From contig NZ_KB899252.1 of the NCBI RefSeq assembly GCF_000378105.1, positions 1-64,000 of the forward strand: a stretch of DNA of 64,000 bases. Reading direction: 5' to 3'. The position numbers were made by a program, and so were the translations under genes. The stretch is from Rubritalea marina DSM 17716. GTDB lineage: Bacteria; Verrucomicrobiota; Verrucomicrobiia; Verrucomicrobiales; Akkermansiaceae. Every line of letters begins with the position of its first letter. Positions within the stretch are counted from its first letter, which is position 1. The notes beneath the pieces were generated by a model. The model made no database searches. It saw nothing but the letters and a program-made list of their open reading frames with translations, and was not told where the DNA came from. Below are positions 1 to 64,000 of the stretch, piece after piece.

Positions 1-91
1 CTATCATCCACGCTCTAAACCTCTCAAGAGATTTGTCGTTTTGAGCTATCAAAGCCCTGAAATGCTCTCGATCTTTTTCTTGTGTTCTCAT
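1..91 (-). CDS. PoNi-like immunity protein, partial (N-terminus only)
   Basis: The reverse strand opens with ATG at 91-89 and stays open for 30 codons to the window edge. The first residues, MRTQEKDREHF, match MRTKEKDLEHF at the start of the complete PoNi gene at 433-1191, so this is a second, tandem paralogue whose body lies outside the window. The family neutralises polymorphic nuclease (PoNe) effectors delivered by type VI secretion or contact-dependent systems. The segment just upstream (104-230) is also duplicated upstream of the other copy. Identification rests on the paralogue only, because the diagnostic C-terminal domain is not visible here. Confidence 0.6.
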   Translation of the reverse strand, partial: MRTQEKDREHFRALIAQNDKSLERFRAWMI

Positions 92-103
92 CTTCTAGGT
101 TGT

Positions 104-230
104 CTATAGTTGAAATTTACCATCTTCGCCAGTGATTTTGTAACCATTAGCCCCCACTTGATTGTACTTCGTTGATCCATCTGTACATGGCATTCGGGTG
201 TGGCATTCGAGCCTGTCACCATATGCATAC
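104..230 (-). repeat. Direct repeat copy A, with toxin-tail-like open frame
   Basis: About 125 bases here recur at 1203-1327 with only about four differences, one a single-base indel near 113. Both copies sit immediately upstream of a PoNi-type start codon. On the reverse strand the block has an open frame from 283 to the TAG at 106-104, containing AYGDRLECHTRMPCTDG and ending ITGEDGKFQL. It has no good start codon, so it looks like the tail of a toxin gene or a non-coding relic rather than a working gene. It includes the motif GAGCCTGTCACCATATG, found at several places in the window. Confidence 0.7.
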
Positions 231-432
231 AAGCCACTCAGTAGAGCGGAGTCGATGCGAGAAAATGAGCTTCTACTTGGGTTTCAGGCTAACTATAGCT
301 TTTAGTGTGGATCTACCCTCATTACTAGGCTGATAGAAATACCAGCCATATATTGTTTGAATAAGCTCATCTGAGTACTACCGAGCCTAGCACTATGTGC
401 ATGAAGCCTGTCCCCATGTGCACATAAACCAA
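231..432. other. Intergenic stretch between immunity paralogues
   Basis: No coding region could be supported here. The stretch is fairly AT-rich, has stops in all frames at short intervals and holds one REP-like palindrome (395-427). It separates the partial immunity gene and its repeat from the 3' end of the complete PoNi gene. It may be eroded toxin or transposon sequence, but nothing recognisable remains. Confidence 0.4.
395..427. repeat. REP-like imperfect palindrome
   Basis: TATGTGCATG and CATGTGCACATA form an imperfect inverted repeat around AAGCCTGTCCC. The core AAGCCTGTCCCCATGTG is a degenerate version of GAGCCTGTCACCATATG found at 203-230, 1302-1327, 2593-2622 and 26812-26891. Such palindromes are typical substrates of REP-associated (Y1) transposases; a decayed gene of that family lies near 28.1 kb. 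Confidence 0.45.
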
Positions 433-1191
433 CTAGTGATTGGCGCGGTAGTAATCCACGAGATCCTTGGGGTAATACTTGTGATCTCGGTAGAAGGAAT
501 CATCTAGGCCAAGAATGCAGGTGACAGCGGCGGCTTCGTAGCACCAATAGCCGGAATAGCCTGGCCCTTTGTGGGTGCCATACCAACCAGCGCTGCGGTG
601 CTCGCGCATCCATACAGGGCTGATGTATTGTTTGACGATTTTTTGTGCTTCCTCTGGCTCTGCGGTGAAAGCAGTTTTCAATGTTTGGCGGATTTTAGTG
701 ATGTGACTCTCCTGCATTTCAGGATCGTAGCCGCGGTCTTCGATGGCGGCAGCTAGGATGAAATTGAAGAGCTTATCTTCCACCTGATCAATTTCCAAGA
801 CCTTGGCGAACTTTTGGAATTCAGCTTCTGGAAGTCCTAGCATGAATGCGATCGAAAGCGTCCACAAGAGCTGATCGAATATGTCAATATTGTAGGTATG
901 AATGTCAGGTTCTTTGCCTCGACCAAATTTATTGTGCCCACCAGCAAAGTACTGCTCCATCAGATCCAGCATCACCACCAAGTCCTCTTTAAACGGCTCC
1001 AAGTCTGCTCCACTGGAGTACTGAGCATTCATTTTCATGAATGAGTACTTCAGTAATGCTCTGGAGGCATTATTAACTTCACCTTGTTCTGCATCAGGCT
1101 TTATCAAACTCTCTTTGAATGTCTCAATAAACCAATCACACTCGGTAATAAATTTTTTAAAATGCTCTAGATCCTTCTCTTTAGTTCTCAT
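433..1191 (-). CDS. PoNi-type immunity protein (DUF1910/DUF1911)
   Basis: A 252-residue cytosolic protein with no signal peptide. The C-terminal third carries the DUF1911/PoNi_C signature GYSGYWCYEAAAVTCILG followed by YYPKDL, and the N-terminal part is helical and charged as in DUF1910. Family members protect the producer from PoNe-type DNase toxins. The start ATG overlaps the stop of a short upstream frame (ATGA), a coupling usual for toxin-immunity pairs, but the upstream toxin is reduced to a stub. A second copy begins at 91 and runs leftwards off the window. The family call is firm; the identity of the cognate toxin is unknown. Confidence 0.8.
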   Translation of the reverse strand: MRTKEKDLEHFKKFITECDWFIETFKESLIKPDAEQGEVNNASRALLKYSFMKMNAQYSSGADLEPFKEDLVVMLDLMEQYFAGGHNKFGRGKEPDIHTYNIDIFDQLLWTLSIAFMLGLPEAEFQKFAKVLEIDQVEDKLFNFILAAAIEDRGYDPEMQESHITKIRQTLKTAFTAEPEEAQKIVKQYISPVWMREHRSAGWYGTHKGPGYSGYWCYEAAAVTCILGLDDSFYRDHKYYPKDLVDYYRANH

Positions 1192-1349
1192 CGTTGCGCT
1201 ATTCTATAGTTGAATTTACCATCTTCGCCAGTGATTTTGTAACCATCAGCCCGCACTTTATTGTACTTCGTTGATCCATCTGTACATGGCATTCGGGTGT
1301 GGCATTCGAGCCTGTCACCATATGCATTGACATATGTATTCTTCACCAT
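1188..1349 (-). pseudogene. Short toxin-tail stub upstream of PoNi gene
   Basis: A 53-codon frame starts MVKNTYVNAYGDRLEC and ends ITGEDGKFNYRIAQR, with its TGA sharing bases with the ATG of the immunity gene. The exact ATGA overlap and the nearly identical frame upstream of the paralogue at 91 suggest this is the retained C-terminal end of a polymorphic toxin whose body has been lost. Part of the frame coincides with the dispersed motif GAGCCTGTCACCATATG, so some or all of the apparent coding could be accidental. No catalytic domain can be recognised. Confidence 0.4.
1203..1327. repeat. Direct repeat copy B (pairs with 104-230)
   Basis: This is the second copy of the ~125-base block described at 104-230. 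Sequence identity begins at CTATAGTTGAA and continues to CACCATATGCAT, then stops. The two copies occupy the same place relative to the two PoNi-type genes, so the repeated unit is immunity gene plus upstream tail, about 1.1 kb long. Confidence 0.8.
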
Positions 1350-1371
1350 ATGTATTATTGAAATATGAATA

Positions 1372-2340
1372 CTATTCTAAAATATAGAGTAAATTTTCAA
1401 ACTTACTTCTAAGGTACAACTTCCCCTGGTGGAATACTGGGGCATCGAAAATGTCATCACCTTCCAGAGGCTGCTGTTGTATAAAATCTAAGCTCTGGGT
1501 CTCAATATCAAAGCAGCCAAAGCAGGCATCTGAACCACGACCACTCACAAACCATAGCTTACCCTCGTGAATCGACTGAAGAGGAACCTCTGGTGAGACA
1601 CCTTTGGGGAACATTCCGTCCACAGAGGTATTAGCGACAAACTCACCCGTGACTGGATTCAGAATTTGAAAATCCCTATCATTAAGACCGTAGTACATTC
1701 CTTGATGTAGGTTGTAGGCAACGCTGAATTCGGAAAGTCTATACTCCTTTTCCCATATCAATTCACCAGTGTTAGCGTCTAAGCCTTTTAGATTTTGAAC
1801 TTCATTAACGCCCTTATTGGACCTAATGAAGAGTACATCGTCCATCACCTTAATATCAGCAAAAGAGAATCCCTTAGGCAACTGGTGATGGAACAACTCT
1901 TTCCCATGCTGGTCGTGAAGCCAGAATTCTGTGTCTATGAATCTAGGTGAGAGAAGAACTCTGTCTGAATACACTTGAGCAAAACGATCCCCTTCAACTC
2001 CCCACAGTACATTGTGATTTTGATCTATTATCACATACTTAAGAACATCCCTAGAGACACGCTTAAAGCACAAATATGTAAAATCAGTTAATCGATATAA
2101 GTTATCGTATCCGTCAGATCGAAATACTGGATGAATCTCAGAAGAACCGCTCTCAATTTCATAAAGTGTAGACTTCAAACTGAAATAAAGATTATTTTTG
2201 AAAGGGTAAATGCGACTCACCCCAGTTACCTCCCGCACTTGAAAATCGTCAACATAAACTATATCTTCGATACGCTTCACCAGAGCGTTTTCCAGCGATT
2301 TGAGTCCAGAGCAGCTGCTCACTTCATCGATTACTTTCAT
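1372..2340 (-). CDS. Beta-propeller-like protein, candidate immunity partner
   Basis: A 322-residue cytosolic protein without signal peptide. It shows repeated blade-like patterns such as LKGLDANTGELIWEKEYRL and LNPVTGEFVA, which resemble PQQ-like (BamB-type) propeller repeats. Its ATG overlaps the stop of the short upstream frame at 2340-2624 (TAATG), so the two are translationally coupled. Propeller-like proteins are known among immunity factors of polymorphic toxins, and the position between immunity and toxin fragments supports that role here. Function is inferred from context; the fold from repeat pattern only. Confidence 0.5.
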   Translation of the reverse strand: MKVIDEVSSCSGLKSLENALVKRIEDIVYVDDFQVREVTGVSRIYPFKNNLYFSLKSTLYEIESGSSEIHPVFRSDGYDNLYRLTDFTYLCFKRVSRDVLKYVIIDQNHNVLWGVEGDRFAQVYSDRVLLSPRFIDTEFWLHDQHGKELFHHQLPKGFSFADIKVMDDVLFIRSNKGVNEVQNLKGLDANTGELIWEKEYRLSEFSVAYNLHQGMYYGLNDRDFQILNPVTGEFVANTSVDGMFPKGVSPEVPLQSIHEGKLWFVSGRGSDACFGCFDIETQSLDFIQQQPLEGDDIFDAPVFHQGKLYLRSKFENLLYILE

Positions 2341-2624
2341 TATCTTTTAAATATATCATCAAATTTCACTTCCAAAACCATCTTCAAGTCAGCGGCAGAT
2401 ACATCTGATTTCTTTAGGAACTTCTCGGCCATATCATCGGTCACCGGTAACTCATCGATTTGTTGCATCATTGCATCCTTGAATGAAGTTCCAGCTTTCC
2501 CAGTAGGATTTTTGGCAGGCTCGAAAATCCACTTGATCTGGTCAAGACTATTTACCTGATCCAAGTCTTTCATAAACTGTGCCTGAAAATTCTGGCATTC
2601 GAGCCTGTCACCATATGCATACAT
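2340..2624 (-). CDS. Toxin C-terminal fragment (Rhs-type tip remnant)
   Basis: A 94-residue frame begins MYAYGDRLECQNFQAQF and continues through IKWIFEPAKNPTG, SFKDAMMQQIDELPVTDD and a C-terminal KFDDIFKR. It has no signal peptide and no N-terminal domain. The style, a short basic/amphipathic tail followed by a coupled downstream gene, fits the end of an Rhs/polymorphic toxin cut off from its core. Its ATG overlaps by one base the 3' tRNA fragment that marks the island end, so the 5' part of the gene was probably removed at that junction. I cannot assign a toxic activity. Confidence 0.45.
   Translation of the reverse strand: MYAYGDRLECQNFQAQFMKDLDQVNSLDQIKWIFEPAKNPTGKAGTSFKDAMMQQIDELPVTDDMAEKFLKKSDVSAADLKMVLEVKFDDIFKR
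2593..2622. repeat. Dispersed motif copy C at the island junction
   Basis: TGGCATTCGAGCCTGTCACC followed by ATATGCATAC is identical over 30 bases to the right end of copy A (201-230) and over most of it to copy B (1301-1327). Here it lies directly between the toxin remnant and the tRNA 3' fragment. Outside the island the core recurs at 26812-26891, so it is a dispersed element and not simply toxin coding sequence. Confidence 0.7.
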
Positions 2625-2672
2625 CGGTTTCCGGAGCCGAGGATCCAGGTTCGATTCCTGGTGGGACTACCA
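2624..2672 (+). other. tRNA-Arg(CCG) 3' fragment, probable att site
   Basis: The 49 bases read as the 3' part of a tRNA: anticodon stem TCGGT/GCCGA around the loop TTCCGGA (anticodon CCG, arginine), a 4-nt variable region, T-arm CCAGG-TTCGATT-CCTGG, acceptor strand TGGGACT, discriminator A and an encoded CCA. No D-arm or 5' acceptor strand precedes it; that place is taken by the dispersed motif. Tyrosine integrases commonly recombine within tRNA anticodon or T loops and leave exactly such a 3' copy at the far end of the island. In this orientation the intact tRNA and the island body should be to the left. Confidence 0.75.
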
Positions 2673-3872
2673 CGCAGCCGCGGGGAAGCGATTGATATAA
2701 TCTAGCCATTGTTGGCAGATTGCCTCAGCTGAGAAACCATCGGCTAGCTGGCGCTTCGCTTGCTTGAGCGATGCCTGACTAGGTTGTGATTGTTGGACCC
2801 CGAGCATTGAAGCTCCAAGCGCGCTGGGGCAGTGTGAGTCTAAGCTGATGTGATGGTCGCTGTATGGCTCAATGAGTCCCACCGGTGTCGAGAGCACCGG
2901 AACTTCCGCCATCATCGCCTCTAGAGCTGGCAAACCAAAGCCTTCTGCCGCTGAGGTGACTACCACGGCGCAAGACTTTCCAAAGACGCCGGGGATGTGC
3001 TGCGACTCGACCGGGCCAATGTAGTTCACATCCAGCCCAGCGCGCGTCATTTCAGCGATTTTTGTGAGGATTTTTTGGCGGTAGGAAGCGTATCCTTGCG
3101 TCCCGGCAATCACGAGAGGCAGCGCCTGATCAGCGAGTTGGCAGTACACGGCGTAGCCATCGAGCAAGAGGTCGAGGTTCTTGCGTTTTTCCAGTTTAGA
3201 AAGACATAGAAACATCCGGGGCTCTCGGTCCGTCGATGGAGCGTAATGTTCCACCATGTTGTGGATGGTGGTGATGCTCTGCGGTGGCTGATAGATACTC
3301 AAGATATCACGCTGTACCGCATCGGAGACGCAGACGATTCCAGCTGAAAAACGCATGATCAGCGCGTACTGCATCAAGGCGACTTGGTGGCTCTGACTCT
3401 CCGAGGAATGATACAAATCGGCCCCAAACTCGGTGAAAACACGATCAATGTGGATCGACTGAAACATCTGCTCGATGGCACCTTTGATGTCTTTACTCCG
3501 GACCTTAAAACGCTCGGAAAACTCATCGAGACTGGGCATCCAATGCGGGTTCAGGAGCATCCAGCTATCGTGCACCATATTGATGGTGGGTGTGTTGCCC
3601 TTGGGGATCCACGAGGTGTTGGGATTGATGAAAAGATCGATCTGGTTTTCGTGGAAAAAGTGGCTGAGGCGCGTGCTACCCTCACGGCTGTGAGACATCT
3701 CATGCAGCACCGTGAGCTTCGGATTGCTGGAGCGGGCCTCAGTCTCCTTCGACACCAGTAGCTCCACTTGATGCTCGCCCGCAAGTCTAGGCGCCAGCCT
3801 CTTTGCGAGAGTCTCTGCTACTCGCCCCACCCCTGAGTTGGGTTCTCTGCGCACATCAATTGCAATTCTCAT
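2667..3872 (-). CDS. GT4-family glycosyltransferase
   Basis: A 401-residue GT-B fold enzyme. The N-terminus MRIAIDVRREPNSGVGR has the usual glycine-rich acceptor-domain start, FLCLSKLEKRKNLDLLLDGY opens the donor-binding half, and EGFGLPALE near residue 310 is the E-x7-E nucleotide-sugar motif. It transfers a sugar to a polysaccharide or lipid acceptor that cannot be predicted; no other polysaccharide genes adjoin it. The stop codon and last Trp codon lie inside the CCA end of the tRNA-Arg fragment, so its 3' end abuts the island attachment site. It is likely chromosomal rather than island DNA. Confidence 0.85.
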   Translation of the reverse strand: MRIAIDVRREPNSGVGRVAETLAKRLAPRLAGEHQVELLVSKETEARSSNPKLTVLHEMSHSREGSTRLSHFFHENQIDLFINPNTSWIPKGNTPTINMVHDSWMLLNPHWMPSLDEFSERFKVRSKDIKGAIEQMFQSIHIDRVFTEFGADLYHSSESQSHQVALMQYALIMRFSAGIVCVSDAVQRDILSIYQPPQSITTIHNMVEHYAPSTDREPRMFLCLSKLEKRKNLDLLLDGYAVYCQLADQALPLVIAGTQGYASYRQKILTKIAEMTRAGLDVNYIGPVESQHIPGVFGKSCAVVVTSAAEGFGLPALEAMMAEVPVLSTPVGLIEPYSDHHISLDSHCPSALGASMLGVQQSQPSQASLKQAKRQLADGFSAEAICQQWLDYINRFPAAAW

Positions 3873-3984
3873 AAATAGAAACAGCCTTAGCCAAGCCTAA
3901 CAATCATGACAGCATGCTCGCGAAAGTTCCAGAAAAAATCATACACTCCAGCCCCTCTACCAGGATTGGTAGCTCACCTAAGCC

Positions 3985-4018
3985 AAAAAGCCTCAGCTGT
4001 GAATACAGCGGAGGCTTT
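3985..4018 (-). terminator. Rho-independent terminator after exported-protein array
   Basis: AAAGCCTC...GAGGCTTT forms a stem (an inner CTGT/ACAG pairing extends it) and on the reverse strand is followed by TTTTT. It lies just beyond the 3' end of the last of the five paralogues and separates the array from the glycosyltransferase gene. Confidence 0.7.
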
Positions 4019-4044
4019 CGAGTGATTGTTGATGCATCAGGGGA

Positions 4045-4452
4045 TTAGCGCTCAGACTTTTCTCCCTTTTTGGAGTCGAGGTATTCCTTATCGAAGCCAC
4101 CAATGTAACGGACGACGTAGCCTTCGAAGCTATCGTTGCCTTTGGTAAACTCGCTGAGCGGCTGGTAGACGATCATGAACTGGATGTGCATGTCGTCGCC
4201 TTTGGAGAGGTAGCGGGTGCGGCTGATCTTCTTCTCATTGTAGTGAATCGTGACCTTCTTCTTTTCGAAAGGCACGGTGACCTCTTTACCGGTTTTATTG
4301 ACGACCATCACCACCTGCTGTTTGCGGCGGTCAATTTCTTTGATCTTGCCGTTGACGGAGACTTCGCCCGGCTTGAGTGAAGCTGAGGCGAATTGGCTGC
4401 CGCCAATCATTGTGAATACGGCGACGAGAATGCTGAAGTATCGGTTCATCAT
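4045..4452 (-). CDS. Small exported protein, paralogue 5 of tandem family
   Basis: A 135-residue protein with a Sec signal peptide ending near FASA-S. The mature part starts LKPGEVSVNGKIKEIDRRKQ and carries VIHYNEKKIS-like, RYLSKGDDM, IVYQPLSEF and GYVVRYIGGFDKEY segments, all shared with the four neighbouring genes. The alternation of charged and hydrophobic residues suggests a small all-beta domain. This is the most diverged copy with 4483-4896. Function is unknown. It ends the array and is followed by a terminator. Confidence 0.75.
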   Translation of the reverse strand: MMNRYFSILVAVFTMIGGSQFASASLKPGEVSVNGKIKEIDRRKQQVVMVVNKTGKEVTVPFEKKKVTIHYNEKKISRTRYLSKGDDMHIQFMIVYQPLSEFTKGNDSFEGYVVRYIGGFDKEYLDSKKGEKSER

Positions 4453-4482
4453 GGTATGGGGCGTAATGAATAGGTAAGAGTC

Positions 4483-4896
4483 TTATTTTTTAGAGCTTTG
4501 TTGATTTTCGAGGCGTTTGAGGTGAAACGCTTTGTCGACGGCGCCTACATAGCGCACCACATAGCCACTATAGTCAGTATTCTCTTCATCAAATTCACTG
4601 ATCGGTTGGTAGATCAAAACAATCTGATGCAGCATGGTGTCGCGTTTTGCGAGATAGTCCTCCGAACTGAGGGTTTCTTCGTTGAAGCGTAGCGTCGGGC
4701 CCGTTGGCTTATCAAATTTGAAGGTGAGTTCTTTTTTAACTTTGTTGGAGTAGAAGCTCAACTCTTTGGCATCAGCGTCATAGCTTACTAACTTTCCTTG
4801 AAGCACGACTTCGCCTGGCTGGCGGGATGCTTCAGAAACTGACGCGCTCATGACGAACGCGATACCGGCAATCGTTGGAATAATCTTATTTTGCAT
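4483..4896 (-). CDS. Small exported protein, paralogue 4 of tandem family
   Basis: I place the start at the ATG at 4896-4894, which gives a normal signal peptide (MQNKIIPTIAGIAFVMSASV) of a 137-residue protein; a longer frame begins upstream but adds an unlikely N-terminal extension. The mature region has RQPGEVVLQGKLVSYDADAK, SSEDYLAKRDTM, LIYQPISEF and GYVVRYVGAVDKAFH, aligning with the other four paralogues. No enzyme motif or cysteine pair is visible. Spacing to the next gene is only 30 bases, consistent with co-transcription. Confidence 0.75.
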   Translation of the reverse strand: MQNKIIPTIAGIAFVMSASVSEASRQPGEVVLQGKLVSYDADAKELSFYSNKVKKELTFKFDKPTGPTLRFNEETLSSEDYLAKRDTMLHQIVLIYQPISEFDEENTDYSGYVVRYVGAVDKAFHLKRLENQQSSKK

Positions 4897-4988
4897 AATC
4901 GAGGGGTGAATCAATGAGCCTAGATCATAGCCAATAGAAAGTACTCCCAACAAGCTGAAATTCTCAAAAGCTTCTGGGCAGATGATCT

Positions 4989-5399
4989 TTAACGCTTGGA
5001 TGGCTCTCGCTGCGTTAGCTCGTCATGGAATTCTTTATCCATTCCTGAGAGTAAGCGAGCGACATAACCTTTCATTTCTACATTCTTTTTATCGTAGTCC
5101 TTGAGAGGCTGGTAGACGACCAAGGCCTGACGGTAGAGCTCGTCTTCCTTCGATTCATACTTACGAATACTAGCCTTTTTGTGGTTGAAGAGAATGATTG
5201 GACCTTTGCGGGTCTCAAATGCAATCGTGACTTCAGCTTTACGCTTGTTGCAGTAGAAGGTAACCTCCTTCTTTTTCTTATCGAAATCGACAAGTTTTCC
5301 AATCAGGCGAATTTCCCCCGGCTTGAGTGACGCGGAGGCGGTGCCGCAGAGGAAAAGGCAGCTCAGAGCTACCAGCATGGCTTTGAATAAATGTTGCAT
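4989..5399 (-). CDS. Small exported protein, paralogue 3 of tandem family
   Basis: A 136-residue protein with an N-terminal signal peptide (MQHLFKAMLVALSCLFL, cleavage near ASA-S). The mature chain begins LKPGEIRLIGKLVDFDKKKK and includes FETRKGPIILFN, YESKEDELYRQALVVYQPL and KGYVARLLSGMDKEFHDEL. The C-terminal SKR tail is shared with paralogues at 4045 and 5484. No homologous family of known function is recognised. Its closest relatives are the copies on either side, pointing to local gene duplication. Confidence 0.75.
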   Translation of the reverse strand: MQHLFKAMLVALSCLFLCGTASASLKPGEIRLIGKLVDFDKKKKEVTFYCNKRKAEVTIAFETRKGPIILFNHKKASIRKYESKEDELYRQALVVYQPLKDYDKKNVEMKGYVARLLSGMDKEFHDELTQREPSKR

Positions 5400-5483
5400 G
5401 GTTATTAGAGTGGCTTGGGTTGGGCAGTGACTGAAACACCCACATCATCAGTGAGGCACTTCAGAGAGTGTGTAGAGATCCAA

Positions 5484-5894
5484 TTAGCGCTTCGACTTCT
5501 CTGGCTTGGTGAGTTTATCGTGAAACTCTTTGTCTCGACCACCAAGGGTTCGAACCACATAGCCTTTCATGTCGACGTTGGTTTTGTCGTACTCGCTGAG
5601 CGGCTGGTAGACGACAATCGCTTCGAAAAGCATCTTGTCCTGCTTCGACTGGTAACGCTTGATGCTATACTCTTTGATGTTGTAGGTGATGTGTGGCCCC
5701 TTGCGGGTCTCGAAGGCAAAGGTGAGCTCCCTGTCGAGCTTCTCGACATAGAAGGTCAGTTCTTTGGCTTTGCGGTCATAGTCGACAAGCTTTCCTTTGA
5801 GGAGGATTTCACCTGGTTTGAGTGAGGCTGAGGCAACGCCAGTGCTCAAGAGAAGACCTAGCGAGATCATCAATACTTTGAATAATTGGTTCAT
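5484..5894 (-). CDS. Small exported protein, paralogue 2 of tandem family
   Basis: A 136-residue protein with a signal peptide ending ASA-S. The mature region starts LKPGEILLKGKLVDYDRKAK, then FETRKGPHITYN, YQSKQDKMLFEAIVVYQPL, DKTNVDMKGYVVRTLGGRDK. The phrase DKTNVDM is shared with the copy at 6015, and FETRKGP with the copy at 4989, so copies 1-3 form one subgroup. Function is unknown; export to the periplasm or surface is likely. Confidence 0.75.
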   Translation of the reverse strand: MNQLFKVLMISLGLLLSTGVASASLKPGEILLKGKLVDYDRKAKELTFYVEKLDRELTFAFETRKGPHITYNIKEYSIKRYQSKQDKMLFEAIVVYQPLSEYDKTNVDMKGYVVRTLGGRDKEFHDKLTKPEKSKR

Positions 5895-6014
5895 TGGTTT
5901 TGGATAGTTTGGGTTGAATAGGTGAATAATGCTGCAGATTGTAGGATATTTTCGTAACGCGCAAGCACAAGTATCCCTTAGAATACGAAAGGTCTACCTA
6001 ATGGTTAACGCACG

Positions 6015-6425
6015 CTAGCGTTCCGATTTATCAGTTTGTGTCTTGTACGCGTGAAATTCTTCATCGCATGCGCCAATCATACGCACCACATAGCCGACCA
6101 TGTCCACATTGGTTTTGTCGTACTCATTGAGTGGTTGGTAGACAAGCACGGCCTCGTGGTACATCTCATCTTGTTTTGACTGGTAGCGACGGATGCTTAT
6201 TTTTTTCTCATTGAAAAGAATAAGCGGCCCCTTGCGACCCTCAAATTTGAAGACGAGATCTTTGCCGTGCTTGGCAGTGTGAAACACAATTTCCTTCTTC
6301 TTTTTGTCGAACTCGACAAGCTTGCCACGCAGGAGAATCTCACCTGGCTTCAGAGAAGCAGATGCCATGCCTGATGTGAACAGAAGCCCTAGAGCCACCA
6401 CGATCATTCTTAATATACGATTCAT
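6015..6425 (-). CDS. Small exported protein, paralogue 1, follows fucP
   Basis: A 136-residue member of the five-copy family, with a signal peptide (MNRILRMIVVALGLLF..ASA) and mature LKPGEILLRGKLVEFDKKKK, FEGRKGPLILFN, YQSKQDEMYHEAVLVYQPL and DMVGYVVRMIGACDEEFHA segments. Its ATG is 33 bases after the fucP stop with no terminator between, so read-through from the fucose operon is possible. That is the only hint of a functional link; nothing in the protein itself resembles a carbohydrate-active enzyme. Confidence 0.75.
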   Translation of the reverse strand: MNRILRMIVVALGLLFTSGMASASLKPGEILLRGKLVEFDKKKKEIVFHTAKHGKDLVFKFEGRKGPLILFNEKKISIRRYQSKQDEMYHEAVLVYQPLNEYDKTNVDMVGYVVRMIGACDEEFHAYKTQTDKSER

Positions 6426-6458
6426 TTGTATATCTGTGTAGTTTTTAGGGCCTGAGAT

Positions 6459-7748
6459 CTAGCTAGCCTGTAGCCTAGGCTTGCGGCAGAGGAAGCCATA
6501 AATGGCAATCACCACAAAGCAAATAAACGGTAGGTAGAAGGAAACGTTTACCCCGCTTGAATCAATAATCGCGCCTTGTAGCGGCGGCATGAGACAGCCA
6601 CCACCAATTGCCATGATCAAGCCGGCGGAGCCAAGCTTCGCATCTTCTTTCAGACCTTCCAGCGCGATACCGTAGATTGTGGGGAACATCAACGCCATGC
6701 AGCCAGATGTAGCCACCAAGCAATAGATGCCAGCGCGTCCTTCGAGGTAGATGGTTCCTAGAATGGTCGCCATGCCGCCGAGCGCAAGCACGGTGAGCAG
6801 CTTGCCAGGGGTGAAGAATTTGAGAAGGAAGGTACACACAAAGCGTGATGTGAGGAAAAGACACATCGCAGCAATGTTGAAGTTCTGAGAAAGCGACTCT
6901 GCTTCTTGCTCAGCCATGCCCTCAGCCATGAACACCTCTGTGCCATAGTGGATGATGAAGGTCCAACACATGATCTGCGCACCCACATAGAAGGCCTGAG
7001 CAACCACGCCGCCTATCCAACGCATATTCTTGAACAAGCGCCCAAAGGTAGCTCCCAATTGCAAACCACCAGACTTATCGCGTTGGTGAACAGGCAGCTT
7101 CACAATAGCGAAGACGACGAGCACCACTAGCACCACAATACCGAGAGTCACATACGGTGCTCGAAGGATCGCAAGATCCGACTGCACGATCGCTTCAATC
7201 TCAGCTTCAGGAAGGGCAGCACGCTCTTCTTGGGTACGGCTGTCAATTTTGCTCATGATGAAGGTCTTTGCCACGAACATGCCGGTGAGCGCCCCCATTG
7301 GGTTGAATGCCTGTGCTAAGTTGAGACGGCGAGTGGCGGTCTCGTCTTCGCCCATGGACATAATGTATGGGTTCGCAGATGTCTCGAGGAAGGATAGTCC
7401 GCAAGTCATGATGAAGAAACACGCAAGGAATGGCGCGAAGCTCAGAGTGATACTCGCCGGGATGAACAACAAGCACCCAACAGCGTATAAAGTAAGGCCA
7501 GTAAGTATGCCCGCTCTGTAGGAAAAACGGGTGATGAAAATCGCTGCTGGCAAAGCCATGAAACAATACCCACCATAGAAGGCTGCTTGCACCAGCGATC
7601 CTTCAAAGGCGCTCATGTCGAGAATCTTAGAAAAGACCTTCACCATCGGGTTCGTGATGTCGTTCGCAAAGCCCCACAGCGCGAAGAGCGTGGTGACAAG
7701 GATGAAGGGGATCAAGTACTCTTTAGGTACAACGGGCTTTTTAGTCAT
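6459..7748 (-). CDS. fucP: L-fucose/H+ symporter FucP (MFS)
   Basis: A 429-residue inner-membrane permease with about 12 hydrophobic helices. It has the FucP-type start IPFILVTTLFALWGFANDIT, the GLSFLETSANPYI segment and ATRRLNLAQAFNPMGA, all characteristic of the FHS (fucose/glucose-galactose) subfamily. It imports L-fucose with a proton. It is the last gene of the fucose operon (lactonase, SDR, FAH hydrolase, UxaA dehydratase, fucP), which makes L-fucose the most likely substrate over glucose or galactose. Length is normal for the family. Confidence 0.9.
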   Translation of the reverse strand: MTKKPVVPKEYLIPFILVTTLFALWGFANDITNPMVKVFSKILDMSAFEGSLVQAAFYGGYCFMALPAAIFITRFSYRAGILTGLTLYAVGCLLFIPASITLSFAPFLACFFIMTCGLSFLETSANPYIMSMGEDETATRRLNLAQAFNPMGALTGMFVAKTFIMSKIDSRTQEERAALPEAEIEAIVQSDLAILRAPYVTLGIVVLVVLVVFAIVKLPVHQRDKSGGLQLGATFGRLFKNMRWIGGVVAQAFYVGAQIMCWTFIIHYGTEVFMAEGMAEQEAESLSQNFNIAAMCLFLTSRFVCTFLLKFFTPGKLLTVLALGGMATILGTIYLEGRAGIYCLVATSGCMALMFPTIYGIALEGLKEDAKLGSAGLIMAIGGGCLMPPLQGAIIDSSGVNVSFYLPFICFVVIAIYGFLCRKPRLQAS

Positions 7749-7831
7749 AAGTATGGTTTGGTTTTAGGTAGGTGAATGTTAGATAACCAAGTGTGAGGAG
7801 CTTGGCAATTTCGATTTTCAAATCGTGGGAT

Positions 7832-9478
7832 TTAGAGGGAAACGCCACGTCGCCACGGGATGAAGTCGTCTTGCCCGAGTCCGACAGCCTTGGTGGTGTG
7901 ATTGCCACTGGCCACTTCGAGGATCATCTCTAAGAGTCTGTTACCAGCCTCTTGGATACTTTCTTTCCCTTCGATCACAGTACCAGCATTGTAATCGATC
8001 AGGTCTGGGTGGCGCTCAGCGGTGGTGGTATTGGATGCCACCTTGATCACGGGACAAATCGGGTTGCCCGTAGGGGTCCCCAGCCCGGTAGAAAAGAGGA
8101 TCACATTGCAGCCTGAGCCAGTCATGGCCGTGGTAGATTCCACATCATTGCCTGGAGTGCACACGAGGCTGAGGCCATCGCGGCGCAATGGTTCGGTGTA
8201 GTCGAGCACATCCACGACAGGAGCAGTGCCGCCCTTCTTCGCCGCCCCAGCGGATTTAATCGCATCAGTAATCAAGCCGTCAGTAATGTTACCTGGGCTC
8301 GGGTTCATCGAGAACCCTGAGCCGATCGCTTCTGCTCGGGCGTTGTAGTCTTCCATGATCTGGATAAAACGCTTGGCCTCCACCTGCGTCTGACAACGAC
8401 GAATCAAGTCAGCCTCAACACCACAGAGCTCTGGGAACTCTGAGAGAACAGCGCGGCCATTCAGCATGCTGAGCACGTCAGTGACATGGCCAATCGCTGG
8501 ATTCGCTGAAATTCCAGAAAAGCCATCGGAGCCGCCACATTCCATGCCCACGGAAAGCTTGGTGATCGGAGCCTCTTCACGCGTTTGTCGATTCACCTGG
8601 GTGAGTCCCGCAAAGATCTGGCGCATGGCATCCTCGAGCAGCACCTCCTCCGATGGGTACGCTTGTTGCTCGAACACCTGAAGCGGACGATTGAATGATG
8701 GACAACGCTTCTGCATTTCCTCTTTGAGAATGGATACCTGAGCGTGCTGACAACCAAGAGAAAGCACCGTGACTCCAGCCACATTCGGGTGCGTGGCGTA
8801 GCCGGCTAGCAAGCGGCAGAGTGAGTCGGAATCGCCACGATCCGAACCACAGCCCATGGAATGCGCGAGAAACTTGATGCCATCGACATTCGGGAAAAGT
8901 CGCTGCGCAAGTACAGATTCCTCTGACTCAAAGCTCACTTCAGCCAGTGCTTGCCCCGCTGCTTCAGCAGCAGCCAAGCGCTCAGCAAAATCTTCATACT
9001 TCTCAGACTTGCCGTAGCCCAGTGGCTTCAGCAAAGCATTCTGGAGCATGCGAAGGTTGCGGTTCTCACAAAAAACCATCGGGATCACCAACCAATAGTT
9101 GGCAGTACCAACCGATCCGTCCTCACGGTGAAAGCCCTGGAAGGTGCGTCCTTCAAAGGCGCTCACATCTGGCTTGGTGCTCCATTCAAAACTCCCCTCT
9201 TCGTAGAGGTCGATCCCGAATGGGTCAGCGGCATGGTGTAGATTGTGCGTGTGCAGCAAGGTCCCCGCAGGCACGTCTTCTGATACAGTGCCCACAAGCA
9301 CACCGTACATAGTGACTTTGTCACCCGCCTTCAGATCCTGGATCGGAAATTTGTGCTTTGCATTGACCTCCGTACGGAGCGCGATGCTTTGGCCACCGTG
9401 CTGTACAGTATCGCCGGCTGCGAGGTCAGTGAGCGCCACGAGCACATTGTCCCTTGGGTCGAGTTGGAGAGTAGTCAT
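7832..9478 (-). CDS. UxaA-family dehydratase, probable L-fuconate dehydratase
   Basis: A 548-residue altronate/galactarate dehydratase-family protein: N-terminal SAF domain (about residues 5-95), then the catalytic part with SVGMECGGSDGFSGISANPA and GSGFSMNPSPGNITDGLI. I use the ATG at 9478; an upstream TTG at 9496 is possible. In its operon it is the only dehydratase, between FAH hydrolase and permease genes, so it should convert L-fuconate to 2-keto-3-deoxy-L-fuconate. Enolase-superfamily enzymes do this step in Xanthomonas, whereas Campylobacter fucose loci use a UxaA-type gene, as here. Family is certain, substrate inferred. Confidence 0.85.
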   Translation of the reverse strand: MTTLQLDPRDNVLVALTDLAAGDTVQHGGQSIALRTEVNAKHKFPIQDLKAGDKVTMYGVLVGTVSEDVPAGTLLHTHNLHHAADPFGIDLYEEGSFEWSTKPDVSAFEGRTFQGFHREDGSVGTANYWLVIPMVFCENRNLRMLQNALLKPLGYGKSEKYEDFAERLAAAEAAGQALAEVSFESEESVLAQRLFPNVDGIKFLAHSMGCGSDRGDSDSLCRLLAGYATHPNVAGVTVLSLGCQHAQVSILKEEMQKRCPSFNRPLQVFEQQAYPSEEVLLEDAMRQIFAGLTQVNRQTREEAPITKLSVGMECGGSDGFSGISANPAIGHVTDVLSMLNGRAVLSEFPELCGVEADLIRRCQTQVEAKRFIQIMEDYNARAEAIGSGFSMNPSPGNITDGLITDAIKSAGAAKKGGTAPVVDVLDYTEPLRRDGLSLVCTPGNDVESTTAMTGSGCNVILFSTGLGTPTGNPICPVIKVASNTTTAERHPDLIDYNAGTVIEGKESIQEAGNRLLEMILEVASGNHTTKAVGLGQDDFIPWRRGVSL

Positions 9479-9553
9479 AGGAAATGAGGGGAGCAATGCG
9501 CCCCCGATTTGGTGTTGTTGATCATGATTGGGCGCTGAGCCCGCGGTGAGCGA

Positions 9554-10405
9554 TTAGCGCTCCTTTGACGCTACTTGCTTCTGAGTACCGAGCTTATCGA
9601 TGCCAAGCTCAACCACATCACCTTCCTTGAGGTAGCGTGGTGGGTCAAAGCCGAGTCCAACACCGGCTGGAGTTCCCGTAGAAATAACATCGCCTGGAAG
9701 CAAGGTCATGAACTCTGAAAGGTAGGAAATCACGTGCTGAACATTGAAGATAAAGTCCGCCGTGGTGCTGTCTTGAAGCTTCTCACCATTGACACTCAAC
9801 CAAAGCTTGAGCTCGTTTGGATCTGGCACTTCGTCAGTCGTCGCCACGTAAGGACCAAATGGTGCGTAGGTGTCTGCAGACTTCCCCTTCACCCATTGGC
9901 CACCCATCTCGATCTGCCATGCACGCTCAGAATAATCGTTATGTACAGCGTAGCCAGCCACGTAGTCCAAGGCATCTTCCTCGGAAACATACTTCGCTTT
10001 CTTACCGATCACGACAGCAAGCTCTACCTCCCAGTCAGTCTTCTCCGACTTGCGTGGGATCACGATGGTGTCGTTCGGGCCAGACCACGCGGACGTGGAC
10101 TTAAAGAAGACCACGGGCTCACTTGGTGGCTCCATGCCAGATTCCTTGGCGTGCAGCGCGTAGTTGAGCCCAATGCATACGATCTTTGAAGGGCGAGCAA
10201 TCGCAGGAGCAAGTGTCACTGATGACGCCTCCACTGACGGAAGTTCATTGCTAGCGACGAATGCCTTGAGGCGCTCGAGACCGTCATTTTCGAAGAACCC
10301 TTCATTCCAATCTTCGCCGAAGCTGGAGCAATCAAGGATCGTGTTGTCGTCTGCAAAGACCCCAGGGGTGACTTTGTCGTTTTGGATGAATCGTGTGAGT
10401 TTCAT
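9554..10405 (-). CDS. FAH-family hydrolase, probable 2,4-diketo-3-deoxy-L-fuconate hydrolase
   Basis: A 283-residue fumarylacetoacetate-hydrolase-fold enzyme. IVCIGLNYALHAKESG starts the conserved domain near residue 73, DWEVELAVVIGKKA gives two metal-binding Glu residues, NDYSERAWQ follows, and the C-terminus has STGTPAGVGLGFDPP. In the pathway the protein would cleave 2,4-diketo-3-deoxy-L-fuconate to pyruvate and L-lactate. It lies between the SDR (10449) and the dehydratase (7832) in one transcription unit. A ureidoglycolate lyase-like or other diketo-acid activity cannot be excluded from sequence alone. Confidence 0.85.
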   Translation of the reverse strand: MKLTRFIQNDKVTPGVFADDNTILDCSSFGEDWNEGFFENDGLERLKAFVASNELPSVEASSVTLAPAIARPSKIVCIGLNYALHAKESGMEPPSEPVVFFKSTSAWSGPNDTIVIPRKSEKTDWEVELAVVIGKKAKYVSEEDALDYVAGYAVHNDYSERAWQIEMGGQWVKGKSADTYAPFGPYVATTDEVPDPNELKLWLSVNGEKLQDSTTADFIFNVQHVISYLSEFMTLLPGDVISTGTPAGVGLGFDPPRYLKEGDVVELGIDKLGTQKQVASKER

Positions 10406-10448
10406 TTAGTAAGTAATCAGTAAGAAGTTAAAAGTAAGAATTGGCAGC

Positions 10449-11198
10449 TTAGCGCAACAGCGTGACTCCACCGTCGATGTCGTAGGCGGATCCAGTGATA
10501 AAGGATGCTTTGTCGGAACACAAGAAGGCGGCTAGCTCGGCCACCTCATCAGGTGTGCCCATGCGGCCAATGGGTTGGTACTCGCTGAGTGTTTGCTTCA
10601 CCTGTGGACGCTCTTCTTCGGAGTAATTCTTCTCGAGGAAGCCCTCTACAAAAGGCGTGAGAACACGGGCTGGGCAGATGCAGTTGCAGCGGATGCCTTT
10701 GTCAACATAGTCGCGCGCCACTGACATGGTCATTGAATAAGCGGCACCTTTGGACATCGAGTAGGCAAAGCGATCGAGAATGCCGATCTTGCTCGCGATG
10801 GAGGCCAGGTTGAGGATCGCACCGCCACCCTGTTGCAGCATTTTGGGTACAGCGAAGTGACAGCAATGGTAAACACCCTTCACATTGACACCGTATACTT
10901 TATCGAGCTCCTCAGGACCACAAACCTCCACGTTGCCCACGGCGGCAATGCCAGCATTGTTCACCAAGATATCGACGCGCTCAAGTTGTTCGAAAGCAGC
11001 CTCTACAGAATCCGTAGATGACACGTCACACTGGATCACCTCAGCAGTGCCTCCAGCCTTACGAATCATCTCGGCAGTTTGTTCACCAGCTTCGGTGTTG
11101 AAGTCAAGAATCGCTAGGTGATTGCCCTCTTCGGCAAGTTTCAAGGCGATGGCCTGGCCAATTCCGGAACCAGCGCCAGTTACTACAGCAGTTTTCAT
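10449..11198 (-). CDS. SDR oxidoreductase, probable 2-keto-3-deoxy-L-fuconate dehydrogenase
   Basis: A 249-residue classical short-chain dehydrogenase. It has the NAD(P)-binding TGAGSGIG at residues 8-15, NNAG near 81, a catalytic Ser before YSMSK (Tyr-x3-Lys) and the C-terminal GSAYDIDGG. Asp38 at the end of beta-2 (LDFN) suggests NAD preference. It is 12 bases downstream of the lactonase gene. Of the two SDRs in the cluster, this one sits in the operon with dehydratase and diketo-hydrolase, so it most likely oxidises the C4 hydroxyl of keto-deoxy-fuconate; the other SDR (14228) would act on L-fucose. The assignment between the two could be swapped. Confidence 0.8.
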   Translation of the reverse strand: MKTAVVTGAGSGIGQAIALKLAEEGNHLAILDFNTEAGEQTAEMIRKAGGTAEVIQCDVSSTDSVEAAFEQLERVDILVNNAGIAAVGNVEVCGPEELDKVYGVNVKGVYHCCHFAVPKMLQQGGGAILNLASIASKIGILDRFAYSMSKGAAYSMTMSVARDYVDKGIRCNCICPARVLTPFVEGFLEKNYSEEERPQVKQTLSEYQPIGRMGTPDEVAELAAFLCSDKASFITGSAYDIDGGVTLLR

Positions 11199-11210
11199 AT
11201 CAATGCGTAT

Positions 11211-12038
11211 TTATTGAGTTAATCGGTAAATCTTTGTGGCAGTCTCAGTGTGAATTGCCTCTTGTTCATCTATACTGAGTGAGGAACTAAACTCCGTCAC
11301 ACAATCTTTCCACTTTTTGTAGGAGCTCGCCATCAAGCTCACTGGCCAGTCGGACCCAAACATCAGGCGCTGCGGACCAAAGGACTCGAGCAAGACCTCC
11401 AGGTATCGGCGCATCAGCGTCTCGTCCCAACTCGCATCACGCACCTCTGTCACGAGGCCAGAAATTTTACAAACAAGATGCTCGCGCTTCGCCAGGTCGC
11501 GGATCCCCGCTTCCCAAGCGTCGGGAAAGGATGCCGCACGAATTTCAGGCTTTGCGCCATGATCGAGGACAAATTGCTGCTCTGGATGCCGATCAATGAA
11601 TGCCGTTGCCACGTCCAATTGATTCTGGAAAATCAAGACATCGTAGACCAAACCCTTCTCACCAAGAGCACGCACTCCACGGTCAAAGTCTGGATTGCTT
11701 AAATATTCTTCATCAGCGGCGCCTTGAGTGATCTCGCGCACCCCCACAAAGCGGGGATCACCTGCATAAGCAGCGAGCTGCTCTGACACATCAGCCGCCT
11801 TCAGATCGGCCCAACCAACCACACCCTTGATTTTGCTGCTCTGATCCGCCTGCTGCAAAAGAAAATCATTCTCTTCAAGACAACAGCGCGCCTGCACGGC
11901 CACCGCTCCATCGACTTGATTCTCCTCCAATAACGTGTCCAATTCAGGAGCTAGAAAGCTTCGACGCACATGCTCAGCTTCAATCCAGGAAAATTCTTCT
12001 TCGGTGTAATTCCAGAGATGGTGGTGACTATCTATCAT
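11211..12038 (-). CDS. Amidohydrolase-2 family, probable L-fucono-lactonase
   Basis: A 275-residue TIM-barrel metal hydrolase of the amidohydrolase-related (COG3618) family. The N-terminal MIDSHHHLWNY gives the HxH metal site, VLDHGAKPEIR carries another His, and LMFGSDWPV provides the catalytic Asp. I start at ATG 12038, because the upstream extension begins at TTG and adds residues before the usual MIDxH start. It would hydrolyse L-fucono-lactone to L-fuconate. It is the first gene of the operon and is divergent from the FadR-type regulator. Confidence 0.85.
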   Translation of the reverse strand: MIDSHHHLWNYTEEEFSWIEAEHVRRSFLAPELDTLLEENQVDGAVAVQARCCLEENDFLLQQADQSSKIKGVVGWADLKAADVSEQLAAYAGDPRFVGVREITQGAADEEYLSNPDFDRGVRALGEKGLVYDVLIFQNQLDVATAFIDRHPEQQFVLDHGAKPEIRAASFPDAWEAGIRDLAKREHLVCKISGLVTEVRDASWDETLMRRYLEVLLESFGPQRLMFGSDWPVSLMASSYKKWKDCVTEFSSSLSIDEQEAIHTETATKIYRLTQ

Positions 12039-12125
12039 GGTAGCGCCCAAAGCTGTATTACAGAATGACCTTGGTCAATCCAATTTCTGAAAATTCCTGC
12101 CCCCCTAGGCTTAGGCTGTTAGCCG

Positions 12126-12148
12126 AGCATACTGGTCACCAGAATAGC
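12126..12148. promoter_or_regulatory. Candidate FadR-family operator
   Basis: CTGGTCACCAG (12132-12142) is a perfect inverted repeat with a one-base centre, in the 186-base gap between the divergent lactonase and GntR genes. FadR-subfamily regulators bind palindromes of the type TNGT-N-ACNA, which this fits. It is placed to control both directions. There is no second clear copy nearby. Confidence 0.5.
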
Positions 12149-12224
12149 AAAAGCCATGCATTTCCCGTCAGAGTCACAAGCGCTGCTTGTACAGACATTC
12201 AGTATAGGGTATTGAAAGGTATCT

Positions 12225-12950
12225 ATGAGCAAAGCAGGAAGACCATCGATCACAAGCCAGTCTCCACAAAGCGAAGGGGTGGAATCCGCTTTGGAGCGAA
12301 AGATCCTCTCGGGTGAGCTTGAAGAAGGCCAGAAACTCCCCTCAGAAGGGAAGCTTTGCGATGAGTTCGGCGTCAGCCGCACCGCCCTGCGCGAAGCTCT
12401 GCGTGAGTTACGTGGCCGCGGACTCATCGAGACCATCAATGGCAGTGGTAGCTATGTGGCCAGCGGCAACCTCGAAATGGTCTCCAAGGCTGTCGCAGCA
12501 TACTCAAGTTTGGTATCCGATGAAAAAGCCTCCAACGACTTGATCGAATTCCGCATCCTCATCGAGGGAGCCGCTCTCAACAGACTAGCTCACAGCAAGC
12601 GCAACAAAGCGACGCGTATCGAAAGACTTAACGAGTTGATCGGCAAAATGCGCATCACATCCAACGATCTAGAATTTGGTGAGTTGGACTCACAGTTTCA
12701 CATTCAAATCCTCGAGTCCTGCAACAATGCCTTCATCAGCATGATTGGCAAAGCACTCTACTCACATTACCAAAAGCATATCGGCTTGGCCCACATGGCA
12801 GCCACCGAGGGAATGCGCGTCGACACCATCGAAGAGCACGAAGCGATCATCACCGCCCTCATCAATAGTGATGGAAAGGCTGCTCAGACAGCCCTTGAGA
12901 ATCACCTCACTGCTGCAGCCGAGCGCTCCGAAATCATGGGACTCGACTGA
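12225..12950 (+). CDS. GntR/FadR-family transcriptional regulator of fucose genes
   Basis: A 241-residue regulator. An N-terminal winged helix spans about residues 15-85 (ILSGELEEGQKLPSEGKL, then FGVSRTALREALRELRGRGL), followed by an FCD all-helical effector domain with LDSQFHIQIL, HEAIITAL and NHLTAA supplying the Asp/His metal-ligand pattern. AAAGG six bases before the ATG is a good ribosome site. Divergent from the fucose operon, with a palindrome between, it is probably a repressor relieved by a sugar acid such as fuconate; the ligand is inferred. Confidence 0.88.
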   Translation: MSKAGRPSITSQSPQSEGVESALERKILSGELEEGQKLPSEGKLCDEFGVSRTALREALRELRGRGLIETINGSGSYVASGNLEMVSKAVAAYSSLVSDEKASNDLIEFRILIEGAALNRLAHSKRNKATRIERLNELIGKMRITSNDLEFGELDSQFHIQILESCNNAFISMIGKALYSHYQKHIGLAHMAATEGMRVDTIEEHEAIITALINSDGKAAQTALENHLTAAAERSEIMGLD

Positions 12951-12971
12951 GCCAACCTCATAGAACAAAAA

Positions 12972-13000
12972 AGCCCGAAGCCTCCGAGGAAGCTTGGGCT
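12972..13000 (-). terminator. Terminator of lldD-type gene
   Basis: AGCCCGAAGC pairs with GCTTGGGCT (one bulged base) and is followed on the reverse strand by TTTTTT. It lies between the convergent regulator and FMN-dehydrogenase genes and mainly serves the latter. Confidence 0.75.
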
Positions 13001-13024
13001 AATAAAATTTGGCTAGCGCTTGAT

Positions 13025-14176
13025 TTACTGCTCGATCAAGTGCTGAGGGAAATCAGACACCTTCTCGCATGCTACCTGCTCCATGACCTGCTGCAACTGA
13101 CGCTTGAGCATGGTGAAGGTGTGGTGACCACCTTTCTTACCAAGTGCTCCCACGCCATACATTGGCGTGCGCCCAAGGAATGTGAAGTCAGCACCTGAGG
13201 CCAAGGCATTAGCGACATCCGGACCAGAGCGCAGACCGGAATCCATCATCAGCTTAATCTTGCCTTTGAATTCCTTTGAAAGATCGTGCAACGGCTTGAT
13301 TGTAGACTGGCCTGAGTCGAGCTGGCGGCCACCATGGTTGGATACCCAGAGTCCATCGAGACCCTGCGCAATCGCAGCTTCAGCGTCCTCAGGGTTCACG
13401 ATCCCTTTGATCACAATATTGCCTTTCCAGCGGTCACGGATCGGTTGAATCCTTGCCTCATTGAGGCGACCTGAGAACGTCTTATTCATGAAAAGCCCGA
13501 GGTGCTTCATGTTCAATCCCTTCGGAATGTACGGTTTCATCGTCTGAAACTCAGGAGCCCCCGCCGCAAGCTGACTGAATGACCAAGTAGGATGCGTGCA
13601 CATCTGGTAGACGTTTCGCAAGGTCATGCGCGGTGGGATCGAGAGACCATTCTTAATCTCCTTTGGGCGGTAGGCAAAGGTTGGCGTATCCGCCAAGATC
13701 ACGAGAGTGCGGCAGCCCGCAGCCCATGCGCGATCAAGTAACTTATCGCGGAGTTCTGGTTCAGCTGGATGGTATAGCTGGAACCAGAATTTACCTTCAG
13801 TAATTTCAGAGATTTTCTCAATGCTTGCCGTTCCCACCGTTGAGAGCACGAATGGCAGGTTGTGATCTTTACATGCCTGCGCAAGAATCTCACAGCAATG
13901 TGGCCACATCAGCCCCTGCAACCCCACTGGTGCCATGCCGAATGGCGAATCGTAAGTTTCGCCAAAGAGCTCGGTCTCCTGACTCGCCCCGTTGTAATCT
14001 CTGAGGTAATAAGGCTTAAGCTGCACCTCACGCACCTCGCGCGTGTTGCGGTCTAGGTTTACTTCAGAGAAGCAACCACCATCTAGGTAATCAAATGCGA
14101 ACCCAGGCATACGCTTCTTTGCCTGCGCGCGCAACGCCTCCACGGATGGAAAGCGAGAATCAAAATAATCATTCAT
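13025..14176 (-). CDS. lldD: FMN-dependent alpha-hydroxy-acid (L-lactate) dehydrogenase
   Basis: A 383-residue glycolate oxidase/lactate dehydrogenase-family TIM barrel. SNHGGRQLD supplies the catalytic His and Arg, KGIVNPEDA the FMN-phosphate lysine region, and MDSGLRSGPDV the second FMN-binding loop. L-lactate is a product of the diketo-fuconate hydrolase, so this enzyme would recycle it to pyruvate and feed electrons to quinone. It is downstream of the second SDR in one transcription unit. Related enzymes act on glycolate or mandelate, so lactate is chosen from context. Confidence 0.83.
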   Translation of the reverse strand: MNDYFDSRFPSVEALRAQAKKRMPGFAFDYLDGGCFSEVNLDRNTREVREVQLKPYYLRDYNGASQETELFGETYDSPFGMAPVGLQGLMWPHCCEILAQACKDHNLPFVLSTVGTASIEKISEITEGKFWFQLYHPAEPELRDKLLDRAWAAGCRTLVILADTPTFAYRPKEIKNGLSIPPRMTLRNVYQMCTHPTWSFSQLAAGAPEFQTMKPYIPKGLNMKHLGLFMNKTFSGRLNEARIQPIRDRWKGNIVIKGIVNPEDAEAAIAQGLDGLWVSNHGGRQLDSGQSTIKPLHDLSKEFKGKIKLMMDSGLRSGPDVANALASGADFTFLGRTPMYGVGALGKKGGHHTFTMLKRQLQQVMEQVACEKVSDFPQHLIEQ

Positions 14177-14227
14177 GAGTGAATTGTTGTGTCGTGTGAT
14201 TAAAAATACGTTGAACCATCTGCAGCA

Positions 14228-15010
14228 CTATTCCTTCTCGACCGCCCCGTAGGACCGATCGAAGTGCACGTAACCACCATCCGGATACATGATTTGTCCG
14301 GTGGTGTGGCTGGATCGCTCAGATGCTAAAAAGACCACCATGTTGGCAATTTCACTCGCACTCGTCATGCGCTGACCAAATGGCACGCGCGCCTCGATCT
14401 GCTGCAGTGTGCCCTCTGGATCCTCCAAGGTATTGAGCCAGTTTTGGTATAGCGGCGTCATGACCTCGGCTGGAACGACGGTGTTCACACGAATGCCGTC
14501 CTTGGCAAGAGATAGCGCCCACTCACGAGTCAAGGCATTCATTGCACCCTTTGATGCTGCGTAGCCAGATGTATCACCCTGCCCCGTATCTGCCACCTTC
14601 GATGAAACATTAATAATGAAACCCTTCGATGCCTTCAACGCCTCCAAGGCGTAATGCGTCAGCGCAAACACATGAAAGATGTTCTTCTGCAGCGAGCCCA
14701 TGAAGTCGCTAGGACTATGACCAAGTGACACCCCATCGTTCACGCCCGCATTGTGTACGATTCCATCAATGCGACCAAACTGCGCCAATGTCTGCTCGAT
14801 CGCTTGCTTGCACGCTTCCTCAGAGGAAAGTTCGGCCTCAATCACCGCGCCTCTCCCACATTGCTTGATCAGCTCTTCACCAACAGCTGGCGAGCGCCCA
14901 ACAATGACCGGGATCGCCCCTTCCGCTGCAAAGGCTTCCACGCAGCCAGCTCCAATTCCCTTGGAACCGCCAGTCACGATCACCACTTTGTCGTTCAGAT
15001 TGAGATTCAT
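14228..15010 (-). CDS. SDR oxidoreductase, probable L-fucose dehydrogenase
   Basis: A 260-residue SDR with TGGSKGIG at 14-21, HNAGVNDGV, catalytic YAASK and the C-terminal MYPDGGYVHFDR, a tail typical of sugar-dehydrogenase SDRs of fucose clusters. It would oxidise L-fucose to the lactone, the first step of the pathway. It leads a two-gene unit with the FMN dehydrogenase (gap about 50 bases). There is no palindrome like the one at 12132 upstream, so its regulation may differ. Confidence 0.78.
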   Translation of the reverse strand: MNLNLNDKVVIVTGGSKGIGAGCVEAFAAEGAIPVIVGRSPAVGEELIKQCGRGAVIEAELSSEEACKQAIEQTLAQFGRIDGIVHNAGVNDGVSLGHSPSDFMGSLQKNIFHVFALTHYALEALKASKGFIINVSSKVADTGQGDTSGYAASKGAMNALTREWALSLAKDGIRVNTVVPAEVMTPLYQNWLNTLEDPEGTLQQIEARVPFGQRMTSASEIANMVVFLASERSSHTTGQIMYPDGGYVHFDRSYGAVEKE

Positions 15011-15062
15011 TTGTAATACAGGTTTGTTATTGAGTGAGTAAAAGCAAGCAAATTATCCAGAT

Positions 15063-16481
15063 TCAAAGCGCTGAGCTTGGGTAATTTCCTTTGTTCACCA
15101 CATACGCTGGATCACCTTCAGATCGTTCACCATTCCGCACCTCAAAACGAAGTTCGTGTGTCAGAAAATCGACCTGATCCTCGTCCTCATGAGAGATATA
15201 GATCACCTGAGCGATACCGCGTTGGACGATGGTACGCATCAATTGAATCACAATCGCACGGTTCACAGGATCGAGCCCCTGACACGGCTCGTCTAAAATG
15301 AGCAACTGCGGCCGCTTGATCAACGCACGCGCAATCAAAAGCATCCGTTGCTGCCCAAACGAAAGCTGGTGGAAATTTTTCATCCGCAGATGGTCGAGCT
15401 TCAAAAACTCCAACCATTGTTGTGTGATTTCTCGCTGCTCGGCACTCACTGGGCGATAGACCCCAATCGTATCAAAGAAACCAGAGAGAACCACGGTTTC
15501 AGCGGTCACCGTCACCCGGTACTGCTGGTGGAGCGCTGTCGACATGATTCCAATGTGATGCTTAACCTCCCAGATCGACTCCCCCGTGCCTCGGCGGCGA
15601 CCAAACAAATACAATTCATTCGAATAACATTGCGGGTGATCACCAGAAATAACGCTAACCAAGGTGGACTTCCCACAACCATTAGGGCCCGAAACGCGCC
15701 ACTGCTCGCCCGGGAAGATCTCCCAATCAAGATGCTTGAGAATCGGCTTCTGATGGTAACCCACCGTCACCGCACGCAGGTCGACCATCGCCTTGCCCTC
15801 CTCAGCTTGGTATGGGTGCTCCATCGGCAAGGCCTTGGGCAGCGCGGCAGAAGTTGCCCCCCCCGCAAACAATTGCTCCACCGCAGGGTCGCTAAGCGCT
15901 TCGCTTTTTCTACCCATGAATACAAGCTTCCAAGCTTCAATACACAGAACGTGGGTGATGCGTTCAGAAATCTGTGAAAGCCGATGAGTGATCAACAAGG
16001 TAGGTGTCTGCTCGGCTGCGCGATCGATGCACTCTTGAAGCTGCCGAATGGATCCGCGATCCACGCCATCATAGGGCTCATCCAAAATCAAGACATCTGG
16101 CTTCTGACCCAGCGCACGCGCCAGCATCAAACGCCGACGCTCGCCCGTGGAAAGCAAACGAAACCCAGTATCAATGCAATCCTGCAAACCCAGCGACTCA
16201 ATGAACTCCTCCACTGCCACTCCCTCGGCTAAATGCTCTTCGATCAGCTCGCGCATGGTACGCCCAGGATCCATCTGATCGATCCACTCGCTATCATCCT
16301 CATAAATCTCACGTTCCAGCAAGGCCTGCTCTTCCTCGAATGAGACAATCTGCACATTGAGATCCTCGTGCTCCTCTTTCAGCCGCTTGGCAAACACCGA
16401 CTTCCCAGAGCCATTGCCACCCACCAAGGCCCAGTGGGCTTCAGATGCCATCAATTCATTAAATGACCACTCAATACTCAT
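15063..16481 (-). CDS. Double ABC ATPase, ModF-like
   Basis: A 472-residue protein with two complete ABC ATPase domains. The first has Walker A GGNGSGKS, LSTGERRR signature and LILDEPYDGVD; the second GPNGCGKS, LSFGQQR and LILDEPCQGLD. It has no membrane segments, like ModF/PhrA proteins that were named from molybdate loci but whose role is unclear. No permease or substrate-binding gene adjoins it. It lies upstream of the fucose dehydrogenase gene in the same direction (gap 52 bases), though a functional link is not evident. Confidence 0.8.
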   Translation of the reverse strand: MSIEWSFNELMASEAHWALVGGNGSGKSVFAKRLKEEHEDLNVQIVSFEEEQALLEREIYEDDSEWIDQMDPGRTMRELIEEHLAEGVAVEEFIESLGLQDCIDTGFRLLSTGERRRLMLARALGQKPDVLILDEPYDGVDRGSIRQLQECIDRAAEQTPTLLITHRLSQISERITHVLCIEAWKLVFMGRKSEALSDPAVEQLFAGGATSAALPKALPMEHPYQAEEGKAMVDLRAVTVGYHQKPILKHLDWEIFPGEQWRVSGPNGCGKSTLVSVISGDHPQCYSNELYLFGRRRGTGESIWEVKHHIGIMSTALHQQYRVTVTAETVVLSGFFDTIGVYRPVSAEQREITQQWLEFLKLDHLRMKNFHQLSFGQQRMLLIARALIKRPQLLILDEPCQGLDPVNRAIVIQLMRTIVQRGIAQVIYISHEDEDQVDFLTHELRFEVRNGERSEGDPAYVVNKGNYPSSAL

Positions 16482-16609
16482 GAAATAACAACCCGAAACT
16501 CAAAGGGATCTACCGATTCTACAAGGCCAATCGTGCACCCACAGCAAATAATTCGATGACATCCACCTCATAAGGAACTCAAAATAAGAAAAATCCAATT
16601 TTTTCGGCT

Positions 16610-16638
16610 TTGACCTTCTGAAATTTCTTGCCTACCTT
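16610..16638 (+). promoter_or_regulatory. Candidate sigma-70-type promoter of tig
   Basis: TTGACC (16610-16615), a 17-base spacer and TACCTT (16633-16638) lie 67 bases before the tig start. The -35 is close to consensus, the -10 weak. Downstream, at 16652-16681, CTGGTGC...GCACC and CACCAG form alternative short hairpins in the 5' leader. Confidence 0.35.
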
Positions 16639-16704
16639 CCCCCACCCCGCGCTGGTGCGCATAATATTGCACCGACACCAGCCAACTATTTCATCCATTC
16701 TGTC

Positions 16705-18042
16705 ATGAATATCACAGTAGAAAAATCAAGCTGCGCAGCTACCCTCAACGTAGAAGTTCCAGCCGACAAGGTAGCTTCTGAGCGCCAAAACATCGTTAAG
16801 TCATACGTAGGTCAAGCCAACATCCCAGGCTTCCGTAAAGGTAAAGCTCCTGTGAAGGTGATCGAAAAGCGCTTTGAAAACGAAATCAAAGAAGAGCTCA
16901 CGAACCGTCTTGTACAAGAAGGTTGCCAAGAAGCAATCAAGCAAGAAGAGCTCAAAGTCCTCAACATCAATGCTCCTGAAGCAGCTGAACTCAATGATGA
17001 CGGCACATTCACTTTCAACACTTCAGCAATCCTAGCTCCAGAGTTCGAACTCCCTGAATACATGGGACTCGAAATCGAAGTTCCTTCTTCCGAGGTCACT
17101 GACGAGGACGTCGACAACTCACTCACTGAGTTGCAGCAACGCTTTGCTGACTTCAAGGACGTGGAAGACCGCGGCCTCGAAGACGAAGACTTCGCAGTCG
17201 TTGACTTCACCGCAAGCATCGACGGCAAGCCAGTCGCTGAAGCGATCGGCAAGCCAGCTGGATTCCTCGACGGCCGTGAAGGCCACTGGGTAAAGATTGA
17301 AGAAGATTCATTCCTTCCAAACTTCGGCCCACAACTCAAAGACCTCAAGGTTGGCGACGAAAAAGAAGTCACCGTCACAATCGGTGAAGACTTCCCACTT
17401 TCCGAAGTCCGCGGCAAAGACGTGAGCTTCGCTGTCACAGTAAAGGAAATCAAACTCCAGGAACTTCCAGAGCTCGACGACGAGTTCGCAGGCAAGCTTC
17501 TACCAGAAAAAGGCATCGAAGAACTCAAGGAAGTCATCCGTGAGCAACTCCAACAAGAGAAGCAGCGCGCTGCTGAAGACGCCAAGGTAAACCAGATCGT
17601 CGAACAACTCAACCAAGCGGTTGACTTCGACCTTCCTGAAGAACTCGTTGCTGCTGAAACTCAGGGCAACATCCAGAGCATGGCACAACGCGCGATGCAG
17701 CAAGGCATGACTCCTGATGTCCTTGAGTCACAAAAGGAAGAACTTGAAGAGTCCGCGGCTCAGCAAGCCAAGACCAACCTCAAGACAAACTTCCTCCTCC
17801 AGGAAATCGCTTTCAAAGAAGAAATTAAAGCGGAAGACCAAGACGTACTTCAACGCATTTACCAGATGGCTCAGCAGGAGAACAAAGCTCCTAAGAAGTA
17901 CATCAAAGAACTTCAGAAGGCGAACGCCATCCAGAATGTGAGAAATTCGGTACTTATCGGTAAGACTATTGACTTTTTGGTAGAGAACGCAAAGGTTAGT
18001 GGTACAACTGAAAATGTTACCGAAGAAAACGCAGATGCTTAA
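16705..18042 (+). CDS. tig: Trigger factor
   Basis: A 445-residue ribosome-associated chaperone and peptidyl-prolyl isomerase. The N-terminal ribosome-binding domain carries the signature [15 protein letters not shown] (G-F-R-x-G-x-x-P) near residue 40. The middle FKBP-like domain covers about 150-250 ([15 protein letters not shown]), and the C-terminal helical arms follow. Length is typical. It starts the conserved order tig-clpP-clpX, with the clpP start overlapping or just after its stop. Confidence 0.96.
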
Positions 18043-18682
18043 TACCGACAACTCAAATCCCATGGCTCCGCAGGCCAATTACTACCCGATCCCTACCGTC
18101 ATCGAACAAGATGGCCGTGGCGAGCGCGGTTACGATATATACTCCCGCCTGCTTAAAGACCGCATCATCTTCATCGGCACTGCCATCGATGACAACGTAG
18201 CCAACGCTGTCATCGCGCAATTGCTCTTCTTGCAGATGCAAGACCCGAAGAAAGACATCCACGTCTACATCAACTCCCCCGGTGGCTCAGTCACCGCGGG
18301 CCTCGCGATGTACGACACCATGCAGTTCCTCACTTGTGATGTGAACACCTACTGCATCGGCATTTGCGCCTCCATGGGATCTGTATTGCTCACCGCCGGC
18401 ACCAAAGGCAAGCGCTTCTGCTTGCCGAACTCGCATGTCATGATCCACCAGGTCTCTGGTGGTGCACAAGGCACGGCTTCCGACGTTGAGCGCACGGTTG
18501 AATTCATGTATAGTCTCAAAGGACGCCTCAACAACATCCTTGCCAAGCACACTGGCAAAACTGCCAAGCAGGTTGAAAAAGACGCCGACCGTGACAACTA
18601 CATGTCTGCTGAAGAAGCAGTCGCCTACGGACTCGTGGACAAAGTCCTCGAAATAAATCCTCAGGCAGCTGACTCTAAGTAG
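18035..18682 (+). CDS. clpP: ATP-dependent Clp protease proteolytic subunit
   Basis: A serine peptidase that forms the 14-mer chamber used by ClpX. It shows [18 protein letters not shown], the catalytic Ser in [11 protein letters not shown], His in NSHVMIHQ and Asp in the C-terminal [17 protein letters not shown] context. The ATG at 18035 (215 residues) overlaps the last bases of tig; the ATG at 18062 (206 residues) would be closer to the usual length and is an equal alternative. Transcribed with tig. Confidence 0.93.
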
Positions 18683-18810
18683 CAAGCACCCAACCATTTC
18701 GAGCGGGTGTGACGCTAGCATGATGCTATGCCACACCCGCTCACTTGTATCTAGATCCCGCCTCTCCCCATCACCCCGCATCACCGCCCCACCCAAACCA
18801 TCCAACTTTT

Positions 18811-20103
18811 ATGGCACGTTCTAAAAATCTCACCCTTTGTTCTTTTTGTGGCAAAAGCCACTCCGAGGTAAAGAAACTCATCGCAGGCCCGGGGGTCTAC
18901 ATTTGCAATGAATGCATCGATGTCTGCTCCAGTATCCTCCAAAAAGAAATCAAAGAGCTCGGTGAGCTCAGCAGTACCGATGGCACGCTGGGCACCGATC
19001 TGCAATCCGATGATTCACTCCTCACTCCTGCAGAAATTTGTGCACGATTGGATGAATACATCATTGGCCAAGAACACGCCAAGAAAACCCTCTCCGTAGC
19101 GGTCTACAACCACTACCAAAGACTCCGCCAGAGTAATCACAGCCACGACCCCGAGCTCGATGGTGTCGAGATCGAGAAGTCAAACATCCTCATGCTGGGT
19201 CCAACCGGTTCCGGCAAGACCCTCCTCGCTCGCACACTCGCTCGCGTGCTCGATGTCCCATTCTCCATTGTAGACGCCACCACGCTCACCGAAGCTGGTT
19301 ATGTCGGGGAAGACGTGGAAAACATCATTCTTCGACTACTCCAAGCTGCCGATGGCGATATCGAACGTGCAGAACGCGGTATCATCTACGTCGATGAAAT
19401 CGACAAAATCGGCCGCAAGACAGAGAACGTCTCCATCACCCGTGACGTTTCCGGTGAAGGAGTGCAGCAGGCATTACTCAAGATTCTAGAAGGCACGGTC
19501 TGCAACGTACCACCACAGGGAGGCCGCAAGCACCCACAACAAGAGTATATCCAAGTGAATACCGAGAAAATTCTCTTCATCGTTGGTGGTGCCTTTGTCG
19601 GCATGGAAGACCTCGTGCGCGACCGCCTCGGCAAGCGCAGTCTGGGCTTCCAAGTTTCACAAGAAGATAGCTTGCAGACCGAAGACCGCGAACTTCTCAC
19701 CAAAGTGCAGCCTGAGGACCTCCTGCACTTCGGCTTGATCCCAGAATTCATCGGGCGTCTTCCAGTCTTCTCCTCACTCCGCAAGCTCAATGAGGAAGAA
19801 TTGGTACGTATCCTCACCGAACCCAAAAATGCGATGGTCAAACAATACCAGAAGCTGCTTGGGATGAACGACGTGAAACTCAAGATCACCAAAGACGGAC
19901 TCACAGCACTTGCTGAAGAAGCCGTACGCCGCGGCACTGGGGCCAGAGCACTGCGCTCGATTGTCGAGAACCTCATGCTCGATGTCATGTATGATGTGCC
20001 AAGCAGAACTGACATCGAAAGCGTCACCATCAACCGTCCTGTGGTTGAAGGTGAAAAACCGCCAATGCTCAAGAAGAAGCGCAGCAACGACAATGCGGCC
20101 TAA
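18811..20103 (+). CDS. clpX: ATP-dependent Clp protease ATPase subunit
   Basis: A 430-residue AAA+ unfoldase. The N-terminal zinc domain has two CxxC pairs (LCSFCG and [10 protein letters not shown]), Walker A is GPTGSGKT, Walker B IIYVDEID and the loop that docks on ClpP reads KRSLGFQ rather than the common IGF. I choose ATG 18811, giving the standard start before the zinc domain; a longer in-frame extension lacks homology. It follows clpP by 128 bases and is closed by a strong terminator. Confidence 0.96.
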
Positions 20104-20138
20104 TACCGCTGAATAAGCACCACCACTTCATACCACAG

Positions 20139-20168
20139 AGCTCAGGGCCTCACACCCTGAGCTTTTTT
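20139..20168 (+). terminator. Terminator after clpX
   Basis: AGCTCAGGG and CCCTGAGCT flank a short loop and are followed by a run of T. It ends the tig-clpP-clpX transcription unit. Confidence 0.85.
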
Positions 20169-20175
20169 GTGCCTT

Positions 20176-20668
20176 GCTATAAACAGAAATGCTCCAAGCA
20201 ACAAAGTCACTTGGAGCACACTCTAAAGTGGCACCACCCGGTTGCCACCTACACTACAAATTCGAGTTATACCAAACGCAGACACGAGGACTGCGTCAGA
20301 TACTGCTCCTTCTATACTTAGTCACACGAACCCCGTCTATCCCCTATATAAGGGATAAAGATCTAATAAAATTCACAAACTCACACCCAACTAGCTGAAC
20401 CACAGAATCTTAAAGAAGAACAAGAAACCTGTCATTTTTCAAAATATTCTGTGAATTTATCGACATTCTTAATCTATCATCGCGTCTTCAACCTCAATCC
20501 CCCCAGCTAGCCAACTACCCCCCCGATCTCGAGATGGAGGCTCCTTCATCAAGCAAAGTTTCACACAAAGCTCGCGCAAACGTGGTCCTGCAAAATGTTT
20601 GATCGAGAAAGTAATATCTAGCTGCAACACTTTGGCCTCTGTCGCTGTAGTATATGGATACTGTTGCC
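20176..20668. other. Intergenic region with hairpins, no gene seen
   Basis: About 490 bases without a supportable gene. A 9-bp stem TGCTCCAAG/CTTGGAGCA (20190-20218) is followed by GTGGCA/TGCCAC (about 20227-20248) and a 7-base inverted repeat TATCCC...GGGATA near 20340. These may be extra termination or processing signals or a small structured RNA. The rest probably holds the promoter of the haem-protein gene. No SRP, tmRNA or RNase P signature was found. Confidence 0.35.
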
Positions 20669-23350
20669 ATGGATAAATGCACCAAAACCTCTACCTTTTC
20701 CCTGCTCATCGCCGGGGCGATCGCACTGATCTCTAGTCCCACTGCCTCAACTCAAGAGCAGAACCAAGGGCCATTCATTCTCCCCCTAGAAGCTCTCCCT
20801 GAATACGAAGCAAAAATCGATCACGCACGCTTGATACGCCACAAAGGAGCTCCAGTCATCCATCAGGGAGCCAAGATCTACCAACAAGTGTGCCACAACT
20901 GCCATGGCAGCCCCACCGAAGAGGGCTCCATCCCCAACGCCCTCAAATTTTGGGAAGGTGAATTCCAAAACGGCGCCGACCCACATGCCATGTACAATAC
21001 CATCACTCGTGGGTGGCGAGGCATGGTGCCGCAAATGCAACTCACACCGATCGAAAAATACGCAGTCATCCATTACATCCGCACCGCATTCCTCAGAGAA
21101 AAGAACCCAAGCCAATTCACCCGCGTAGACGATGCCTACATCAAGTCACTTCCAGAAGGCCGTGACATGGGCCCCATGCCTATCGCCTCCAGCCCATGGT
21201 CGGAAATGGACTACGGCGTCTTTCTGAACGGAAGCTTCGAACTCAGCACAGCCGAGGAACGTGCCCAATTCAAACCCGGCACCAAAGACCCAAAGACATC
21301 AAACATCGCCTACAAGGGCATCGCCATCCGCCTCAATGCAGGTGATGGAGGGGTCAGTAAAGGCAATCATTGGGTCGCATTTGAACACGACACCATGCGC
21401 CTTGCTGGTTCATGGACTGGCAATGGCTTCATTGATTGGCAAGGCATCAATTTCAATGGCCGTCATGCGGCCTCCCCACGCACCATCGGCACACCTCAAT
21501 TTCAAACCAAGGACGGACCAGGTTGGGCGAACCCTGAAACTGGTACCTTTGACGACCTACGTACCGTCGGTGCCGACGGCCGCCACTTCGGCCCGCTTCC
21601 AAAGTCATGGGCAAGCTTCCACGGCACCTACAAACAAGGCCGAAAAGTCACACTTAGCTACAGCATTGGAGATGCCAAGGTCTTAGAATCTCATGAAGTT
21701 GATAGCAATGGCCACCTCGTGAGGCAGCTCAATATCGCAAAATCTAGCAAGGCTCTCAAACTTCGAATTGCCGACACCGGCACTCAGGTAGCTACAAGCA
21801 GTGACAAGCAAGCCACTCTAAGTGATGAAGCTGGCTATAAAGTCGTCAGCATCCCTGCGGCAGCCACTCCTTTAAAGCTCGCCATCACCATTGGGTCCGC
21901 CCAAGCAGCCTCCAACACAACAGCTCGCGACCTTAAGCCATTCACAGCACCCGGACCAGCTCAATGGCCAAGCCCAATCACCACGAAAGTTGAAAAAGGT
22001 ACACAAGACGGAGCCTTCCAGTGGGATGCACTCACCATCCCCAAAGACAATCCATGGAATAGCCGCCTGCGCACCACCGGTGTCGACTTCAGCGCCGATG
22101 GCGCTTCCGCCTTCGTTTGTTGCTGGGATGGAGATGTTTGGCGTGTTGACGGGCTAAACAAAGCGGACGCCAACACCATCCAGTGGACCCGAATCGCCTC
22201 AGGCCTATTCCAACCACTCGGCATCAAAATCCGTGATGGCGAGATCTTGGTAAACTGCCGTGATCAAATCGTCCGCCTAGTCGACATGAACCAAGATGGC
22301 GAGACCGACTTCTACCAGAATTTTAACAGCGACCACCAAGTCACCGAACACTATCACGAATTCGCCATGGGCCTACAAGTGGATGATGATGGAAACCTCT
22401 ACTACGCGAAAAGCGCCCGCCACGCGGCACAAGCTCTGGTCCCCCAACACGGCACCCTGCTCAAAGTAAGCGCCGATGGCACGACAACTGAAATCCTCGC
22501 ACACGGCTTCCGCGCTGCCAATGGCGTCTGCCGCAACCCCGACGGTAGCTTCTTTGTCACCGATCAAGAAGGCAACTGGAACCCCATGAACCGCATCAAC
22601 TGGGTACAAGCCGGCGACCGATTCTATGGCAACATGTGGGGCTATGGGGCACCTGAAGACACTTCAGATAGCATGATGGAACAACCACTCTGCTGGGTGG
22701 ATAAAAACTTCGATCGCTCACCAGCCGAGCTACTCTGGATCGACAGCGAAAGCTGGGGTGCCCTCAATGGCAAGCTCATGCACCTCTCCTACGGACATGG
22801 ACGATTAGAGATCATCCCTCACGAATCCATCGATGGTCAAATGCAAGGCGGCGCCCAAAGATTCCCCATCCCGGACCTACCCACCGGCATCATGCGCGGC
22901 CGATTCAACCCTACCGACGGCCACCTCTATACCTGCGGTATGGCAGCATGGGGCACAGCCAGAATGCAAGAACCCGGCGGCCTCTACCGCATTCGAGCTA
23001 CCGGCAAGCCAGCCTACCTCGCCACCGAAATCAACGCCTTCAAAGGCGGGGTTCGTATCCAATTTTGCTCAGCATTCCACCCAAAATCAATCAACGATGT
23101 AGCGAGACAGTTCCAAGTCAGAACCTGGGAGCTCAAGCGCACAGCAAAATACGGCTCGGATCGCTACAACGAAAAAACTCTCGCAGTCACCGATGCAAGC
23201 CTCAGCGCGGACGGCACCACCCTCACCCTCGAGATTCCAGAGATCGAGCCCTGTTGGCAAATGTCAATCAAGGCACTTCTGAAATCCCCAGATGGAAACC
23301 ATGTCCACTGCGAAATCCAGAACACCATCCACACACTGGCTGATCAATAA
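20669..23350 (+). CDS. Secreted cytochrome c / DUF6797 / beta-propeller protein
   Basis: An 893-residue exported protein (signal peptide about 1-28; an alternative ATG is at 20654). A class I cytochrome c domain with the haem motif CHNCH lies at about residues 75-79. A DUF6797 region follows (MDYGVFLNGSFE, IAYKGIAIRLNAGDGG, GSWTGNGFIDWQGI), then a propeller-like part (TTGVDFSADGASAFVCCWDG onwards) ending in an immunoglobulin-like C-terminus. Such mosaics are common in Verrucomicrobiota and Planctomycetota, where they accompany polysaccharide or sugar oxidation, but no substrate is known. It stands alone between intergenic regions. Confidence 0.8.
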   Translation: MDKCTKTSTFSLLIAGAIALISSPTASTQEQNQGPFILPLEALPEYEAKIDHARLIRHKGAPVIHQGAKIYQQVCHNCHGSPTEEGSIPNALKFWEGEFQNGADPHAMYNTITRGWRGMVPQMQLTPIEKYAVIHYIRTAFLREKNPSQFTRVDDAYIKSLPEGRDMGPMPIASSPWSEMDYGVFLNGSFELSTAEERAQFKPGTKDPKTSNIAYKGIAIRLNAGDGGVSKGNHWVAFEHDTMRLAGSWTGNGFIDWQGINFNGRHAASPRTIGTPQFQTKDGPGWANPETGTFDDLRTVGADGRHFGPLPKSWASFHGTYKQGRKVTLSYSIGDAKVLESHEVDSNGHLVRQLNIAKSSKALKLRIADTGTQVATSSDKQATLSDEAGYKVVSIPAAATPLKLAITIGSAQAASNTTARDLKPFTAPGPAQWPSPITTKVEKGTQDGAFQWDALTIPKDNPWNSRLRTTGVDFSADGASAFVCCWDGDVWRVDGLNKADANTIQWTRIASGLFQPLGIKIRDGEILVNCRDQIVRLVDMNQDGETDFYQNFNSDHQVTEHYHEFAMGLQVDDDGNLYYAKSARHAAQALVPQHGTLLKVSADGTTTEILAHGFRAANGVCRNPDGSFFVTDQEGNWNPMNRINWVQAGDRFYGNMWGYGAPEDTSDSMMEQPLCWVDKNFDRSPAELLWIDSESWGALNGKLMHLSYGHGRLEIIPHESIDGQMQGGAQRFPIPDLPTGIMRGRFNPTDGHLYTCGMAAWGTARMQEPGGLYRIRATGKPAYLATEINAFKGGVRIQFCSAFHPKSINDVARQFQVRTWELKRTAKYGSDRYNEKTLAVTDASLSADGTTLTLEIPEIEPCWQMSIKALLKSPDGNHVHCEIQNTIHTLADQ

Positions 23351-23461
23351 GCCACGCACAGTGCGAAATCACCCAAATCAGCGATTATAGGTTGATCCCT
23401 TTGAGCTTATTGGCCCCTTGAAATGGTAACAATATCATCACACTTCTAACGTAACACAAAA

Positions 23462-23489
23462 ATGGCGAACTCCACAGGGAGTCCGCCAT
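23462..23489 (-). terminator. Terminator of DUF1842 gene
   Basis: ATGGCG-ACTC and GAGT-CGCCAT form a stem with one mismatch pair; on the reverse strand it is followed by TTTTT. It lies in the convergent gap and could also slow transcription from the left. Confidence 0.65.
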
Positions 23490-23530
23490 CGATACATCTT
23501 ACTCCTTATGAATAAGTAGCAAATTCTGGA

Positions 23531-23953
23531 TTAGTCGTGGTCTGCGAGTTCACACGGAACATCTTCAACCGGCTGAGAACCTTTCAATTCCCATGCACCA
23601 AGGCCACTCCAGTCATTCTTCAAGCTGAAGTGAGCTTCGAATGGAGCAAGGTAGGAACCAATAGCTGGAGGAGGAAAGGAAACGAAACCCTCGCCCTGCA
23701 GAGCAAGTACTTTGGTGTACTCACCAAAGCCTGTTGAACGCAGCTTTCCTGTAATGTTACTCACTTTAACATCACCGCTCTCTACTGCTTGAGAAATGAC
23801 ACCTTGGCCAGTTACTTCTCCAGATGCTGCATTCACAAGAAGGGAAAGGCTCAAAATAGGTGCACCTGGCATACCTTTGTTGCCCGCTGTGAGATCCACT
23901 TTATAAAGGCCAATCTTGTTTGCTGAAGCTGAAGGATCTGTTGTTGTACTCAT
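23531..23953 (-). CDS. DUF1842 domain protein
   Basis: A 140-residue protein without signal peptide. IGLYKVDLTAGNKGMPGAP, LSLSLLVNAASGEVTGQGVI and SQAVES match the DUF1842 pattern, in which a beta-rich domain of about 115 residues is the whole protein. Family members are often adjacent to DUF1843 genes; none is visible here. Function is unknown. It is a single-gene unit with its own terminator. The family call is from pattern memory rather than a search. Confidence 0.6.
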   Translation of the reverse strand: MSTTTDPSASANKIGLYKVDLTAGNKGMPGAPILSLSLLVNAASGEVTGQGVISQAVESGDVKVSNITGKLRSTGFGEYTKVLALQGEGFVSFPPPAIGSYLAPFEAHFSLKNDWSGLGAWELKGSQPVEDVPCELADHD

Positions 23954-24145
23954 CGTCTTAATTTTAAGGTTTTATTTTAATGACCATCACCTCAGGGGGG
24001 ATCCCTCAGAGAAGGTTCAATAGAAATAACTATCTAACATCTAACAGAAATAAAGCAATTTCCGTTAGATTTTTAATTTTTAGCGAATATCTAGGCGCAA
24101 GTACTTGCTTGAGAGCTGGTGTGGACCTGATAAGATCCTAGCGGC

Positions 24146-24892
24146 ATGAAGATCTCCCCCATGACATGTAGCGTCTTATACGCGAGTATCCAGCTACTGA
24201 ACGCTGAAGCCATCGACGTAGAATTCCCAACAGATCAACCCATTAGCACGATCACCAGTCGTCTGAGTGGTCAGGAATTTCAAACCTACACAATCGAAGC
24301 AAAGGCTCAGCAATTCCTGAGCGTCAGTTTGCGCCCGAATAACCAATACACTGAGTTCAAACTGTACCTTCCGGGCCCACAGGGGCCAAAGAATCTCTTG
24401 AGCAGCACAGCGCAAACCCAGGCGCTTGAATATCATGGCCAACTCTTTGAAGACGGTAATCACAGCATCACTGTCTATTTAGACCCAGAAGCTGCTACTC
24501 AAGGGCGCAGCTCCGAATACGATTTGGTAATTCGTCTAGCCAACCCAGCTCCAGCCACCGCATACATTCCAGATGACACAGTTGCTTCAGCGAGCTCGAA
24601 TACGAATAAAGCGCAACTGCTAGAGAGGCAAAGTAAGCTTGCCCCTAGCATCGGCAATTCGCCAGCGAGTATCGCATTAGCAGTGCTCACCCCTGACATT
24701 CTAGGTCAGGTGACGCAGCTGCAGTGTGAATACGACAACCTTGAAGTCCCCAGCACCGTTCAGGTCTTGATTACTGAATCCGGAATCCTCGATGATGATT
24801 TACTGGGCATTGATCACCGAATCACCCTACTGAAGAACAGTCGAGGTGCTTGGCGAATCAATGCATACAGCAAAGCTGAGAAAAGGCGTTAA
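24146..24892 (+). CDS. Exported protein with lysozyme-inhibitor-like domain
   Basis: A 248-residue protein with an N-terminal export-type segment. Residues about 35-130 (LSGQEFQTYTIEAKAQQFL, then SLRPNNQYTEFKLYLPGP and GNHSITVYLDPEAATQ) follow the pattern of small beta-sandwich periplasmic proteins such as PliG-type inhibitors of g-type lysozyme. The C-terminal part (LQCEYDNLEVPSTVQVLI, GILDDDLLGIDHRITLL) looks like a second beta domain. It ends nine bases from the convergent helicase gene. The inhibitor role is only suggested by the fold pattern. Confidence 0.5.
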   Translation: MKISPMTCSVLYASIQLLNAEAIDVEFPTDQPISTITSRLSGQEFQTYTIEAKAQQFLSVSLRPNNQYTEFKLYLPGPQGPKNLLSSTAQTQALEYHGQLFEDGNHSITVYLDPEAATQGRSSEYDLVIRLANPAPATAYIPDDTVASASSNTNKAQLLERQSKLAPSIGNSPASIALAVLTPDILGQVTQLQCEYDNLEVPSTVQVLITESGILDDDLLGIDHRITLLKNSRGAWRINAYSKAEKRR

Positions 24893-24901
24893 GCCCTTGG
24901 A

Positions 24902-26629
24902 CTATAGGTCGCGGTCGAGGCGACATGGAAATGGCTTTCCTCGGAGCTTCTGACCTTTGAGTGCATCGATCACCTTGCGCTCTTGACCATCCTTCACTTG
25001 CACCAGTGTGTGCTTCGGGAAGATTCGAATCTTACCGAGCTGCCCACTGTTGAGGTTCGCCTCGCTGTAGATCATACCTGCGATTTCTCCTGGTGCCACG
25101 CCGAGGTTACCACCAATACCAAGGAAGATTTGCTTCATCCCAGATGCCACTTCGTTACGACGTGATTCACGGTCGTAGCTGCCACCACGTTCACCACGGT
25201 CGCGTCCACCTCGACGATCATCGCGATCACCACCACGTTCAAAGCGACCACCTCGTTCGCCACGATCACGACGATCACGGCGATCACCACCACGGTCACC
25301 GCCTGGGCGATCTTCTTGAATTTCCTCGCCTTCGCGACCAGTCGATTCACGCATCATTGCGAAGAGCGTGCCAGCTATGTCAGTGGCGGCGTAGCCTTGC
25401 TCAAGCAAGCGATCCACGAGGTTGAGGAATGGAGCTCCTTTTTCCTGCTCTTCTAACTTCTGCTTCACGCTCTCGAAAAGAACATCCGCGCGCTTGCCTT
25501 CCACATCTTCCTGAGATGGTACTTTTTCGCGGCGAATCTTGCTACGGATGTAGCGCTCCACATTCTGCAAGCGATAGACATCACGGCCGAACACAAAGGA
25601 TGCTGCGCGACCTGTGCGTCCAGCACGGCCAGTACGGCCGATACGGTGCACGTAGTCTTCTGGGTCTTGCGGAAGATCGTAGTTCACCACGAGATCCACT
25701 TCGTCGATGTCGAGTCCACGCGCTGCCACGTCGGTAGCAATGAGTAGCTCTACTTTGCCATCACGGAAGCGATTGATCACGCGCTCACGCATTTGCTGGG
25801 TGATGTCGCCATGCAAACGATCCGCAGTGAATCCACGAGCAAGAAGTGCTTCAGTAGCCTCATCCACTGCACGCTTCGTGTTACAAAATACAACAGCCAA
25901 TCGGAAAGCATTCATGTCGAGCAAACGGGAAAGCACTTCCACCTTTGAGCGGTTGCGAACTTCGTAGTACGATTGATCGATACGATCCACAGTGAGAGCC
26001 TTCTTAGCCACTTCCACCTTCTGTGGGTCTTTACCAAATTTAGAGATCAAACGCTCAACATTGCGATTCATTGTCGCAGAGAAAAAGAGTGTCTGATAGT
26101 CAGTGTCCACTTGGCCCAAAATCTCTTCCATGTCATCACGGAAGCCCATGTCGAGCATTCTGTCGGCTTCATCGAGGATGATCAATTTAAGATCTTCGGT
26201 GCGAAGTGTTCCACGACGGAGGTGATCCATCAATCGGCCTGGAGTTCCTACCACCATGTGCGCACCACGGAGTCCGCGGATCTGGCGATCAATAGGTGCA
26301 CCACCGTAAACCGGTGTGGATTGAAGTCTATTAAGGTTTGTACCCAACTTGCCAACTTCTTCACTAATCTGAACACAAAGCTCGCGAGTAGGTGAAAGGA
26401 TCAGCACCTGTGGGCGTGACACCTGAGTGTCAATCATCTCCAAGGCTGGAAGTACAAAGGCAGCGGTTTTTCCGGATCCAGTTTCAGAAAGTCCAACAAT
26501 GTCGTGACCCTCTAGGATTTTAGGAATGGCAATGGCTTGAATCTGTGATGGAGCCTCGTATCCAAGGTCGAGTACAGCATCAAGAAGGGGCTTGGAGAGT
26601 CCCAAGTCCGTAAATTTTACGTCGGTCAT
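24902..26629 (-). CDS. DEAD-box RNA helicase with DbpA-type RNA-binding tail
   Basis: A 575-residue ATP-dependent RNA helicase. It shows the Q motif near [10 protein letters not shown], Walker [19 protein letters not shown], the helicase-C [11 protein letters not shown] and, at about 420-490, a long Arg/Gly/Asp-rich linker. The C-terminal domain ([21 protein letters not shown] to [12 protein letters not shown]) is the RNA-binding fold of DbpA/CsdA. Expected roles are ribosome assembly, cold adaptation and mRNA turnover. The arrangement is closest to DeaD/CsdA proteins. Convergent with the exported protein gene. Confidence 0.93.
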
Positions 26630-27016
26630 AATCAGTTCGGTTGTGCTATAAAGCCGCGTCTGATCGATACCTATTCAACATAAATCAATGGCGGCCAAGG
26701 TGGATCATCCACCCGATAGGACGCGACCTATGCGCTCGCTACCACGAAATAGCAAGCATTATTCGTAAATTGCTCACAATGCCCTTTCCGCACACTCAAA
26801 AGACCAAGACTAAGGTCTTTCTCATTCTGAGCCTGTCACCATATGTACCAAAAGGTCTTTCTCATTCTGAGCCTGTCACCATATGTACCAAACGCATACG
26901 TACATGTGTTCGTAGATCACTCGCCTTGGCGTATTCATCCAAGCTTGCACCCTCACTGAAGGTTGTCCACGTAGCGACAAACAATAACTTCACTTCGTAT
27001 TTTCACCTAAAAAAAA
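26630..27016. other. Intergenic region carrying a tandem repeat
   Basis: The stretch between the helicase and PEP-CTERM genes has no convincing gene: one forward frame of 145 codons exists but has no homology features and runs through the repeat. It holds the helicase promoter region, two tandem 40-base repeats at 26812-26891 and a terminator at its right end. Confidence 0.4.
26812..26891. repeat. Two tandem 40-base repeats with island motif
   Basis: Two perfect head-to-tail copies of a 40-base unit (26812-26851 and 26852-26891). Each contains CTCATTCTGAGCCTGTCACC followed by ATATGTACCA. The core GAGCCTGTCACCATATG is the same as in the island copies at 203, 1302 and 2593. Tandem array plus dispersed copies fits REP-like elements mobilised by a Y1 transposase. 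Confidence 0.75.
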
Positions 27017-27048
27017 TCTCCAGCTGGCTTCTCATGCCAACTGGAGAT
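27017..27048 (-). terminator. Terminator of PEP-CTERM gene
   Basis: ATCTCCAGCTGGC and GCCAACTGGAGAT form a stem with one mismatch; on the reverse strand it is followed by eight T. It lies 35 bases past the PEP-CTERM gene stop. Confidence 0.85.
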
Positions 27049-27082
27049 GAAATCTTAAGAGATGCTGATCGAGTCTAAAGTC

Positions 27083-27859
27083 TTAGCGGCGACGGCGAAG
27101 TAGAAGCACGCTAGCACCTAGACCGAGCAAGGCTGTACTGGATGGCTCAGGAACAGACGTAATCGAAAGATTGTCGATATAAGATGTGCCACCACCTGTT
27201 TCATCAGCGCCAAGGCCAAAGAAAAAACCATCGATATCACCAACCGTCGACACACCTGCGATCCCCAAGGTGCTCACATCAACCTGCCAAGTAAACGTCC
27301 CTGTGCCTGACAAGGATCCACTGATAGAGTCTTCATCATCGGGAGTGGTGTCACCATCCAATAGGTTGAAGGTGTCATAACCTCCCGCGCTGACATCCTC
27401 ATTCAATGAGCTGTTACCGCTCCGCCAGTTCGAGGTGTTTGAAAGAAAGTCAAAAGTAGTTGTCGGAGTTGCCCCGGATTGAATCGCCCAAAAGTGAACT
27501 TCTAAAGAGTCACTCCCATCTGTGCCATAATCAAAAGAGACCGTTAGAATAGTGTCGGTACTTGTGGTCGCTGTATTGGTCCACCACTGCCAAGCGGGTG
27601 ACTCGCCCTCGACAGAATCGCCAGCGACAGCGTAGGCATTCTCCAGACGACCACCTGTAATATCCCACTCGGAAAGGTTGCCGCCAGTTCGAGATCCATT
27701 CCATCCTAGATCAATACGAGCCTCATAGGCTCGAAACTGATCTGTAGGTGTACTGGGAGTGCTAAAGTCGTCTTGTAAAAGAATTGCCGCTTGAGTCGAG
27801 GCAATTGGTAATCCGGCAATTGCAAGGGCCAGACCAGTTAATCTATGTGTTGGTTTCAT
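27083..27859 (-). CDS. PEP-CTERM sorting-domain exported protein
   Basis: A 258-residue protein with a signal peptide (MKPTHRLTGLALAIAGLP) and the C-terminal sorting signal VPEPSSTALLGLGASVLLLR followed by arginines. The ectodomain is rich in Asp, Thr, Ser and Gly and looks like a beta-sandwich (jelly-roll) carbohydrate-binding type. The ATG at 27859 is preferred to a GTG at 27889. PEP-CTERM proteins are processed by exosortase and end up on the surface or in extracellular matrix; the exosortase gene is not in this window. Function of the ectodomain is unknown. Confidence 0.87.
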   Translation of the reverse strand: MKPTHRLTGLALAIAGLPIASTQAAILLQDDFSTPSTPTDQFRAYEARIDLGWNGSRTGGNLSEWDITGGRLENAYAVAGDSVEGESPAWQWWTNTATTSTDTILTVSFDYGTDGSDSLEVHFWAIQSGATPTTTFDFLSNTSNWRSGNSSLNEDVSAGGYDTFNLLDGDTTPDDEDSISGSLSGTGTFTWQVDVSTLGIAGVSTVGDIDGFFFGLGADETGGGTSYIDNLSITSVPEPSSTALLGLGASVLLLRRRR

Positions 27860-28007
27860 GGTGTTATTGTATCTGTAGCGTGTTTTCACAGAACATGAGG
27901 GTTTGAGACACCAGTTTCAAGTTTCATGTGTGCGACAGAAAGTGAGCATATCATACATATATGTTTAACAACCAGAAAATTGTGGGTAATGAAAATTGAG
28001 GGTGAAG

Positions 28008-28360
28008 GAACTGATGCACATGATACATGGTGGCAGACTCGCTAGGTGGAAGAATCTCAGTTTTGGCGCAGCGGTGAAGTAAGGTGCTTGATGTCACCGC
28101 AGCAGGAATGCTGTGGCGGAGTGTATCACCTAGTGTGACGTAGTGTGTGGCGGGAGTTTGTATTTGATGATGCGGGACGAGAGTTCTTCGTCGACTTGAT
28201 GCATAAGTATGAAACCTTTGGCGACCTGAAAGTGCTAAACGATGGTAGGAACTTGAGTATCGGTCAAATACTGAGGTGCCGTCTTCGCTTTGCCAGTGAT
28301 GGTGTGATATTTGGAGCCAAGGAATTTGTAGAAGAAGGTTTCGGGTCCCTAAAAAGCGCT
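28008..28360 (+). pseudogene. Decayed REP-associated (Y1) transposase
   Basis: The forward frame from 28121 reads VYHLV, an in-frame TGA, then RSVWREFVFDDAGREFFVDL, FGDLKVL and directly NDGRNLSIGQILRCRLRF, then ASDGVIFGAKEFVEEGF. Y1/RAYT proteins start with YHxxSR, have an HUH motif after the first helix and a catalytic Tyr, then the LRCRxRYFTDG C-terminal motif. Here TGA stands where the Ser codon would be, and the HUH-to-Tyr section is deleted. Upstream, near 28030, CATGGTGGCAGACTCG is a degenerate form of the island motif. It is dead as a gene. Confidence 0.6.
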
Positions 28361-28449
28361 ACCCCAGCAATACGCCAACCGCAAACAATACGCCAAGAAG
28401 ATGAGCTTTACCAGAGGCAAGCGGATCAGCGCCCACCGGCGCGACGCGC

Positions 28450-31002
28450 CTAAATATAAATATCGCGAGCTTTGGCACCATCGGCTGGGCCGATCATACC
28501 GCGTTCTTCGAGAATATCCATCATGCGGGCGGCGCGTGTGTAGCCGAGCCTGAGGCGGCGCTGGAGCATCGAAGTACTGGCCTTTTGCTCGGTGGTAATG
28601 ACTTCGATACACTTGAGAAGGCATTCTTCGTCAGCATCCGAGACGTCATTGCCGCCGTCATCATCTGAGCCACCACCACTCTCGATCGATTCCTGGATCG
28701 AGGGTTCAAAGTTTTGCTCTGATTGCTTCGAGCAATGCTCGACAATCGCCTCGACTTCTTCATCTGAAACGAAGGCTCCCTGGGCTCTTTCCAGCTTGGC
28801 GGATCCCGGTGGGAGATAGAGCATGTCTCCTTTGCCCACCAGCTTATCAGCACCCTTGGTGTCGAGAATCACGCGGGAGTCGAGTGCCGAGGAAACTTGG
28901 AAGGCGATGCGGCTTGGAATGTTGGCCTTAATGATACCGGTGACCACGTCAGCTCTTGGTGTCTGAGTAGCAATAATCAAATGAATCCCTGCAGCACGCG
29001 CCTTCTGAGCGATGCGCGCAATGTTCATCTCGACATCCGCTGGAGCGGTCTGCATGAGATCGGCAAGCTCATCAATGATGACCACAATGTAAGGGAAGCG
29101 ATCCGGCATTTCAGCCTCTTCGTCACCGTGTTCATCTTCTTCGACTTCAGCCCCTGGTCCTAGTTCTCCGTCTTCGAGAGCACGGGCGATGGACTCAATC
29201 ACTTCTGGATCTGCTTCCTCTTCGAGTTCAGAAGCCTCCTCTTCAGGGACTTCCGGCTCTGGCGCAGCCTCTTCAGCTTCTGGGCGTGGACGGTTGTTGT
29301 ATCCATCAAAATTGCGCACCCCGCACTTGGCGAAGAGTCGGTAACGCTTCTCCATCTCATTCACCACCCAACGCAGTGCCGCTACCACTTTGTTCGGGTC
29401 GGTCACCACAGGCACCACTAAGTGTGGTAGCTCGCCATAGACCTGCATCTCCACCACTTTCGGGTCCACCATGATGAAGCGCAACTCGTCTGGGGTAAAC
29501 TTGTAGAGGATCGAGGTGATGATCGAGTTGATACATACCGACTTACCCGCACCTGTAGCACCAGCGACTAACAAGTGTGGCATCGCTGCTAGATCGCCAA
29601 TGACGGTATTGCCGTAGACATCTTTACCCAGTGCCAATGGAATTTTCTTCTTCGCTGATGTGAAGGCCTCGTCCTGGAGGAGCTCACGCAATGGCACAGC
29701 GACTTTGTTGTCGTTGGCAATCTCGATCCCAACGGTGTCTTTGCCGGGAATTGGTGCTAGAATGTTGATGCGCTCGGCCTTGGTGGCACGTGCAATATCG
29801 GCTTCTAACTGAGTGATACGGCTGACGCGAAGGCCCATGCTCGGATAGACCTCGTAGCGCGTGATCGTAGGACCACGAGTGATGTCACCAGCGCTCACAT
29901 CGACACCGAACGCTTTGAGCGTGTCGACTATGGTCTTCTGAACGGAGAGCAGCTCCCCTTGATCAGCACCCTGATCTTCAGGTACCGAATCGTCGTAGGA
30001 CAATAAATCAAAGCCAGGAAGTTCATAGCCTTCATAAGCGTCTGTGGAAAGCGAGACACCTTCTGGCTTCTTCTCCTTCTGGAAGGCCTTGCCTTCCTTT
30101 GCCACCGGAGCTTTTTTGCGCTGGGAAGCATCGATAATTTGCGGTTTAGGAACCTCCTTCAGCTCCATTTCAACTTGAGGGTTTTTCTTCTCCTCCTCCT
30201 CTTGCTTGCGCTTCGCCTCTTCTTTCTTTTGCTCCTTCAGCTTACGTTCATTCTCACGCTTCCGCTCGAGCTCTAGCTTCGCCTCCTCTTTCGCCTTATT
30301 GCGTTCGTCAGTACGACTTTGCTTCTCAGAATCTTTAGCCACCTTCTTCATCTTGCGCTCGGTACTACGCACACGGGCACGGCGCTTGGTCTCCACCCAT
30401 TCTTTGGTCGATTGATAGCATTTCTTGCAGAAAAAGATCGGGTTGATTCCCGTGAGCATGATCATCCCAATGATGTAGACAACCAACAATAAGATCAGCG
30501 ATCCAGTCACATTCAACAATGCCTGCAACACCCTAGTGCCAATAAAATAGCCAACATAGCCGCCAGGGTAGATGATATGATTGCGCAGCGCCCAGTCCCC
30601 CAAAAACCCAGTGACCGCTAGAATACAAGAACCTGCAAAGACAAAGAAAAATAGCCCCAAAAAGGTGCGACGCGTGAAATGCGCACTCATGAAGGTGTAG
30701 GCCGCACCAATCCATAAAATACCAATCGGAAGCAAGTACCCTGCTGCACCAAACACAAGCAATACCAAATGCGCCATGATCGCACCCACGGGACCGATCA
30801 GGTTTTGACGGGGGTCATTCGCCTCATTATTCTCAGAGGCAAATAGCCCCATTACCGGCATATCCTTGTGGGTGTAGGTAATCATCGCCAAAGTCAACAA
30901 CATGCCAAACCCTAACAACGCGACACCCACGACTTCACGCAACCACATCGGCCACTTCTGGTCGGCGATCTCTTGATGCGTTCTATTTTGCTTTGCTGCC
31001 AT
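28450..31002 (-). CDS. ftsK: DNA translocase FtsK/SpoIIIE
   Basis: An 850-residue septal DNA pump. Four transmembrane helices lie at about 20-185, a Lys/Glu-rich coiled-coil-like linker at 195-290, then the motor with Walker A GATGAGKS (481-488), Walker B YIVVIIDELADLM (638-650) and the C-terminal winged-helix gamma domain that reads KOPS sites (about 790-850). Between GYNN (570) and Walker B there is an acidic, Glu/Pro-rich insertion of roughly 65 residues, longer than in Escherichia or Bacillus proteins. The gene is alone in its orientation, with the transposase relic at its 3' side. Confidence 0.93.
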   Translation of the reverse strand: MAAKQNRTHQEIADQKWPMWLREVVGVALLGFGMLLTLAMITYTHKDMPVMGLFASENNEANDPRQNLIGPVGAIMAHLVLLVFGAAGYLLPIGILWIGAAYTFMSAHFTRRTFLGLFFFVFAGSCILAVTGFLGDWALRNHIIYPGGYVGYFIGTRVLQALLNVTGSLILLLVVYIIGMIMLTGINPIFFCKKCYQSTKEWVETKRRARVRSTERKMKKVAKDSEKQSRTDERNKAKEEAKLELERKRENERKLKEQKKEEAKRKQEEEEKKNPQVEMELKEVPKPQIIDASQRKKAPVAKEGKAFQKEKKPEGVSLSTDAYEGYELPGFDLLSYDDSVPEDQGADQGELLSVQKTIVDTLKAFGVDVSAGDITRGPTITRYEVYPSMGLRVSRITQLEADIARATKAERINILAPIPGKDTVGIEIANDNKVAVPLRELLQDEAFTSAKKKIPLALGKDVYGNTVIGDLAAMPHLLVAGATGAGKSVCINSIITSILYKFTPDELRFIMVDPKVVEMQVYGELPHLVVPVVTDPNKVVAALRWVVNEMEKRYRLFAKCGVRNFDGYNNRPRPEAEEAAPEPEVPEEEASELEEEADPEVIESIARALEDGELGPGAEVEEDEHGDEEAEMPDRFPYIVVIIDELADLMQTAPADVEMNIARIAQKARAAGIHLIIATQTPRADVVTGIIKANIPSRIAFQVSSALDSRVILDTKGADKLVGKGDMLYLPPGSAKLERAQGAFVSDEEVEAIVEHCSKQSEQNFEPSIQESIESGGGSDDDGGNDVSDADEECLLKCIEVITTEQKASTSMLQRRLRLGYTRAARMMDILEERGMIGPADGAKARDIYI

Positions 31003-31153
31003 AGTTTAAGCGGTATCCACCGCAATTGCTCTGTTTCCAAACATCCCAGTCGCAAGCAATGAAGGCAAGCTAGAATTACTCTATGTATCGATTGAATTGA
31101 TAGCTATCAGCTGCTACTAACTTATGGTAGAGATCTTACCTAGCCACGGACAC

Positions 31154-32053
31154 ATGATTCAACCTCTGCATAGCTTCCTCCTACACCTCATCGCAGCCTG
31201 CTCCATGATTGGGAGCATTGCTCAGTCAAGAGCTGCTGAGAATAAGTTCAGCACTGACTTCGTAAGGGTGCAGCGCCCCGACTCAGGCGAGACACTTCTA
31301 CAAACTGCCATCACGAGCTACAGCAAAGGCGAAAGCTCTGTCGATCTCGTCGGCGCTGTGCACATTGCAGATCGCGCGTACTACGAAGCACTCAATGACA
31401 TACTCAATGATTACTCTGCGGTGCTATTCGAACTCATCGGCGGCGAAGTCATCGAATCAGAACGAGCCGCAGCAGCACACCAGATTGAGAATCGAGAACG
31501 TCAGGACTCGCCGCTACCGAGCCTGGCGGTACTAGGGTCGATGACCAAATCACTTCAGGACCGCCTGCAGCTGGAGTCTCAGCTCTCGGTGGTGAATTAC
31601 CTGCCTGACCATTTCATTCATGCCGACCTGACGATGTCTGAATTCCTCGCTCTCAATCAACAAGATGGCAATTCAATCTCAAGCTTCATGCTCAAGCAAG
31701 CCATGCAGGGCAGCAATGCCAAATCCCCCAGCACCATTAGCTTTCTCATCGCACTTCTTTCAAAAAACCCGAATCGCTTAAAACTGTTGCTAATCGACCA
31801 GCTCGCCGAAGCTGATAAACAACTCGCTAGCCTGGATGAAGAAAACCTGATCATCACCCAGCGCAACGATCGTTGTATCGAAAAGCTGGAGGAAGCACTC
31901 CAAGATGGCCACAGCAAGATCGCGATCTTTTACGGCGCCGCACACTTCCCACACTTGGAGAAGGTACTTTTGGAAATGGGCTACCACCGCAGCGCCCAGC
32001 AATGGCTCAATGCTTGGACGATTCCAGACATGAAGCAAAAACCTAAGGAATAG
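31154..32053 (+). CDS. TraB/GumN-like exported protein
   Basis: A 299-residue protein (start ATG 31154; another ATG at 31124). The N-terminal hydrophobic segment with LIAAC could be a lipobox. SVDLVGAVHIADRAYYEALN and VLFELIG correspond to the first TraB motif, and KIAIFYGAAHFPHLEKVLLE to the last, with a conserved His in each; RNDRCI is the middle motif. TraB-family proteins are suspected metal-dependent hydrolases or pheromone shutdown factors; none is well characterised in this phylum. Its last codons overlap the convergent DUF1802 gene by 11 bases. Confidence 0.68.
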   Translation: MIQPLHSFLLHLIAACSMIGSIAQSRAAENKFSTDFVRVQRPDSGETLLQTAITSYSKGESSVDLVGAVHIADRAYYEALNDILNDYSAVLFELIGGEVIESERAAAAHQIENRERQDSPLPSLAVLGSMTKSLQDRLQLESQLSVVNYLPDHFIHADLTMSEFLALNQQDGNSISSFMLKQAMQGSNAKSPSTISFLIALLSKNPNRLKLLLIDQLAEADKQLASLDEENLIITQRNDRCIEKLEEALQDGHSKIAIFYGAAHFPHLEKVLLEMGYHRSAQQWLNAWTIPDMKQKPKE

Positions 32054-32528
32054 TCACCCAGGAGCGGCAGCCGCCTTGCGCCTTACTATAAGCCACCTCA
32101 AGGGCCGGATCGAGCAACTCCACAGAGATTTGCGCTACCTGCACACTACCTTCATCCATCCCTTTCCCACTCCAGAGGAATCGCTCCCGAAGAAGCTCTT
32201 CGCTGTAGATGTGCCGACCGCTGAGAGCGAGCACCTGCTGCCAATCACGCACATCCTCCACCGCCGTGACGCGGCATTTGTATTTTACCGGCACCACATC
32301 ACCCACCTCCCACACCCGCTTTGAAGGGTCCGGAAAATCAGCTCTGGCAGAACCAAGCAGGAGCGTGGATTGCTTGTGAAATAAGGTAGGGAAAAGGTAA
32401 AATTCCTCATGCTTGAAGCGAAACCCATCCCGCCCTTCGTGGATACCCCCTTTGCGAATCAGCACATCCTGTTCACCCTTACCAATCGCTTCACACACTG
32501 CGAACCATTCCTTGAATGCCACCTTCAT
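32043..32528 (-). CDS. DUF1802 family protein
   Basis: A 161-residue cytosolic protein. Start ATG 32528 gives the DUF1802 beginning MKVAFKEWFAVCEAIGKG, followed by VLIRKGGIHEG, FYLFPTLFHKQ and the C-terminal QVAQISVELLDPALEVAY. DUF1802 members are small proteins of unknown function found in many bacteria and often near no consistent partner. The 3' end overlaps the convergent TraB-like gene by 11 bases. Upstream, the short XapX gene is divergent. Confidence 0.75.
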   Translation of the reverse strand: MKVAFKEWFAVCEAIGKGEQDVLIRKGGIHEGRDGFRFKHEEFYLFPTLFHKQSTLLLGSARADFPDPSKRVWEVGDVVPVKYKCRVTAVEDVRDWQQVLALSGRHIYSEELLRERFLWSGKGMDEGSVQVAQISVELLDPALEVAYSKAQGGCRSWVTIP

Positions 32529-32607
32529 GCAGCCATCATGACCAATTCCTGCAGCCAAGCAAGTTCTAGCTAGTAAAGCCAAACGGATTCTCTATCCTCG
32601 CAGCAGC

Positions 32608-32778
32608 ATGTCAGAAGTTCTTCTCTCACTCGGCGTAGGCATCCTCATTGGTGTCATCTTTACCGCTCTCAAACTCCCAATACCAGCTCCTCCAGTACTC
32701 GCCGGCATCATGGGCATTCTAGGAATTTATCTCGGAAATAAACTCTACCAATGGGTGCTGGAGTCCTTCTTTTCCTAA
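32608..32778 (+). CDS. XapX-domain small membrane protein
   Basis: A 56-residue frame begins MSEVLLSLGVGILIGVIFTA and continues KLPIPAPPVLAGIMGILGIY, then LGNKLYQWV. Two hydrophobic helices around KxPxPAPPxLxGxxGIxGxxxG match XapX (DUF1427) proteins. Function is unknown; these are minimal membrane proteins sometimes neighbouring permease genes. It is divergent from the DUF1802 gene and convergent with def, with a terminator between. Confidence 0.75.
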   Translation: MSEVLLSLGVGILIGVIFTALKLPIPAPPVLAGIMGILGIYLGNKLYQWVLESFFS

Positions 32779-32786
32779 AATAAAAA

Positions 32787-32810
32787 AGGCGCCCCGAACT
32801 GGGTCGCCTT
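32787..32810 (-). terminator. Terminator of def operon (bidirectional)
   Basis: AAGGCG and CGCCTT frame a stem extended by CCC/GGG; the reverse-strand side is followed by TTTTTT and the forward side by weaker T. It ends the tonB-exbB-exbD-def unit and probably also XapX. Confidence 0.75.
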
Positions 32811-32837
32811 GGTAATTATGGAGCAGATAAAGACGAC

Positions 32838-33413
32838 CTATTCAGGGTCGTTCGCATTGTACTCCCACTTGGTAGCCGCGAGATCCTTAAGCTTGCGCTT
32901 AAGGCGAGCTTTGGCAGTGGAGCTCACACGATCAGTAAAGAGAATCCCATTGAGGTGATCTACCTCGTGTTGGATCGCACGCGAGCACAAGCCGTCTGTC
33001 TCCACGACGAGTACGGAACCGTCGAGCTGAGGAAGAGTCGCTTTCACATTCACCTTGCGCTTCACCTTAGCACGTATTTCTTGAATACTCAGGCACCCTT
33101 CGATGTCTGTCTCATGAGGACCAGAAAACTCGAGCTCTGGGTTGATGAATACCAAGGGCATGTGGTCTTCCATCTTCGCGTCTTCTCCGTTCACCTTGAA
33201 GAATGAAACACACTCCGGATCGTGGCTGGTGTCCACCACCGCCATGCGGATGTCCACCCCCACCTGCGGCGCTGCGAGGCCCACGCCTTCTGCATCCTTC
33301 ATGGTTTCAATCATGTCAGCAGCAAATTTTTCAACCTTTTCGTCCACCGACTGGACTGGCTCACACTTCTTGCGCAGGACGGCTTCGCCCAATTGCATAA
33401 TATTTAAAATCAT
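32838..33413 (-). CDS. def: Peptide deformylase
   Basis: A 191-residue metalloenzyme that removes the formyl group from new proteins. It has the three family motifs: GVGLAAPQVG near residue 45, EGCLSI near 105 and QHEVDHLNG near 150, the last two supplying Cys, two His and Glu for the metal. It is 21 bases after exbD and so likely read from the TonB operon promoter. Length matches type I enzymes. Confidence 0.95.
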   Translation of the reverse strand: MILNIMQLGEAVLRKKCEPVQSVDEKVEKFAADMIETMKDAEGVGLAAPQVGVDIRMAVVDTSHDPECVSFFKVNGEDAKMEDHMPLVFINPELEFSGPHETDIEGCLSIQEIRAKVKRKVNVKATLPQLDGSVLVVETDGLCSRAIQHEVDHLNGILFTDRVSSTAKARLKRKLKDLAATKWEYNANDPE

Positions 33414-33434
33414 ATTTCTATATCCTGGTTATTA

Positions 33435-33851
33435 CTATTCCCCTTTCCCACCGGTCAGAACGCGTGTGGGAAGGTTAGATTCGAATCCCGCTTTGGTCAA
33501 TGACTCAGAGACCATGATCATTTGCTCCAACCGGACGCGCTTGTCCATCTCCAGCTCAAGCTCACGCCCTTGCTTTTTCATCTCCTTGAGGTAGTCCACC
33601 AATAAGTTAGGATGCACTTTCACCGAGTCGAGAGTGATCTCGCCCTCAGCATTGACTGCTAGAACTGCGCGTGGGTCTACTACTTGCTCCGTCTGTAGAT
33701 CCCCCACCACCGGAATCGAGATATCTAAGATCGTACGCTTTTGCTTGGGCTGCATCGTTACAATGAAGAAGATCAGCAAAATGACCAGAATGTCCACCAG
33801 CGAGACAATCGGAATCGCTGGGATAGTTTTCTTTGGTTTATAAAATTCCAT
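33435..33851 (-). CDS. exbD: ExbD/TolR-type biopolymer transport protein
   Basis: A 138-residue protein with one N-terminal transmembrane helix (IPIVSLVDILVILLIFFIV) that includes the conserved Asp used in proton coupling, then a periplasmic domain. It partners ExbB and TonB to energise outer-membrane transporters. Its ATG is 21 bases after the exbB stop. ExbD and TolR cannot be told apart by length, but the adjacent TonB-like gene favours ExbD. Confidence 0.86.
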   Translation of the reverse strand: MEFYKPKKTIPAIPIVSLVDILVILLIFFIVTMQPKQKRTILDISIPVVGDLQTEQVVDPRAVLAVNAEGEITLDSVKVHPNLLVDYLKEMKKQGRELELEMDKRVRLEQMIMVSESLTKAGFESNLPTRVLTGGKGE

Positions 33852-33872
33852 GGCGAACAGCCGTTAGTTGTT

Positions 33873-34547
33873 TTAATCTTTCTCGCCATCTTCCGGCAAT
33901 AAGACATGAACCATATTGCCGACTACGACCTCCAAGCGGGACGCATAGGTTTCAATCTTGCGGTTAAAGTAACTATGACCAATCACCGCAGGAACCGCCA
34001 CGGCCAAGCCTGCAATCGTCGTTGTCAGCGCCTCCGCCACCCCTTGAGCCATGATACTCATCTTGATGTCACCGAGAGAGCTCATCCCATCAAATACCGT
34101 GGTGATCCCGCTGGCGGTGCCTAGGAGCCCCAGCATAGGAGCCACCACAATCACCACATCCAGGGTACCTATCCCGCTCTGCATCTTCACGATTTCTTCG
34201 CGCGCTCTTGATTGCACGGCATCGCGCACAGCGGCTGGTGAACGGTCTTTGTGCTTCACCACAATCTGAGTGAGGCGCGCCAACACGGACTTTTCGTCGC
34301 GACTACTACTGGCGACATCGAGCATGGCTTGCTCAGATGGGTTGAGGGTAGCCACATCGATATCCTTCGCTAATTGCTCAGGCATGACGCGACTTTTGGA
34401 TAAGTCGAGCAACTTGTAGATAATCACTGCGACGGTAAGGATCGAGCAGCCAGTAAGCACCAGCATGATGATCCCACCCTTCTCGTAGAAGTCGGCAAGT
34501 TTTTCAAACATAGTCGCTTCTGCTGCGAGGATTGAATGTGTATTCAT
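33873..34547 (-). CDS. exbB: ExbB/TolQ/MotA-type proton channel protein
   Basis: A 224-residue inner-membrane protein with three helices: GIIMLVLTGCSILTVAVIIY, then VVIVVAPMLGLLGTASGI and a third at TTIAGLAVAVPAVIGHSYF. The last two include the conserved Thr and Gly/Ala pattern of MotA/TolQ/ExbB channels. It follows tonB by 29 bases. A shorter start at an internal Met (residue 13) would remove only a hydrophilic piece. Confidence 0.88.
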   Translation of the reverse strand: MNTHSILAAEATMFEKLADFYEKGGIIMLVLTGCSILTVAVIIYKLLDLSKSRVMPEQLAKDIDVATLNPSEQAMLDVASSSRDEKSVLARLTQIVVKHKDRSPAAVRDAVQSRAREEIVKMQSGIGTLDVVIVVAPMLGLLGTASGITTVFDGMSSLGDIKMSIMAQGVAEALTTTIAGLAVAVPAVIGHSYFNRKIETYASRLEVVVGNMVHVLLPEDGEKD

Positions 34548-34576
34548 AATTTGGGTCTGTTTGTTTTTTGAATGGT

Positions 34577-35764
34577 TTAGAATTGGAAAGTGATGATCAT
34601 TTCAATCGGGTCGCCTTTGAGCTCGGAAACCAGATCCTTCGGCATGGGAGGTAGCTTAGCGCCAGAAATCGACTGTAGGGTCATGCCTGTTTGAATTTCT
34701 GAACCTTGGAATGAATTGAGAATACGTACCGATTTCGCGCGGCCATTCGGGTAGACCAACCAGCGCACCTGCAGCGATCCAGGCAGCACGAGGTCGGGGT
34801 TCTTGCCGATGCGGCGATACCATTCTTTGGCAGTAGCATTGCTCACTTGCTTCTTGTAGCGGCCCAAGGCATTGGCCTCAGTGTCGAAGGAAGCCACGCC
34901 ACCACTACGTGAAATCGATCCTGAAATCTGGCTAGCATTCGTCTGCGCACGGAAGCCAGGATCTTCGCCCGGGTTGGGAAATAATGAATCGATGCGTGTG
35001 GTCCTCGGTTTCGACTCTTTGCGCGGTTTCGGCCGCTCCTGCACCACCTTTTTCTTCTGCTCTTTTTCATCTTCACCCTCCCCTTTGTCTGGCTTGGGCA
35101 ACTGCTTTGTGGTCTTTTTGTTGCGCACTGAGGACGGCAGTTTATTGACCGCGTCCATGTATTCCTTAAGTGGGTTGTTACTCCCTGCAAGAGAACGCCC
35201 AGCATCACTACCAGTGAGTTGATCAGATGGCTCCGTCACCTGCTTAGTGGCTTGGTCTTGGGGTTCAGGAATTTCAGTCACCGCAGGTGCTGGTGGCTGA
35301 GCCGTCTGCTGAGCTCCCCCTGCGCGATCATTGTCGAGCTTCCCATCCTGATAATTTGAAGCCAGTACTTGCCCACCTTTTTTCTTCCCCTTCACCGCCG
35401 GGATATTCGGAGCATCTTGCTCAGCTTCAGTATCACTCTGCGCCACCGTATCGCGGTCACCATAATGCGTGGCATCTTTTGGCTTACCTTGTGCCTGTTC
35501 AGAGGATGTCGAATTGAAACGCTTTTCCGCTGGTTTCGGCGGTTCAGGAGCTACTGGCTTGGGCTTCGGTGGCTCAGGCTTGGGCTGCACATTGAACCGG
35601 AATGAAACCTGTGGGGCTTTCTCCGGTTTCTGCTCCACTTGCTCAGCCGTTTTATCCGGCTTCAACCACTTAATAAAGGCATCATGAGTGAACAGGGCTG
35701 CGAGTAACAGGTGCAACACCACCGCTACTACAGCACCAATCAACTTGATCTTTGCATCACTCAT
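34577..35764 (-). CDS. TonB-like energy transducer
   Basis: A 395-residue protein with a single N-terminal helix (LIGAVVAVVLHLLLAALF), a Pro/Lys/Glu-rich spacer of about 60-290 (KPEPPKPKPVAPEPPKPA), and a C-terminal beta domain with LQVRWLVYPNGRAKSVRIL, as in TonB. It spans the periplasm and pulls on TonB-dependent receptors. First gene of the tonB-exbB-exbD-def operon. The C-terminal domain is short and diverged, so the TolA-like alternative is possible. Confidence 0.75.
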   Translation of the reverse strand: MSDAKIKLIGAVVAVVLHLLLAALFTHDAFIKWLKPDKTAEQVEQKPEKAPQVSFRFNVQPKPEPPKPKPVAPEPPKPAEKRFNSTSSEQAQGKPKDATHYGDRDTVAQSDTEAEQDAPNIPAVKGKKKGGQVLASNYQDGKLDNDRAGGAQQTAQPPAPAVTEIPEPQDQATKQVTEPSDQLTGSDAGRSLAGSNNPLKEYMDAVNKLPSSVRNKKTTKQLPKPDKGEGEDEKEQKKKVVQERPKPRKESKPRTTRIDSLFPNPGEDPGFRAQTNASQISGSISRSGGVASFDTEANALGRYKKQVSNATAKEWYRRIGKNPDLVLPGSLQVRWLVYPNGRAKSVRILNSFQGSEIQTGMTLQSISGAKLPPMPKDLVSELKGDPIEMIITFQF

Positions 35765-35872
35765 CGCTTGTTCCAGTCACACGCTGAATGGTTCACTTAA
35801 AAAAACAACCCGTAATACTAAGATCGATAAAGAAATTAGCAATCACCTGAGCTGCCCTATCTACCAAAAAAA

Positions 35873-35903
35873 TTAGCCACCGTGCACATGGCGCGGTGGC
35901 TAA
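35873..35903 (-). terminator. Terminator of rplU-rpmA
   Basis: TTAGCCACCG pairs with CGGTGGCTAA and is followed by seven T on the reverse strand. It lies 36 bases after the rpmA stop. Confidence 0.87.
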
Positions 35904-35939
35904 TAGAAAAGCTGTGTTCTTAGCTGTAGCGTCGGAGGC

Positions 35940-36191
35940 TTACGCTTCCAATGGAGCCACATTCACACGACGACCAGATTGGTCGAAGTAAACGTTGCCG
36001 TCTACGTATGCGTGAAGTGTGTGGTCTTTCGCAAGGTAAACATTCTTACCTGGAGTCCACTTGGTACCACGCTGGCGAATGATGATGTTACCAGCTGTTA
36101 CTGATTCACCGCCGAACTTCTTAACGCCGAGACGCTTACTGCGTGAATCGCGGCCGTTCTTAACGGAACCTTGTCCTTTTTTGTGAGCCAT
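35940..36191 (-). CDS. rpmA: 50S ribosomal protein L27
   Basis: An 83-residue basic protein beginning [20 protein letters not shown] with the L27 signature [16 protein letters not shown] (here [16 protein letters not shown]). It binds 23S rRNA near the peptidyl-transferase centre. No N-terminal leader needing proteolytic removal (as in Firmicutes) is present. It is 27 bases after rplU in the usual operon order. Confidence 0.97.
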
Positions 36192-36217
36192 AGTAGTGAG
36201 TAATTATAAGTTAGTAA

Positions 36218-36529
36218 TTATGCTACGCTTACGATCTCAAGCTTGGTGAGATGACGGCGGTAGCCCTTAGTCTTGTGGTAACCTTGGCGACGCTTGAACT
36301 TGAATGCTACACCCTTCTTACCTCGGAATTGATCAACAACCTTAGCGGTTACTTTAGCTCCTTCTACTACTGGGGCACCAACAGTTGTGTTGGAGCCATC
36401 GTTAACGAGGAGAACTTCTTCGAAAGAAACTTCAGAATCAACTACTGCATCGAGCTTCTCGACGTCAATTTGATCACCTGCTTGAACGCGGTACTGCTTA
36501 CCGCCTGTTTTGAAAACTGCGTATGCCAT
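36218..36529 (-). CDS. rplU: 50S ribosomal protein L21
   Basis: A 103-residue ribosomal protein. The start at ATG 36529 gives the universal beginning MAYAVFKTGGKQYRVQAGD; a longer frame upstream has no homology. The C-terminal KFKRRQGYHKTKGYRRHLT is the L21 signature that contacts 23S rRNA. Forms the rplU-rpmA unit, divergent from tsaE. Confidence 0.97.
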   Translation of the reverse strand: MAYAVFKTGGKQYRVQAGDQIDVEKLDAVVDSEVSFEEVLLVNDGSNTTVGAPVVEGAKVTAKVVDQFRGKKGVAFKFKRRQGYHKTKGYRRHLTKLEIVSVA

Positions 36530-36665
36530 AGGTCTGACAAGTTTAATGGTTAAATTCAGGGCCTCACACAAGGTCGTGCTGGGCTGGGCGCGGAATTGAC
36601 CACAAATTCACGATCTCGACAAGATTTTTTTTGCACTTATCGCAATTAAATTCAAAATCAGCCGC

Positions 36666-37091
36666 ATGCAGCAGCTATTTCCTACCATTGTCCAAAGTCC
36701 GAGCGCCATGAAATCATTGGGCATGAAAGTATCCAAGCACCTACAAGCTGGCGACATCGTGGCTCTCATTGGTGACCTTGGAGCGGGCAAAACCCACCTC
36801 ACGCAAGGGATTGCAGAGGGATTAGGACGTACCGACTCCATTACAAGCCCCACCTTTTCACTAGTCAATGAATACCCTGAGTGCCGCCCAGAGCTGATTC
36901 ACTTTGATTGGTATCGACTGGATACGCCGGAAGAGCTTCTCTCCATCGGCTGGGAAGACTACCTTGAACGCGACGCCATTCTCGTGGTAGAATGGCCTGA
37001 TCGCTTTCCTGAAATGGTGCCTGCTGGTAGCCACTGTCTGCACATCGAACATCTAGAGAGTGGCCGTTCTATCACCTACCAACGTGCTTGA
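36666..37091 (+). CDS. tsaE: tRNA threonylcarbamoyladenosine biosynthesis protein TsaE
   Basis: A 141-residue ATPase. Walker A GDLGAGKTHLTQGIAEGL lies at about 36-53, then SPTFSLVNEY, the HFDWYRLD Walker-B-like segment and LVVEWPDRFPE. It works with TsaB/TsaD to make t6A on ANN-decoding tRNAs. The shape and length are normal. It is divergent from rplU, with about 136 bases between. Confidence 0.93.
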   Translation: MQQLFPTIVQSPSAMKSLGMKVSKHLQAGDIVALIGDLGAGKTHLTQGIAEGLGRTDSITSPTFSLVNEYPECRPELIHFDWYRLDTPEELLSIGWEDYLERDAILVVEWPDRFPEMVPAGSHCLHIEHLESGRSITYQRA

Positions 37092-37204
37092 CACACCACC
37101 GAAAGCACCACAAGTCACAGACAATGAATCATCTGAAGAAAGGATAGAAACAATCCACAATAAAAGTTTACACTGCCCAGCCTCGGAGTATATTTGAACT
37201 AGCC

Positions 37205-37432
37205 ATGAAGCAAGGAACCATCATCGTCACATTCGCCTCTATCGAAAATAAAGAGGACTTCCTCAAGGACATCAAAGTCGAAGAATCATCTATCTTCATG
37301 AACGAAGAAAATAAGGTGCAGCTTCCGCTTTACTTCACTGCTGAGGCAGAGGACCACAACCTTGTGCTCAGTGTAGAAGACGGCGATCCAGTCGAGGTAG
37401 AAGATGAAGACTTCGACCTTGATGATCTCTAG
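37205..37432 (+). CDS. Small acidic protein of unknown function
   Basis: A 75-residue, strongly acidic protein without membrane or signal segment. It starts MKQGTIIVTFASIENKEDFL and ends in an Asp/Glu tail, EVEDEDFDLDDL. The first half, with alternating hydrophobic residues, looks like a compact alpha/beta fold. It is between tsaE and serS on the same strand, with a terminator behind it. I do not recognise a family. Codon use looks like that of neighbours, so it is probably a real gene. Confidence 0.62.
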   Translation: MKQGTIIVTFASIENKEDFLKDIKVEESSIFMNEENKVQLPLYFTAEAEDHNLVLSVEDGDPVEVEDEDFDLDDL

Positions 37433-37505
37433 GCCATTGCTTCACACAAGCTCATGCCTCAGCTCGCGTAGCATCTGCTAGCACGACATCCACAGAAATT
37501 CGCTG

Positions 37506-37541
37506 GCTCTAATTCCTCCACGCTGGGATTAGAGCATTTTT
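37506..37541 (+). terminator. Terminator before serS
   Basis: GCTCTAAT and ATTAGAGC flank a 14-base loop and are followed by a T-rich run. It closes the tsaE and small-acidic-protein unit. Confidence 0.8.
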
Positions 37542-37623
37542 GTGCCCAGATCCTTGTGCCATAAGGAGCGTGAATTCACATTTAAAGATTTACCTTTTTG
37601 AGCGATCCAATTAAACAACACGC

Positions 37624-38898
37624 ATGCTCGACATACGTGATATCCGCGAAAACGCAGAGGCCATCCAGCAACGCCTATCCACGCGTGGTGGTGATGCCCA
37701 CCACTTGATCCAAGAGGTTCTCGAATGCGACGAAAAGCGTCGTGCGATTGAGACCGAGAAACAACAGCTTCAGGCACAACGAAAGTCAGCATCCAAGACC
37801 ATCGGAGCCCTTATGGCCCAGGGGAAAACAGAAGAGGCTGAAGCGGCAAAAGCCGAGGTAAAACTCATCAGTGACAAAGCCAAGGAGCTCGACCACCAAA
37901 GCGATGAAATCACAGCCCAGCAGACCAATCTGCTCATGAGCATCCCAAATCTCCCGCACGAGGCCTGCCCAATAGGCGAGGACGAATCCGCGAACCCAGA
38001 AATTCGTACTTGGGGTGAGAAACCTGAAATTGCAGAACCTCTCGATCACGTCGCACTTGCAGACAAGCACGGTCTCATCGACTTTGATGCCGCAACTAAA
38101 ATTGCAGGCTCCGGCTTCGCCGTTTATCGTGGCTCCGGAGCCCGCTTGGAGCGCGCCCTCATCAACTTCCTACTCGACCTCCAAAGTGAAGAACACGGGT
38201 ACACTGAAGTGAATGTTCCTCACATCATCCGCCGATACTGCATGGAAGGTACTGGCCAGCTCCCTAAATTTGAAGAAGACATGTACGGTCTCGAAGATGG
38301 TGCCATCTTCCTCGCTCCTACTGCCGAAGTTCCTGTGACCAACCTCTGCCGTGAGACCCTCCTCCAGGAAAGCGAACTCCCGATCAAGATGACCGCACAC
38401 ACACCGTGCTTCCGCCGCGAGGCTGGCAGCGCAGGTCGCGACAACCGCGGCATCATTCGCATGCACCAGTTCGATAAAGTGGAGCTTGTCCAAGTCGTGC
38501 ACCCAGAACAATCCACCAGAGTGCTCGAAGAGCTCACCGGCCACGCTGAAGCCGCGCTACAGAAGCTCGGACTGCACTACCGCACCATCGAACTCTGTAC
38601 AGGTGACCTTGGCTTTTCAGCCACCAAGACCTACGACATCGAAGTCTGGTCTCCTGGCCAAGACAAATTCCTTGAAGTTTCCAGCTGCTCAAACTTCGGC
38701 GCCTACCAGGCACGCCGCCTCAAGCTCCGCTACAAAAACAGTGAGGGCAAGAACCAGTTCTGCCACACTCTTAATGGATCAGGCACCGCCTTGCCGCGCC
38801 TCTACGTCGCAGTCATTGAGCAATACCAAAACGCCGACGGCTCCATTACGATCCCACCTGCCTTGGTGCCATACTTCGGCAAAGAGAGCATCAGCTAA
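37624..38898 (+). CDS. serS: Seryl-tRNA synthetase
   Basis: A 424-residue class II synthetase. The N-terminal two-helix coiled-coil arm (about 30-105) binds the long variable arm of tRNA-Ser; then LAPTAEVPVTNLCRETL, the motif 2 loop FRREAGSAGRDNRGIIRMHQ and motif 3 NGSGTALPRLYVAVIE. It charges tRNA-Ser and starts Sec-tRNA formation. Monocistronic with its own terminator at 38930. Confidence 0.97.
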   Translation: MLDIRDIRENAEAIQQRLSTRGGDAHHLIQEVLECDEKRRAIETEKQQLQAQRKSASKTIGALMAQGKTEEAEAAKAEVKLISDKAKELDHQSDEITAQQTNLLMSIPNLPHEACPIGEDESANPEIRTWGEKPEIAEPLDHVALADKHGLIDFDAATKIAGSGFAVYRGSGARLERALINFLLDLQSEEHGYTEVNVPHIIRRYCMEGTGQLPKFEEDMYGLEDGAIFLAPTAEVPVTNLCRETLLQESELPIKMTAHTPCFRREAGSAGRDNRGIIRMHQFDKVELVQVVHPEQSTRVLEELTGHAEAALQKLGLHYRTIELCTGDLGFSATKTYDIEVWSPGQDKFLEVSSCSNFGAYQARRLKLRYKNSEGKNQFCHTLNGSGTALPRLYVAVIEQYQNADGSITIPPALVPYFGKESIS

Positions 38899-38929
38899 TC
38901 AGCTGAGCGAAGAAATACATCATCATAAA

Positions 38930-38962
38930 AGCGAAGCTTCCTAGGAGGCCTCGCTTTTTTTT
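38930..38962 (+). terminator. Terminator after serS
   Basis: AGCGA and TCGCT, with additional imperfect pairing inward, form a stem followed by a run of eight T, 31 bases after the serS stop. Confidence 0.75.
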
Positions 38963-38969
38963 ACCCCCC

Positions 38970-39767
38970 TCACTCAGGAAGCACCCAACCACTCCATGGG
39001 CCATGCGGCACATCTTCGGTTTCGACAAACCTCCATGAAACTCTCTGCCCAGCCTTAAATTCTAGAAAGTCGCGCACTGCCGGACTAAAGCTCATACCAG
39101 TGGCTCCATCACGATTCTGAAGCGGGCGGCTATGCTGGAATACATAGCCTGCATCATCATCATAAAAAGGCCCAACATCTTGCCACTGCGCATAGCAAAC
39201 CTTGTAACCGAGATGGATTGCCACCCATCGGTTTTTACATACTGAGACACCTGGGGCCTTCGCTCGCGCCCAAAACCACTTGATGATTTCTGATGCCTCA
39301 GGCTTGAACATGCCACCGCCAGGCATGATATCGTTATATGGTAAAGCCACGTAAAAAGGATTCATCTGCACCTCAAAGCCGGATGGATGAAACCCATCTC
39401 GACGCGCGGGGTCATCCACCCCACCGAAGCTGCCAATCCAATCATCATCCCATGCACTGGTAAGGCGCTGAGTGTCACCCTCAAGCGGCTGCCCCACCCA
39501 GAACAATGTAGCTGGAATATCGCGTTTCCAAACATGTTGAAAGCGGATCTCTTGGTCCTCCTCTTCGAACTCATCCACCACGATCCCTTTAGGGACAATT
39601 CGGTAAGGATTCCGCAGGGCTGGGAAGCGCCCCCTCAGGCCATCCAAATGCTTTCTGTGTTGCTTCTGCAATTGTTGCTCAAGGGATTCCTGCCCCAGCA
39701 CAATCGAGCTCTGAAGCACAATCATAGCAACAATGAAGGGGCTGATCATTCGGCGAATCAATGGCAT
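38970..39767 (-). CDS. Exported protein of unknown function
   Basis: A 265-residue protein with a signal peptide (MPLIRRMISPFIVAMIVLQS..LG). The mature part has IPATLFWVGQ, NPFYVALPYNDI, then KNRWVAIHLGYKVCYAQWQD followed by VGPF and SFSPAVRDFLEF. The YxxWxDVGPF and D-rich loop suggest a small double-psi barrel like those of RlpA/expansin-type proteins. It lies 18 bases after the DUF2955 gene and may be in that operon. No enzymatic assignment is possible. Confidence 0.6.
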   Translation of the reverse strand: MPLIRRMISPFIVAMIVLQSSIVLGQESLEQQLQKQHRKHLDGLRGRFPALRNPYRIVPKGIVVDEFEEEDQEIRFQHVWKRDIPATLFWVGQPLEGDTQRLTSAWDDDWIGSFGGVDDPARRDGFHPSGFEVQMNPFYVALPYNDIMPGGGMFKPEASEIIKWFWARAKAPGVSVCKNRWVAIHLGYKVCYAQWQDVGPFYDDDAGYVFQHSRPLQNRDGATGMSFSPAVRDFLEFKAGQRVSWRFVETEDVPHGPWSGWVLPE

Positions 39768-39785
39768 TGACGATAGCTAGCAAGC

Positions 39786-40847
39786 TTACTTAGCAAAATC
39801 AATGCGCAATCGCTCAAGGCGCAATCGCCACCGCCTCACCAAGGCCGCCCCGATCCGGATCAAGTACTCCACTGCTGCGATGGCAAAAATCGTAAAGAGC
39901 CCAGCAAACAACACCTGGAAAATTCTCAAGTAGACATTACTACTCGCCGAGCTATCCCCAGTTGTCGAGCTACCCAACAACACCAAAAAAGTCGTCAAAC
40001 CACTTCCCCACGACTTACTCCATTTGTCCCCACGCACGATGCGCGCACTAAACAACAAACAAAATAACAAGGTCAAAACAATTAAGAATGGATATGTCGG
40101 TACAGCCACTAACAAATTGTATGCGACGACCACAGCAACACCCCCAATAATACATGCAATCGAGTTGGCCTTCATGACCTGCAGGCTCGCATTCGTCTGA
40201 GGCGTGCCAGCCATCATACATATGTACAGCATCGCTAGAGCAAATTGCTGCAGGTTTAAGGTGAAGAAAATCAACACCGCGCTGCCCGCTACAATCGTGG
40301 AAACCATCACCAAGCGCAAGCGCACTTCCTTACTAGGAGGCTTCGGTGCCGCCTGTTTCTTCGCCGCTACCTTCGGCATCACAGCCTTCGAATTAGGCAA
40401 TAGTCGGTGCATCAACCACATAAACACCAAACCCATCATCATATTCACTGAGAGGTAAGCCACAATGTAATGTGAAGCCACTGGTGTTAGCAGACCCAAA
40501 ATTGGCACCATCGTCACTCCTAGCATCATGAACAATGTCGCCATTGGCGGCGCCGTAGCGTCATTGTAGAAAATATAGAAGAAAATCAAATAATACAGCG
40601 GCACACAGAAAAGTGGCAGCTGCAAGCAATACTCAGAGATGAGCAATCCACCCAATAAACCTACCGCCAAACGACGCATCAATTTCATGGCATTTTTCCA
40701 TCCAATCCATGGGATCGGCATCATCAAAAACATCGCCACAAAAATAGGCGCCATGTATGAGAGTGGCCACGCCATGCCATACGACAAAGCGACCGAGAGT
40801 GTGACACCCACACTCAAACGGATCGCTATCAACTGAGGTAAGGTCAT
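39786..40847 (-). CDS. DUF2955 membrane protein of an efflux operon
   Basis: A 353-residue membrane protein with about 9 helices in two groups around a hydrophilic loop near residues 165-180 (KAVMPKVAAKKQAAPKPPSK). The start LIAIRLSVGVTLSVALSYGM and PIPWIGWKNAMKLMRRLAVG are typical of DUF2955/FUSC-like proteins, which pair with HlyD adaptors. It is 20 bases after the HlyD gene. It probably forms the inner-membrane pump part of the efflux system. The substrate is unknown; aromatic acids are exported by FUSC relatives. Confidence 0.75.
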   Translation of the reverse strand: MTLPQLIAIRLSVGVTLSVALSYGMAWPLSYMAPIFVAMFLMMPIPWIGWKNAMKLMRRLAVGLLGGLLISEYCLQLPLFCVPLYYLIFFYIFYNDATAPPMATLFMMLGVTMVPILGLLTPVASHYIVAYLSVNMMMGLVFMWLMHRLLPNSKAVMPKVAAKKQAAPKPPSKEVRLRLVMVSTIVAGSAVLIFFTLNLQQFALAMLYICMMAGTPQTNASLQVMKANSIACIIGGVAVVVAYNLLVAVPTYPFLIVLTLLFCLLFSARIVRGDKWSKSWGSGLTTFLVLLGSSTTGDSSASSNVYLRIFQVLFAGLFTIFAIAAVEYLIRIGAALVRRWRLRLERLRIDFAK

Positions 40848-40867
40848 GGCTTACACGCTAGAGCAGT

Positions 40868-42001
40868 TTAGTAGACATGTGAGAAAAAGCTCACCATGCG
40901 GATCCAGATCATCCCCACCCACTTCAACAAGGTACTTTTCTCGGTGTAGACGATCACATTGGCCTGGCCACCGGCACGCTTGAAGCCTTTGGTCGCCTCC
41001 TGATCAAAGTCGATCACCACTGGAAAATGCTGTGCTTCACGGAGCCATCCCTGGCTTGTCTTGACGGTAGCTAGTGAGCCGATCTGGTTATTGGCACTAT
41101 CAGCCACACCCACACCCACACTGCGCACACGGCCTTTGAACACTCGACCTGGCGCAGCATCCAAAACAACTTCAACTTCATCACCCGCCTTCATATGGGT
41201 CAGGCTATTTTCACGCATGTCTGCCTGAATCCACACATCTCTGAGTGAAATAAAGGTCATCACTGGAGCTCCTGGATTCGCATAGTGACCATTATCAATC
41301 AATAGATTGGTCACCACACCGTCTGACGGAGCCACAAGCTTTGTCCGCTGAAGATCAAGCCTAGCAGCTTCTAACTTTGCTAAAGCTAGCTGAACCTTAG
41401 TATTATCCACACCCTCCACGCCTAAGTTGCTCTTGGCTTTCTCCAATTCAGAAATTGCACTCGCCAGCTTAGCCTCATTCGCCTTGACGCGAGATCGCGC
41501 ATCATCAGCACGACTCACTGATGCGGCTCCTTGCTCACTCAAGCGAATGATCCGCTCACCTTTGACTTTGGCATTCTCCAGGTTAGCGCGAGCTTCGACC
41601 ACTTTCGACTGAGCGGTAGAGACACTAGCTGCATCAGATTCTGAAGCTTGACTTGCCTGTTGGAGTTCGAGCTCAGCCTGAGCCACGGCTATCTCGTAGC
41701 TATTCGGCTCAATCTGGACAAGAGTTTCACCGTCTGCAACCAGTGAGTTGTTGGAAACATCCACGGCCTCAACACGGCCTGCGACCTGCGAGGCCAATGG
41801 TACGATAAATGCTTCTATGCGAGCATTCGCAGTGTACGGCACGTACTTATCACTCAGCACATGGCCTAAAAATAGAGCTACCAAGACCGCTGCGGCAACA
41901 CGCGTCCAAGTCTTTACTACATCTTTTTTCTTGGGCTCTTCAGCAGGAGCGTCAGCCGCTGCTTTTTTGTCATCACTTGGGGATTTATGATTTTCAGGCA
42001 T
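40868..42001 (-). CDS. HlyD-family membrane fusion (adaptor) protein
   Basis: A 377-residue periplasmic adaptor. One N-terminal helix (VAAAVLVALFLGHVLSD), a lipoyl/barrel-sandwich hybrid half IEAFIVPLASQVAGRVEAVD, a long alpha-helical hairpin (about 110-215, ELELQQASQASESDAASVST), the second lipoyl half LVAPSDGVVTNLLIDNGHYA and a beta-barrel. It links the DUF2955 pump with the outer-membrane channel. It is five bases after the OMF gene. Confidence 0.88.
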   Translation of the reverse strand: MPENHKSPSDDKKAAADAPAEEPKKKDVVKTWTRVAAAVLVALFLGHVLSDKYVPYTANARIEAFIVPLASQVAGRVEAVDVSNNSLVADGETLVQIEPNSYEIAVAQAELELQQASQASESDAASVSTAQSKVVEARANLENAKVKGERIIRLSEQGAASVSRADDARSRVKANEAKLASAISELEKAKSNLGVEGVDNTKVQLALAKLEAARLDLQRTKLVAPSDGVVTNLLIDNGHYANPGAPVMTFISLRDVWIQADMRENSLTHMKAGDEVEVVLDAAPGRVFKGRVRSVGVGVADSANNQIGSLATVKTSQGWLREAQHFPVVIDFDQEATKGFKRAGGQANVIVYTEKSTLLKWVGMIWIRMVSFFSHVY

Positions 42002-42006
42002 AGAAC

Positions 42007-43569
42007 TTAGCTGTTGGATCCTCCTTTGCTGTCGAGCGGCGCTGTTTCAGACGACGATTGAAGAAAACTCCCCCAATTCGTGCGCTGCATCATCTTATCG
42101 CGGATGTGGCCAGGGATAGCATTCTCGCGATCTCGCATCTCCCATCCACCACCGAGTGCCTTGTACATGGCAATAAAGTCTGTAGCGATGGTGCCACGTG
42201 CATTCGCGTACTCATCTTCACGCTGTGTCTGGGAGCGGATCGAATCGAGCACCCTCTGGTAATCGGTGAGACCATCCTTGTACTGAATCATTGAAATCTC
42301 AGAAGATTTCTTCGAACTCTCAACGCCTTGACGTAAGAATTCAGCCTCTCGCTGGGTGTGAATGAAACTTGTCATTCCGTCCTCCACTTCACGCGCAGCA
42401 TTGAGCACCGTGTTTTGGTAGTCAGTAAGAGCAATCTCTAAACGAGCATCCTCAGCACGTACCGCATTTCTTATGCGCCCGTAGTTTAAAATATTCCATC
42501 GGAACGTTGGACCAAATGTGTAGCCCACATTCGAGCTGTTGAAAACGTTCTCGAGATTGGCAGTCCCAAAGTCTGTCGAACTAGACCCCAAGAACCCTGT
42601 GAGGCTAAAGCTTGGGTAAAGATCAGCTCGAGCAATGCCGACACGTTCACTCTGAGCCATGGCGAGCAACTCCGCACGGCGGATATCAGGACGACGGCGT
42701 AAGAGCTCCGCTGGAACACCAACAGCAATATTCGTGGGTGCAATTGGTATCCCTTTGGTGCGGGTGAGCTTTTTACGAATCACCTTCACATCTTCCGCTA
42801 GCAAGACGCCAAGAGCGTTTTGCAGCTGATAGAGACTGGACTGGAAACGAGGAATCTGAGATTGCGTGCTCGTGAGGAGTGTCTTCGCTTGGAGCACATC
42901 CAATTCGGTAACGGTTCCGGCTTGGAATTGGAGATCCACGATATCAAGTGACTCCTTCTGCAACTTCGCATTCTGCTGAGCCAGATTGATCCGCTCTTCA
43001 AGAGTTCGAATATTCACATAGGTGGTCGCCACTTCAGCAGTCAGAGAGATCAAAACATCATCAAAACTCGCCACGTCAGCCATCAAATTTGCATCGGCCA
43101 CTTCAATAGACTTCCTAAACTTCCCCCAAAAATCGAGTTCCCAAGAGGCATCAAACCCAACTGATGCAGATAAAATATCTGGTGAACCACCACCAGTATC
43201 ACGCACACCAAGAACATTTCCACTCGCGGCCTGGCTCTGAGGCAAGAGGTTGCCTTGGGCAATTCCCAATAGCGTACGAGATTCTAGAATGCGAAGAGCC
43301 GCGACGCGCAGATTGAGGTTCTCATCGTACGCATCTTCTACCAATCCATTCATCACAGGATCCTTAAACTGGCGCCACCACTTTGAATCCACCTTTGAGC
43401 GGTTTCGGGCTAAAATCGATGAACCTTCACTTTGCCAATTCGCACTCACTCGAAGATCTGGCGCTTCGTAGTCAGGGCCAAGCGAACAGCTCGATAAAAA
43501 AGACACCGCCAAGCCTGCAGCGGCTGAGCATGGTGTGATAGCTTGCTTAAGAGACTGAGGTAATTGCAT
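42007..43569 (-). CDS. Outer-membrane efflux lipoprotein (NodT/OMF family)
   Basis: A 520-residue TolC-like channel. The lipobox FLSSC followed by SLGPDYEAPD is typical of NodT-family OMF lipoproteins. Two repeated coiled-coil halves include VSFDASWELDFWGKFRKS and LLRRRPDIRRAELLAMAQSE, and ASFDDVLISLTAEVATTYVN. It forms the outer-membrane exit duct of the pump. Same operon as HlyD and DUF2955, 28 bases after the AI-2E-type gene. Confidence 0.9.
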   Translation of the reverse strand: MQLPQSLKQAITPCSAAAGLAVSFLSSCSLGPDYEAPDLRVSANWQSEGSSILARNRSKVDSKWWRQFKDPVMNGLVEDAYDENLNLRVAALRILESRTLLGIAQGNLLPQSQAASGNVLGVRDTGGGSPDILSASVGFDASWELDFWGKFRKSIEVADANLMADVASFDDVLISLTAEVATTYVNIRTLEERINLAQQNAKLQKESLDIVDLQFQAGTVTELDVLQAKTLLTSTQSQIPRFQSSLYQLQNALGVLLAEDVKVIRKKLTRTKGIPIAPTNIAVGVPAELLRRRPDIRRAELLAMAQSERVGIARADLYPSFSLTGFLGSSSTDFGTANLENVFNSSNVGYTFGPTFRWNILNYGRIRNAVRAEDARLEIALTDYQNTVLNAAREVEDGMTSFIHTQREAEFLRQGVESSKKSSEISMIQYKDGLTDYQRVLDSIRSQTQREDEYANARGTIATDFIAMYKALGGGWEMRDRENAIPGHIRDKMMQRTNWGSFLQSSSETAPLDSKGGSNS

Positions 43570-43597
43570 GGTATTCGTGTAGCTCTTGTAAGGTTAC

Positions 43598-44707
43598 TTA
43601 TTCTTCAGACGGCACCGCGTCATTGCTGGATTCTTGTTCGACTTCATCATCCGATTGTTTTTCGTTCACCCAAGCCATAAAGACCGCGTAAGAGATCGAG
43701 ACGATTACAGCACCCACAAAAAGGCCAATAATTCCGGAGAGCATCATCCCTCCAATCGCTCCTAGGAGAATGACCAACATCGGAGTATCAACACCGCGTG
43801 CCATCAACACGGGCTTGAGCACACCGTCACTAGCACTGACGAGGAAAGACCAAATAAGGAAAATCGTCGCAGCCGTCGGGCTGTGCGTGCTGTAGGTGAA
43901 CGCCGCCACTGGACCAAGTACCAAAATAGGCGGCAACTGGACCACAGCACAGATGAGTACAAGCACACCAATTAAGACCGCAGTCGACATCCCCATGGCC
44001 ACCATGCCAATCGTCGCCAATACTGACTGGATCACAGCCACACCCACCACACCTGTCATCACGCCGCGGATCGTCGCAATCGTCAATTTGGTAAACTCCT
44101 CACCTCGGACAGGATCAAAACTAAGAGAGATCTTTCTAGTCACTGCAAACCCCTTCTCAGGGCTGATCATCAACACAGCAGCAATCGCAAAGGAAATCAC
44201 AAACTGCACGACTGTGCCCAGCAAGCCGCCGACACTAGCGGTGAGTTGGGCTGCTAAGTTCTCAGCAAATGGCTTCGTCGCTGAGAGCGCTGCTGGGATA
44301 TCGGTAGCAGCAAGGTTCCATAGATCCGTGAGCTTCTGGCCAACCAATGGAATATCAGCAAGGCGCTCAGGCGCTGGGGGAATGAAACTAATCTTATTGT
44401 CCTTAAGGTCCTCAATCAATACCTGCATCGCCTCAAGAGAAGTGGACGCCAGAAGTATGACTGGCACAATCAAGATAGCGGCCGCAATCACCCCGAACAA
44501 GATACACACGAGCTTCCTCTTCCCTCCAAATATACCGGATAACTTTGTGATCATGGGTGAGAATGCTACCGCGATAATGATCGCCCACAACACAGGCATC
44601 ACAAATGGTTTCAGAATCTGGTAGGACAATGTCACCATCAACCCTAAGAGGAATAATTTGATGGCGGCATCAATCGCTAGACTTACAAAATTGTTTTCAG
44701 TCTTCAT
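43598..44707 (-). CDS. AI-2E/PerM-family permease
   Basis: A 369-residue membrane protein with about 7-8 helices. It has ILKPFVMPVLWAIIIAVAFS near the N-terminus and the signature PLVGQKL-like and ILLGAIGGMMLSGIIGLFVG near the C-terminus. The family holds autoinducer-2 exporters and Na+/H+ antiporter-like members; the substrate is not predictable. I start at ATG 44707; the longer TTG-started form adds a non-conserved stretch. It heads the efflux operon. Confidence 0.86.
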   Translation of the reverse strand: MKTENNFVSLAIDAAIKLFLLGLMVTLSYQILKPFVMPVLWAIIIAVAFSPMITKLSGIFGGKRKLVCILFGVIAAAILIVPVILLASTSLEAMQVLIEDLKDNKISFIPPAPERLADIPLVGQKLTDLWNLAATDIPAALSATKPFAENLAAQLTASVGGLLGTVVQFVISFAIAAVLMISPEKGFAVTRKISLSFDPVRGEEFTKLTIATIRGVMTGVVGVAVIQSVLATIGMVAMGMSTAVLIGVLVLICAVVQLPPILVLGPVAAFTYSTHSPTAATIFLIWSFLVSASDGVLKPVLMARGVDTPMLVILLGAIGGMMLSGIIGLFVGAVIVSISYAVFMAWVNEKQSDDEVEQESSNDAVPSEE

Positions 44708-44979
44708 GTGTTTGGTGGTTTTATAGAAAATTAGGGAAACAAATACCCCAATCAGTGCCAAGTATTAGTCGCTGAATACCGACCAGACAAGACAATACTA
44801 ACAATGGAACAACACAAATTAGATTAGCCAATGACGAACTAGCACCACATTTCTCATTGTCACCGAGATAGCCTACCCATAATCACCCCACTCTCGCACA
44901 GCCACCCACCCTTACTCACCCGGGTCAGGAGTTCGAAATTTCACGAAAATCGCACTACCCAAGTGAGGTATTCCCTGCT

Positions 44980-45942
44980 ATGGGCATAGGCACTATGGCA
45001 AATGAAGAGCATAAAGAAGTCCGAGTATTCGCACCCGCCACCGTCGCCAATGTGGCATGCGGTTACGATGTACTAGGCTTCGCAATTGACGCCCCAGGTG
45101 ATGAAGTAGTGGCAAGATTTTCCGATATTCCGGGTCTGCGCATCACTGCAATCACTGGCGACAATGGCAAGCTCCCTAAGACTGTAGAAGGCAACACCGC
45201 TGGCGTGGCAGCTCAAGACCTACTGAAACACCTCGGCCTCACAGACAAGGGGATCGAAATGGAAATCCATAAAAAAATGCCCTTCGGATCCGGCCTAGGT
45301 TCCTCAGCAGCGTCAGCAGTGGCCGGCGTCTACGCGGTGAACATGCTTCTCGGTGAGCCACTCAGCAAAAAGCAACTTCTTCCCTTTGCCATGACCGGAG
45401 AAGCTAGCGCAGACGGTGCCTACCACGCCGACAACGTGGGCCCATCCCTCCTCGGTGGCATCACATTCATCAGATCCAATGAAGAGCTAGACATCACCCA
45501 GCTCCCTGTGCCTGAAAACCTCTGGGCTGCCGTAGTGCACCCAGACATCGAAATTCTCACGAAAATTGCTCGCGACATCCTCCCCACAGAGATTCCTGTA
45601 AGTACTGCTACTGGCCAAATGGGGAACCTTGGTGGATTCATCTGCGGCCTCTACAACAATGACCTCGGCCTGATCGGGCGTTCTCTCCACGACCTCATCG
45701 CAGAGCCACACCGCCAAAAACTCATTCCAGAGTTCTACACAGCCAAGCAAGAGGCACTTTCTCACGGAGCTCTCGGCTTCTCCATCTCCGGAGCGGGACC
45801 ATCGGTCTTCGCCTTATGCGAAGGTGAAGAAAACGCCAAAAAAGTAGCGCAATGCATCTCTGACGTCTTCACCAAAAACGCGATCAGCAACCAACAGCAC
45901 GTCTCCCTAATCAACCAAGAAGGCGCGCGCGTCATTTCCTAA
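44980..45942 (+). CDS. thrB: Homoserine kinase
   Basis: A 320-residue GHMP kinase. The start has FAPATVANVACGYDVLGFA, the phosphate loop is KMPFGSGLGSSAASAVAG near residue 97, and the C-terminal motif GALGFSISGAGPSVFALCEG. It phosphorylates homoserine on the way to threonine. GAGGT about ten bases before ATG 44980 supports this start; an ATG at 44995 is an alternative. Overlaps nothing and is 24 bases before thrC. Confidence 0.93.
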   Translation: MGIGTMANEEHKEVRVFAPATVANVACGYDVLGFAIDAPGDEVVARFSDIPGLRITAITGDNGKLPKTVEGNTAGVAAQDLLKHLGLTDKGIEMEIHKKMPFGSGLGSSAASAVAGVYAVNMLLGEPLSKKQLLPFAMTGEASADGAYHADNVGPSLLGGITFIRSNEELDITQLPVPENLWAAVVHPDIEILTKIARDILPTEIPVSTATGQMGNLGGFICGLYNNDLGLIGRSLHDLIAEPHRQKLIPEFYTAKQEALSHGALGFSISGAGPSVFALCEGEENAKKVAQCISDVFTKNAISNQQHVSLINQEGARVIS

Positions 45943-45966
45943 TTCATCCACTCACCCACTCTCATC

Positions 45967-47256
45967 ATGCAATTTTACTCCACCAACAATCCAGAGCTCC
46001 GAGTCGACCTTAAGGAAGCCGTAATCCGCTCACTCCCTGCAGACAACGGGCTCTACATGCCTGAGTCCATCACCCCTCTCCCTCAATCTTTCTGGGAGAG
46101 CTGGCGTGACATGAGCCTCCCTGAGCTCGGCTTCCACGTGGCCAAACAAATTCTAGGTGATAGCTTAGAGGATGAAGTCCTCCGAAGCATCGTCAATGAG
46201 GCAATCAACTTCGATGCGCCAGTAGTCAAAATTGCAGAGCACACCCACGTACTCGAGCTTTTCCACGGCCCGACCCTCGCCTTCAAAGACTTCGGAGCCC
46301 GCTTCATGGCACGCACCATGGCACACCTCACTCAAGATGATGACAGCATGCTCACCGTTCTTGTGGCCACTTCTGGCGATACCGGTGGCGCCGTCGCATC
46401 AGCGTTCCACAAAGTGGAAGGCACTCGCGTCATCATCCTCTATCCAAAGGGCGGCGTATCAGCACTTCAGGAGAAGCAACTCACCACACTCGGTCACAAC
46501 ATCACAGCTCTCGAAGTCGACGGCAGCTTTGATGACTGCCAGGCTATGGTGAAGGCTAACTTCCTCGACCGTGACTTGATGCTCAAGCACAACCTTACGA
46601 GTGCGAACTCCATCAACATTTCCCGATTGATCCCTCAGGCTTTCTACTACTTCAATGCGGCGCGCCAGCTTCCAGATGGTGTAGAGCCAGTCTTTGTAAT
46701 ACCTAGTGGGAACTTTGGTAACTTGACCGCAGGCCTCCTCGCTCAATCGCTGGGTCTCCCAGTTCGCCATTGGGTGGCCGCCACCAACATCAATGACACA
46801 GTCCCTCGCTACCTTTCGGACGGCAACTACGACCCACAACCATCCACGCCAACCATCAGCAATGCCATGGACGTGGGCGCACCTTCCAACTTCGCTCGCA
46901 TGAAAGACTTATTCGAAGACAACTGGGAAGCCATGCGCGAGAACATCTCCGGTGTCGCCTTCGATGATGACGAAACACGTGAGGCCATCAAGCGTGTGAA
47001 AGAAGAAACTGGGTACACCATCGACCCGCATGGCGCCGTTGGCGTTCTGGCTGCTGAAGCCTGGCTCCAAGCTTCACCAGAATCCGAGACGATCATTCTC
47101 GAAACAGCGCATCCATCGAAGTTCCTCCCAACCATGGAAGAGGTATTAGGGAAAGGGTCCGTCGATGTGCCAGAACGCCTGGCCGAGCTTGCCGACCTTG
47201 AAAAAGTGGCGCACTCGATCAATAACGATCCCAAAGAAATCCTCAAGTTCCTTTAA
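45967..47256 (+). CDS. thrC: Threonine synthase
   Basis: A 429-residue PLP enzyme. The Schiff-base lysine is in LAFKDFGARFM near residue 105, the phosphate site is in VATSGDTGGAVAS, and NFGNLTAGLLA follows. It converts O-phosphohomoserine to threonine. The N-terminal YSTNNPELRVDLKEAVIRSL is of the longer (yeast/E. coli-type) class. It shares the operon with thrB and ends at a strong terminator. Confidence 0.95.
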   Translation: MQFYSTNNPELRVDLKEAVIRSLPADNGLYMPESITPLPQSFWESWRDMSLPELGFHVAKQILGDSLEDEVLRSIVNEAINFDAPVVKIAEHTHVLELFHGPTLAFKDFGARFMARTMAHLTQDDDSMLTVLVATSGDTGGAVASAFHKVEGTRVIILYPKGGVSALQEKQLTTLGHNITALEVDGSFDDCQAMVKANFLDRDLMLKHNLTSANSINISRLIPQAFYYFNAARQLPDGVEPVFVIPSGNFGNLTAGLLAQSLGLPVRHWVAATNINDTVPRYLSDGNYDPQPSTPTISNAMDVGAPSNFARMKDLFEDNWEAMRENISGVAFDDDETREAIKRVKEETGYTIDPHGAVGVLAAEAWLQASPESETIILETAHPSKFLPTMEEVLGKGSVDVPERLAELADLEKVAHSINNDPKEILKFL

Positions 47257-47266
47257 TTTTGAAAAA

Positions 47267-47297
47267 ACCAAGCACAATGCGTGCTTGGTTTTTTTTT
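47267..47297 (+). terminator. Terminator after thrC
   Basis: AACCAAGCAC and GTGCTTGGTT form a perfect stem with a 4-base loop, followed by a run of T. It closes thrB-thrC. Confidence 0.9.
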
Positions 47298-47378
47298 GCA
47301 CAGGACGCGTGATTTTGGCATGATAGCCTCACGCGCACTGGATTCGTGCAAAGTGCCTCCCATATTACCCAAATTTCT

Positions 47379-48392
47379 ATGCAGAAGATCCTAATCACCG
47401 GTGGAGCTGGCTACATCGCCTCCCACACCAATGTCGAACTCCTCAAAGGAGAATACGAACTTGTCTTGATTGATAATTACATCAATTCCTGCGAGGAAGC
47501 AGTCAAGCGCGTAGAAGAACTCTCCAACCGCAAGATCACGTTCTATGAAGCTGACCTCTTGAACGAGGCTGCTCTCGATACCGTCTTCTCAGAACACCCA
47601 GATATCCAACAAGTCATTCACTTTGCAGCTCTCAAGGCTGTTGGTGAATCCGTGGAAAAACCACTCGACTACTACACAAACAACATCACTGGATCACTCA
47701 ACCTCTATCGAGCCATGCTCAAGCATGGTGTCTCTAAGATCGTCTTTAGCTCATCTGCCACAGTGTATGGAGATCCCGAGACCATCCCAGTTGATGAATC
47801 GGCTCCAATCCATGCCACAAACCCATACGGCCACACCAAGTCGATGATGGAGCAAATCCTTATTGATTCAGCCCACGCGAATCATTGGGACGTAGCAATT
47901 CTGCGCTATTTCAATCCAGTGGGAGCCCACGATTCAGGACGCATCGGCGAAGACCCAAGCTATCCAAACAACCTACTTCCATTCGTCAGCCAGGTAGCTG
48001 CCGGCATCCGCGAAAAGGTTGTCGTATTTGGTGATGACTGGAGCACCCCAGATGGCACAGGGGTGCGCGACTACATTCACGTCGTCGACCTCGCCAAGGC
48101 ACACGTGCAATCTGTCGAAAAGCTTAATCAATCCAAAGGAGTCCATATTTACAATATCGGCACCGGCCGGGGCTATTCCGTGTTAGAAATGATCAAAGCA
48201 TTCGAAGATGCTTGTGGCCATAGTATCCGATACGAAGTAGGCCCAAGACGAAGCGGTGACATCGCCGAAGTCACGGGCGACCCACGAAAGTCACTCAGGG
48301 AACTTGGATGGAAGGCCGAACTTGGCCTCAAAGAAATGGTAGATTCAGCCTGGAAATGGCAATCCGCTAACCCACAAGGGTACAAGGTGTAG
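47379..48392 (+). CDS. galE: UDP-glucose 4-epimerase
   Basis: A 337-residue extended SDR. ILITGGAGYIASHTNVELL gives the NAD-binding GxxGxxG, SSSATVYGDP the catalytic Ser and the YGHTKSMME the YxxxK. LRYFNPVGAHDSGRIGEDP binds the nucleotide sugar. It interconverts UDP-glucose and UDP-galactose for glycan synthesis. Start ATG 47379 is preferred over a GTG at 47346. A single-gene unit. Confidence 0.92.
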   Translation: MQKILITGGAGYIASHTNVELLKGEYELVLIDNYINSCEEAVKRVEELSNRKITFYEADLLNEAALDTVFSEHPDIQQVIHFAALKAVGESVEKPLDYYTNNITGSLNLYRAMLKHGVSKIVFSSSATVYGDPETIPVDESAPIHATNPYGHTKSMMEQILIDSAHANHWDVAILRYFNPVGAHDSGRIGEDPSYPNNLLPFVSQVAAGIREKVVVFGDDWSTPDGTGVRDYIHVVDLAKAHVQSVEKLNQSKGVHIYNIGTGRGYSVLEMIKAFEDACGHSIRYEVGPRRSGDIAEVTGDPRKSLRELGWKAELGLKEMVDSAWKWQSANPQGYKV

Positions 48393-48516
48393 TAGCTTGC
48401 GCGCTCACGCATACACTGAGTAGAAAACTCACTCTGTTAGAGCGTGTTTTGATAAATTAAACCTTTAATCGCAGTAGGATGTATACTAGCGTTTAAATAC
48501 AAGCTAACAATCCCCC

Positions 48517-48933
48517 ATGAACGTCCACAAATCCTCCCGCCAGCGTGGGCTCACACTCATTGAATTATCAATCACTATATCGATAATTACCGGCTTAACT
48601 TCTATGTTATTTGTGAGTGCCGAGTACTACAAAAACTCCTCAGACCGCGCTGCCTGCATTAGCCAACTTGCCTCGATACAAAAGGCAATGAGAAGCCATC
48701 AAAACATGAATGGATTGAGCTCTGGTGACGCCATCACATCAGGAGATTTGATTGGGGCTGGCAAAGCTATTCCTAACACCCCACGTTGCCCAAAATCAGG
48801 GACAGCCATCATAATGCAGGGCATCGTTCCTGCTCCTGGTGTGATTTATGCTGAATGCTCTGAGTATGACAACTCGAATGGGACTTTGGACGTATCACAA
48901 GATCACACTTCATCCCAGTTTTTTGGACTATAG
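48517..48933 (+). CDS. Type II secretion/pilus pseudopilin-like protein
   Basis: A 138-residue protein with a prepilin leader MNVHKSSRQRG|LTLIELSITI, where the Gly-Leu site is the prepilin peptidase cut and Glu5 of the mature chain is present. The helix continues SIITGLTSMLFVSAEYYK. The C-terminal half is small, with two Cys residues that could pair (PRCPKSG and ECSEY). No other secretion or pilus gene is adjacent, so it may be a stand-alone minor pseudopilin as is common in Verrucomicrobiota. Confidence 0.8.
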   Translation: MNVHKSSRQRGLTLIELSITISIITGLTSMLFVSAEYYKNSSDRAACISQLASIQKAMRSHQNMNGLSSGDAITSGDLIGAGKAIPNTPRCPKSGTAIIMQGIVPAPGVIYAECSEYDNSNGTLDVSQDHTSSQFFGL

Positions 48934-48952
48934 TCCATGCTAAATTGAAATC

Positions 48953-50110
48953 CTAACTCCTGGCGCTAGCTAGCTTTTGAACGACATTCCGCATCACTTC
49001 TTCTTGAGCTTCAATCTTCTCGACTAACTTAAGTTGAGTGCGCGCTCGATCTAGATTCTGCCCGGCACGCTCAATTTTAAAATACTGATCTCCTTCAAGA
49101 TAATCAGTGAGGAATCGAATCCCTGTTTCTAGGGTGATGATTTTTGCGCCAGTCACCATATAGTCCATCTCCACCTGGGTCAGCGCTGCACAGCCATCGA
49201 TATACCCTTCAGCAAGCGCCTCAAAGTATGGCATGCGCATGTCCACCATACTGAGATCACGTTCATCTTCAGCAGCTGGGCTGGTTGCCGTACGAACAAG
49301 GTCACCAAAGTCATACACCGAGAGCCCAGGCATCACCGTATCGAGGTCGATCACACACACTGCTTGATCCGTCGCCTCATCCATCATCACATTATTGAGC
49401 TTGGTGTCATTATGGGTTACTCGAGTCGGCAAGACTCCCTCTTGCTGAAGGCGCAGTAACTCTCCACAGCAATCCTTCCTCTCAAGTACAAACAAGTACT
49501 CAGCCTGAATCTCAGACAAGCGGCCATGAGCATCCCTCTCAGCAGCGCGCTCTAATGCCTCAAAACGCTTTTGAGTATTATGAAAGTGTGGAATCGTTTC
49601 TGTGAGTTGCCCTGCATCAAGATCTGCAACCAGATCTTGAAAAGCGCCAAATGCGTGAGCTGCTTGATAGGCCTGTCGCGTGCTCTCAACGATGTCGTAC
49701 GTCTTGCACCCTTCGATAAAGTTGTAACACCTCCACACCCCCCCCCCCTCACCTTCCACATAGAATTTTCCATCGCGTGACGGATACATATTCAGCGTTT
49801 GCCCACCCATATCATCAGTATGAAGCAGTACTTTGTGGTTAATGTGCTTGGTCACGTAGCAAACATTTTCTACGACCATCAATGGCTCCTTGAATACCTG
49901 CTCATTGATCCGCTGAAGAATATAACGGCTCTCTCTAGCACCATCGCGGAAAGTCACTAGATAGGTAGTATTGATGTGGCCTGAGTCAATCTCACCATAA
50001 CCCACAAGATCTCCAGCGATCGCAAATGCCGCAGCAATACTCTCCACCACTGAACCTTTGCTCGCGGCATGCTCGGTCTCACCATTCTTCTCAATCGCCT
50101 TCAAATCCAT
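48953..50110 (-). CDS. Aminoglycoside-phosphotransferase-fold kinase, NahK-like
   Basis: A 385-residue kinase. HNDTKLNNVM near residue 235 holds the catalytic Asp, and VIDLDTVMPG the metal-binding Asp. GEIDSGHINTTYLVT and ILQRINEQVF are the N-lobe. The profile is close to N-acetylhexosamine 1-kinase (NahK), which opens a salvage route for GlcNAc/GalNAc; galE next door would be a natural partner. ATG 50110 is used, since the upstream start is TTG. The coding strand has 11 consecutive G at 49748-49738, so a slip would frameshift it. Confidence 0.78.
   Translation of the reverse strand: MDLKAIEKNGETEHAASKGSVVESIAAAFAIAGDLVGYGEIDSGHINTTYLVTFRDGARESRYILQRINEQVFKEPLMVVENVCYVTKHINHKVLLHTDDMGGQTLNMYPSRDGKFYVEGEGGGVWRCYNFIEGCKTYDIVESTRQAYQAAHAFGAFQDLVADLDAGQLTETIPHFHNTQKRFEALERAAERDAHGRLSEIQAEYLFVLERKDCCGELLRLQQEGVLPTRVTHNDTKLNNVMMDEATDQAVCVIDLDTVMPGLSVYDFGDLVRTATSPAAEDERDLSMVDMRMPYFEALAEGYIDGCAALTQVEMDYMVTGAKIITLETGIRFLTDYLEGDQYFKIERAGQNLDRARTQLKLVEKIEAQEEVMRNVVQKLASARS
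49738..49748. repeat. 11-base G/C homopolymer in kinase gene
   Basis: Eleven consecutive C on the forward strand (G on the coding strand) encode Gly-Gly-Gly at about residues 122-124 of the kinase. Other genes in the window have C or G runs of eight at most (for example in the ModF-like, COG2509 and moaA genes). Runs this long are prone to polymerase slippage, giving on/off switching. Confidence 0.7.
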
Positions 50111-50190
50111 AGTAAGTTCAGTATCCAAGCACCACTTGGGAAGACTAAGAAATCAGTGGGCATCTAGCAACTATGATTTCCAGACAAAAT

Positions 50191-50225
50191 AAAAGTGCAG
50201 CACAATTGCTTGTGCTGCACTTTTT
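50191..50225 (-). terminator. Terminator of tRNA-Tyr
   Basis: AAAAGTGCAGCACAA and TTGTGCTGCACTTTT make a nearly perfect stem with a 4-base loop. On the reverse strand it ends in TTTT. It lies 44 bases beyond the tRNA-Tyr 3' end. Confidence 0.85.
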
Positions 50226-50269
50226 CCCTCATAAAAAAGTTACACCTCCCAATGTAACTTCTTAGAAAA

Positions 50270-50355
50270 TGGTGGGCAGAGCTGGATTCGAACCAGCGTA
50301 CACTTACGTGAGCAGATTTACAGTCTGCCGCCTTTAACCACTCGGCCATCTACCC
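50270..50355 (-). tRNA. tRNA-Tyr (GTA)
   Basis: An 86-nt class II tRNA on the reverse strand. The acceptor stem GGGTAGA/TCTGCCC pairs fully with one G-U, the anticodon loop CTGTAAA gives anticodon GTA (tyrosine), a long variable arm follows (CTCACGTAAGTG...), then TTCGAAT in the T-loop and an encoded ACCA tail. The anticodon starts with G34, the target for queuosine, and queG is the next gene downstream on the other strand. Confidence 0.93.
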
Positions 50356-50522
50356 ATCGTAGAAAATTTCGGATCTTGCGACCCGCGGTTAGCACCTCTT
50401 GCGAGGCGGGGGAGTTCTAGGGTCATTCACGATCGCGTGCAAGACAAAAAGAGTACTTTTTCTGATTTTTTTTGATCCTTCATTGCCAGCGCCGCAATCC
50501 CTGTAAATACTGGTTTCGCACT

Positions 50523-51557
50523 ATGCTTCATTCCTCGGAAACAACGAAAAACAACATCCTATTCATTGCCAAGCAATTAGGTTTTTTTGAGTGCCGGATA
50601 TCTACAGTAAAGCGCGCAACCCACGCCGATCGCTACCTCGATTGGGTCGAGCAAGGGTGCGCTGGAGAAATGAAATGGCTGGAGCGAAATAAAGAGCGCC
50701 GAGTGCATCCAGGTGAAATCGTGGATGGTGCCAAATCGGTAATCAGTCTCGCCTACAACTACTTCCCAGGAAATGATCATCCTGGGCACGGCTACAAGAT
50801 CGCGCGCTACGCCTGGAATGTGGACTACCACAACATCATCGAAGAGAAACTCAAAGACCTCGACCTCGCACTCAGTGAAATGGGTGGCACCCAACGGTAC
50901 TATGTGGATACAGGCCCAGTGCTGGAGCGAGACTTCGCCACCGATGCTGGACTTGGATGGAATGGCAAGTCCACCGTCCAGATCCACCCCAAAATAGGCA
51001 ATTGGTTCTTCCTCTGCGAGCTCATCAGCACCCTAAATTTGGAAGCTGACTCGCCACTGCGCGACCACTGCGGAAAGTGTACCAAATGCATCGACCATTG
51101 CCCCACCGACGCCATCACTGGCCCACGAGAAATGGATGCGAGGCGCTGCATTTCCTACCTCACCATCGAAAACCCAGGGGCCATCCCGCTAGAATTCCGC
51201 AAGGCAATCGGCGATCGTATCTACGGCTGCGATGTTTGCCTAGAAGTCTGCCCATGGAATCGCTTCGCCAAGCTCAGCCATGACACCAAGCTCCACGCTA
51301 AAGGAGCTATCTTTGAGAAATCACTCAACGACTTCCTCAAGCTGAGCCCTGAGTCTTTCAATCAAACCTTCGCCCAGTCTCCAATCAAGCGAATCAAGCA
51401 CCCTAGATTCCTACGCAACGCCTGCGTGGTTGCCGGCAATGTGGGCAGTTCAAAAGAGCTCCCTCAACTCAAAATACTCAGCCAAAGCGACGACCCACTG
51501 ATAGCCGAACACGCTCAGTGGGCGGTCGAGGAGATTGAGACTAGAGTGAGCCAGTAA
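50523..51557 (+). CDS. queG: Epoxyqueuosine reductase
   Basis: A 344-residue cobalamin- and 4Fe-4S-dependent enzyme. DTGPVLERDFATDAGLGWNG with catalytic Asp is followed by the two ferredoxin-like clusters CGKCTKCIDHCPTDAITGP and YGCDVCLEVCPWN. It reduces epoxyqueuosine to queuosine in GUN-anticodon tRNAs. ATG 50523 is chosen over the upstream TTG. It is head-to-head with the tRNA-Tyr gene, itself a substrate of the pathway. Confidence 0.94.
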   Translation: MLHSSETTKNNILFIAKQLGFFECRISTVKRATHADRYLDWVEQGCAGEMKWLERNKERRVHPGEIVDGAKSVISLAYNYFPGNDHPGHGYKIARYAWNVDYHNIIEEKLKDLDLALSEMGGTQRYYVDTGPVLERDFATDAGLGWNGKSTVQIHPKIGNWFFLCELISTLNLEADSPLRDHCGKCTKCIDHCPTDAITGPREMDARRCISYLTIENPGAIPLEFRKAIGDRIYGCDVCLEVCPWNRFAKLSHDTKLHAKGAIFEKSLNDFLKLSPESFNQTFAQSPIKRIKHPRFLRNACVVAGNVGSSKELPQLKILSQSDDPLIAEHAQWAVEEIETRVSQ

Positions 51558-51743
51558 AGAAATAGAGTAGGAACCACTATACCTTATCCGCAACGACGCC
51601 AAGAACTCGATGAAGCCTTGCTTCACCACTCCCTGCGTCACCCCATCTTTGCTAAGCATTCTATTTCTCATGATTCACCTGACTCTAAACCGGATGGAAC
51701 ACCATCATCCAGAGCTCACAAGGAGGTCAGACTGTACAAAAAA

Positions 51744-51769
51744 CACCCTAGGTTTTGAAACCTAGGGTG
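51744..51769 (-). terminator. Terminator of the aminotransferase gene
   Basis: CACCCTAGGTTT and AAACCTAGGGTG form a perfect 12-bp stem, followed on the reverse strand by TTTTTT. It lies 31 bases beyond the stop. Confidence 0.87.
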
Positions 51770-51799
51770 CTTTGAAATTTGTTTGCTAATGACTGGGAA

Positions 51800-52966
51800 T
51801 TAGTGCGCGCGACAGAATTCCTCAAAACGCGTGAGGCCTTCATTGAGCACATCAAGAGTGGTGCAGTAGCTAATGCGAATACAGTGGTCATTACCAAATG
51901 CCACACCAGGTACAGCTGCCACACGATAGCGATTCAACAACTTGTCGCAGAGGTTGACAGACTTCATACCCAGCTTTTCACAATTCACGAAGAAGTAAAA
52001 GGCTCCCTTAGGCTCCACGATGGTGATGTTTGGAATTGCTTTGAGACGCTGAAGCATGAACTGACGACGCACGTCGTACTCATCGCGCAGGTCCTTCACA
52101 AAGGAGCTTTCTTGCTCAAGCGCAGCAAGGCCACCATACTGGGCGAACGAACACGCATTGGAGGTCGTGTGACCTTGAAGCTTACTAATCGCATCAGCAA
52201 GTGGCTGAGGAGCAGCAATCCAACCTAGACGCCACCCAGTCATTGAGTATGCCTTAGAAAAGCCTCCCACTGTGATCGTTAGGTCGTAGATTTCCTTACT
52301 AACAGATGCAATGCTTACGTGCTTTTCACCATCATAGATGAGGTGCTCGTAAATTTCATCCGAAAGAATCACGATGTCTTCTAGGAGCGCAACTTCACCA
52401 ATTGCCTTAAGCTCTTCGGCAGTGTAGACAGCCCCTGTTGGGTTACCGGGTGAGTTGATGATGACCATCTTAGTGAGACCAGTCATATTCTCTTCAAATT
52501 CTTCAGCAGTAAGCTTCCAACCATTCTCCTCTTTGGTCTCCACAATCACTGGAACGCCACCTGCAAGACGGACCATTTCTGGATATGATACCCAATACGG
52601 TGATGGAATGATGACTTCGTCACCCTCTTCCACAACCGCCATGATCGCATTCATGCAAGAATGCTTGGCTCCGCTGTTCACCACAACCTGACGAGCTTCA
52701 TAGTCGAGACCGTTCTCGTCTTTGAGCTTCTTAGAAATTGCTTCTCGAAGCTCTGGAATACCAGCTGCAGGCGTGTACTTAGTCTTGCCTTCCTGGATTG
52801 CTTTAATCGCAGCTTCTTTAATGAAGTCTGGAGTGTCGAGATCTGGTTCACCGCCTGCAAGACCGTAAACTTCTTCGCCTTTGGCCTTCATAGCCTTGGC
52901 CTGATTTGTGATGCTCAATGTGAGTGACGGAGTCACACCAGTCACGCGTGATGATATACTTTCCAT
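51800..52966 (-). CDS. Class I aminotransferase, probable aspartate aminotransferase
   Basis: A 388-residue PLP enzyme of the AspC/AspB-like type Ib group. NSGAKHSCMNAI carries the phosphate loop, NSPGNPTGAVYT the pyridine-ring Asn, the active-site Lys is in VGGFSKAYSMTGWRLGW, and a C-terminal Arg in CIRISYC binds the substrate carboxylate. It transfers amino groups between aspartate/glutamate and their keto acids. Close homologues also act on prephenate. A single-gene unit. Confidence 0.87.
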   Translation of the reverse strand: MESISSRVTGVTPSLTLSITNQAKAMKAKGEEVYGLAGGEPDLDTPDFIKEAAIKAIQEGKTKYTPAAGIPELREAISKKLKDENGLDYEARQVVVNSGAKHSCMNAIMAVVEEGDEVIIPSPYWVSYPEMVRLAGGVPVIVETKEENGWKLTAEEFEENMTGLTKMVIINSPGNPTGAVYTAEELKAIGEVALLEDIVILSDEIYEHLIYDGEKHVSIASVSKEIYDLTITVGGFSKAYSMTGWRLGWIAAPQPLADAISKLQGHTTSNACSFAQYGGLAALEQESSFVKDLRDEYDVRRQFMLQRLKAIPNITIVEPKGAFYFFVNCEKLGMKSVNLCDKLLNRYRVAAVPGVAFGNDHCIRISYCTTLDVLNEGLTRFEEFCRAH

Positions 52967-53151
52967 AGTACCAATAGTTAGAAAATGTGTTCGCGCTCAA
53001 GAGGCGATACCATAGTCTGTAGATCAAAATAGGCTCGCCTCAGAGCCACAGCACTTATTAAAGCATCATCGCCAGCATGCAAGAGAAATGCATGAGAAAC
53101 AGAGATTTCATCCCACCCCCCATGCCGCAGCCGCGGGCCAGCCAGTCAAAG

Positions 53152-53991
53152 TCAGGAAACTCGCCCCTGCGCAGTGACCCACTTTCCTTTGGTGATCACT
53201 CGGCTGAATACCAAGCCACACTCTTCTGCAGCCGCTCGCGTATCCTCCCATTGCTCTTTTAGGATTCCTGAAATAATGAGGTCGGCATCTGATTTCATTG
53301 CCTTCTTCAAGGTTGGAAATGCCTGCTGAAGAATCGTGGAGAATAAATTCGCCACGACCACGTCCCACTCTTGAGGGGGCTGCCATGCCAGCACGTCCTG
53401 TTGAACAACTTGAATCTGATCCACTTGGTTGAGCTCGAGGTTTTGCTCTGAGACGCGTACAGCCTGAGGGTCAAAGTCCTGAGCCTCACATTGTTTAGCA
53501 CCTAGCTGCCTAGCTGCTATTGCTAAGATTGCGGTCCCGCACCCTGCATCTAGCATCTCCCATTCAGAGTTAGAGCGCTCTCTGGCCACATCGACTAACA
53601 ATCTCAAGCAGGTTGATGTCGTTGCATGATCACCCGTTCCGAATGCCATATCTGCGGGCATACGTAGCACCTTGCGCTCAGGATTATCCTCGCGAAGCTT
53701 TTCCACGATTTGCTCGTTCCGGCTGCCAGTAACAAGGATCGCGTTTCTAATTTTCAAAGGAGGCTTCTCCACTTCGCTCAGCGCCGCCCAGTTTTGATCC
53801 TTCACCTTGCGCACACTTCCTCCAAACTGATCTTCAATGGCGCGTGCCTCTTCTTCAGTCTCACAGTAGAGAGCGACACGAATCGACTTCCCGCCCTTGA
53901 TTTCGTTAATCACGCTATTCGGGTTGCCGTAAAAGCGCTCTTCCCAAGCGTCAAGCCACTTGATGGATGATAGTTTGGACCAATGCCACAT
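53152..53991 (-). CDS. prmA: Ribosomal protein L11 methyltransferase-like (PrmA)
   Basis: A 279-residue SAM methyltransferase. The motif AFGTGDHATTSTCLRLL and the SAM-binding EMLDAGCGTAILAIAA are followed by VVANLFSTILQQAFP (PrmA-type NxLxxxL). It methylates lysines of L11 (uL11). The N-terminal substrate-recognition domain is short but present (VALYCETEEEARAIEDQFGG). It precedes rnhB by about 80 bases in the reverse direction of transcription. Confidence 0.88.
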   Translation of the reverse strand: MWHWSKLSSIKWLDAWEERFYGNPNSVINEIKGGKSIRVALYCETEEEARAIEDQFGGSVRKVKDQNWAALSEVEKPPLKIRNAILVTGSRNEQIVEKLREDNPERKVLRMPADMAFGTGDHATTSTCLRLLVDVARERSNSEWEMLDAGCGTAILAIAARQLGAKQCEAQDFDPQAVRVSEQNLELNQVDQIQVVQQDVLAWQPPQEWDVVVANLFSTILQQAFPTLKKAMKSDADLIISGILKEQWEDTRAAAEECGLVFSRVITKGKWVTAQGRVS

Positions 53992-54072
53992 AATAACGAA
54001 GTAGATGAGTAAGTGATTCAGATCAAGCCGATAGCTTGCTTAATAGGTAATTTAAGTTCTTTTACCCAAGTA

Positions 54073-54687
54073 TTATAACAATTCTAATTGAGCAACGGGG
54101 GCAAAGCTTAGGCGATGAATCGGACAAGGCCCCAATGAACGAAGTGCTTCTAAATGCACCTTCGTCCCGTAACCCTTGTGCCTCTCAAAACCATACCCAG
54201 GGTATTGTTCAGCATACTTCACCATGGCGCGATCTCTCTTGACCTTGGCAATGATACTCGCCGCTGCGATCGACATTGACTTCGAATCCCCCTTCACAAT
54301 CCCCTCAGACTCGTATGGGAACTGGGGAACCGCTAAGCCATCAATCAAGCAATACGGAGACAGATCCAGGCCGATTCCCTCAACCGCCCTTGCCATCGCT
54401 AGATGAGTAGCTTTGAGAATATTGATGGAGTCGATCTCTTCAGCTTCCACGTACGCGTGCCCCCAACGGATTCCATCATCAGCCATTAAATCAGCGTAAA
54501 TCTGCTCTCGCTTCTTCTCGCTCAGTTTCTTTGAATCATCTAACAAAGGGTGAGAAAATCCATCCGGCAATAACACAGCAGCAGCGGATACGGGCCCAGC
54601 TAGCGGGCCCCTCCCCGCTTCATCAATACCAATCACAAGGTCGTGACCTCGCTGCCACGCACTCTCTTCAAATGAATAATCTGGCAT
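54073..54687 (-). CDS. rnhB: Ribonuclease HII
   Basis: A 204-residue type 2 RNase H. DLVIGIDEAGRGPLAGPVSA at the start supplies the first two acidic catalytic residues (Asp-Glu), SIAAASIIAKVKRD the third Asp region, and GYGTKVHLEALRSLG the substrate-binding tail. It cuts RNA in RNA-DNA hybrids and ribonucleotides in DNA. It is 11 bases after the flavoprotein gene. Confidence 0.95.
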   Translation of the reverse strand: MPDYSFEESAWQRGHDLVIGIDEAGRGPLAGPVSAAAVLLPDGFSHPLLDDSKKLSEKKREQIYADLMADDGIRWGHAYVEAEEIDSINILKATHLAMARAVEGIGLDLSPYCLIDGLAVPQFPYESEGIVKGDSKSMSIAAASIIAKVKRDRAMVKYAEQYPGYGFERHKGYGTKVHLEALRSLGPCPIHRLSFAPVAQLELL

Positions 54688-54698
54688 GATATATTCAG

Positions 54699-56282
54699 TT
54701 AGTTACGAACACGGACAGCAGCTTCAGCGCACTTGATCCCATCGAGTGCGGCGGAGACAATCCCACCAGCATAGCCTGCCCCCTCACCGCAGGGGATGAA
54801 GTGCGCGATCTCAGGATGCTCTAGTGTGTCGTCACGCCGCGGAATTCTGAGCGGACTAGACGTCCGCGTTTCAAACCCCAAGAGGTTCGCCTCTTCTCCC
54901 ACATAGCCATTCATTTGTCGGCCAAACTTCTTCAAACCAAGTGTCATGCGATAAGAAACATCGCGTGGTAGAATCTCGTCGAGTCGGGCCGATGTGAGAC
55001 CAGCGAAGTAACTCGATTTGGGAATGGTCGAAGACTCCTTACCAGCAATGAAGTCTTTGACTCGCTGGGCCGGTGCCTTTTGCTTTCCACCACCAGCCAG
55101 AGACGCTTTGATTTCAAGATCCTTCTGATAGGCAATCCCGGATAGAATCCTGTGCTCTTGTTGAAATTTTCTGGTATCTTCCGGCTCCACCGTGACCACC
55201 ATGCCTGAATTGGCAAAGGGTGAGTCCCGTCGCGCCAAGCTCATCCCATTCACCACCACTTCATCGTTTTCGGTGGCAGCTGGCACAATGAAGCCCCCCG
55301 GACACATGCAAAATGAGTGGACACCACGCCCATCAATTTTGGTGGCCAGACGGTAGCGAGCAGCGGGCAAAATGCGCGGCCTCTCGGTGTCTCGATCATA
55401 GCTATATTGGATGCTATCGATCAATGGCTGAGGATGCTCAATACGCATCCCTACCGCAAATGGCTTTTGCTCCATCAAGATCTTTTTCTCAGCCAAAAGC
55501 TTGTATATATCACGCGCGCTATGCCCAGTAGCCAAGACTACGGCTGAGCCGAGCAACTCACGCCCGTCGGCCAGAACCACCCCGGTCATTTTTTGACGAT
55601 CCGCACTGAGCAGAAAATCCACCACCTTCGATTCAAAATGCACTTCCCCACCAGCCTCAAGAATCGACTGGCGCATCGCCTTCACCACATTGGGTAGGAG
55701 GTTCGAGCCCACGTGTGGGTGGGCGTCGGTCAGGATTTTTTCTGGAGCTCCATGCGCCACCAATGTTTCATAAACATCCCTCACTGGCCCGCGCTTCGTA
55801 GCCCGAGTATACAATTTACCATCTGAATAGGTGCCTGCCCCCCCCTCACCGAAGCAATAGTTCGAATCTTCAATTACCCGCCCTTCACGCATGATTGGCC
55901 CCAAATCAAAACGGCGAGCCGACGCATCCTTACCGCGCTCAACGATGATGGGCTTCACCCCCAACTCGATACAGCGTAGCGCAGCAAAGATACCAGCTGG
56001 CCCACAACCCACGATAATCACAGGTTCGGCGGTCGATCCTAACTTGGCGTAGCTTGGACTTGGCTTTTCATAGACTGGGAGCGGGCCATCAACACCCACC
56101 TCCATGCGCAACTGGATCTTGATCTGCGCCTTACGGGCATCAATCGAGTGTTTCTGCATGCGAAGCTCATGGACGCGCTCGGGCTTGATGCGCAACTTTT
56201 TACACACCGCCTTCTTCCTAGCCTCCTCATCCTCAGAAACTTCTAGAGGAAGAATAATGTCCACGAGTTCGTAGCTTGCCAT
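54699..56282 (-). CDS. COG2509-type FAD-dependent dehydrogenase
   Basis: A 527-residue flavoprotein. The Rossmann motif VIIVGCGPAGIFAALRCIEL begins near residue 87, GEGGAGTYSDGKLYTR follows, and PCGEGAGYAGGIVSAALDG is the C-terminal FAD contact. The N-terminal 85 residues (VDIILPLEVSEDEEARKKAV) form an extra small domain typical of the family. Its substrate is unknown though widely conserved. It forms an operon with rnhB. Confidence 0.85.
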   Translation of the reverse strand: MASYELVDIILPLEVSEDEEARKKAVCKKLRIKPERVHELRMQKHSIDARKAQIKIQLRMEVGVDGPLPVYEKPSPSYAKLGSTAEPVIIVGCGPAGIFAALRCIELGVKPIIVERGKDASARRFDLGPIMREGRVIEDSNYCFGEGGAGTYSDGKLYTRATKRGPVRDVYETLVAHGAPEKILTDAHPHVGSNLLPNVVKAMRQSILEAGGEVHFESKVVDFLLSADRQKMTGVVLADGRELLGSAVVLATGHSARDIYKLLAEKKILMEQKPFAVGMRIEHPQPLIDSIQYSYDRDTERPRILPAARYRLATKIDGRGVHSFCMCPGGFIVPAATENDEVVVNGMSLARRDSPFANSGMVVTVEPEDTRKFQQEHRILSGIAYQKDLEIKASLAGGGKQKAPAQRVKDFIAGKESSTIPKSSYFAGLTSARLDEILPRDVSYRMTLGLKKFGRQMNGYVGEEANLLGFETRTSSPLRIPRRDDTLEHPEIAHFIPCGEGAGYAGGIVSAALDGIKCAEAAVRVRN

Positions 56283-56354
56283 CCCCCACTCATGCGCGAG
56301 GCCAGTCGCTGTGTCAAGGCGTGCCTCATGCGACTTTATAAATTCACCCGGAGA

Positions 56355-57362
56355 CTAGCCACCCAGATAAGACATCTCTTTTTTAGGCTCCCCAGCTTTC
56401 CCTTCACTGCGCAGCTCTGAGTAGCGATCGTGACGCCCCCCCCATAAAGAAACGAGGCGATCTGCAAGCTCTGCATTTGATTCACCAGCACGCATCGGCG
56501 ACTTCATGTCATAACCTTCAGAAGCAAACAAGCAGGTGTACAAATGGCCGTCTGCTGAGAGTCGCATGCGATTACAATCACGACAAAACGGCTTGGTAAC
56601 GGAGCTAATAAACCCTACTTCAAAACCCGGAGCTGAGGGATCTGCAAATCGCTGAGCGGTTTCACCTAGCTTAGGATTCCCTACCGACTCCAACGTGAAG
56701 TGTTGTGCAAGCTGCGCATGCACTTCTGCGCTCGGTACCACATGGTCAAGCTTCCAACCGTTGGTATTCCCTGTATCCATGTATTCAATGTAGCGGATCG
56801 GCACGCGACGCTCTCTAGCAAAGTGCGCCAAGCCAATGAGTTCACCTTCATTGGTACCCTTCTGCACCACAGAATTGATTTTCACTCCTAGGCCTGCATC
56901 AATGGCAGCATCAATACCATCTATCACCCGTTGAGGCTTAGCCCCCACGCCATTCATCGCACCAAACACCTCTTCATCGAGCGCATCTAGAGAAACCGTG
57001 ACTCTATCCAAACCGGCCGCTCTCAGTGGCTCGGCATGCTTTGCCAACAATGAAGCATTTGTGGTCATCGCGATATCTTGGATACCGTCAATACTTGAAA
57101 GTTTCTCGATCAGTATCGGAAGATCTCGACGCAACAAGGGCTCCCCTCCAGTGATCCGCAGTTTCTGCCCCCCTTGCCCGGCAAAAACCTCAGCAAATCG
57201 CTCAATTTCATCAAAATTCAAAATACCCTCCCGGGGAAGGTATTCATAGGTGCTATCGAAAATCTCGATCGGCATACAGTAACGACAGCGAAAATTGCAT
57301 CGATCTGTCACGGAAATCCGTAGATCGCGCATCGGTCGCTTCAGCATATCCTGTACCTTCAT
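56355..57362 (-). CDS. moaA: GTP 3',8-cyclase (molybdenum cofactor)
   Basis: A 335-residue radical SAM enzyme. The N-terminal cluster is CNFRCRYC (C-x3-C-x2-C), the SAM-binding TGGEPLLRRD follows, and the second cluster CRDCNRMRLSADGHLYTC lies near the C-terminus, which ends in GG as needed. It converts GTP to the cyclic precursor of molybdopterin. ATG 57362 is used; the longer frame begins in hydrophobic sequence without homology. Divergent from moeA. Confidence 0.94.
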   Translation of the reverse strand: MKVQDMLKRPMRDLRISVTDRCNFRCRYCMPIEIFDSTYEYLPREGILNFDEIERFAEVFAGQGGQKLRITGGEPLLRRDLPILIEKLSSIDGIQDIAMTTNASLLAKHAEPLRAAGLDRVTVSLDALDEEVFGAMNGVGAKPQRVIDGIDAAIDAGLGVKINSVVQKGTNEGELIGLAHFARERRVPIRYIEYMDTGNTNGWKLDHVVPSAEVHAQLAQHFTLESVGNPKLGETAQRFADPSAPGFEVGFISSVTKPFCRDCNRMRLSADGHLYTCLFASEGYDMKSPMRAGESNAELADRLVSLWGGRHDRYSELRSEGKAGEPKKEMSYLGG

Positions 57363-57471
57363 CCCAGCCAGCGTAAACCACGCTAGCGAAGAGACAAACC
57401 CAAAAAGACATGGAATCACCAAATCCAAGCAATTTACCACTCTCTCAAAACTGCGACTTGATCATTGCCTC

Positions 57472-58689
57472 ATGCAAGGACAAGATCCGCCGCAACAAGC
57501 CATGCCATTGATCACTCCACAACAGGCCGAAGAGGCGATCCTTAGTCACTTCCCAGTCGCTTCGGTAGAAAGCATCTCCATCCACGATGCCTACCACCGA
57601 GTGCTACGCGAGCCCATCCTCAGCGACCGCGCTATACCGCCATTCCATCGCGTGATGATGGATGGCATCGGCATCCAATTCCCCAAAAAGCTCGATGACT
57701 CACTCAAATTTCAAATTCAAGGAGTCCAGGCCGCAGGTAGCCCCGCGCTAGAACTCCAATCCCCGCTTCATTGCCTCGAGGTAATGACCGGCGCCACCGC
57801 ACCAATCGGTGTCGACTGCGTGATTCCTGTGGAGAACATTGAAATCTCAGACGATGGATCCTCGCGAACGGCACGCGTGCTCGACTGGGACAATATCCAG
57901 GCTGGAAGCTTCATCCACTCCATGGGGGCAGATGCCGCGCGAGGAGCTGAACTTCTCCCCACTGGCACCACCTTAGCTGCTCCGGAGCTAGCCACGGCCG
58001 CCAGTTGTGGCTACACCCATGTGCAGGTATCAAAAATACCGCACATCCACTTACTCACAAGCGGTGATGAAGTGGTCCCCATTGATCAATCCCCCGAGAC
58101 CCACCAAATCCGTGCAAGCCACCCGATCGCACTGAGGACATCCCTCGAGTCTAAGAAGCTTGCCACCCTCACCCATCACCACCTACCAGATGACCCCGCA
58201 GCCACAGAAGCCGCCATTTGCAGCTCACTGGCCACAGCTGACATGCTTATCCTCACTGGCGGAATCTCGAAAGGTCAATTTGACTTCATCGCCCCCATCC
58301 TGAAGAAACTTTGCGGTGATCCAGAATTCCACGGAGTGGCTCAGCGCCCAGGCAAACCCTTCGCCTTTCATCTCAAGCCTATTCCTATCTTCGCTCTTCC
58401 TGGGAACCCACTATCAGTCATGGCCTGCACCGCTCGCTATGTGATTCCAGCCCTACGGCAGCATCTGGCCACTGCATTCTCCCCACCCCAATTGCCCCCA
58501 GTAGCAGTCTATTTGAACCCTTTCCCACGCACACAAATTCTCGCCGCGCAAATGATTGATGGTAGGCTCCTACCCGCCTCGCCAAAAAACTCAGGCGAAT
58601 ACACCGCGACCCACCACTGCAGCGGGGTCGTTCAGATCCCCCCGCATCAATCTCCGATCAACACCGAGCTCCCCTTCTACCCTTGGTAA
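57472..58689 (+). CDS. moeA: Molybdopterin molybdenumtransferase
   Basis: A 405-residue protein. VLREPILSDRAIPPFHRVMM is domain I, GATAPIGVDCVIPVENIEI domain II, then the molybdopterin-binding LTSGDEVV...HQIRASH and the catalytic LTGGISKGQFDFI and FALPGNPLSVMACTARYV. It inserts molybdate into adenylated molybdopterin. Start ATG 57472 fits the family beginning. It is followed by moaE with one ATG 18 bases later. Confidence 0.9.
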   Translation: MQGQDPPQQAMPLITPQQAEEAILSHFPVASVESISIHDAYHRVLREPILSDRAIPPFHRVMMDGIGIQFPKKLDDSLKFQIQGVQAAGSPALELQSPLHCLEVMTGATAPIGVDCVIPVENIEISDDGSSRTARVLDWDNIQAGSFIHSMGADAARGAELLPTGTTLAAPELATAASCGYTHVQVSKIPHIHLLTSGDEVVPIDQSPETHQIRASHPIALRTSLESKKLATLTHHHLPDDPAATEAAICSSLATADMLILTGGISKGQFDFIAPILKKLCGDPEFHGVAQRPGKPFAFHLKPIPIFALPGNPLSVMACTARYVIPALRQHLATAFSPPQLPPVAVYLNPFPRTQILAAQMIDGRLLPASPKNSGEYTATHHCSGVVQIPPHQSPINTELPFYPW

Positions 58690-58706
58690 ACACTCCGTAT
58701 CCTCTT

Positions 58707-59129
58707 ATGTTTCACATCACCGACACCACCATCAACGCTGAAGAGATCCGCCTCAAAACTCTCGACCCACAATCTGGGGGCTTTGTAAGCTTTGAAGGCT
58801 GGGTTCGCAACCACCACGAAGGCAAGCCCGTCAGCTCACTAGAGTATTCCGCCTACAACGAGCTCGCCGAAAAAGAGGGAACCAAGATCATTCAAGAAGC
58901 TCTCGAAAAGTACTCTATCGTCTCAGCCCACTGCTCGCACCGTGTTGGCCACCTCCGCATAGGCGATATGGCTGTCTACGTGGCGGTATCATCCGCCCAC
59001 CGCGATGCAGCCTTCGAGGCCGCACGCTATATTATCGACGAGACAAAGACCCGAGTCCCCATCTGGAAAAAAGAACATTACAGCGATGGCAGTATCGACT
59101 GGCCACATTCCAAACAGCCAGACCACTAG
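58707..59129 (+). CDS. moaE: Molybdopterin synthase catalytic subunit
   Basis: A 140-residue subunit that adds two sulfurs to the precursor together with MoaD. GGFVSFEGWVRNHHEGKPVS near the N-terminus, then SSLEYSAYNELAEKEG, AVYVAVSSAHRDAAFEAARY, and the catalytic Lys in VPIWKKEHYSDG. MoaD, MoaC and MogA genes are not in this window. It is 17 bases after moeA. Confidence 0.93.
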   Translation: MFHITDTTINAEEIRLKTLDPQSGGFVSFEGWVRNHHEGKPVSSLEYSAYNELAEKEGTKIIQEALEKYSIVSAHCSHRVGHLRIGDMAVYVAVSSAHRDAAFEAARYIIDETKTRVPIWKKEHYSDGSIDWPHSKQPDH

Positions 59130-59215
59130 CATCTATTTCTAGCAGCTGCTAGCCGCACAATATTTTCACACATTTGAGGGTTGGCAAGGAACCCACAGCT
59201 CACTAAATTCCACTC

Positions 59216-60166
59216 ATGCACAAAGCAGTAGCTCTTTCCCTTACCGCATCAGCGATACTCGTTGGCGGATTCACTTCCTGCTCCAACAGCAACAAAAAAA
59301 TTCAAGTTGCTACCGGACAAGTTGCCCCATCCAGCCAACCGGAGGCCACCGCGCTCTATCAGGAAGCTCAGAGTCTAGCGGCTCGTGGCCGCACCAAGAA
59401 AGCAGCAAAAATCTGCACACGCATCGCAGACCGCTACCCGCTCTCTGCCGAAGGCCCTGAAGCACGCCTCTATGCCGCAGATACTCTATTACTCAACGGC
59501 GACCTCATCAAGTCGTTCGAGCAATACCAAAAATTCATCGAACAATACCGCGGCACAGCCAAATATGAGCATGCCCTAGCACAGCAGGCAATCGTCGCCC
59601 ATGCCGCAGCCGATGGGAAAATTCAAAATTCCTTTATCGGACTAAAATCTGACATCCCCCGCTCGAAGGCCGAGAAGATGCTCAACCAAGTCCGCGACAA
59701 TGCCCCCTTTGGTAAGTCAGCAGCAAAGGCTCAATTCGCGATCGCAGAAATGTGGCAACGCGATAAAAACCTAGGCAACGCCATCGCAGCCTACGAAGAC
59801 CTCTATGTGAAGTACCCAAAGTCAAGTTACGCTCCTGAAGCACTATTCCGAGTAGGCCAGCTGTTGCTCGATCAAACTGAGAAAGGCAATAGAAACCGTG
59901 GTAATCTCGACACAGCCCTCACGACCTTCACGGATCTCACTCTGCTCTACCCAAACACCAAACAAGCGAAAGTCGCTAAAGAGAAAATCAAGTTCATCGA
60001 GAAAGCTGATATCCAGCGCAGCTTCAGCGTTGCCGAGTTCTACAGCAAGAAAAAGCAATACTCCTCCGCTGCATTCTATTATCGTGAAGTACTTAGGGAA
60101 ACAACGAAAGGCTCCGAACTTCACAAACTCGCTCAGGAACACCTTGACGCACTGCCCAAACAATAG
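59216..60166 (+). CDS. bamD: BamD/YfiO-type TPR lipoprotein
   Basis: A 316-residue outer-membrane lipoprotein with lipobox GFTSC (Cys22). At least five TPR-type helical repeats follow, such as ALYQEAQSLAARGRTKKAAK, SFEQYQKFIEQYRGTAKYEH and SAAFYYREVLRETTKGSEL. It helps insert beta-barrel proteins. Slightly longer than E. coli BamD, as usual in PVC bacteria. First gene of bamD-lptE-rsmI. Confidence 0.83.
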   Translation: MHKAVALSLTASAILVGGFTSCSNSNKKIQVATGQVAPSSQPEATALYQEAQSLAARGRTKKAAKICTRIADRYPLSAEGPEARLYAADTLLLNGDLIKSFEQYQKFIEQYRGTAKYEHALAQQAIVAHAAADGKIQNSFIGLKSDIPRSKAEKMLNQVRDNAPFGKSAAKAQFAIAEMWQRDKNLGNAIAAYEDLYVKYPKSSYAPEALFRVGQLLLDQTEKGNRNRGNLDTALTTFTDLTLLYPNTKQAKVAKEKIKFIEKADIQRSFSVAEFYSKKKQYSSAAFYYREVLRETTKGSELHKLAQEHLDALPKQ

Positions 60167-60200
60167 CTTGAGCAACCGCCCACATCTCTAAGGCCAGATC

Positions 60201-60707
60201 ATGAAACTTTTAAATATCGCCCTGCTCCTCACAGCTCTCATTGGGCTGAGTTCATGCGGCTATCAGGTCGGCAACACCAAGCCTACGGAGCTAGCCGCCG
60301 TCAAGCGCCTCGCCGTGCCACTCGCCACCAATCACACCCAAGAGCAACGCCTCTCAAGCATGATGACCAACAGCCTGATCGATACGATCACTCGCGACGG
60401 CACCTACACCATCAGCAACGACAGCAATGCTGACGCAACACTCTACGTCGACATCACAGAAATCAAATACGTCGTGCAGCGATACGATCCATTCGACTCG
60501 CTCAGAGCCTCGGAAATGTTCATGTACCTCAAAGCCTCCTGGCGAGTGGTCGACAACCAAAATAACCTGCTCTCGAAGGGCCGAGAGGAGGGCCGCACTC
60601 AATTCACCATCGAATCCAACCAACAAACCTCACGCAGCAATGCGTTCCCCTCAGCAGCTGAAGCTACAGCCGTGCTCATCACGCAGCGAATCGCTAACGG
60701 GTTTTAA
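60201..60707 (+). CDS. lptE: LPS-assembly lipoprotein LptE
   Basis: A 168-residue lipoprotein with lipobox GLSSC at residues 15-19 and then GYQVGNTKPTELAAVKRLAV, the LptE start. The region DTITRDGTYTISNDSNADAT and EIKYVVQRYDPFDS is shared with distant LptE (COG2980) members. It plugs LptD, which is not in this window. Cotranscribed with bamD (34 bases upstream) and rsmI (2 bases downstream). Confidence 0.8.
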   Translation: MKLLNIALLLTALIGLSSCGYQVGNTKPTELAAVKRLAVPLATNHTQEQRLSSMMTNSLIDTITRDGTYTISNDSNADATLYVDITEIKYVVQRYDPFDSLRASEMFMYLKASWRVVDNQNNLLSKGREEGRTQFTIESNQQTSRSNAFPSAAEATAVLITQRIANGF

Positions 60708-60709
60708 TC

Positions 60710-61378
60710 ATGGTCAGCTTTGTACCCACGCCCATTGGCAACCGCGGCGACATCACCCAGCGAGCCATCGAGGTTCTTAGCTCCGCCGACCTCATCACTT
60801 GTGAGGACACGCGACACTCGCGACCGCTGCTCGAGTTCCTTGGAGTCGCAAAGCCAGTCACGGCATTGCATGACCACAACGAAGCTCAGAAAACCCCCGA
60901 GCTAGTAGCACGCGCTAAGGCAGGTGATCACATCGCCGTCATCACAGATGCCGGAATGCCTGCCATTTCCGACCCAGGCTACCGATTGATGCAAGCCTGC
61001 ATTGAACACGAGCTGGACTACACGGTACTCCCAGGCCCTTCAGCAGTCCTCACAGCTCTGGTCGGTTCAGGTTTCCCACTCCATGCCTTTTTCTTCGGCG
61101 GTTTCCTCCCAGTGAAAAAAGGGAAACGTTCAAAAATGCTGGAACAAGCCTGCCAATCAGAACATACTTCTATCTTCTTTGAGTCACCACATCGGCTATT
61201 ATCCACTCTGGAGATTCTCAACCGCGACTCTCCCGATCAAATGGTCTGCGTAGCGCGAGAACTCACCAAGAAGTTTGAAACCTACCACCGTGGCAGCTCT
61301 GCCGAACTCTTTCAGCATTTCAGCAACCATAAAGCCAAAGGAGAAATCGTCTTATTGATTTCCCCGAACGACAACTAA
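60710..61378 (+). CDS. rsmI: 16S rRNA 2'-O-methyltransferase RsmI
   Basis: A 222-residue tetrapyrrole-methylase-fold enzyme. VPTPIGNRGDITQRAIEVL at the start, CEDTRHSRPLLEFLG, DAGMPAISDPGYRLMQACIE and VLPGPSAVLTALVGSGFP are the family motifs. It methylates C1402 of 16S rRNA. It is somewhat shorter than E. coli RsmI, lacking some C-terminal residues. It starts two bases after lptE. Confidence 0.9.
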   Translation: MVSFVPTPIGNRGDITQRAIEVLSSADLITCEDTRHSRPLLEFLGVAKPVTALHDHNEAQKTPELVARAKAGDHIAVITDAGMPAISDPGYRLMQACIEHELDYTVLPGPSAVLTALVGSGFPLHAFFFGGFLPVKKGKRSKMLEQACQSEHTSIFFESPHRLLSTLEILNRDSPDQMVCVARELTKKFETYHRGSSAELFQHFSNHKAKGEIVLLISPNDN

Positions 61379-61401
61379 CCTCAGTACCCGAACCTCACTT
61401 A

Positions 61402-62328
61402 ATGATCAGCTTCTCGACATGCTGGAACAACTCACGTCACAATTGTGGTGAGAAAGTCATTGATGAGATTGTCGAGCTAGGATTCAGCAATATCGAGTTA
61501 AGCCATGGCATGATGATCACCAAGCTCCCCGGCTTGATGGATGCCTACAAAAAAGGCAAATTCCATTGCTGCGGGGTGCACAACTACTTCCCGTCACCGG
61601 TTGAGGTCATGATCGATGCGCCGGATGCATACGAGTATACATCCCACCGTATTTATGATCGCAAGCGCGCCCTAGAGCTCACACTCAAGACACTGGAGAT
61701 GGCGGCACACTTTGAGGCAGACTACATGGTCATGCACATGGGTTCCGTGCCAATGCCCCCCAAACGCTGGACCAACAAACTCACGGAACTCGTGCGAGAC
61801 GAAAAGCACGACGAGAAGAAGTTCCTTCGCCTCAAAGAAAAGTTCATCAAAAAGCGCGCAAAGCTTGGAAAAATCTACTACACCAGAGCAATCGAAGCAC
61901 TCGAAGAAATTGTCGAAAAGGCGACTCAATTCGGTGTGAAACTCGCAATCGAATCGCGCTCACGCTACGAAGACATGCCCACCGAAGCTGAAATGCTCGC
62001 GCTTCAAGAACACTTCAAAGACAACCCGATGGTGGGCTATTGGCACGACTTTGGCCACGTGCAACTCAAGCACAACATCCACCTCCTCGAGCATCGAGAC
62101 TGGCTAGCAAGCATGCAACCCTACCTGATCGGCGCACATGTCCACGACGTCTACTGGCCAGACAGGGACCACCGGGTTCCCCTCACTGGAGAAATTGATT
62201 TTGACGACTTGCTTCCATTCTTCAAACCAGAAATGCCGCACACTTGGGAACTCAGCCCTACTCGGGAAGCTGCAGACATCCGCCAAGCCCTCGCGCAATG
62301 GAGAGAGCGCTACCCAGACCGCACATGA
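61402..62328 (+). CDS. Xylose-isomerase-like TIM-barrel protein
   Basis: A 308-residue cytosolic sugar phosphate isomerase/epimerase-family protein (AP endonuclease 2 fold). FSTCWNNSRHNCGEKVIDEI, VELGFSNIELSHG, YMVMHMGSV, IESRSRYEDMPTE and GYWHDFGHVQLKHN contain the metal-binding Glu/Asp/His of the fold. Substrate is unknown. Its TGA shares bases with the ATG of the following hydrolase gene, so the two are translated together. Confidence 0.82.
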   Translation: MISFSTCWNNSRHNCGEKVIDEIVELGFSNIELSHGMMITKLPGLMDAYKKGKFHCCGVHNYFPSPVEVMIDAPDAYEYTSHRIYDRKRALELTLKTLEMAAHFEADYMVMHMGSVPMPPKRWTNKLTELVRDEKHDEKKFLRLKEKFIKKRAKLGKIYYTRAIEALEEIVEKATQFGVKLAIESRSRYEDMPTEAEMLALQEHFKDNPMVGYWHDFGHVQLKHNIHLLEHRDWLASMQPYLIGAHVHDVYWPDRDHRVPLTGEIDFDDLLPFFKPEMPHTWELSPTREAADIRQALAQWRERYPDRT

Positions 62329-63146
62329 ATCCCTGGCGCAAGTACCTCATTGGCGAGCTGAGCTGGCGACGACTCATCAAGTCCGCCCTCAGCATCTATC
62401 TCATGCTAATGATTTTCGCAGTCTTTGCTGGAGATCACCTCATCTTCCCAGCTCCCAGCTCGAGCTACACCTCTCAAGCTGAGAATCTAAAGTTCCTGAC
62501 TTTGAATGACACTGAGAGAACACAAATCGCCTTCCGTCACCTCGCGGCTACCGATGGCCAGCCCACCTTGCTATGGTCTCATGGCAATGGTGAGGACATC
62601 GGTATGATACACCCACTCATGCGGCGCTTTCATAGGCTTGGATACGGAAGCCTGGTCTATGACTACCCAGGGTATGGACTCAGCTCCGGGAAACCCAGTG
62701 AGTCTGGTTGCTATCTAGCAATCGATCGAGCCTACCAACACCTCACACAAGAAGCTAACATTCCGGCGCAGGATATTGTGATCGTCGGGCAATCCATTGG
62801 TTCTGGACCTTCTTGCTACCTGGCTGAGAAGCACCCTAACACTCGTAGCCTCGTTCTTATTTCACCTTTCACTAGCATCTACCGTGTGGCATTTGGAGCC
62901 CCAGTCTTCCCCAACGACCGCTTCGACAACCTCCATCGCATTCAATCTATCCAGCTAGACACCCTGATCATGCATGGAGCTTTGGACGAGATGATTCCAA
63001 TCCATCACGCAAAGCAACTCGCCAATGCACATCTTGGCAAGACCCACTTTCATGAGTTCGCAACACGGGGGCACAATGACATCACAGGTAGCACAGATGA
63101 CGAACGAATGGACTTCATAGCCAGAATTCTTCAGTTCACCCACTGA
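62325..63146 (+). CDS. Membrane-anchored alpha/beta hydrolase
   Basis: A 273-residue protein. An N-terminal helix (ALSIYLMLMIFAVFAGDHLI) anchors it; then TLLWSHGNGEDIG (oxyanion region), nucleophile Ser in IVGQSIGSGPSCYL, Asp in HGALDEMIP and His in TRGHNDITGS complete the triad. The fold resembles ABHD13/17-type esterases. ATG 62325 overlaps the upstream stop by four bases; the longer frame adds only shadow sequence. The substrate is unknown. Confidence 0.83.
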   Translation: MNPWRKYLIGELSWRRLIKSALSIYLMLMIFAVFAGDHLIFPAPSSSYTSQAENLKFLTLNDTERTQIAFRHLAATDGQPTLLWSHGNGEDIGMIHPLMRRFHRLGYGSLVYDYPGYGLSSGKPSESGCYLAIDRAYQHLTQEANIPAQDIVIVGQSIGSGPSCYLAEKHPNTRSLVLISPFTSIYRVAFGAPVFPNDRFDNLHRIQSIQLDTLIMHGALDEMIPIHHAKQLANAHLGKTHFHEFATRGHNDITGSTDDERMDFIARILQFTH

Positions 63147-63241
63147 TCCATCCAAAGTGCTCCCTGCATCCTAAATTTTATCTCAAGGATGCACAATATT
63201 ACTCTTACACAACGAGCTAGCACTTCCTATTCTAGCCGACA

Positions 63242-64000
63242 ATGATCATTAAAACGCTGCGACAGCTCACCTTGGGCATCCTAACAATCATCGGTCCATG
63301 GTGCTTTGGTCAATCCACCCTAGCCTTCTATGCATTTGCGAATGGGATGCAAGGCGTCCCAATTGAGAAACAAGCACCTCTCCTGAAGTCACTCGGATAC
63401 GACGGCGTCAGCCAAGTGTTCGTAGGAGGTGACGCCCTCACTCCCTGGATCGAGACTTACCAAGCTCAAGGTCTCAAAGTCCTCAGCATCTACATCAATG
63501 CGGATGAAGCGCCTGTCAGTGCTGAATTCATGTCCCCTCTGGCTCAAGGGGGGATCATCGAACTCACTGTTCCAAAGCTCAACCCTGCAGTCATCCAATC
63601 GATTCGTAAGACCGCGCAGACCGCTTCAGAGCATGAAATTAAGGTAGCTCTCTACCCTCACGTCGGTCTTGCCGTCCAAACCATCGATGAGGCACTCAAA
63701 CTCATCAATGATGTCCAACACCCCAACCTCGGTCTCATGTTCAACCTATGCCACTATCTCAAAAGCGAAGACCTCGAAAAGCTTGAAGAAACCCTAGATC
63801 GTTGCGCCCCACATCTCATGGCTGTCAGCACCAATGGAGCTGACAGCTCCGGGTCTGACTGGGACAGCTTGATCCAACCACTCAACCGAGGTAGCTTCCC
63901 GCAACAGCGGCTCTTTGATAAACTCCGCGCTATTGGATTCACTGGTCCGGTAGGCTTGCAATGCTATGGCATCAAAGAACCACCACACAAACACCTCAAG
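63242..64000 (+). CDS. Exported TIM-barrel (xylose-isomerase-like) protein, partial
   Basis: Open from ATG 63242 for 253 codons to the window edge. A hydrophobic start (LTLGILTIIGPWCFGQ) suggests an export signal. Then LLKSLGYDGVSQVFVGGDAL, VALYPHVGLAVQTIDEALKL and HPNLGLMFNLCHYLKSEDLE match the xylose-isomerase-like TIM barrel (with Asn/Cys/His of the metal site). It is a second member of that fold in this neighbourhood, but exported. It continues to the right. Confidence 0.75.
   Translation, partial: MIIKTLRQLTLGILTIIGPWCFGQSTLAFYAFANGMQGVPIEKQAPLLKSLGYDGVSQVFVGGDALTPWIETYQAQGLKVLSIYINADEAPVSAEFMSPLAQGGIIELTVPKLNPAVIQSIRKTAQTASEHEIKVALYPHVGLAVQTIDEALKLINDVQHPNLGLMFNLCHYLKSEDLEKLEETLDRCAPHLMAVSTNGADSSGSDWDSLIQPLNRGSFPQQRLFDKLRAIGFTGPVGLQCYGIKEPPHKHLK

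Follow-up and report, generated by a model that had tools for sequence, protein, structure and literature searches.

Five tandem paralogues follow fucP

Five genes that lie directly after the L-fucose:H+ symporter gene fucP in Rubritalea marina DSM 17716 encode a taxonomically isolated family of small proteins with a predicted, known fold class. They were found in the window, the 64,000 bp stretch of contig NZ_KB899252.1 that was analysed (positions 1 to 64,000), as five full-length ORFs arranged head to tail on the minus strand, running from 6425 to 4045. In the order of transcription they are:

6015-6425, minus, paralogue 1, 136 aa, signal-peptide-like N terminus and predicted OB-type barrel, first gene after fucP
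5484-5894, minus, paralogue 2, 136 aa
4989-5399, minus, paralogue 3, 136 aa
4483-4896, minus, paralogue 4, 137 aa from the ATG, the only acidic mature protein (pI 6.1)
4045-4452, minus, paralogue 5, 135 aa

The ATG at 4896 was taken as the start of paralogue 4; in the ORF listing it begins instead at a TTG at 4953. The gap between fucP and paralogue 1 is 33 bp, and those within the array, from the fucP end onward, are 120, 84, 92 and 30 bp. When aligned with paralogue 1, paralogues 2, 3, 4 and 5 are 59, 56, 38 and 46% identical, respectively. A search of the same genome with paralogue 2 returned the other four copies with E values of 9e-51 to 5e-28 and a single further match (E 0.07) on a different contig. 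The similarity among the five copies is far above chance, confirming that they are paralogues. Thus, the original prediction of five tandem paralogues of about 136 residues with signal peptides holds, as all five ORFs are present, are 135-137 aa long and have signal-peptide-like N termini. The motifs proposed to be shared are only approximate. LKPGE is found in four copies and is RQPGE in the fifth, YxSKxDxM is exact in three, and VVYQPLxxY and GYVVRxxGxxDKE are each exact in two.

By eye, each N terminus includes a hydrophobic stretch that ends A-S-A-S or S-E-A-S, and none of the five has a lipobox Cys at the end of the signal peptide. Small residues at the cut site and the lack of a lipobox Cys are most naturally read as the mark of a soluble exported protein, so the paralogues are probably soluble and either periplasmic or secreted. 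The mature parts are 111-114 residues, with a pI of 9.1-9.6 in four copies and 6.1 in paralogue 4. In the numbering of paralogue 1, the residues past the signal peptide that are invariant in all five copies are P27, G28, E29, G34, K35, D40, K52, F61, N72, S77, Y81, K84, D86, Y96, Q97, P98, N106, G111, Y112, V113, R115, D121 and S134.

The family was found in one genome only

When a profile of the five sequences was used to query 260 genomes of the host's family, 12 of them from the genus, the only genome matched at E 0.01 was the host's own, and the 259 others returned nothing. Among 58 relatives and among 387 genomes sampled across the phylum (own genome included in both), the best matches outside the host were weak, at E 0.039 and 0.027, respectively. 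Pattern scans returned 25 matching stretches from 84,980 species and 44 from viral contigs, and none of either set was confirmed. Plasmid and phage records gave no match at E 0.1, and among the 8,263 ORFs of the loci that we collected (L059-L149) only the array's own copies matched, the best other E value being 0.68. As the genomes searched were drawn samples and the pattern scans have limited sensitivity, a diverged relative could have escaped these searches.

No Pfam or NCBIfam model reached its cut-off for any of the five copies, which agrees with the earlier claim that they contain no known domain. A sequence search of the PDB gave no usable match and the best PHROGs match had an E value of 0.056; a phage origin was dropped for lack of score. 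The array is not described in what was available of the literature matches listed for small exported proteins, CusF and fucose in Verrucomicrobia, and may still have been published. We conclude that the array is a real, taxonomically isolated tandem family.

Sixteen weak genome matches, together with locus L162, were read on both strands. The best, L007 (16.8 bits), is considered below. Three others (L016, L013 and L009) are short exported-looking proteins in which G-x-[LV]-x-S-[YF]-D occurs; the remainder are frames within longer or unlikely proteins.

Predicted fold

AlphaFold2, run with the five-row alignment, gave a model with a mean pLDDT of 79 (57-79 across the five models) and block means of at least 90 over residues 31-100 and 111-120. 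The model has strands at 29-40, 45-50, 55-60, 68-71, 88-96 and 113-121 and a helix at 78-83. CusF was ranked first by Foldseek, with an E value of 5.7e-3, and no match reached 0.001. VIA-align gave Z scores of 5.7-6.7 for SilF and CusF, the best being SilF (Z 6.7, 71 residues aligned, 2.3 A, 16% identity). Eight of the nine top-ranked chains were CusF or SilF, interleaved with a phage single-strand-binding protein (Z 5.8), and many other OB proteins followed, among them those of the SSB, RPA, cold-shock and PriB classes. As the best Z of 6.7 is under 8 and is compatible with a merely common arrangement, we assign the predicted structure to the OB-type barrels as a fold class only, with no special tie to CusF.

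Like CusF and SilF (PF11604, CusF_Ec), the array proteins appear to be small exported single-domain OB barrels. The metal ligands of CusF and SilF are His, Trp, Met and Met, according to the available text of PMC10656224, whereas the array proteins lack this site. PF11604 was not listed for any of the five at E values up to 10, a range in which the search filters drop most matches above 0.1. The mature array proteins are also longer, at 111-114 residues compared with 75-84 in most of the matched CusF and SilF chains, and the genes around them, five tandem copies after a sugar transporter, include fucose genes and a glycosyltransferase gene but no efflux genes. Given the missing ligands and the fucose-type neighbours, a role in metal handling is disfavoured.

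Two further families were considered and rejected. The RimM PRC-barrel (PF24986) matched 35 residues of one of the five copies (E 2.6e-4) with 21 of the 27 bits required for gathering, and was not listed for the other four; this match probably reflects a shared beta-hairpin. The YgiW/YdeI (BOF) stress OB proteins (NF033674) matched one copy at E 0.14, with 12.3 bits against a cut-off of 35.

The paralogues are old and their predicted loops are conserved

Nucleotide identity between the copies is 0.48-0.63. Across the ten pairs, whole-gene pS lies at 0.67-0.78, a saturated level, and pN at 0.26-0.46. pN is lower than pS in every pair, over both the whole genes and the mature parts; only in the signal-peptide part, 25 codons long, are the two values equal in one pair (0.54 each). 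Because the synonymous sites are saturated and pN is below pS, this points to old duplications, with the mature proteins constrained by purifying selection.

The original prediction also stated that the loops vary while the core is kept. When positions were classed on the predicted model, the opposite was found, as mean pairwise identity is 0.58 in the loops (37 positions) and 0.45 in the strands (48 positions). In a permutation test, the value for loops being more variable than strands was 0.965, and that for the opposite direction was about 0.035; with five sequences and a predicted model as its base, the comparison is modest evidence. Identity is 0.43 in the helices (20 positions), 0.41 in the C-terminal tail (15 positions, a class whose residues overlap the last helix) and 0.27 in the signal peptide (23 positions). 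The more conserved surface thus probably lies in the loops, as would be expected of proteins with one kind of ligand in common and not of diversified binders. From this it would follow that the copies probably share one binding mode through the same loop surface, and on the model they look more like loop-surface binding proteins than metal chaperones.

The array lies at the end of a probable L-fucose gene cluster

The features surrounding the array are:

3985-4025, minus, terminator-like hairpin after paralogue 5 (-20.5 kcal/mol, z -6.5), followed by a T run
6426-6458, minus, junction between fucP and paralogue 1, 33 bp, no hairpin, fold z 0.70
6459-7748, minus, fucP, L-fucose:H+ symporter (TIGR00885, 549.7 bits, cut-off 280.4)
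7832-9496, minus, galactarate/altronate dehydratase family, presumed fuconate dehydratase (putative role)
9554-10405, minus, fumarylacetoacetate-hydrolase family; best NCBIfam match 2,4-didehydro-3-deoxy-L-rhamnonate hydrolase, below cut-off (317.9 of 500 bits)
10449-11198, minus, short-chain dehydrogenase
11211-12050, minus, amidohydrolase; sole NCBIfam match L-fucono-1,5-lactonase, below cut-off (267.5 of 400 bits)
12225-12950, plus, GntR/FCD regulator, divergent from the fucose genes

An FMN-dependent lactate-dehydrogenase-like gene lies beyond the regulator. We take the gene set upstream of fucP to fit the non-phosphorylated route from L-fucose to pyruvate and lactate. A glycosyltransferase gene is also among the neighbours of the array.

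That the first copy follows fucP without a terminator, as was claimed, is borne out by the junction, which has no terminator-like fold (z 0.70). Of the gaps within the array, the three longer ones (120, 84 and 92 bp) were folded, and with z values of 0.16 to 0.82 they show no stability beyond that of shuffles. The hairpin after paralogue 5 was matched in stability by 0 of 200 shuffles. It was not listed by a scan for consensus terminators, and a mismatch in the stem is the likely reason. With fucP and the array on the same strand, no hairpin found at their junction and a strong terminator-like hairpin downstream of paralogue 5, it is plausible that an L-fucose operon ends with the array. By this layout, co-transcription with fucP is plausible, and so is expression on fucose. 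A sigma-70-like match on the minus strand (6440-6412) overlaps the fucP junction; in positions 3800-7900 three such matches were found, where 3.7 are expected from shuffles.

At E 1e-30, fucP was matched in 3 of the 11 other genomes of the genus. In one congener locus (L059), a short-chain-dehydrogenase-like ORF directly follows fucP and there is no array member, and in another (L060) there is none in the 260 bases between fucP and the end of the contig. An hmmsearch of the 80 fucP loci that were kept found no relative of the array, though some contigs are 3-4 kb and their flanks partial. These loci come from mixed taxa, including many Bacteroidota, some Verrucomicrobia and one member of the Akkermansiaceae. 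The linkage of the family to fucose genes is thus seen in a single genome.

Possible function and alternative explanations

In the explanation that we favour, to which we give a probability of roughly 30%, the array would encode five soluble, exported single-domain OB-barrel proteins, periplasmic or secreted, that are old paralogues maintained by purifying selection. Their genes would form the distal part of an operon for L-fucose import and catabolism that ends at the terminator after paralogue 5. We infer from the features above that the proteins are exported, are co-transcribed with fucP and share one class of ligand, probably bound in one mode by a loop surface common to the copies. Our guess for the ligand is an anionic molecule met during growth on a fucose-rich sulfated polysaccharide, for example a sulfated fuco-oligosaccharide.

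This guess draws on the basic pI of four of the five mature proteins, on 36 matches to sulfatase domains in the 3.0 Mb genome and on the available text of PMC8857213, which reports that Verrucomicrobiota specialise in sulfated fucose and rhamnose polysaccharides and that members of the group, Akkermansiaceae included, use those containing sulfated fucose. The acidic paralogue 4 (pI 6.1) speaks against this guess. So does the finding of a single GH29 alpha-fucosidase match, which is just over its cut-off (E 1.4e-5; 30.4 bits compared with 25.2, with neighbours), GH29 being the only fucosidase family searched. A more specific version, in which the array is a new periplasmic OB family of five members that bind fragments of sulfated fucose-containing glycans with different affinities and are co-expressed with the fucose importer, seems to us unlikely. 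If it were true, the set would offer an alternative, built on the OB fold, to the sugar-binding proteins usual in the periplasm. Should the link to the fucose operon be real, the array would represent a class of exported protein, so far without a name, that is connected with the use of fucose in a member of the Verrucomicrobiota, and would be an example of a metallochaperone-like barrel that is used without a metal site.

The position of the array after fucP could instead be incidental. The paralogues may be small envelope or stress proteins that are made independently of fucose from promoters at the junction with fucP or in the 84-120-bp gaps between the copies, an explanation to which we give about the same probability as to the favoured one. 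Three of the gaps inside the array (120, 84 and 92 bp) could hold promoters, the sigma-70-like match lies across the fucP junction, and no relative was seen in the 80 fucP loci with their partial flanks or after fucP in the two congeners. However, sigma-70-like matches are no commoner in the region than in shuffles, and the shared strand, the 33-bp hairpin-free junction and the position of the only strong hairpin found, after the last copy, speak against it. The fold comparison raises another alternative, that the proteins are CusF-like metallochaperones that hand Cu(I) or Ag(I) over to an efflux pump. The closest folds are those of CusF and SilF, an exported OB family that is possibly related is found in CusA/CzcA efflux loci in the same order, and in the host genome, where three CusA/CzcA-type pumps exceed the cut-off, there is no CusF_Ec match at E 0.1, leaving the CusF role unfilled by any canonical protein. 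The three pumps are, however, on a different contig from the array. Past the signal peptide, none of the invariant residues is His, Trp, Cys or Met, and the mature parts contain no Trp at all. As CusF_Ec was also not listed for the five proteins at E values up to 10 (most matches above 0.1 being dropped by the HMMER filters), we consider this improbable.

The original prediction had proposed diversifying selection or dosage expansion. Tandem paralogues that are 38-59% identical to paralogue 1 and are found in one genome only might be expected of variable recognition proteins directed, for example, against phage, host or competitor ligands, and one pair has pN = pS in the signal-peptide part. 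Yet conservation is higher in the predicted loops than in the strands, every one of the ten pairs has pN below pS over the mature parts, as over whole genes, though saturation could hide recent events, and no phage record matched (best PHROGs E 0.056). Diversifying selection is thus not borne out, and recognition of this kind is improbable. An expansion that raises the amount of one protein would account for five intact copies in a row. At a nucleotide identity of 0.48-0.63 and with saturated synonymous sites, the copies are too diverged to have been recently multiplied or kept alike, which makes a dosage effect very unlikely.

A second exported OB family is associated with heavy-metal efflux loci

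One weak match to the array profile, L007 (E 0.039), which came out best of the 16 when they were read on both strands, is an exported-looking protein of 113 residues and became the founding member of a second family, here called A2, which is not known to have a published name. A search with L007 matched 30 of 288 genomes of the order at E 0.01, with one to three places per matching genome. In 25 of these genomes the E value was 2.6e-15 or better. The other five matches were weak (E 5e-4 or worse), four of them in frames of 523-558 codons and one in a frame of 142. In the host's family, a profile of the L007 group matched 1 of 260 genomes, which was not that of the host. The A2 alignment was made with 13 of the 28 proteins obtained from 30 loci, two of which gave no match; among the 15 omitted are many near-identical proteins, three proteins of 462 aa and some other full members.

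In the predicted A2 model, the first strands are at 29-40, 45-50 and 55-59, nearly the same residue numbers as in the array proteins, and the signal peptides are of similar length by eye. The best fold match of this model is CusF (Z 10.1, 73 residues aligned, 1.9 A), with RecO (10.0) and PilY2 (9.6) close behind. The two families differ in their surroundings. Of 39 A2 places, 12 were read, and an RND pump gene cluster was found at 10, a P-type ATPase cluster at seven and an adaptor cluster at five. Four of the pumps were tested and all were above the CusA/CzcA cut-off, and the one ATPase and one adaptor tested both fit. While 10 of the 12 A2 neighbourhoods are CusA/CzcA efflux loci, the array is not in such a locus.

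Comparison of the array and A2 alignments with hhalign gave an E value of 8.8e-6 over 49 columns at full length, about half of which are signal peptide. With the mature parts only, the E value was 0.045 and 4 of 200 column shuffles scored higher. In a fixed register over residues 25-62, the two families scored +0.16, compared with a mean of -1.03 for 75 other registers (sd 0.21, maximum -0.39), and this score was reached by 0 of 20,000 permutations. The score of a gapped local alignment was matched by 4 of 300 shuffles. With L007 removed the fixed-register score was +0.15, a value reached by 3 of 5,000 permutations in which strand class and parity were preserved. All these scores carry a selection bias, as A2 was found via L007, which was itself picked by the array profile. 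Distant common ancestry of A2 and the array is possible and the evidence suggestive only; as the mature-only score is not clearly significant once the signal peptide is removed, we do not claim it. A2 scores weakly or not at all as CusF. Found at heavy-metal efflux loci within the host's order, this exported OB family may be the more general lead.

Region downstream of the array

Between the array of five tandem, probably exported paralogues with a predicted OB barrel and the contig start, the following features were found:

433-1191, PoNi-type immunity gene, left of the tRNA-like stretch, between it and the contig start
2607-2668, degenerate tRNA-like stretch, 26.2 bits against a gathering threshold of 29
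2667-3872, GT4-like glycosyltransferase, downstream of the array

The tRNA-like stretch, in which the D-arm region is shortened, may be the edge of an inserted island. The glycosyltransferase gene adjoins its end, and none of the 11 other genomes of the genus contains a match to this gene at E 1e-20.

Dehydratase step of the putative fucose operon

The fucose operon in the window includes a galactarate/altronate-type dehydratase (7832-9496), whereas in two congeners the gene adjoining fucP (L059:928-2265 and L060:985-2322) was judged by eye to be enolase-superfamily-like. As the types differ, the dehydratase step may be swapped.

Possibly related small exported proteins

In the same order, small exported OB proteins that resemble CusF form a family located in CusA/CzcA-type heavy-metal efflux loci (alignment A2, 13 members). 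Among the 12 neighbourhoods of A2-family genes read, a pump cluster is present in L150, L151, L152, L154, L155, L157, L158, L159, L160 and L161, and is absent from L153 and L156. The CusF Pfam model matched only 4/13 members, weakly (best E 0.006). By eye, the usual CusF ligand pattern seems to be missing; His positions other than the usual ligands are conserved.

Proteins of 462 residues, within frames of 537-558 codons, are encoded at three loci (L054, L055 and L056). Toward the N terminus these proteins resemble the A2 barrel; on visual inspection, a second similar unit appears to be present.

Weak matches to the array profile in other genomes (L009, L013 and L016) are small exported-looking proteins with a common G-x-[LV]-x-S-[YF]-D stretch, and perhaps represent other exported beta-domain families.
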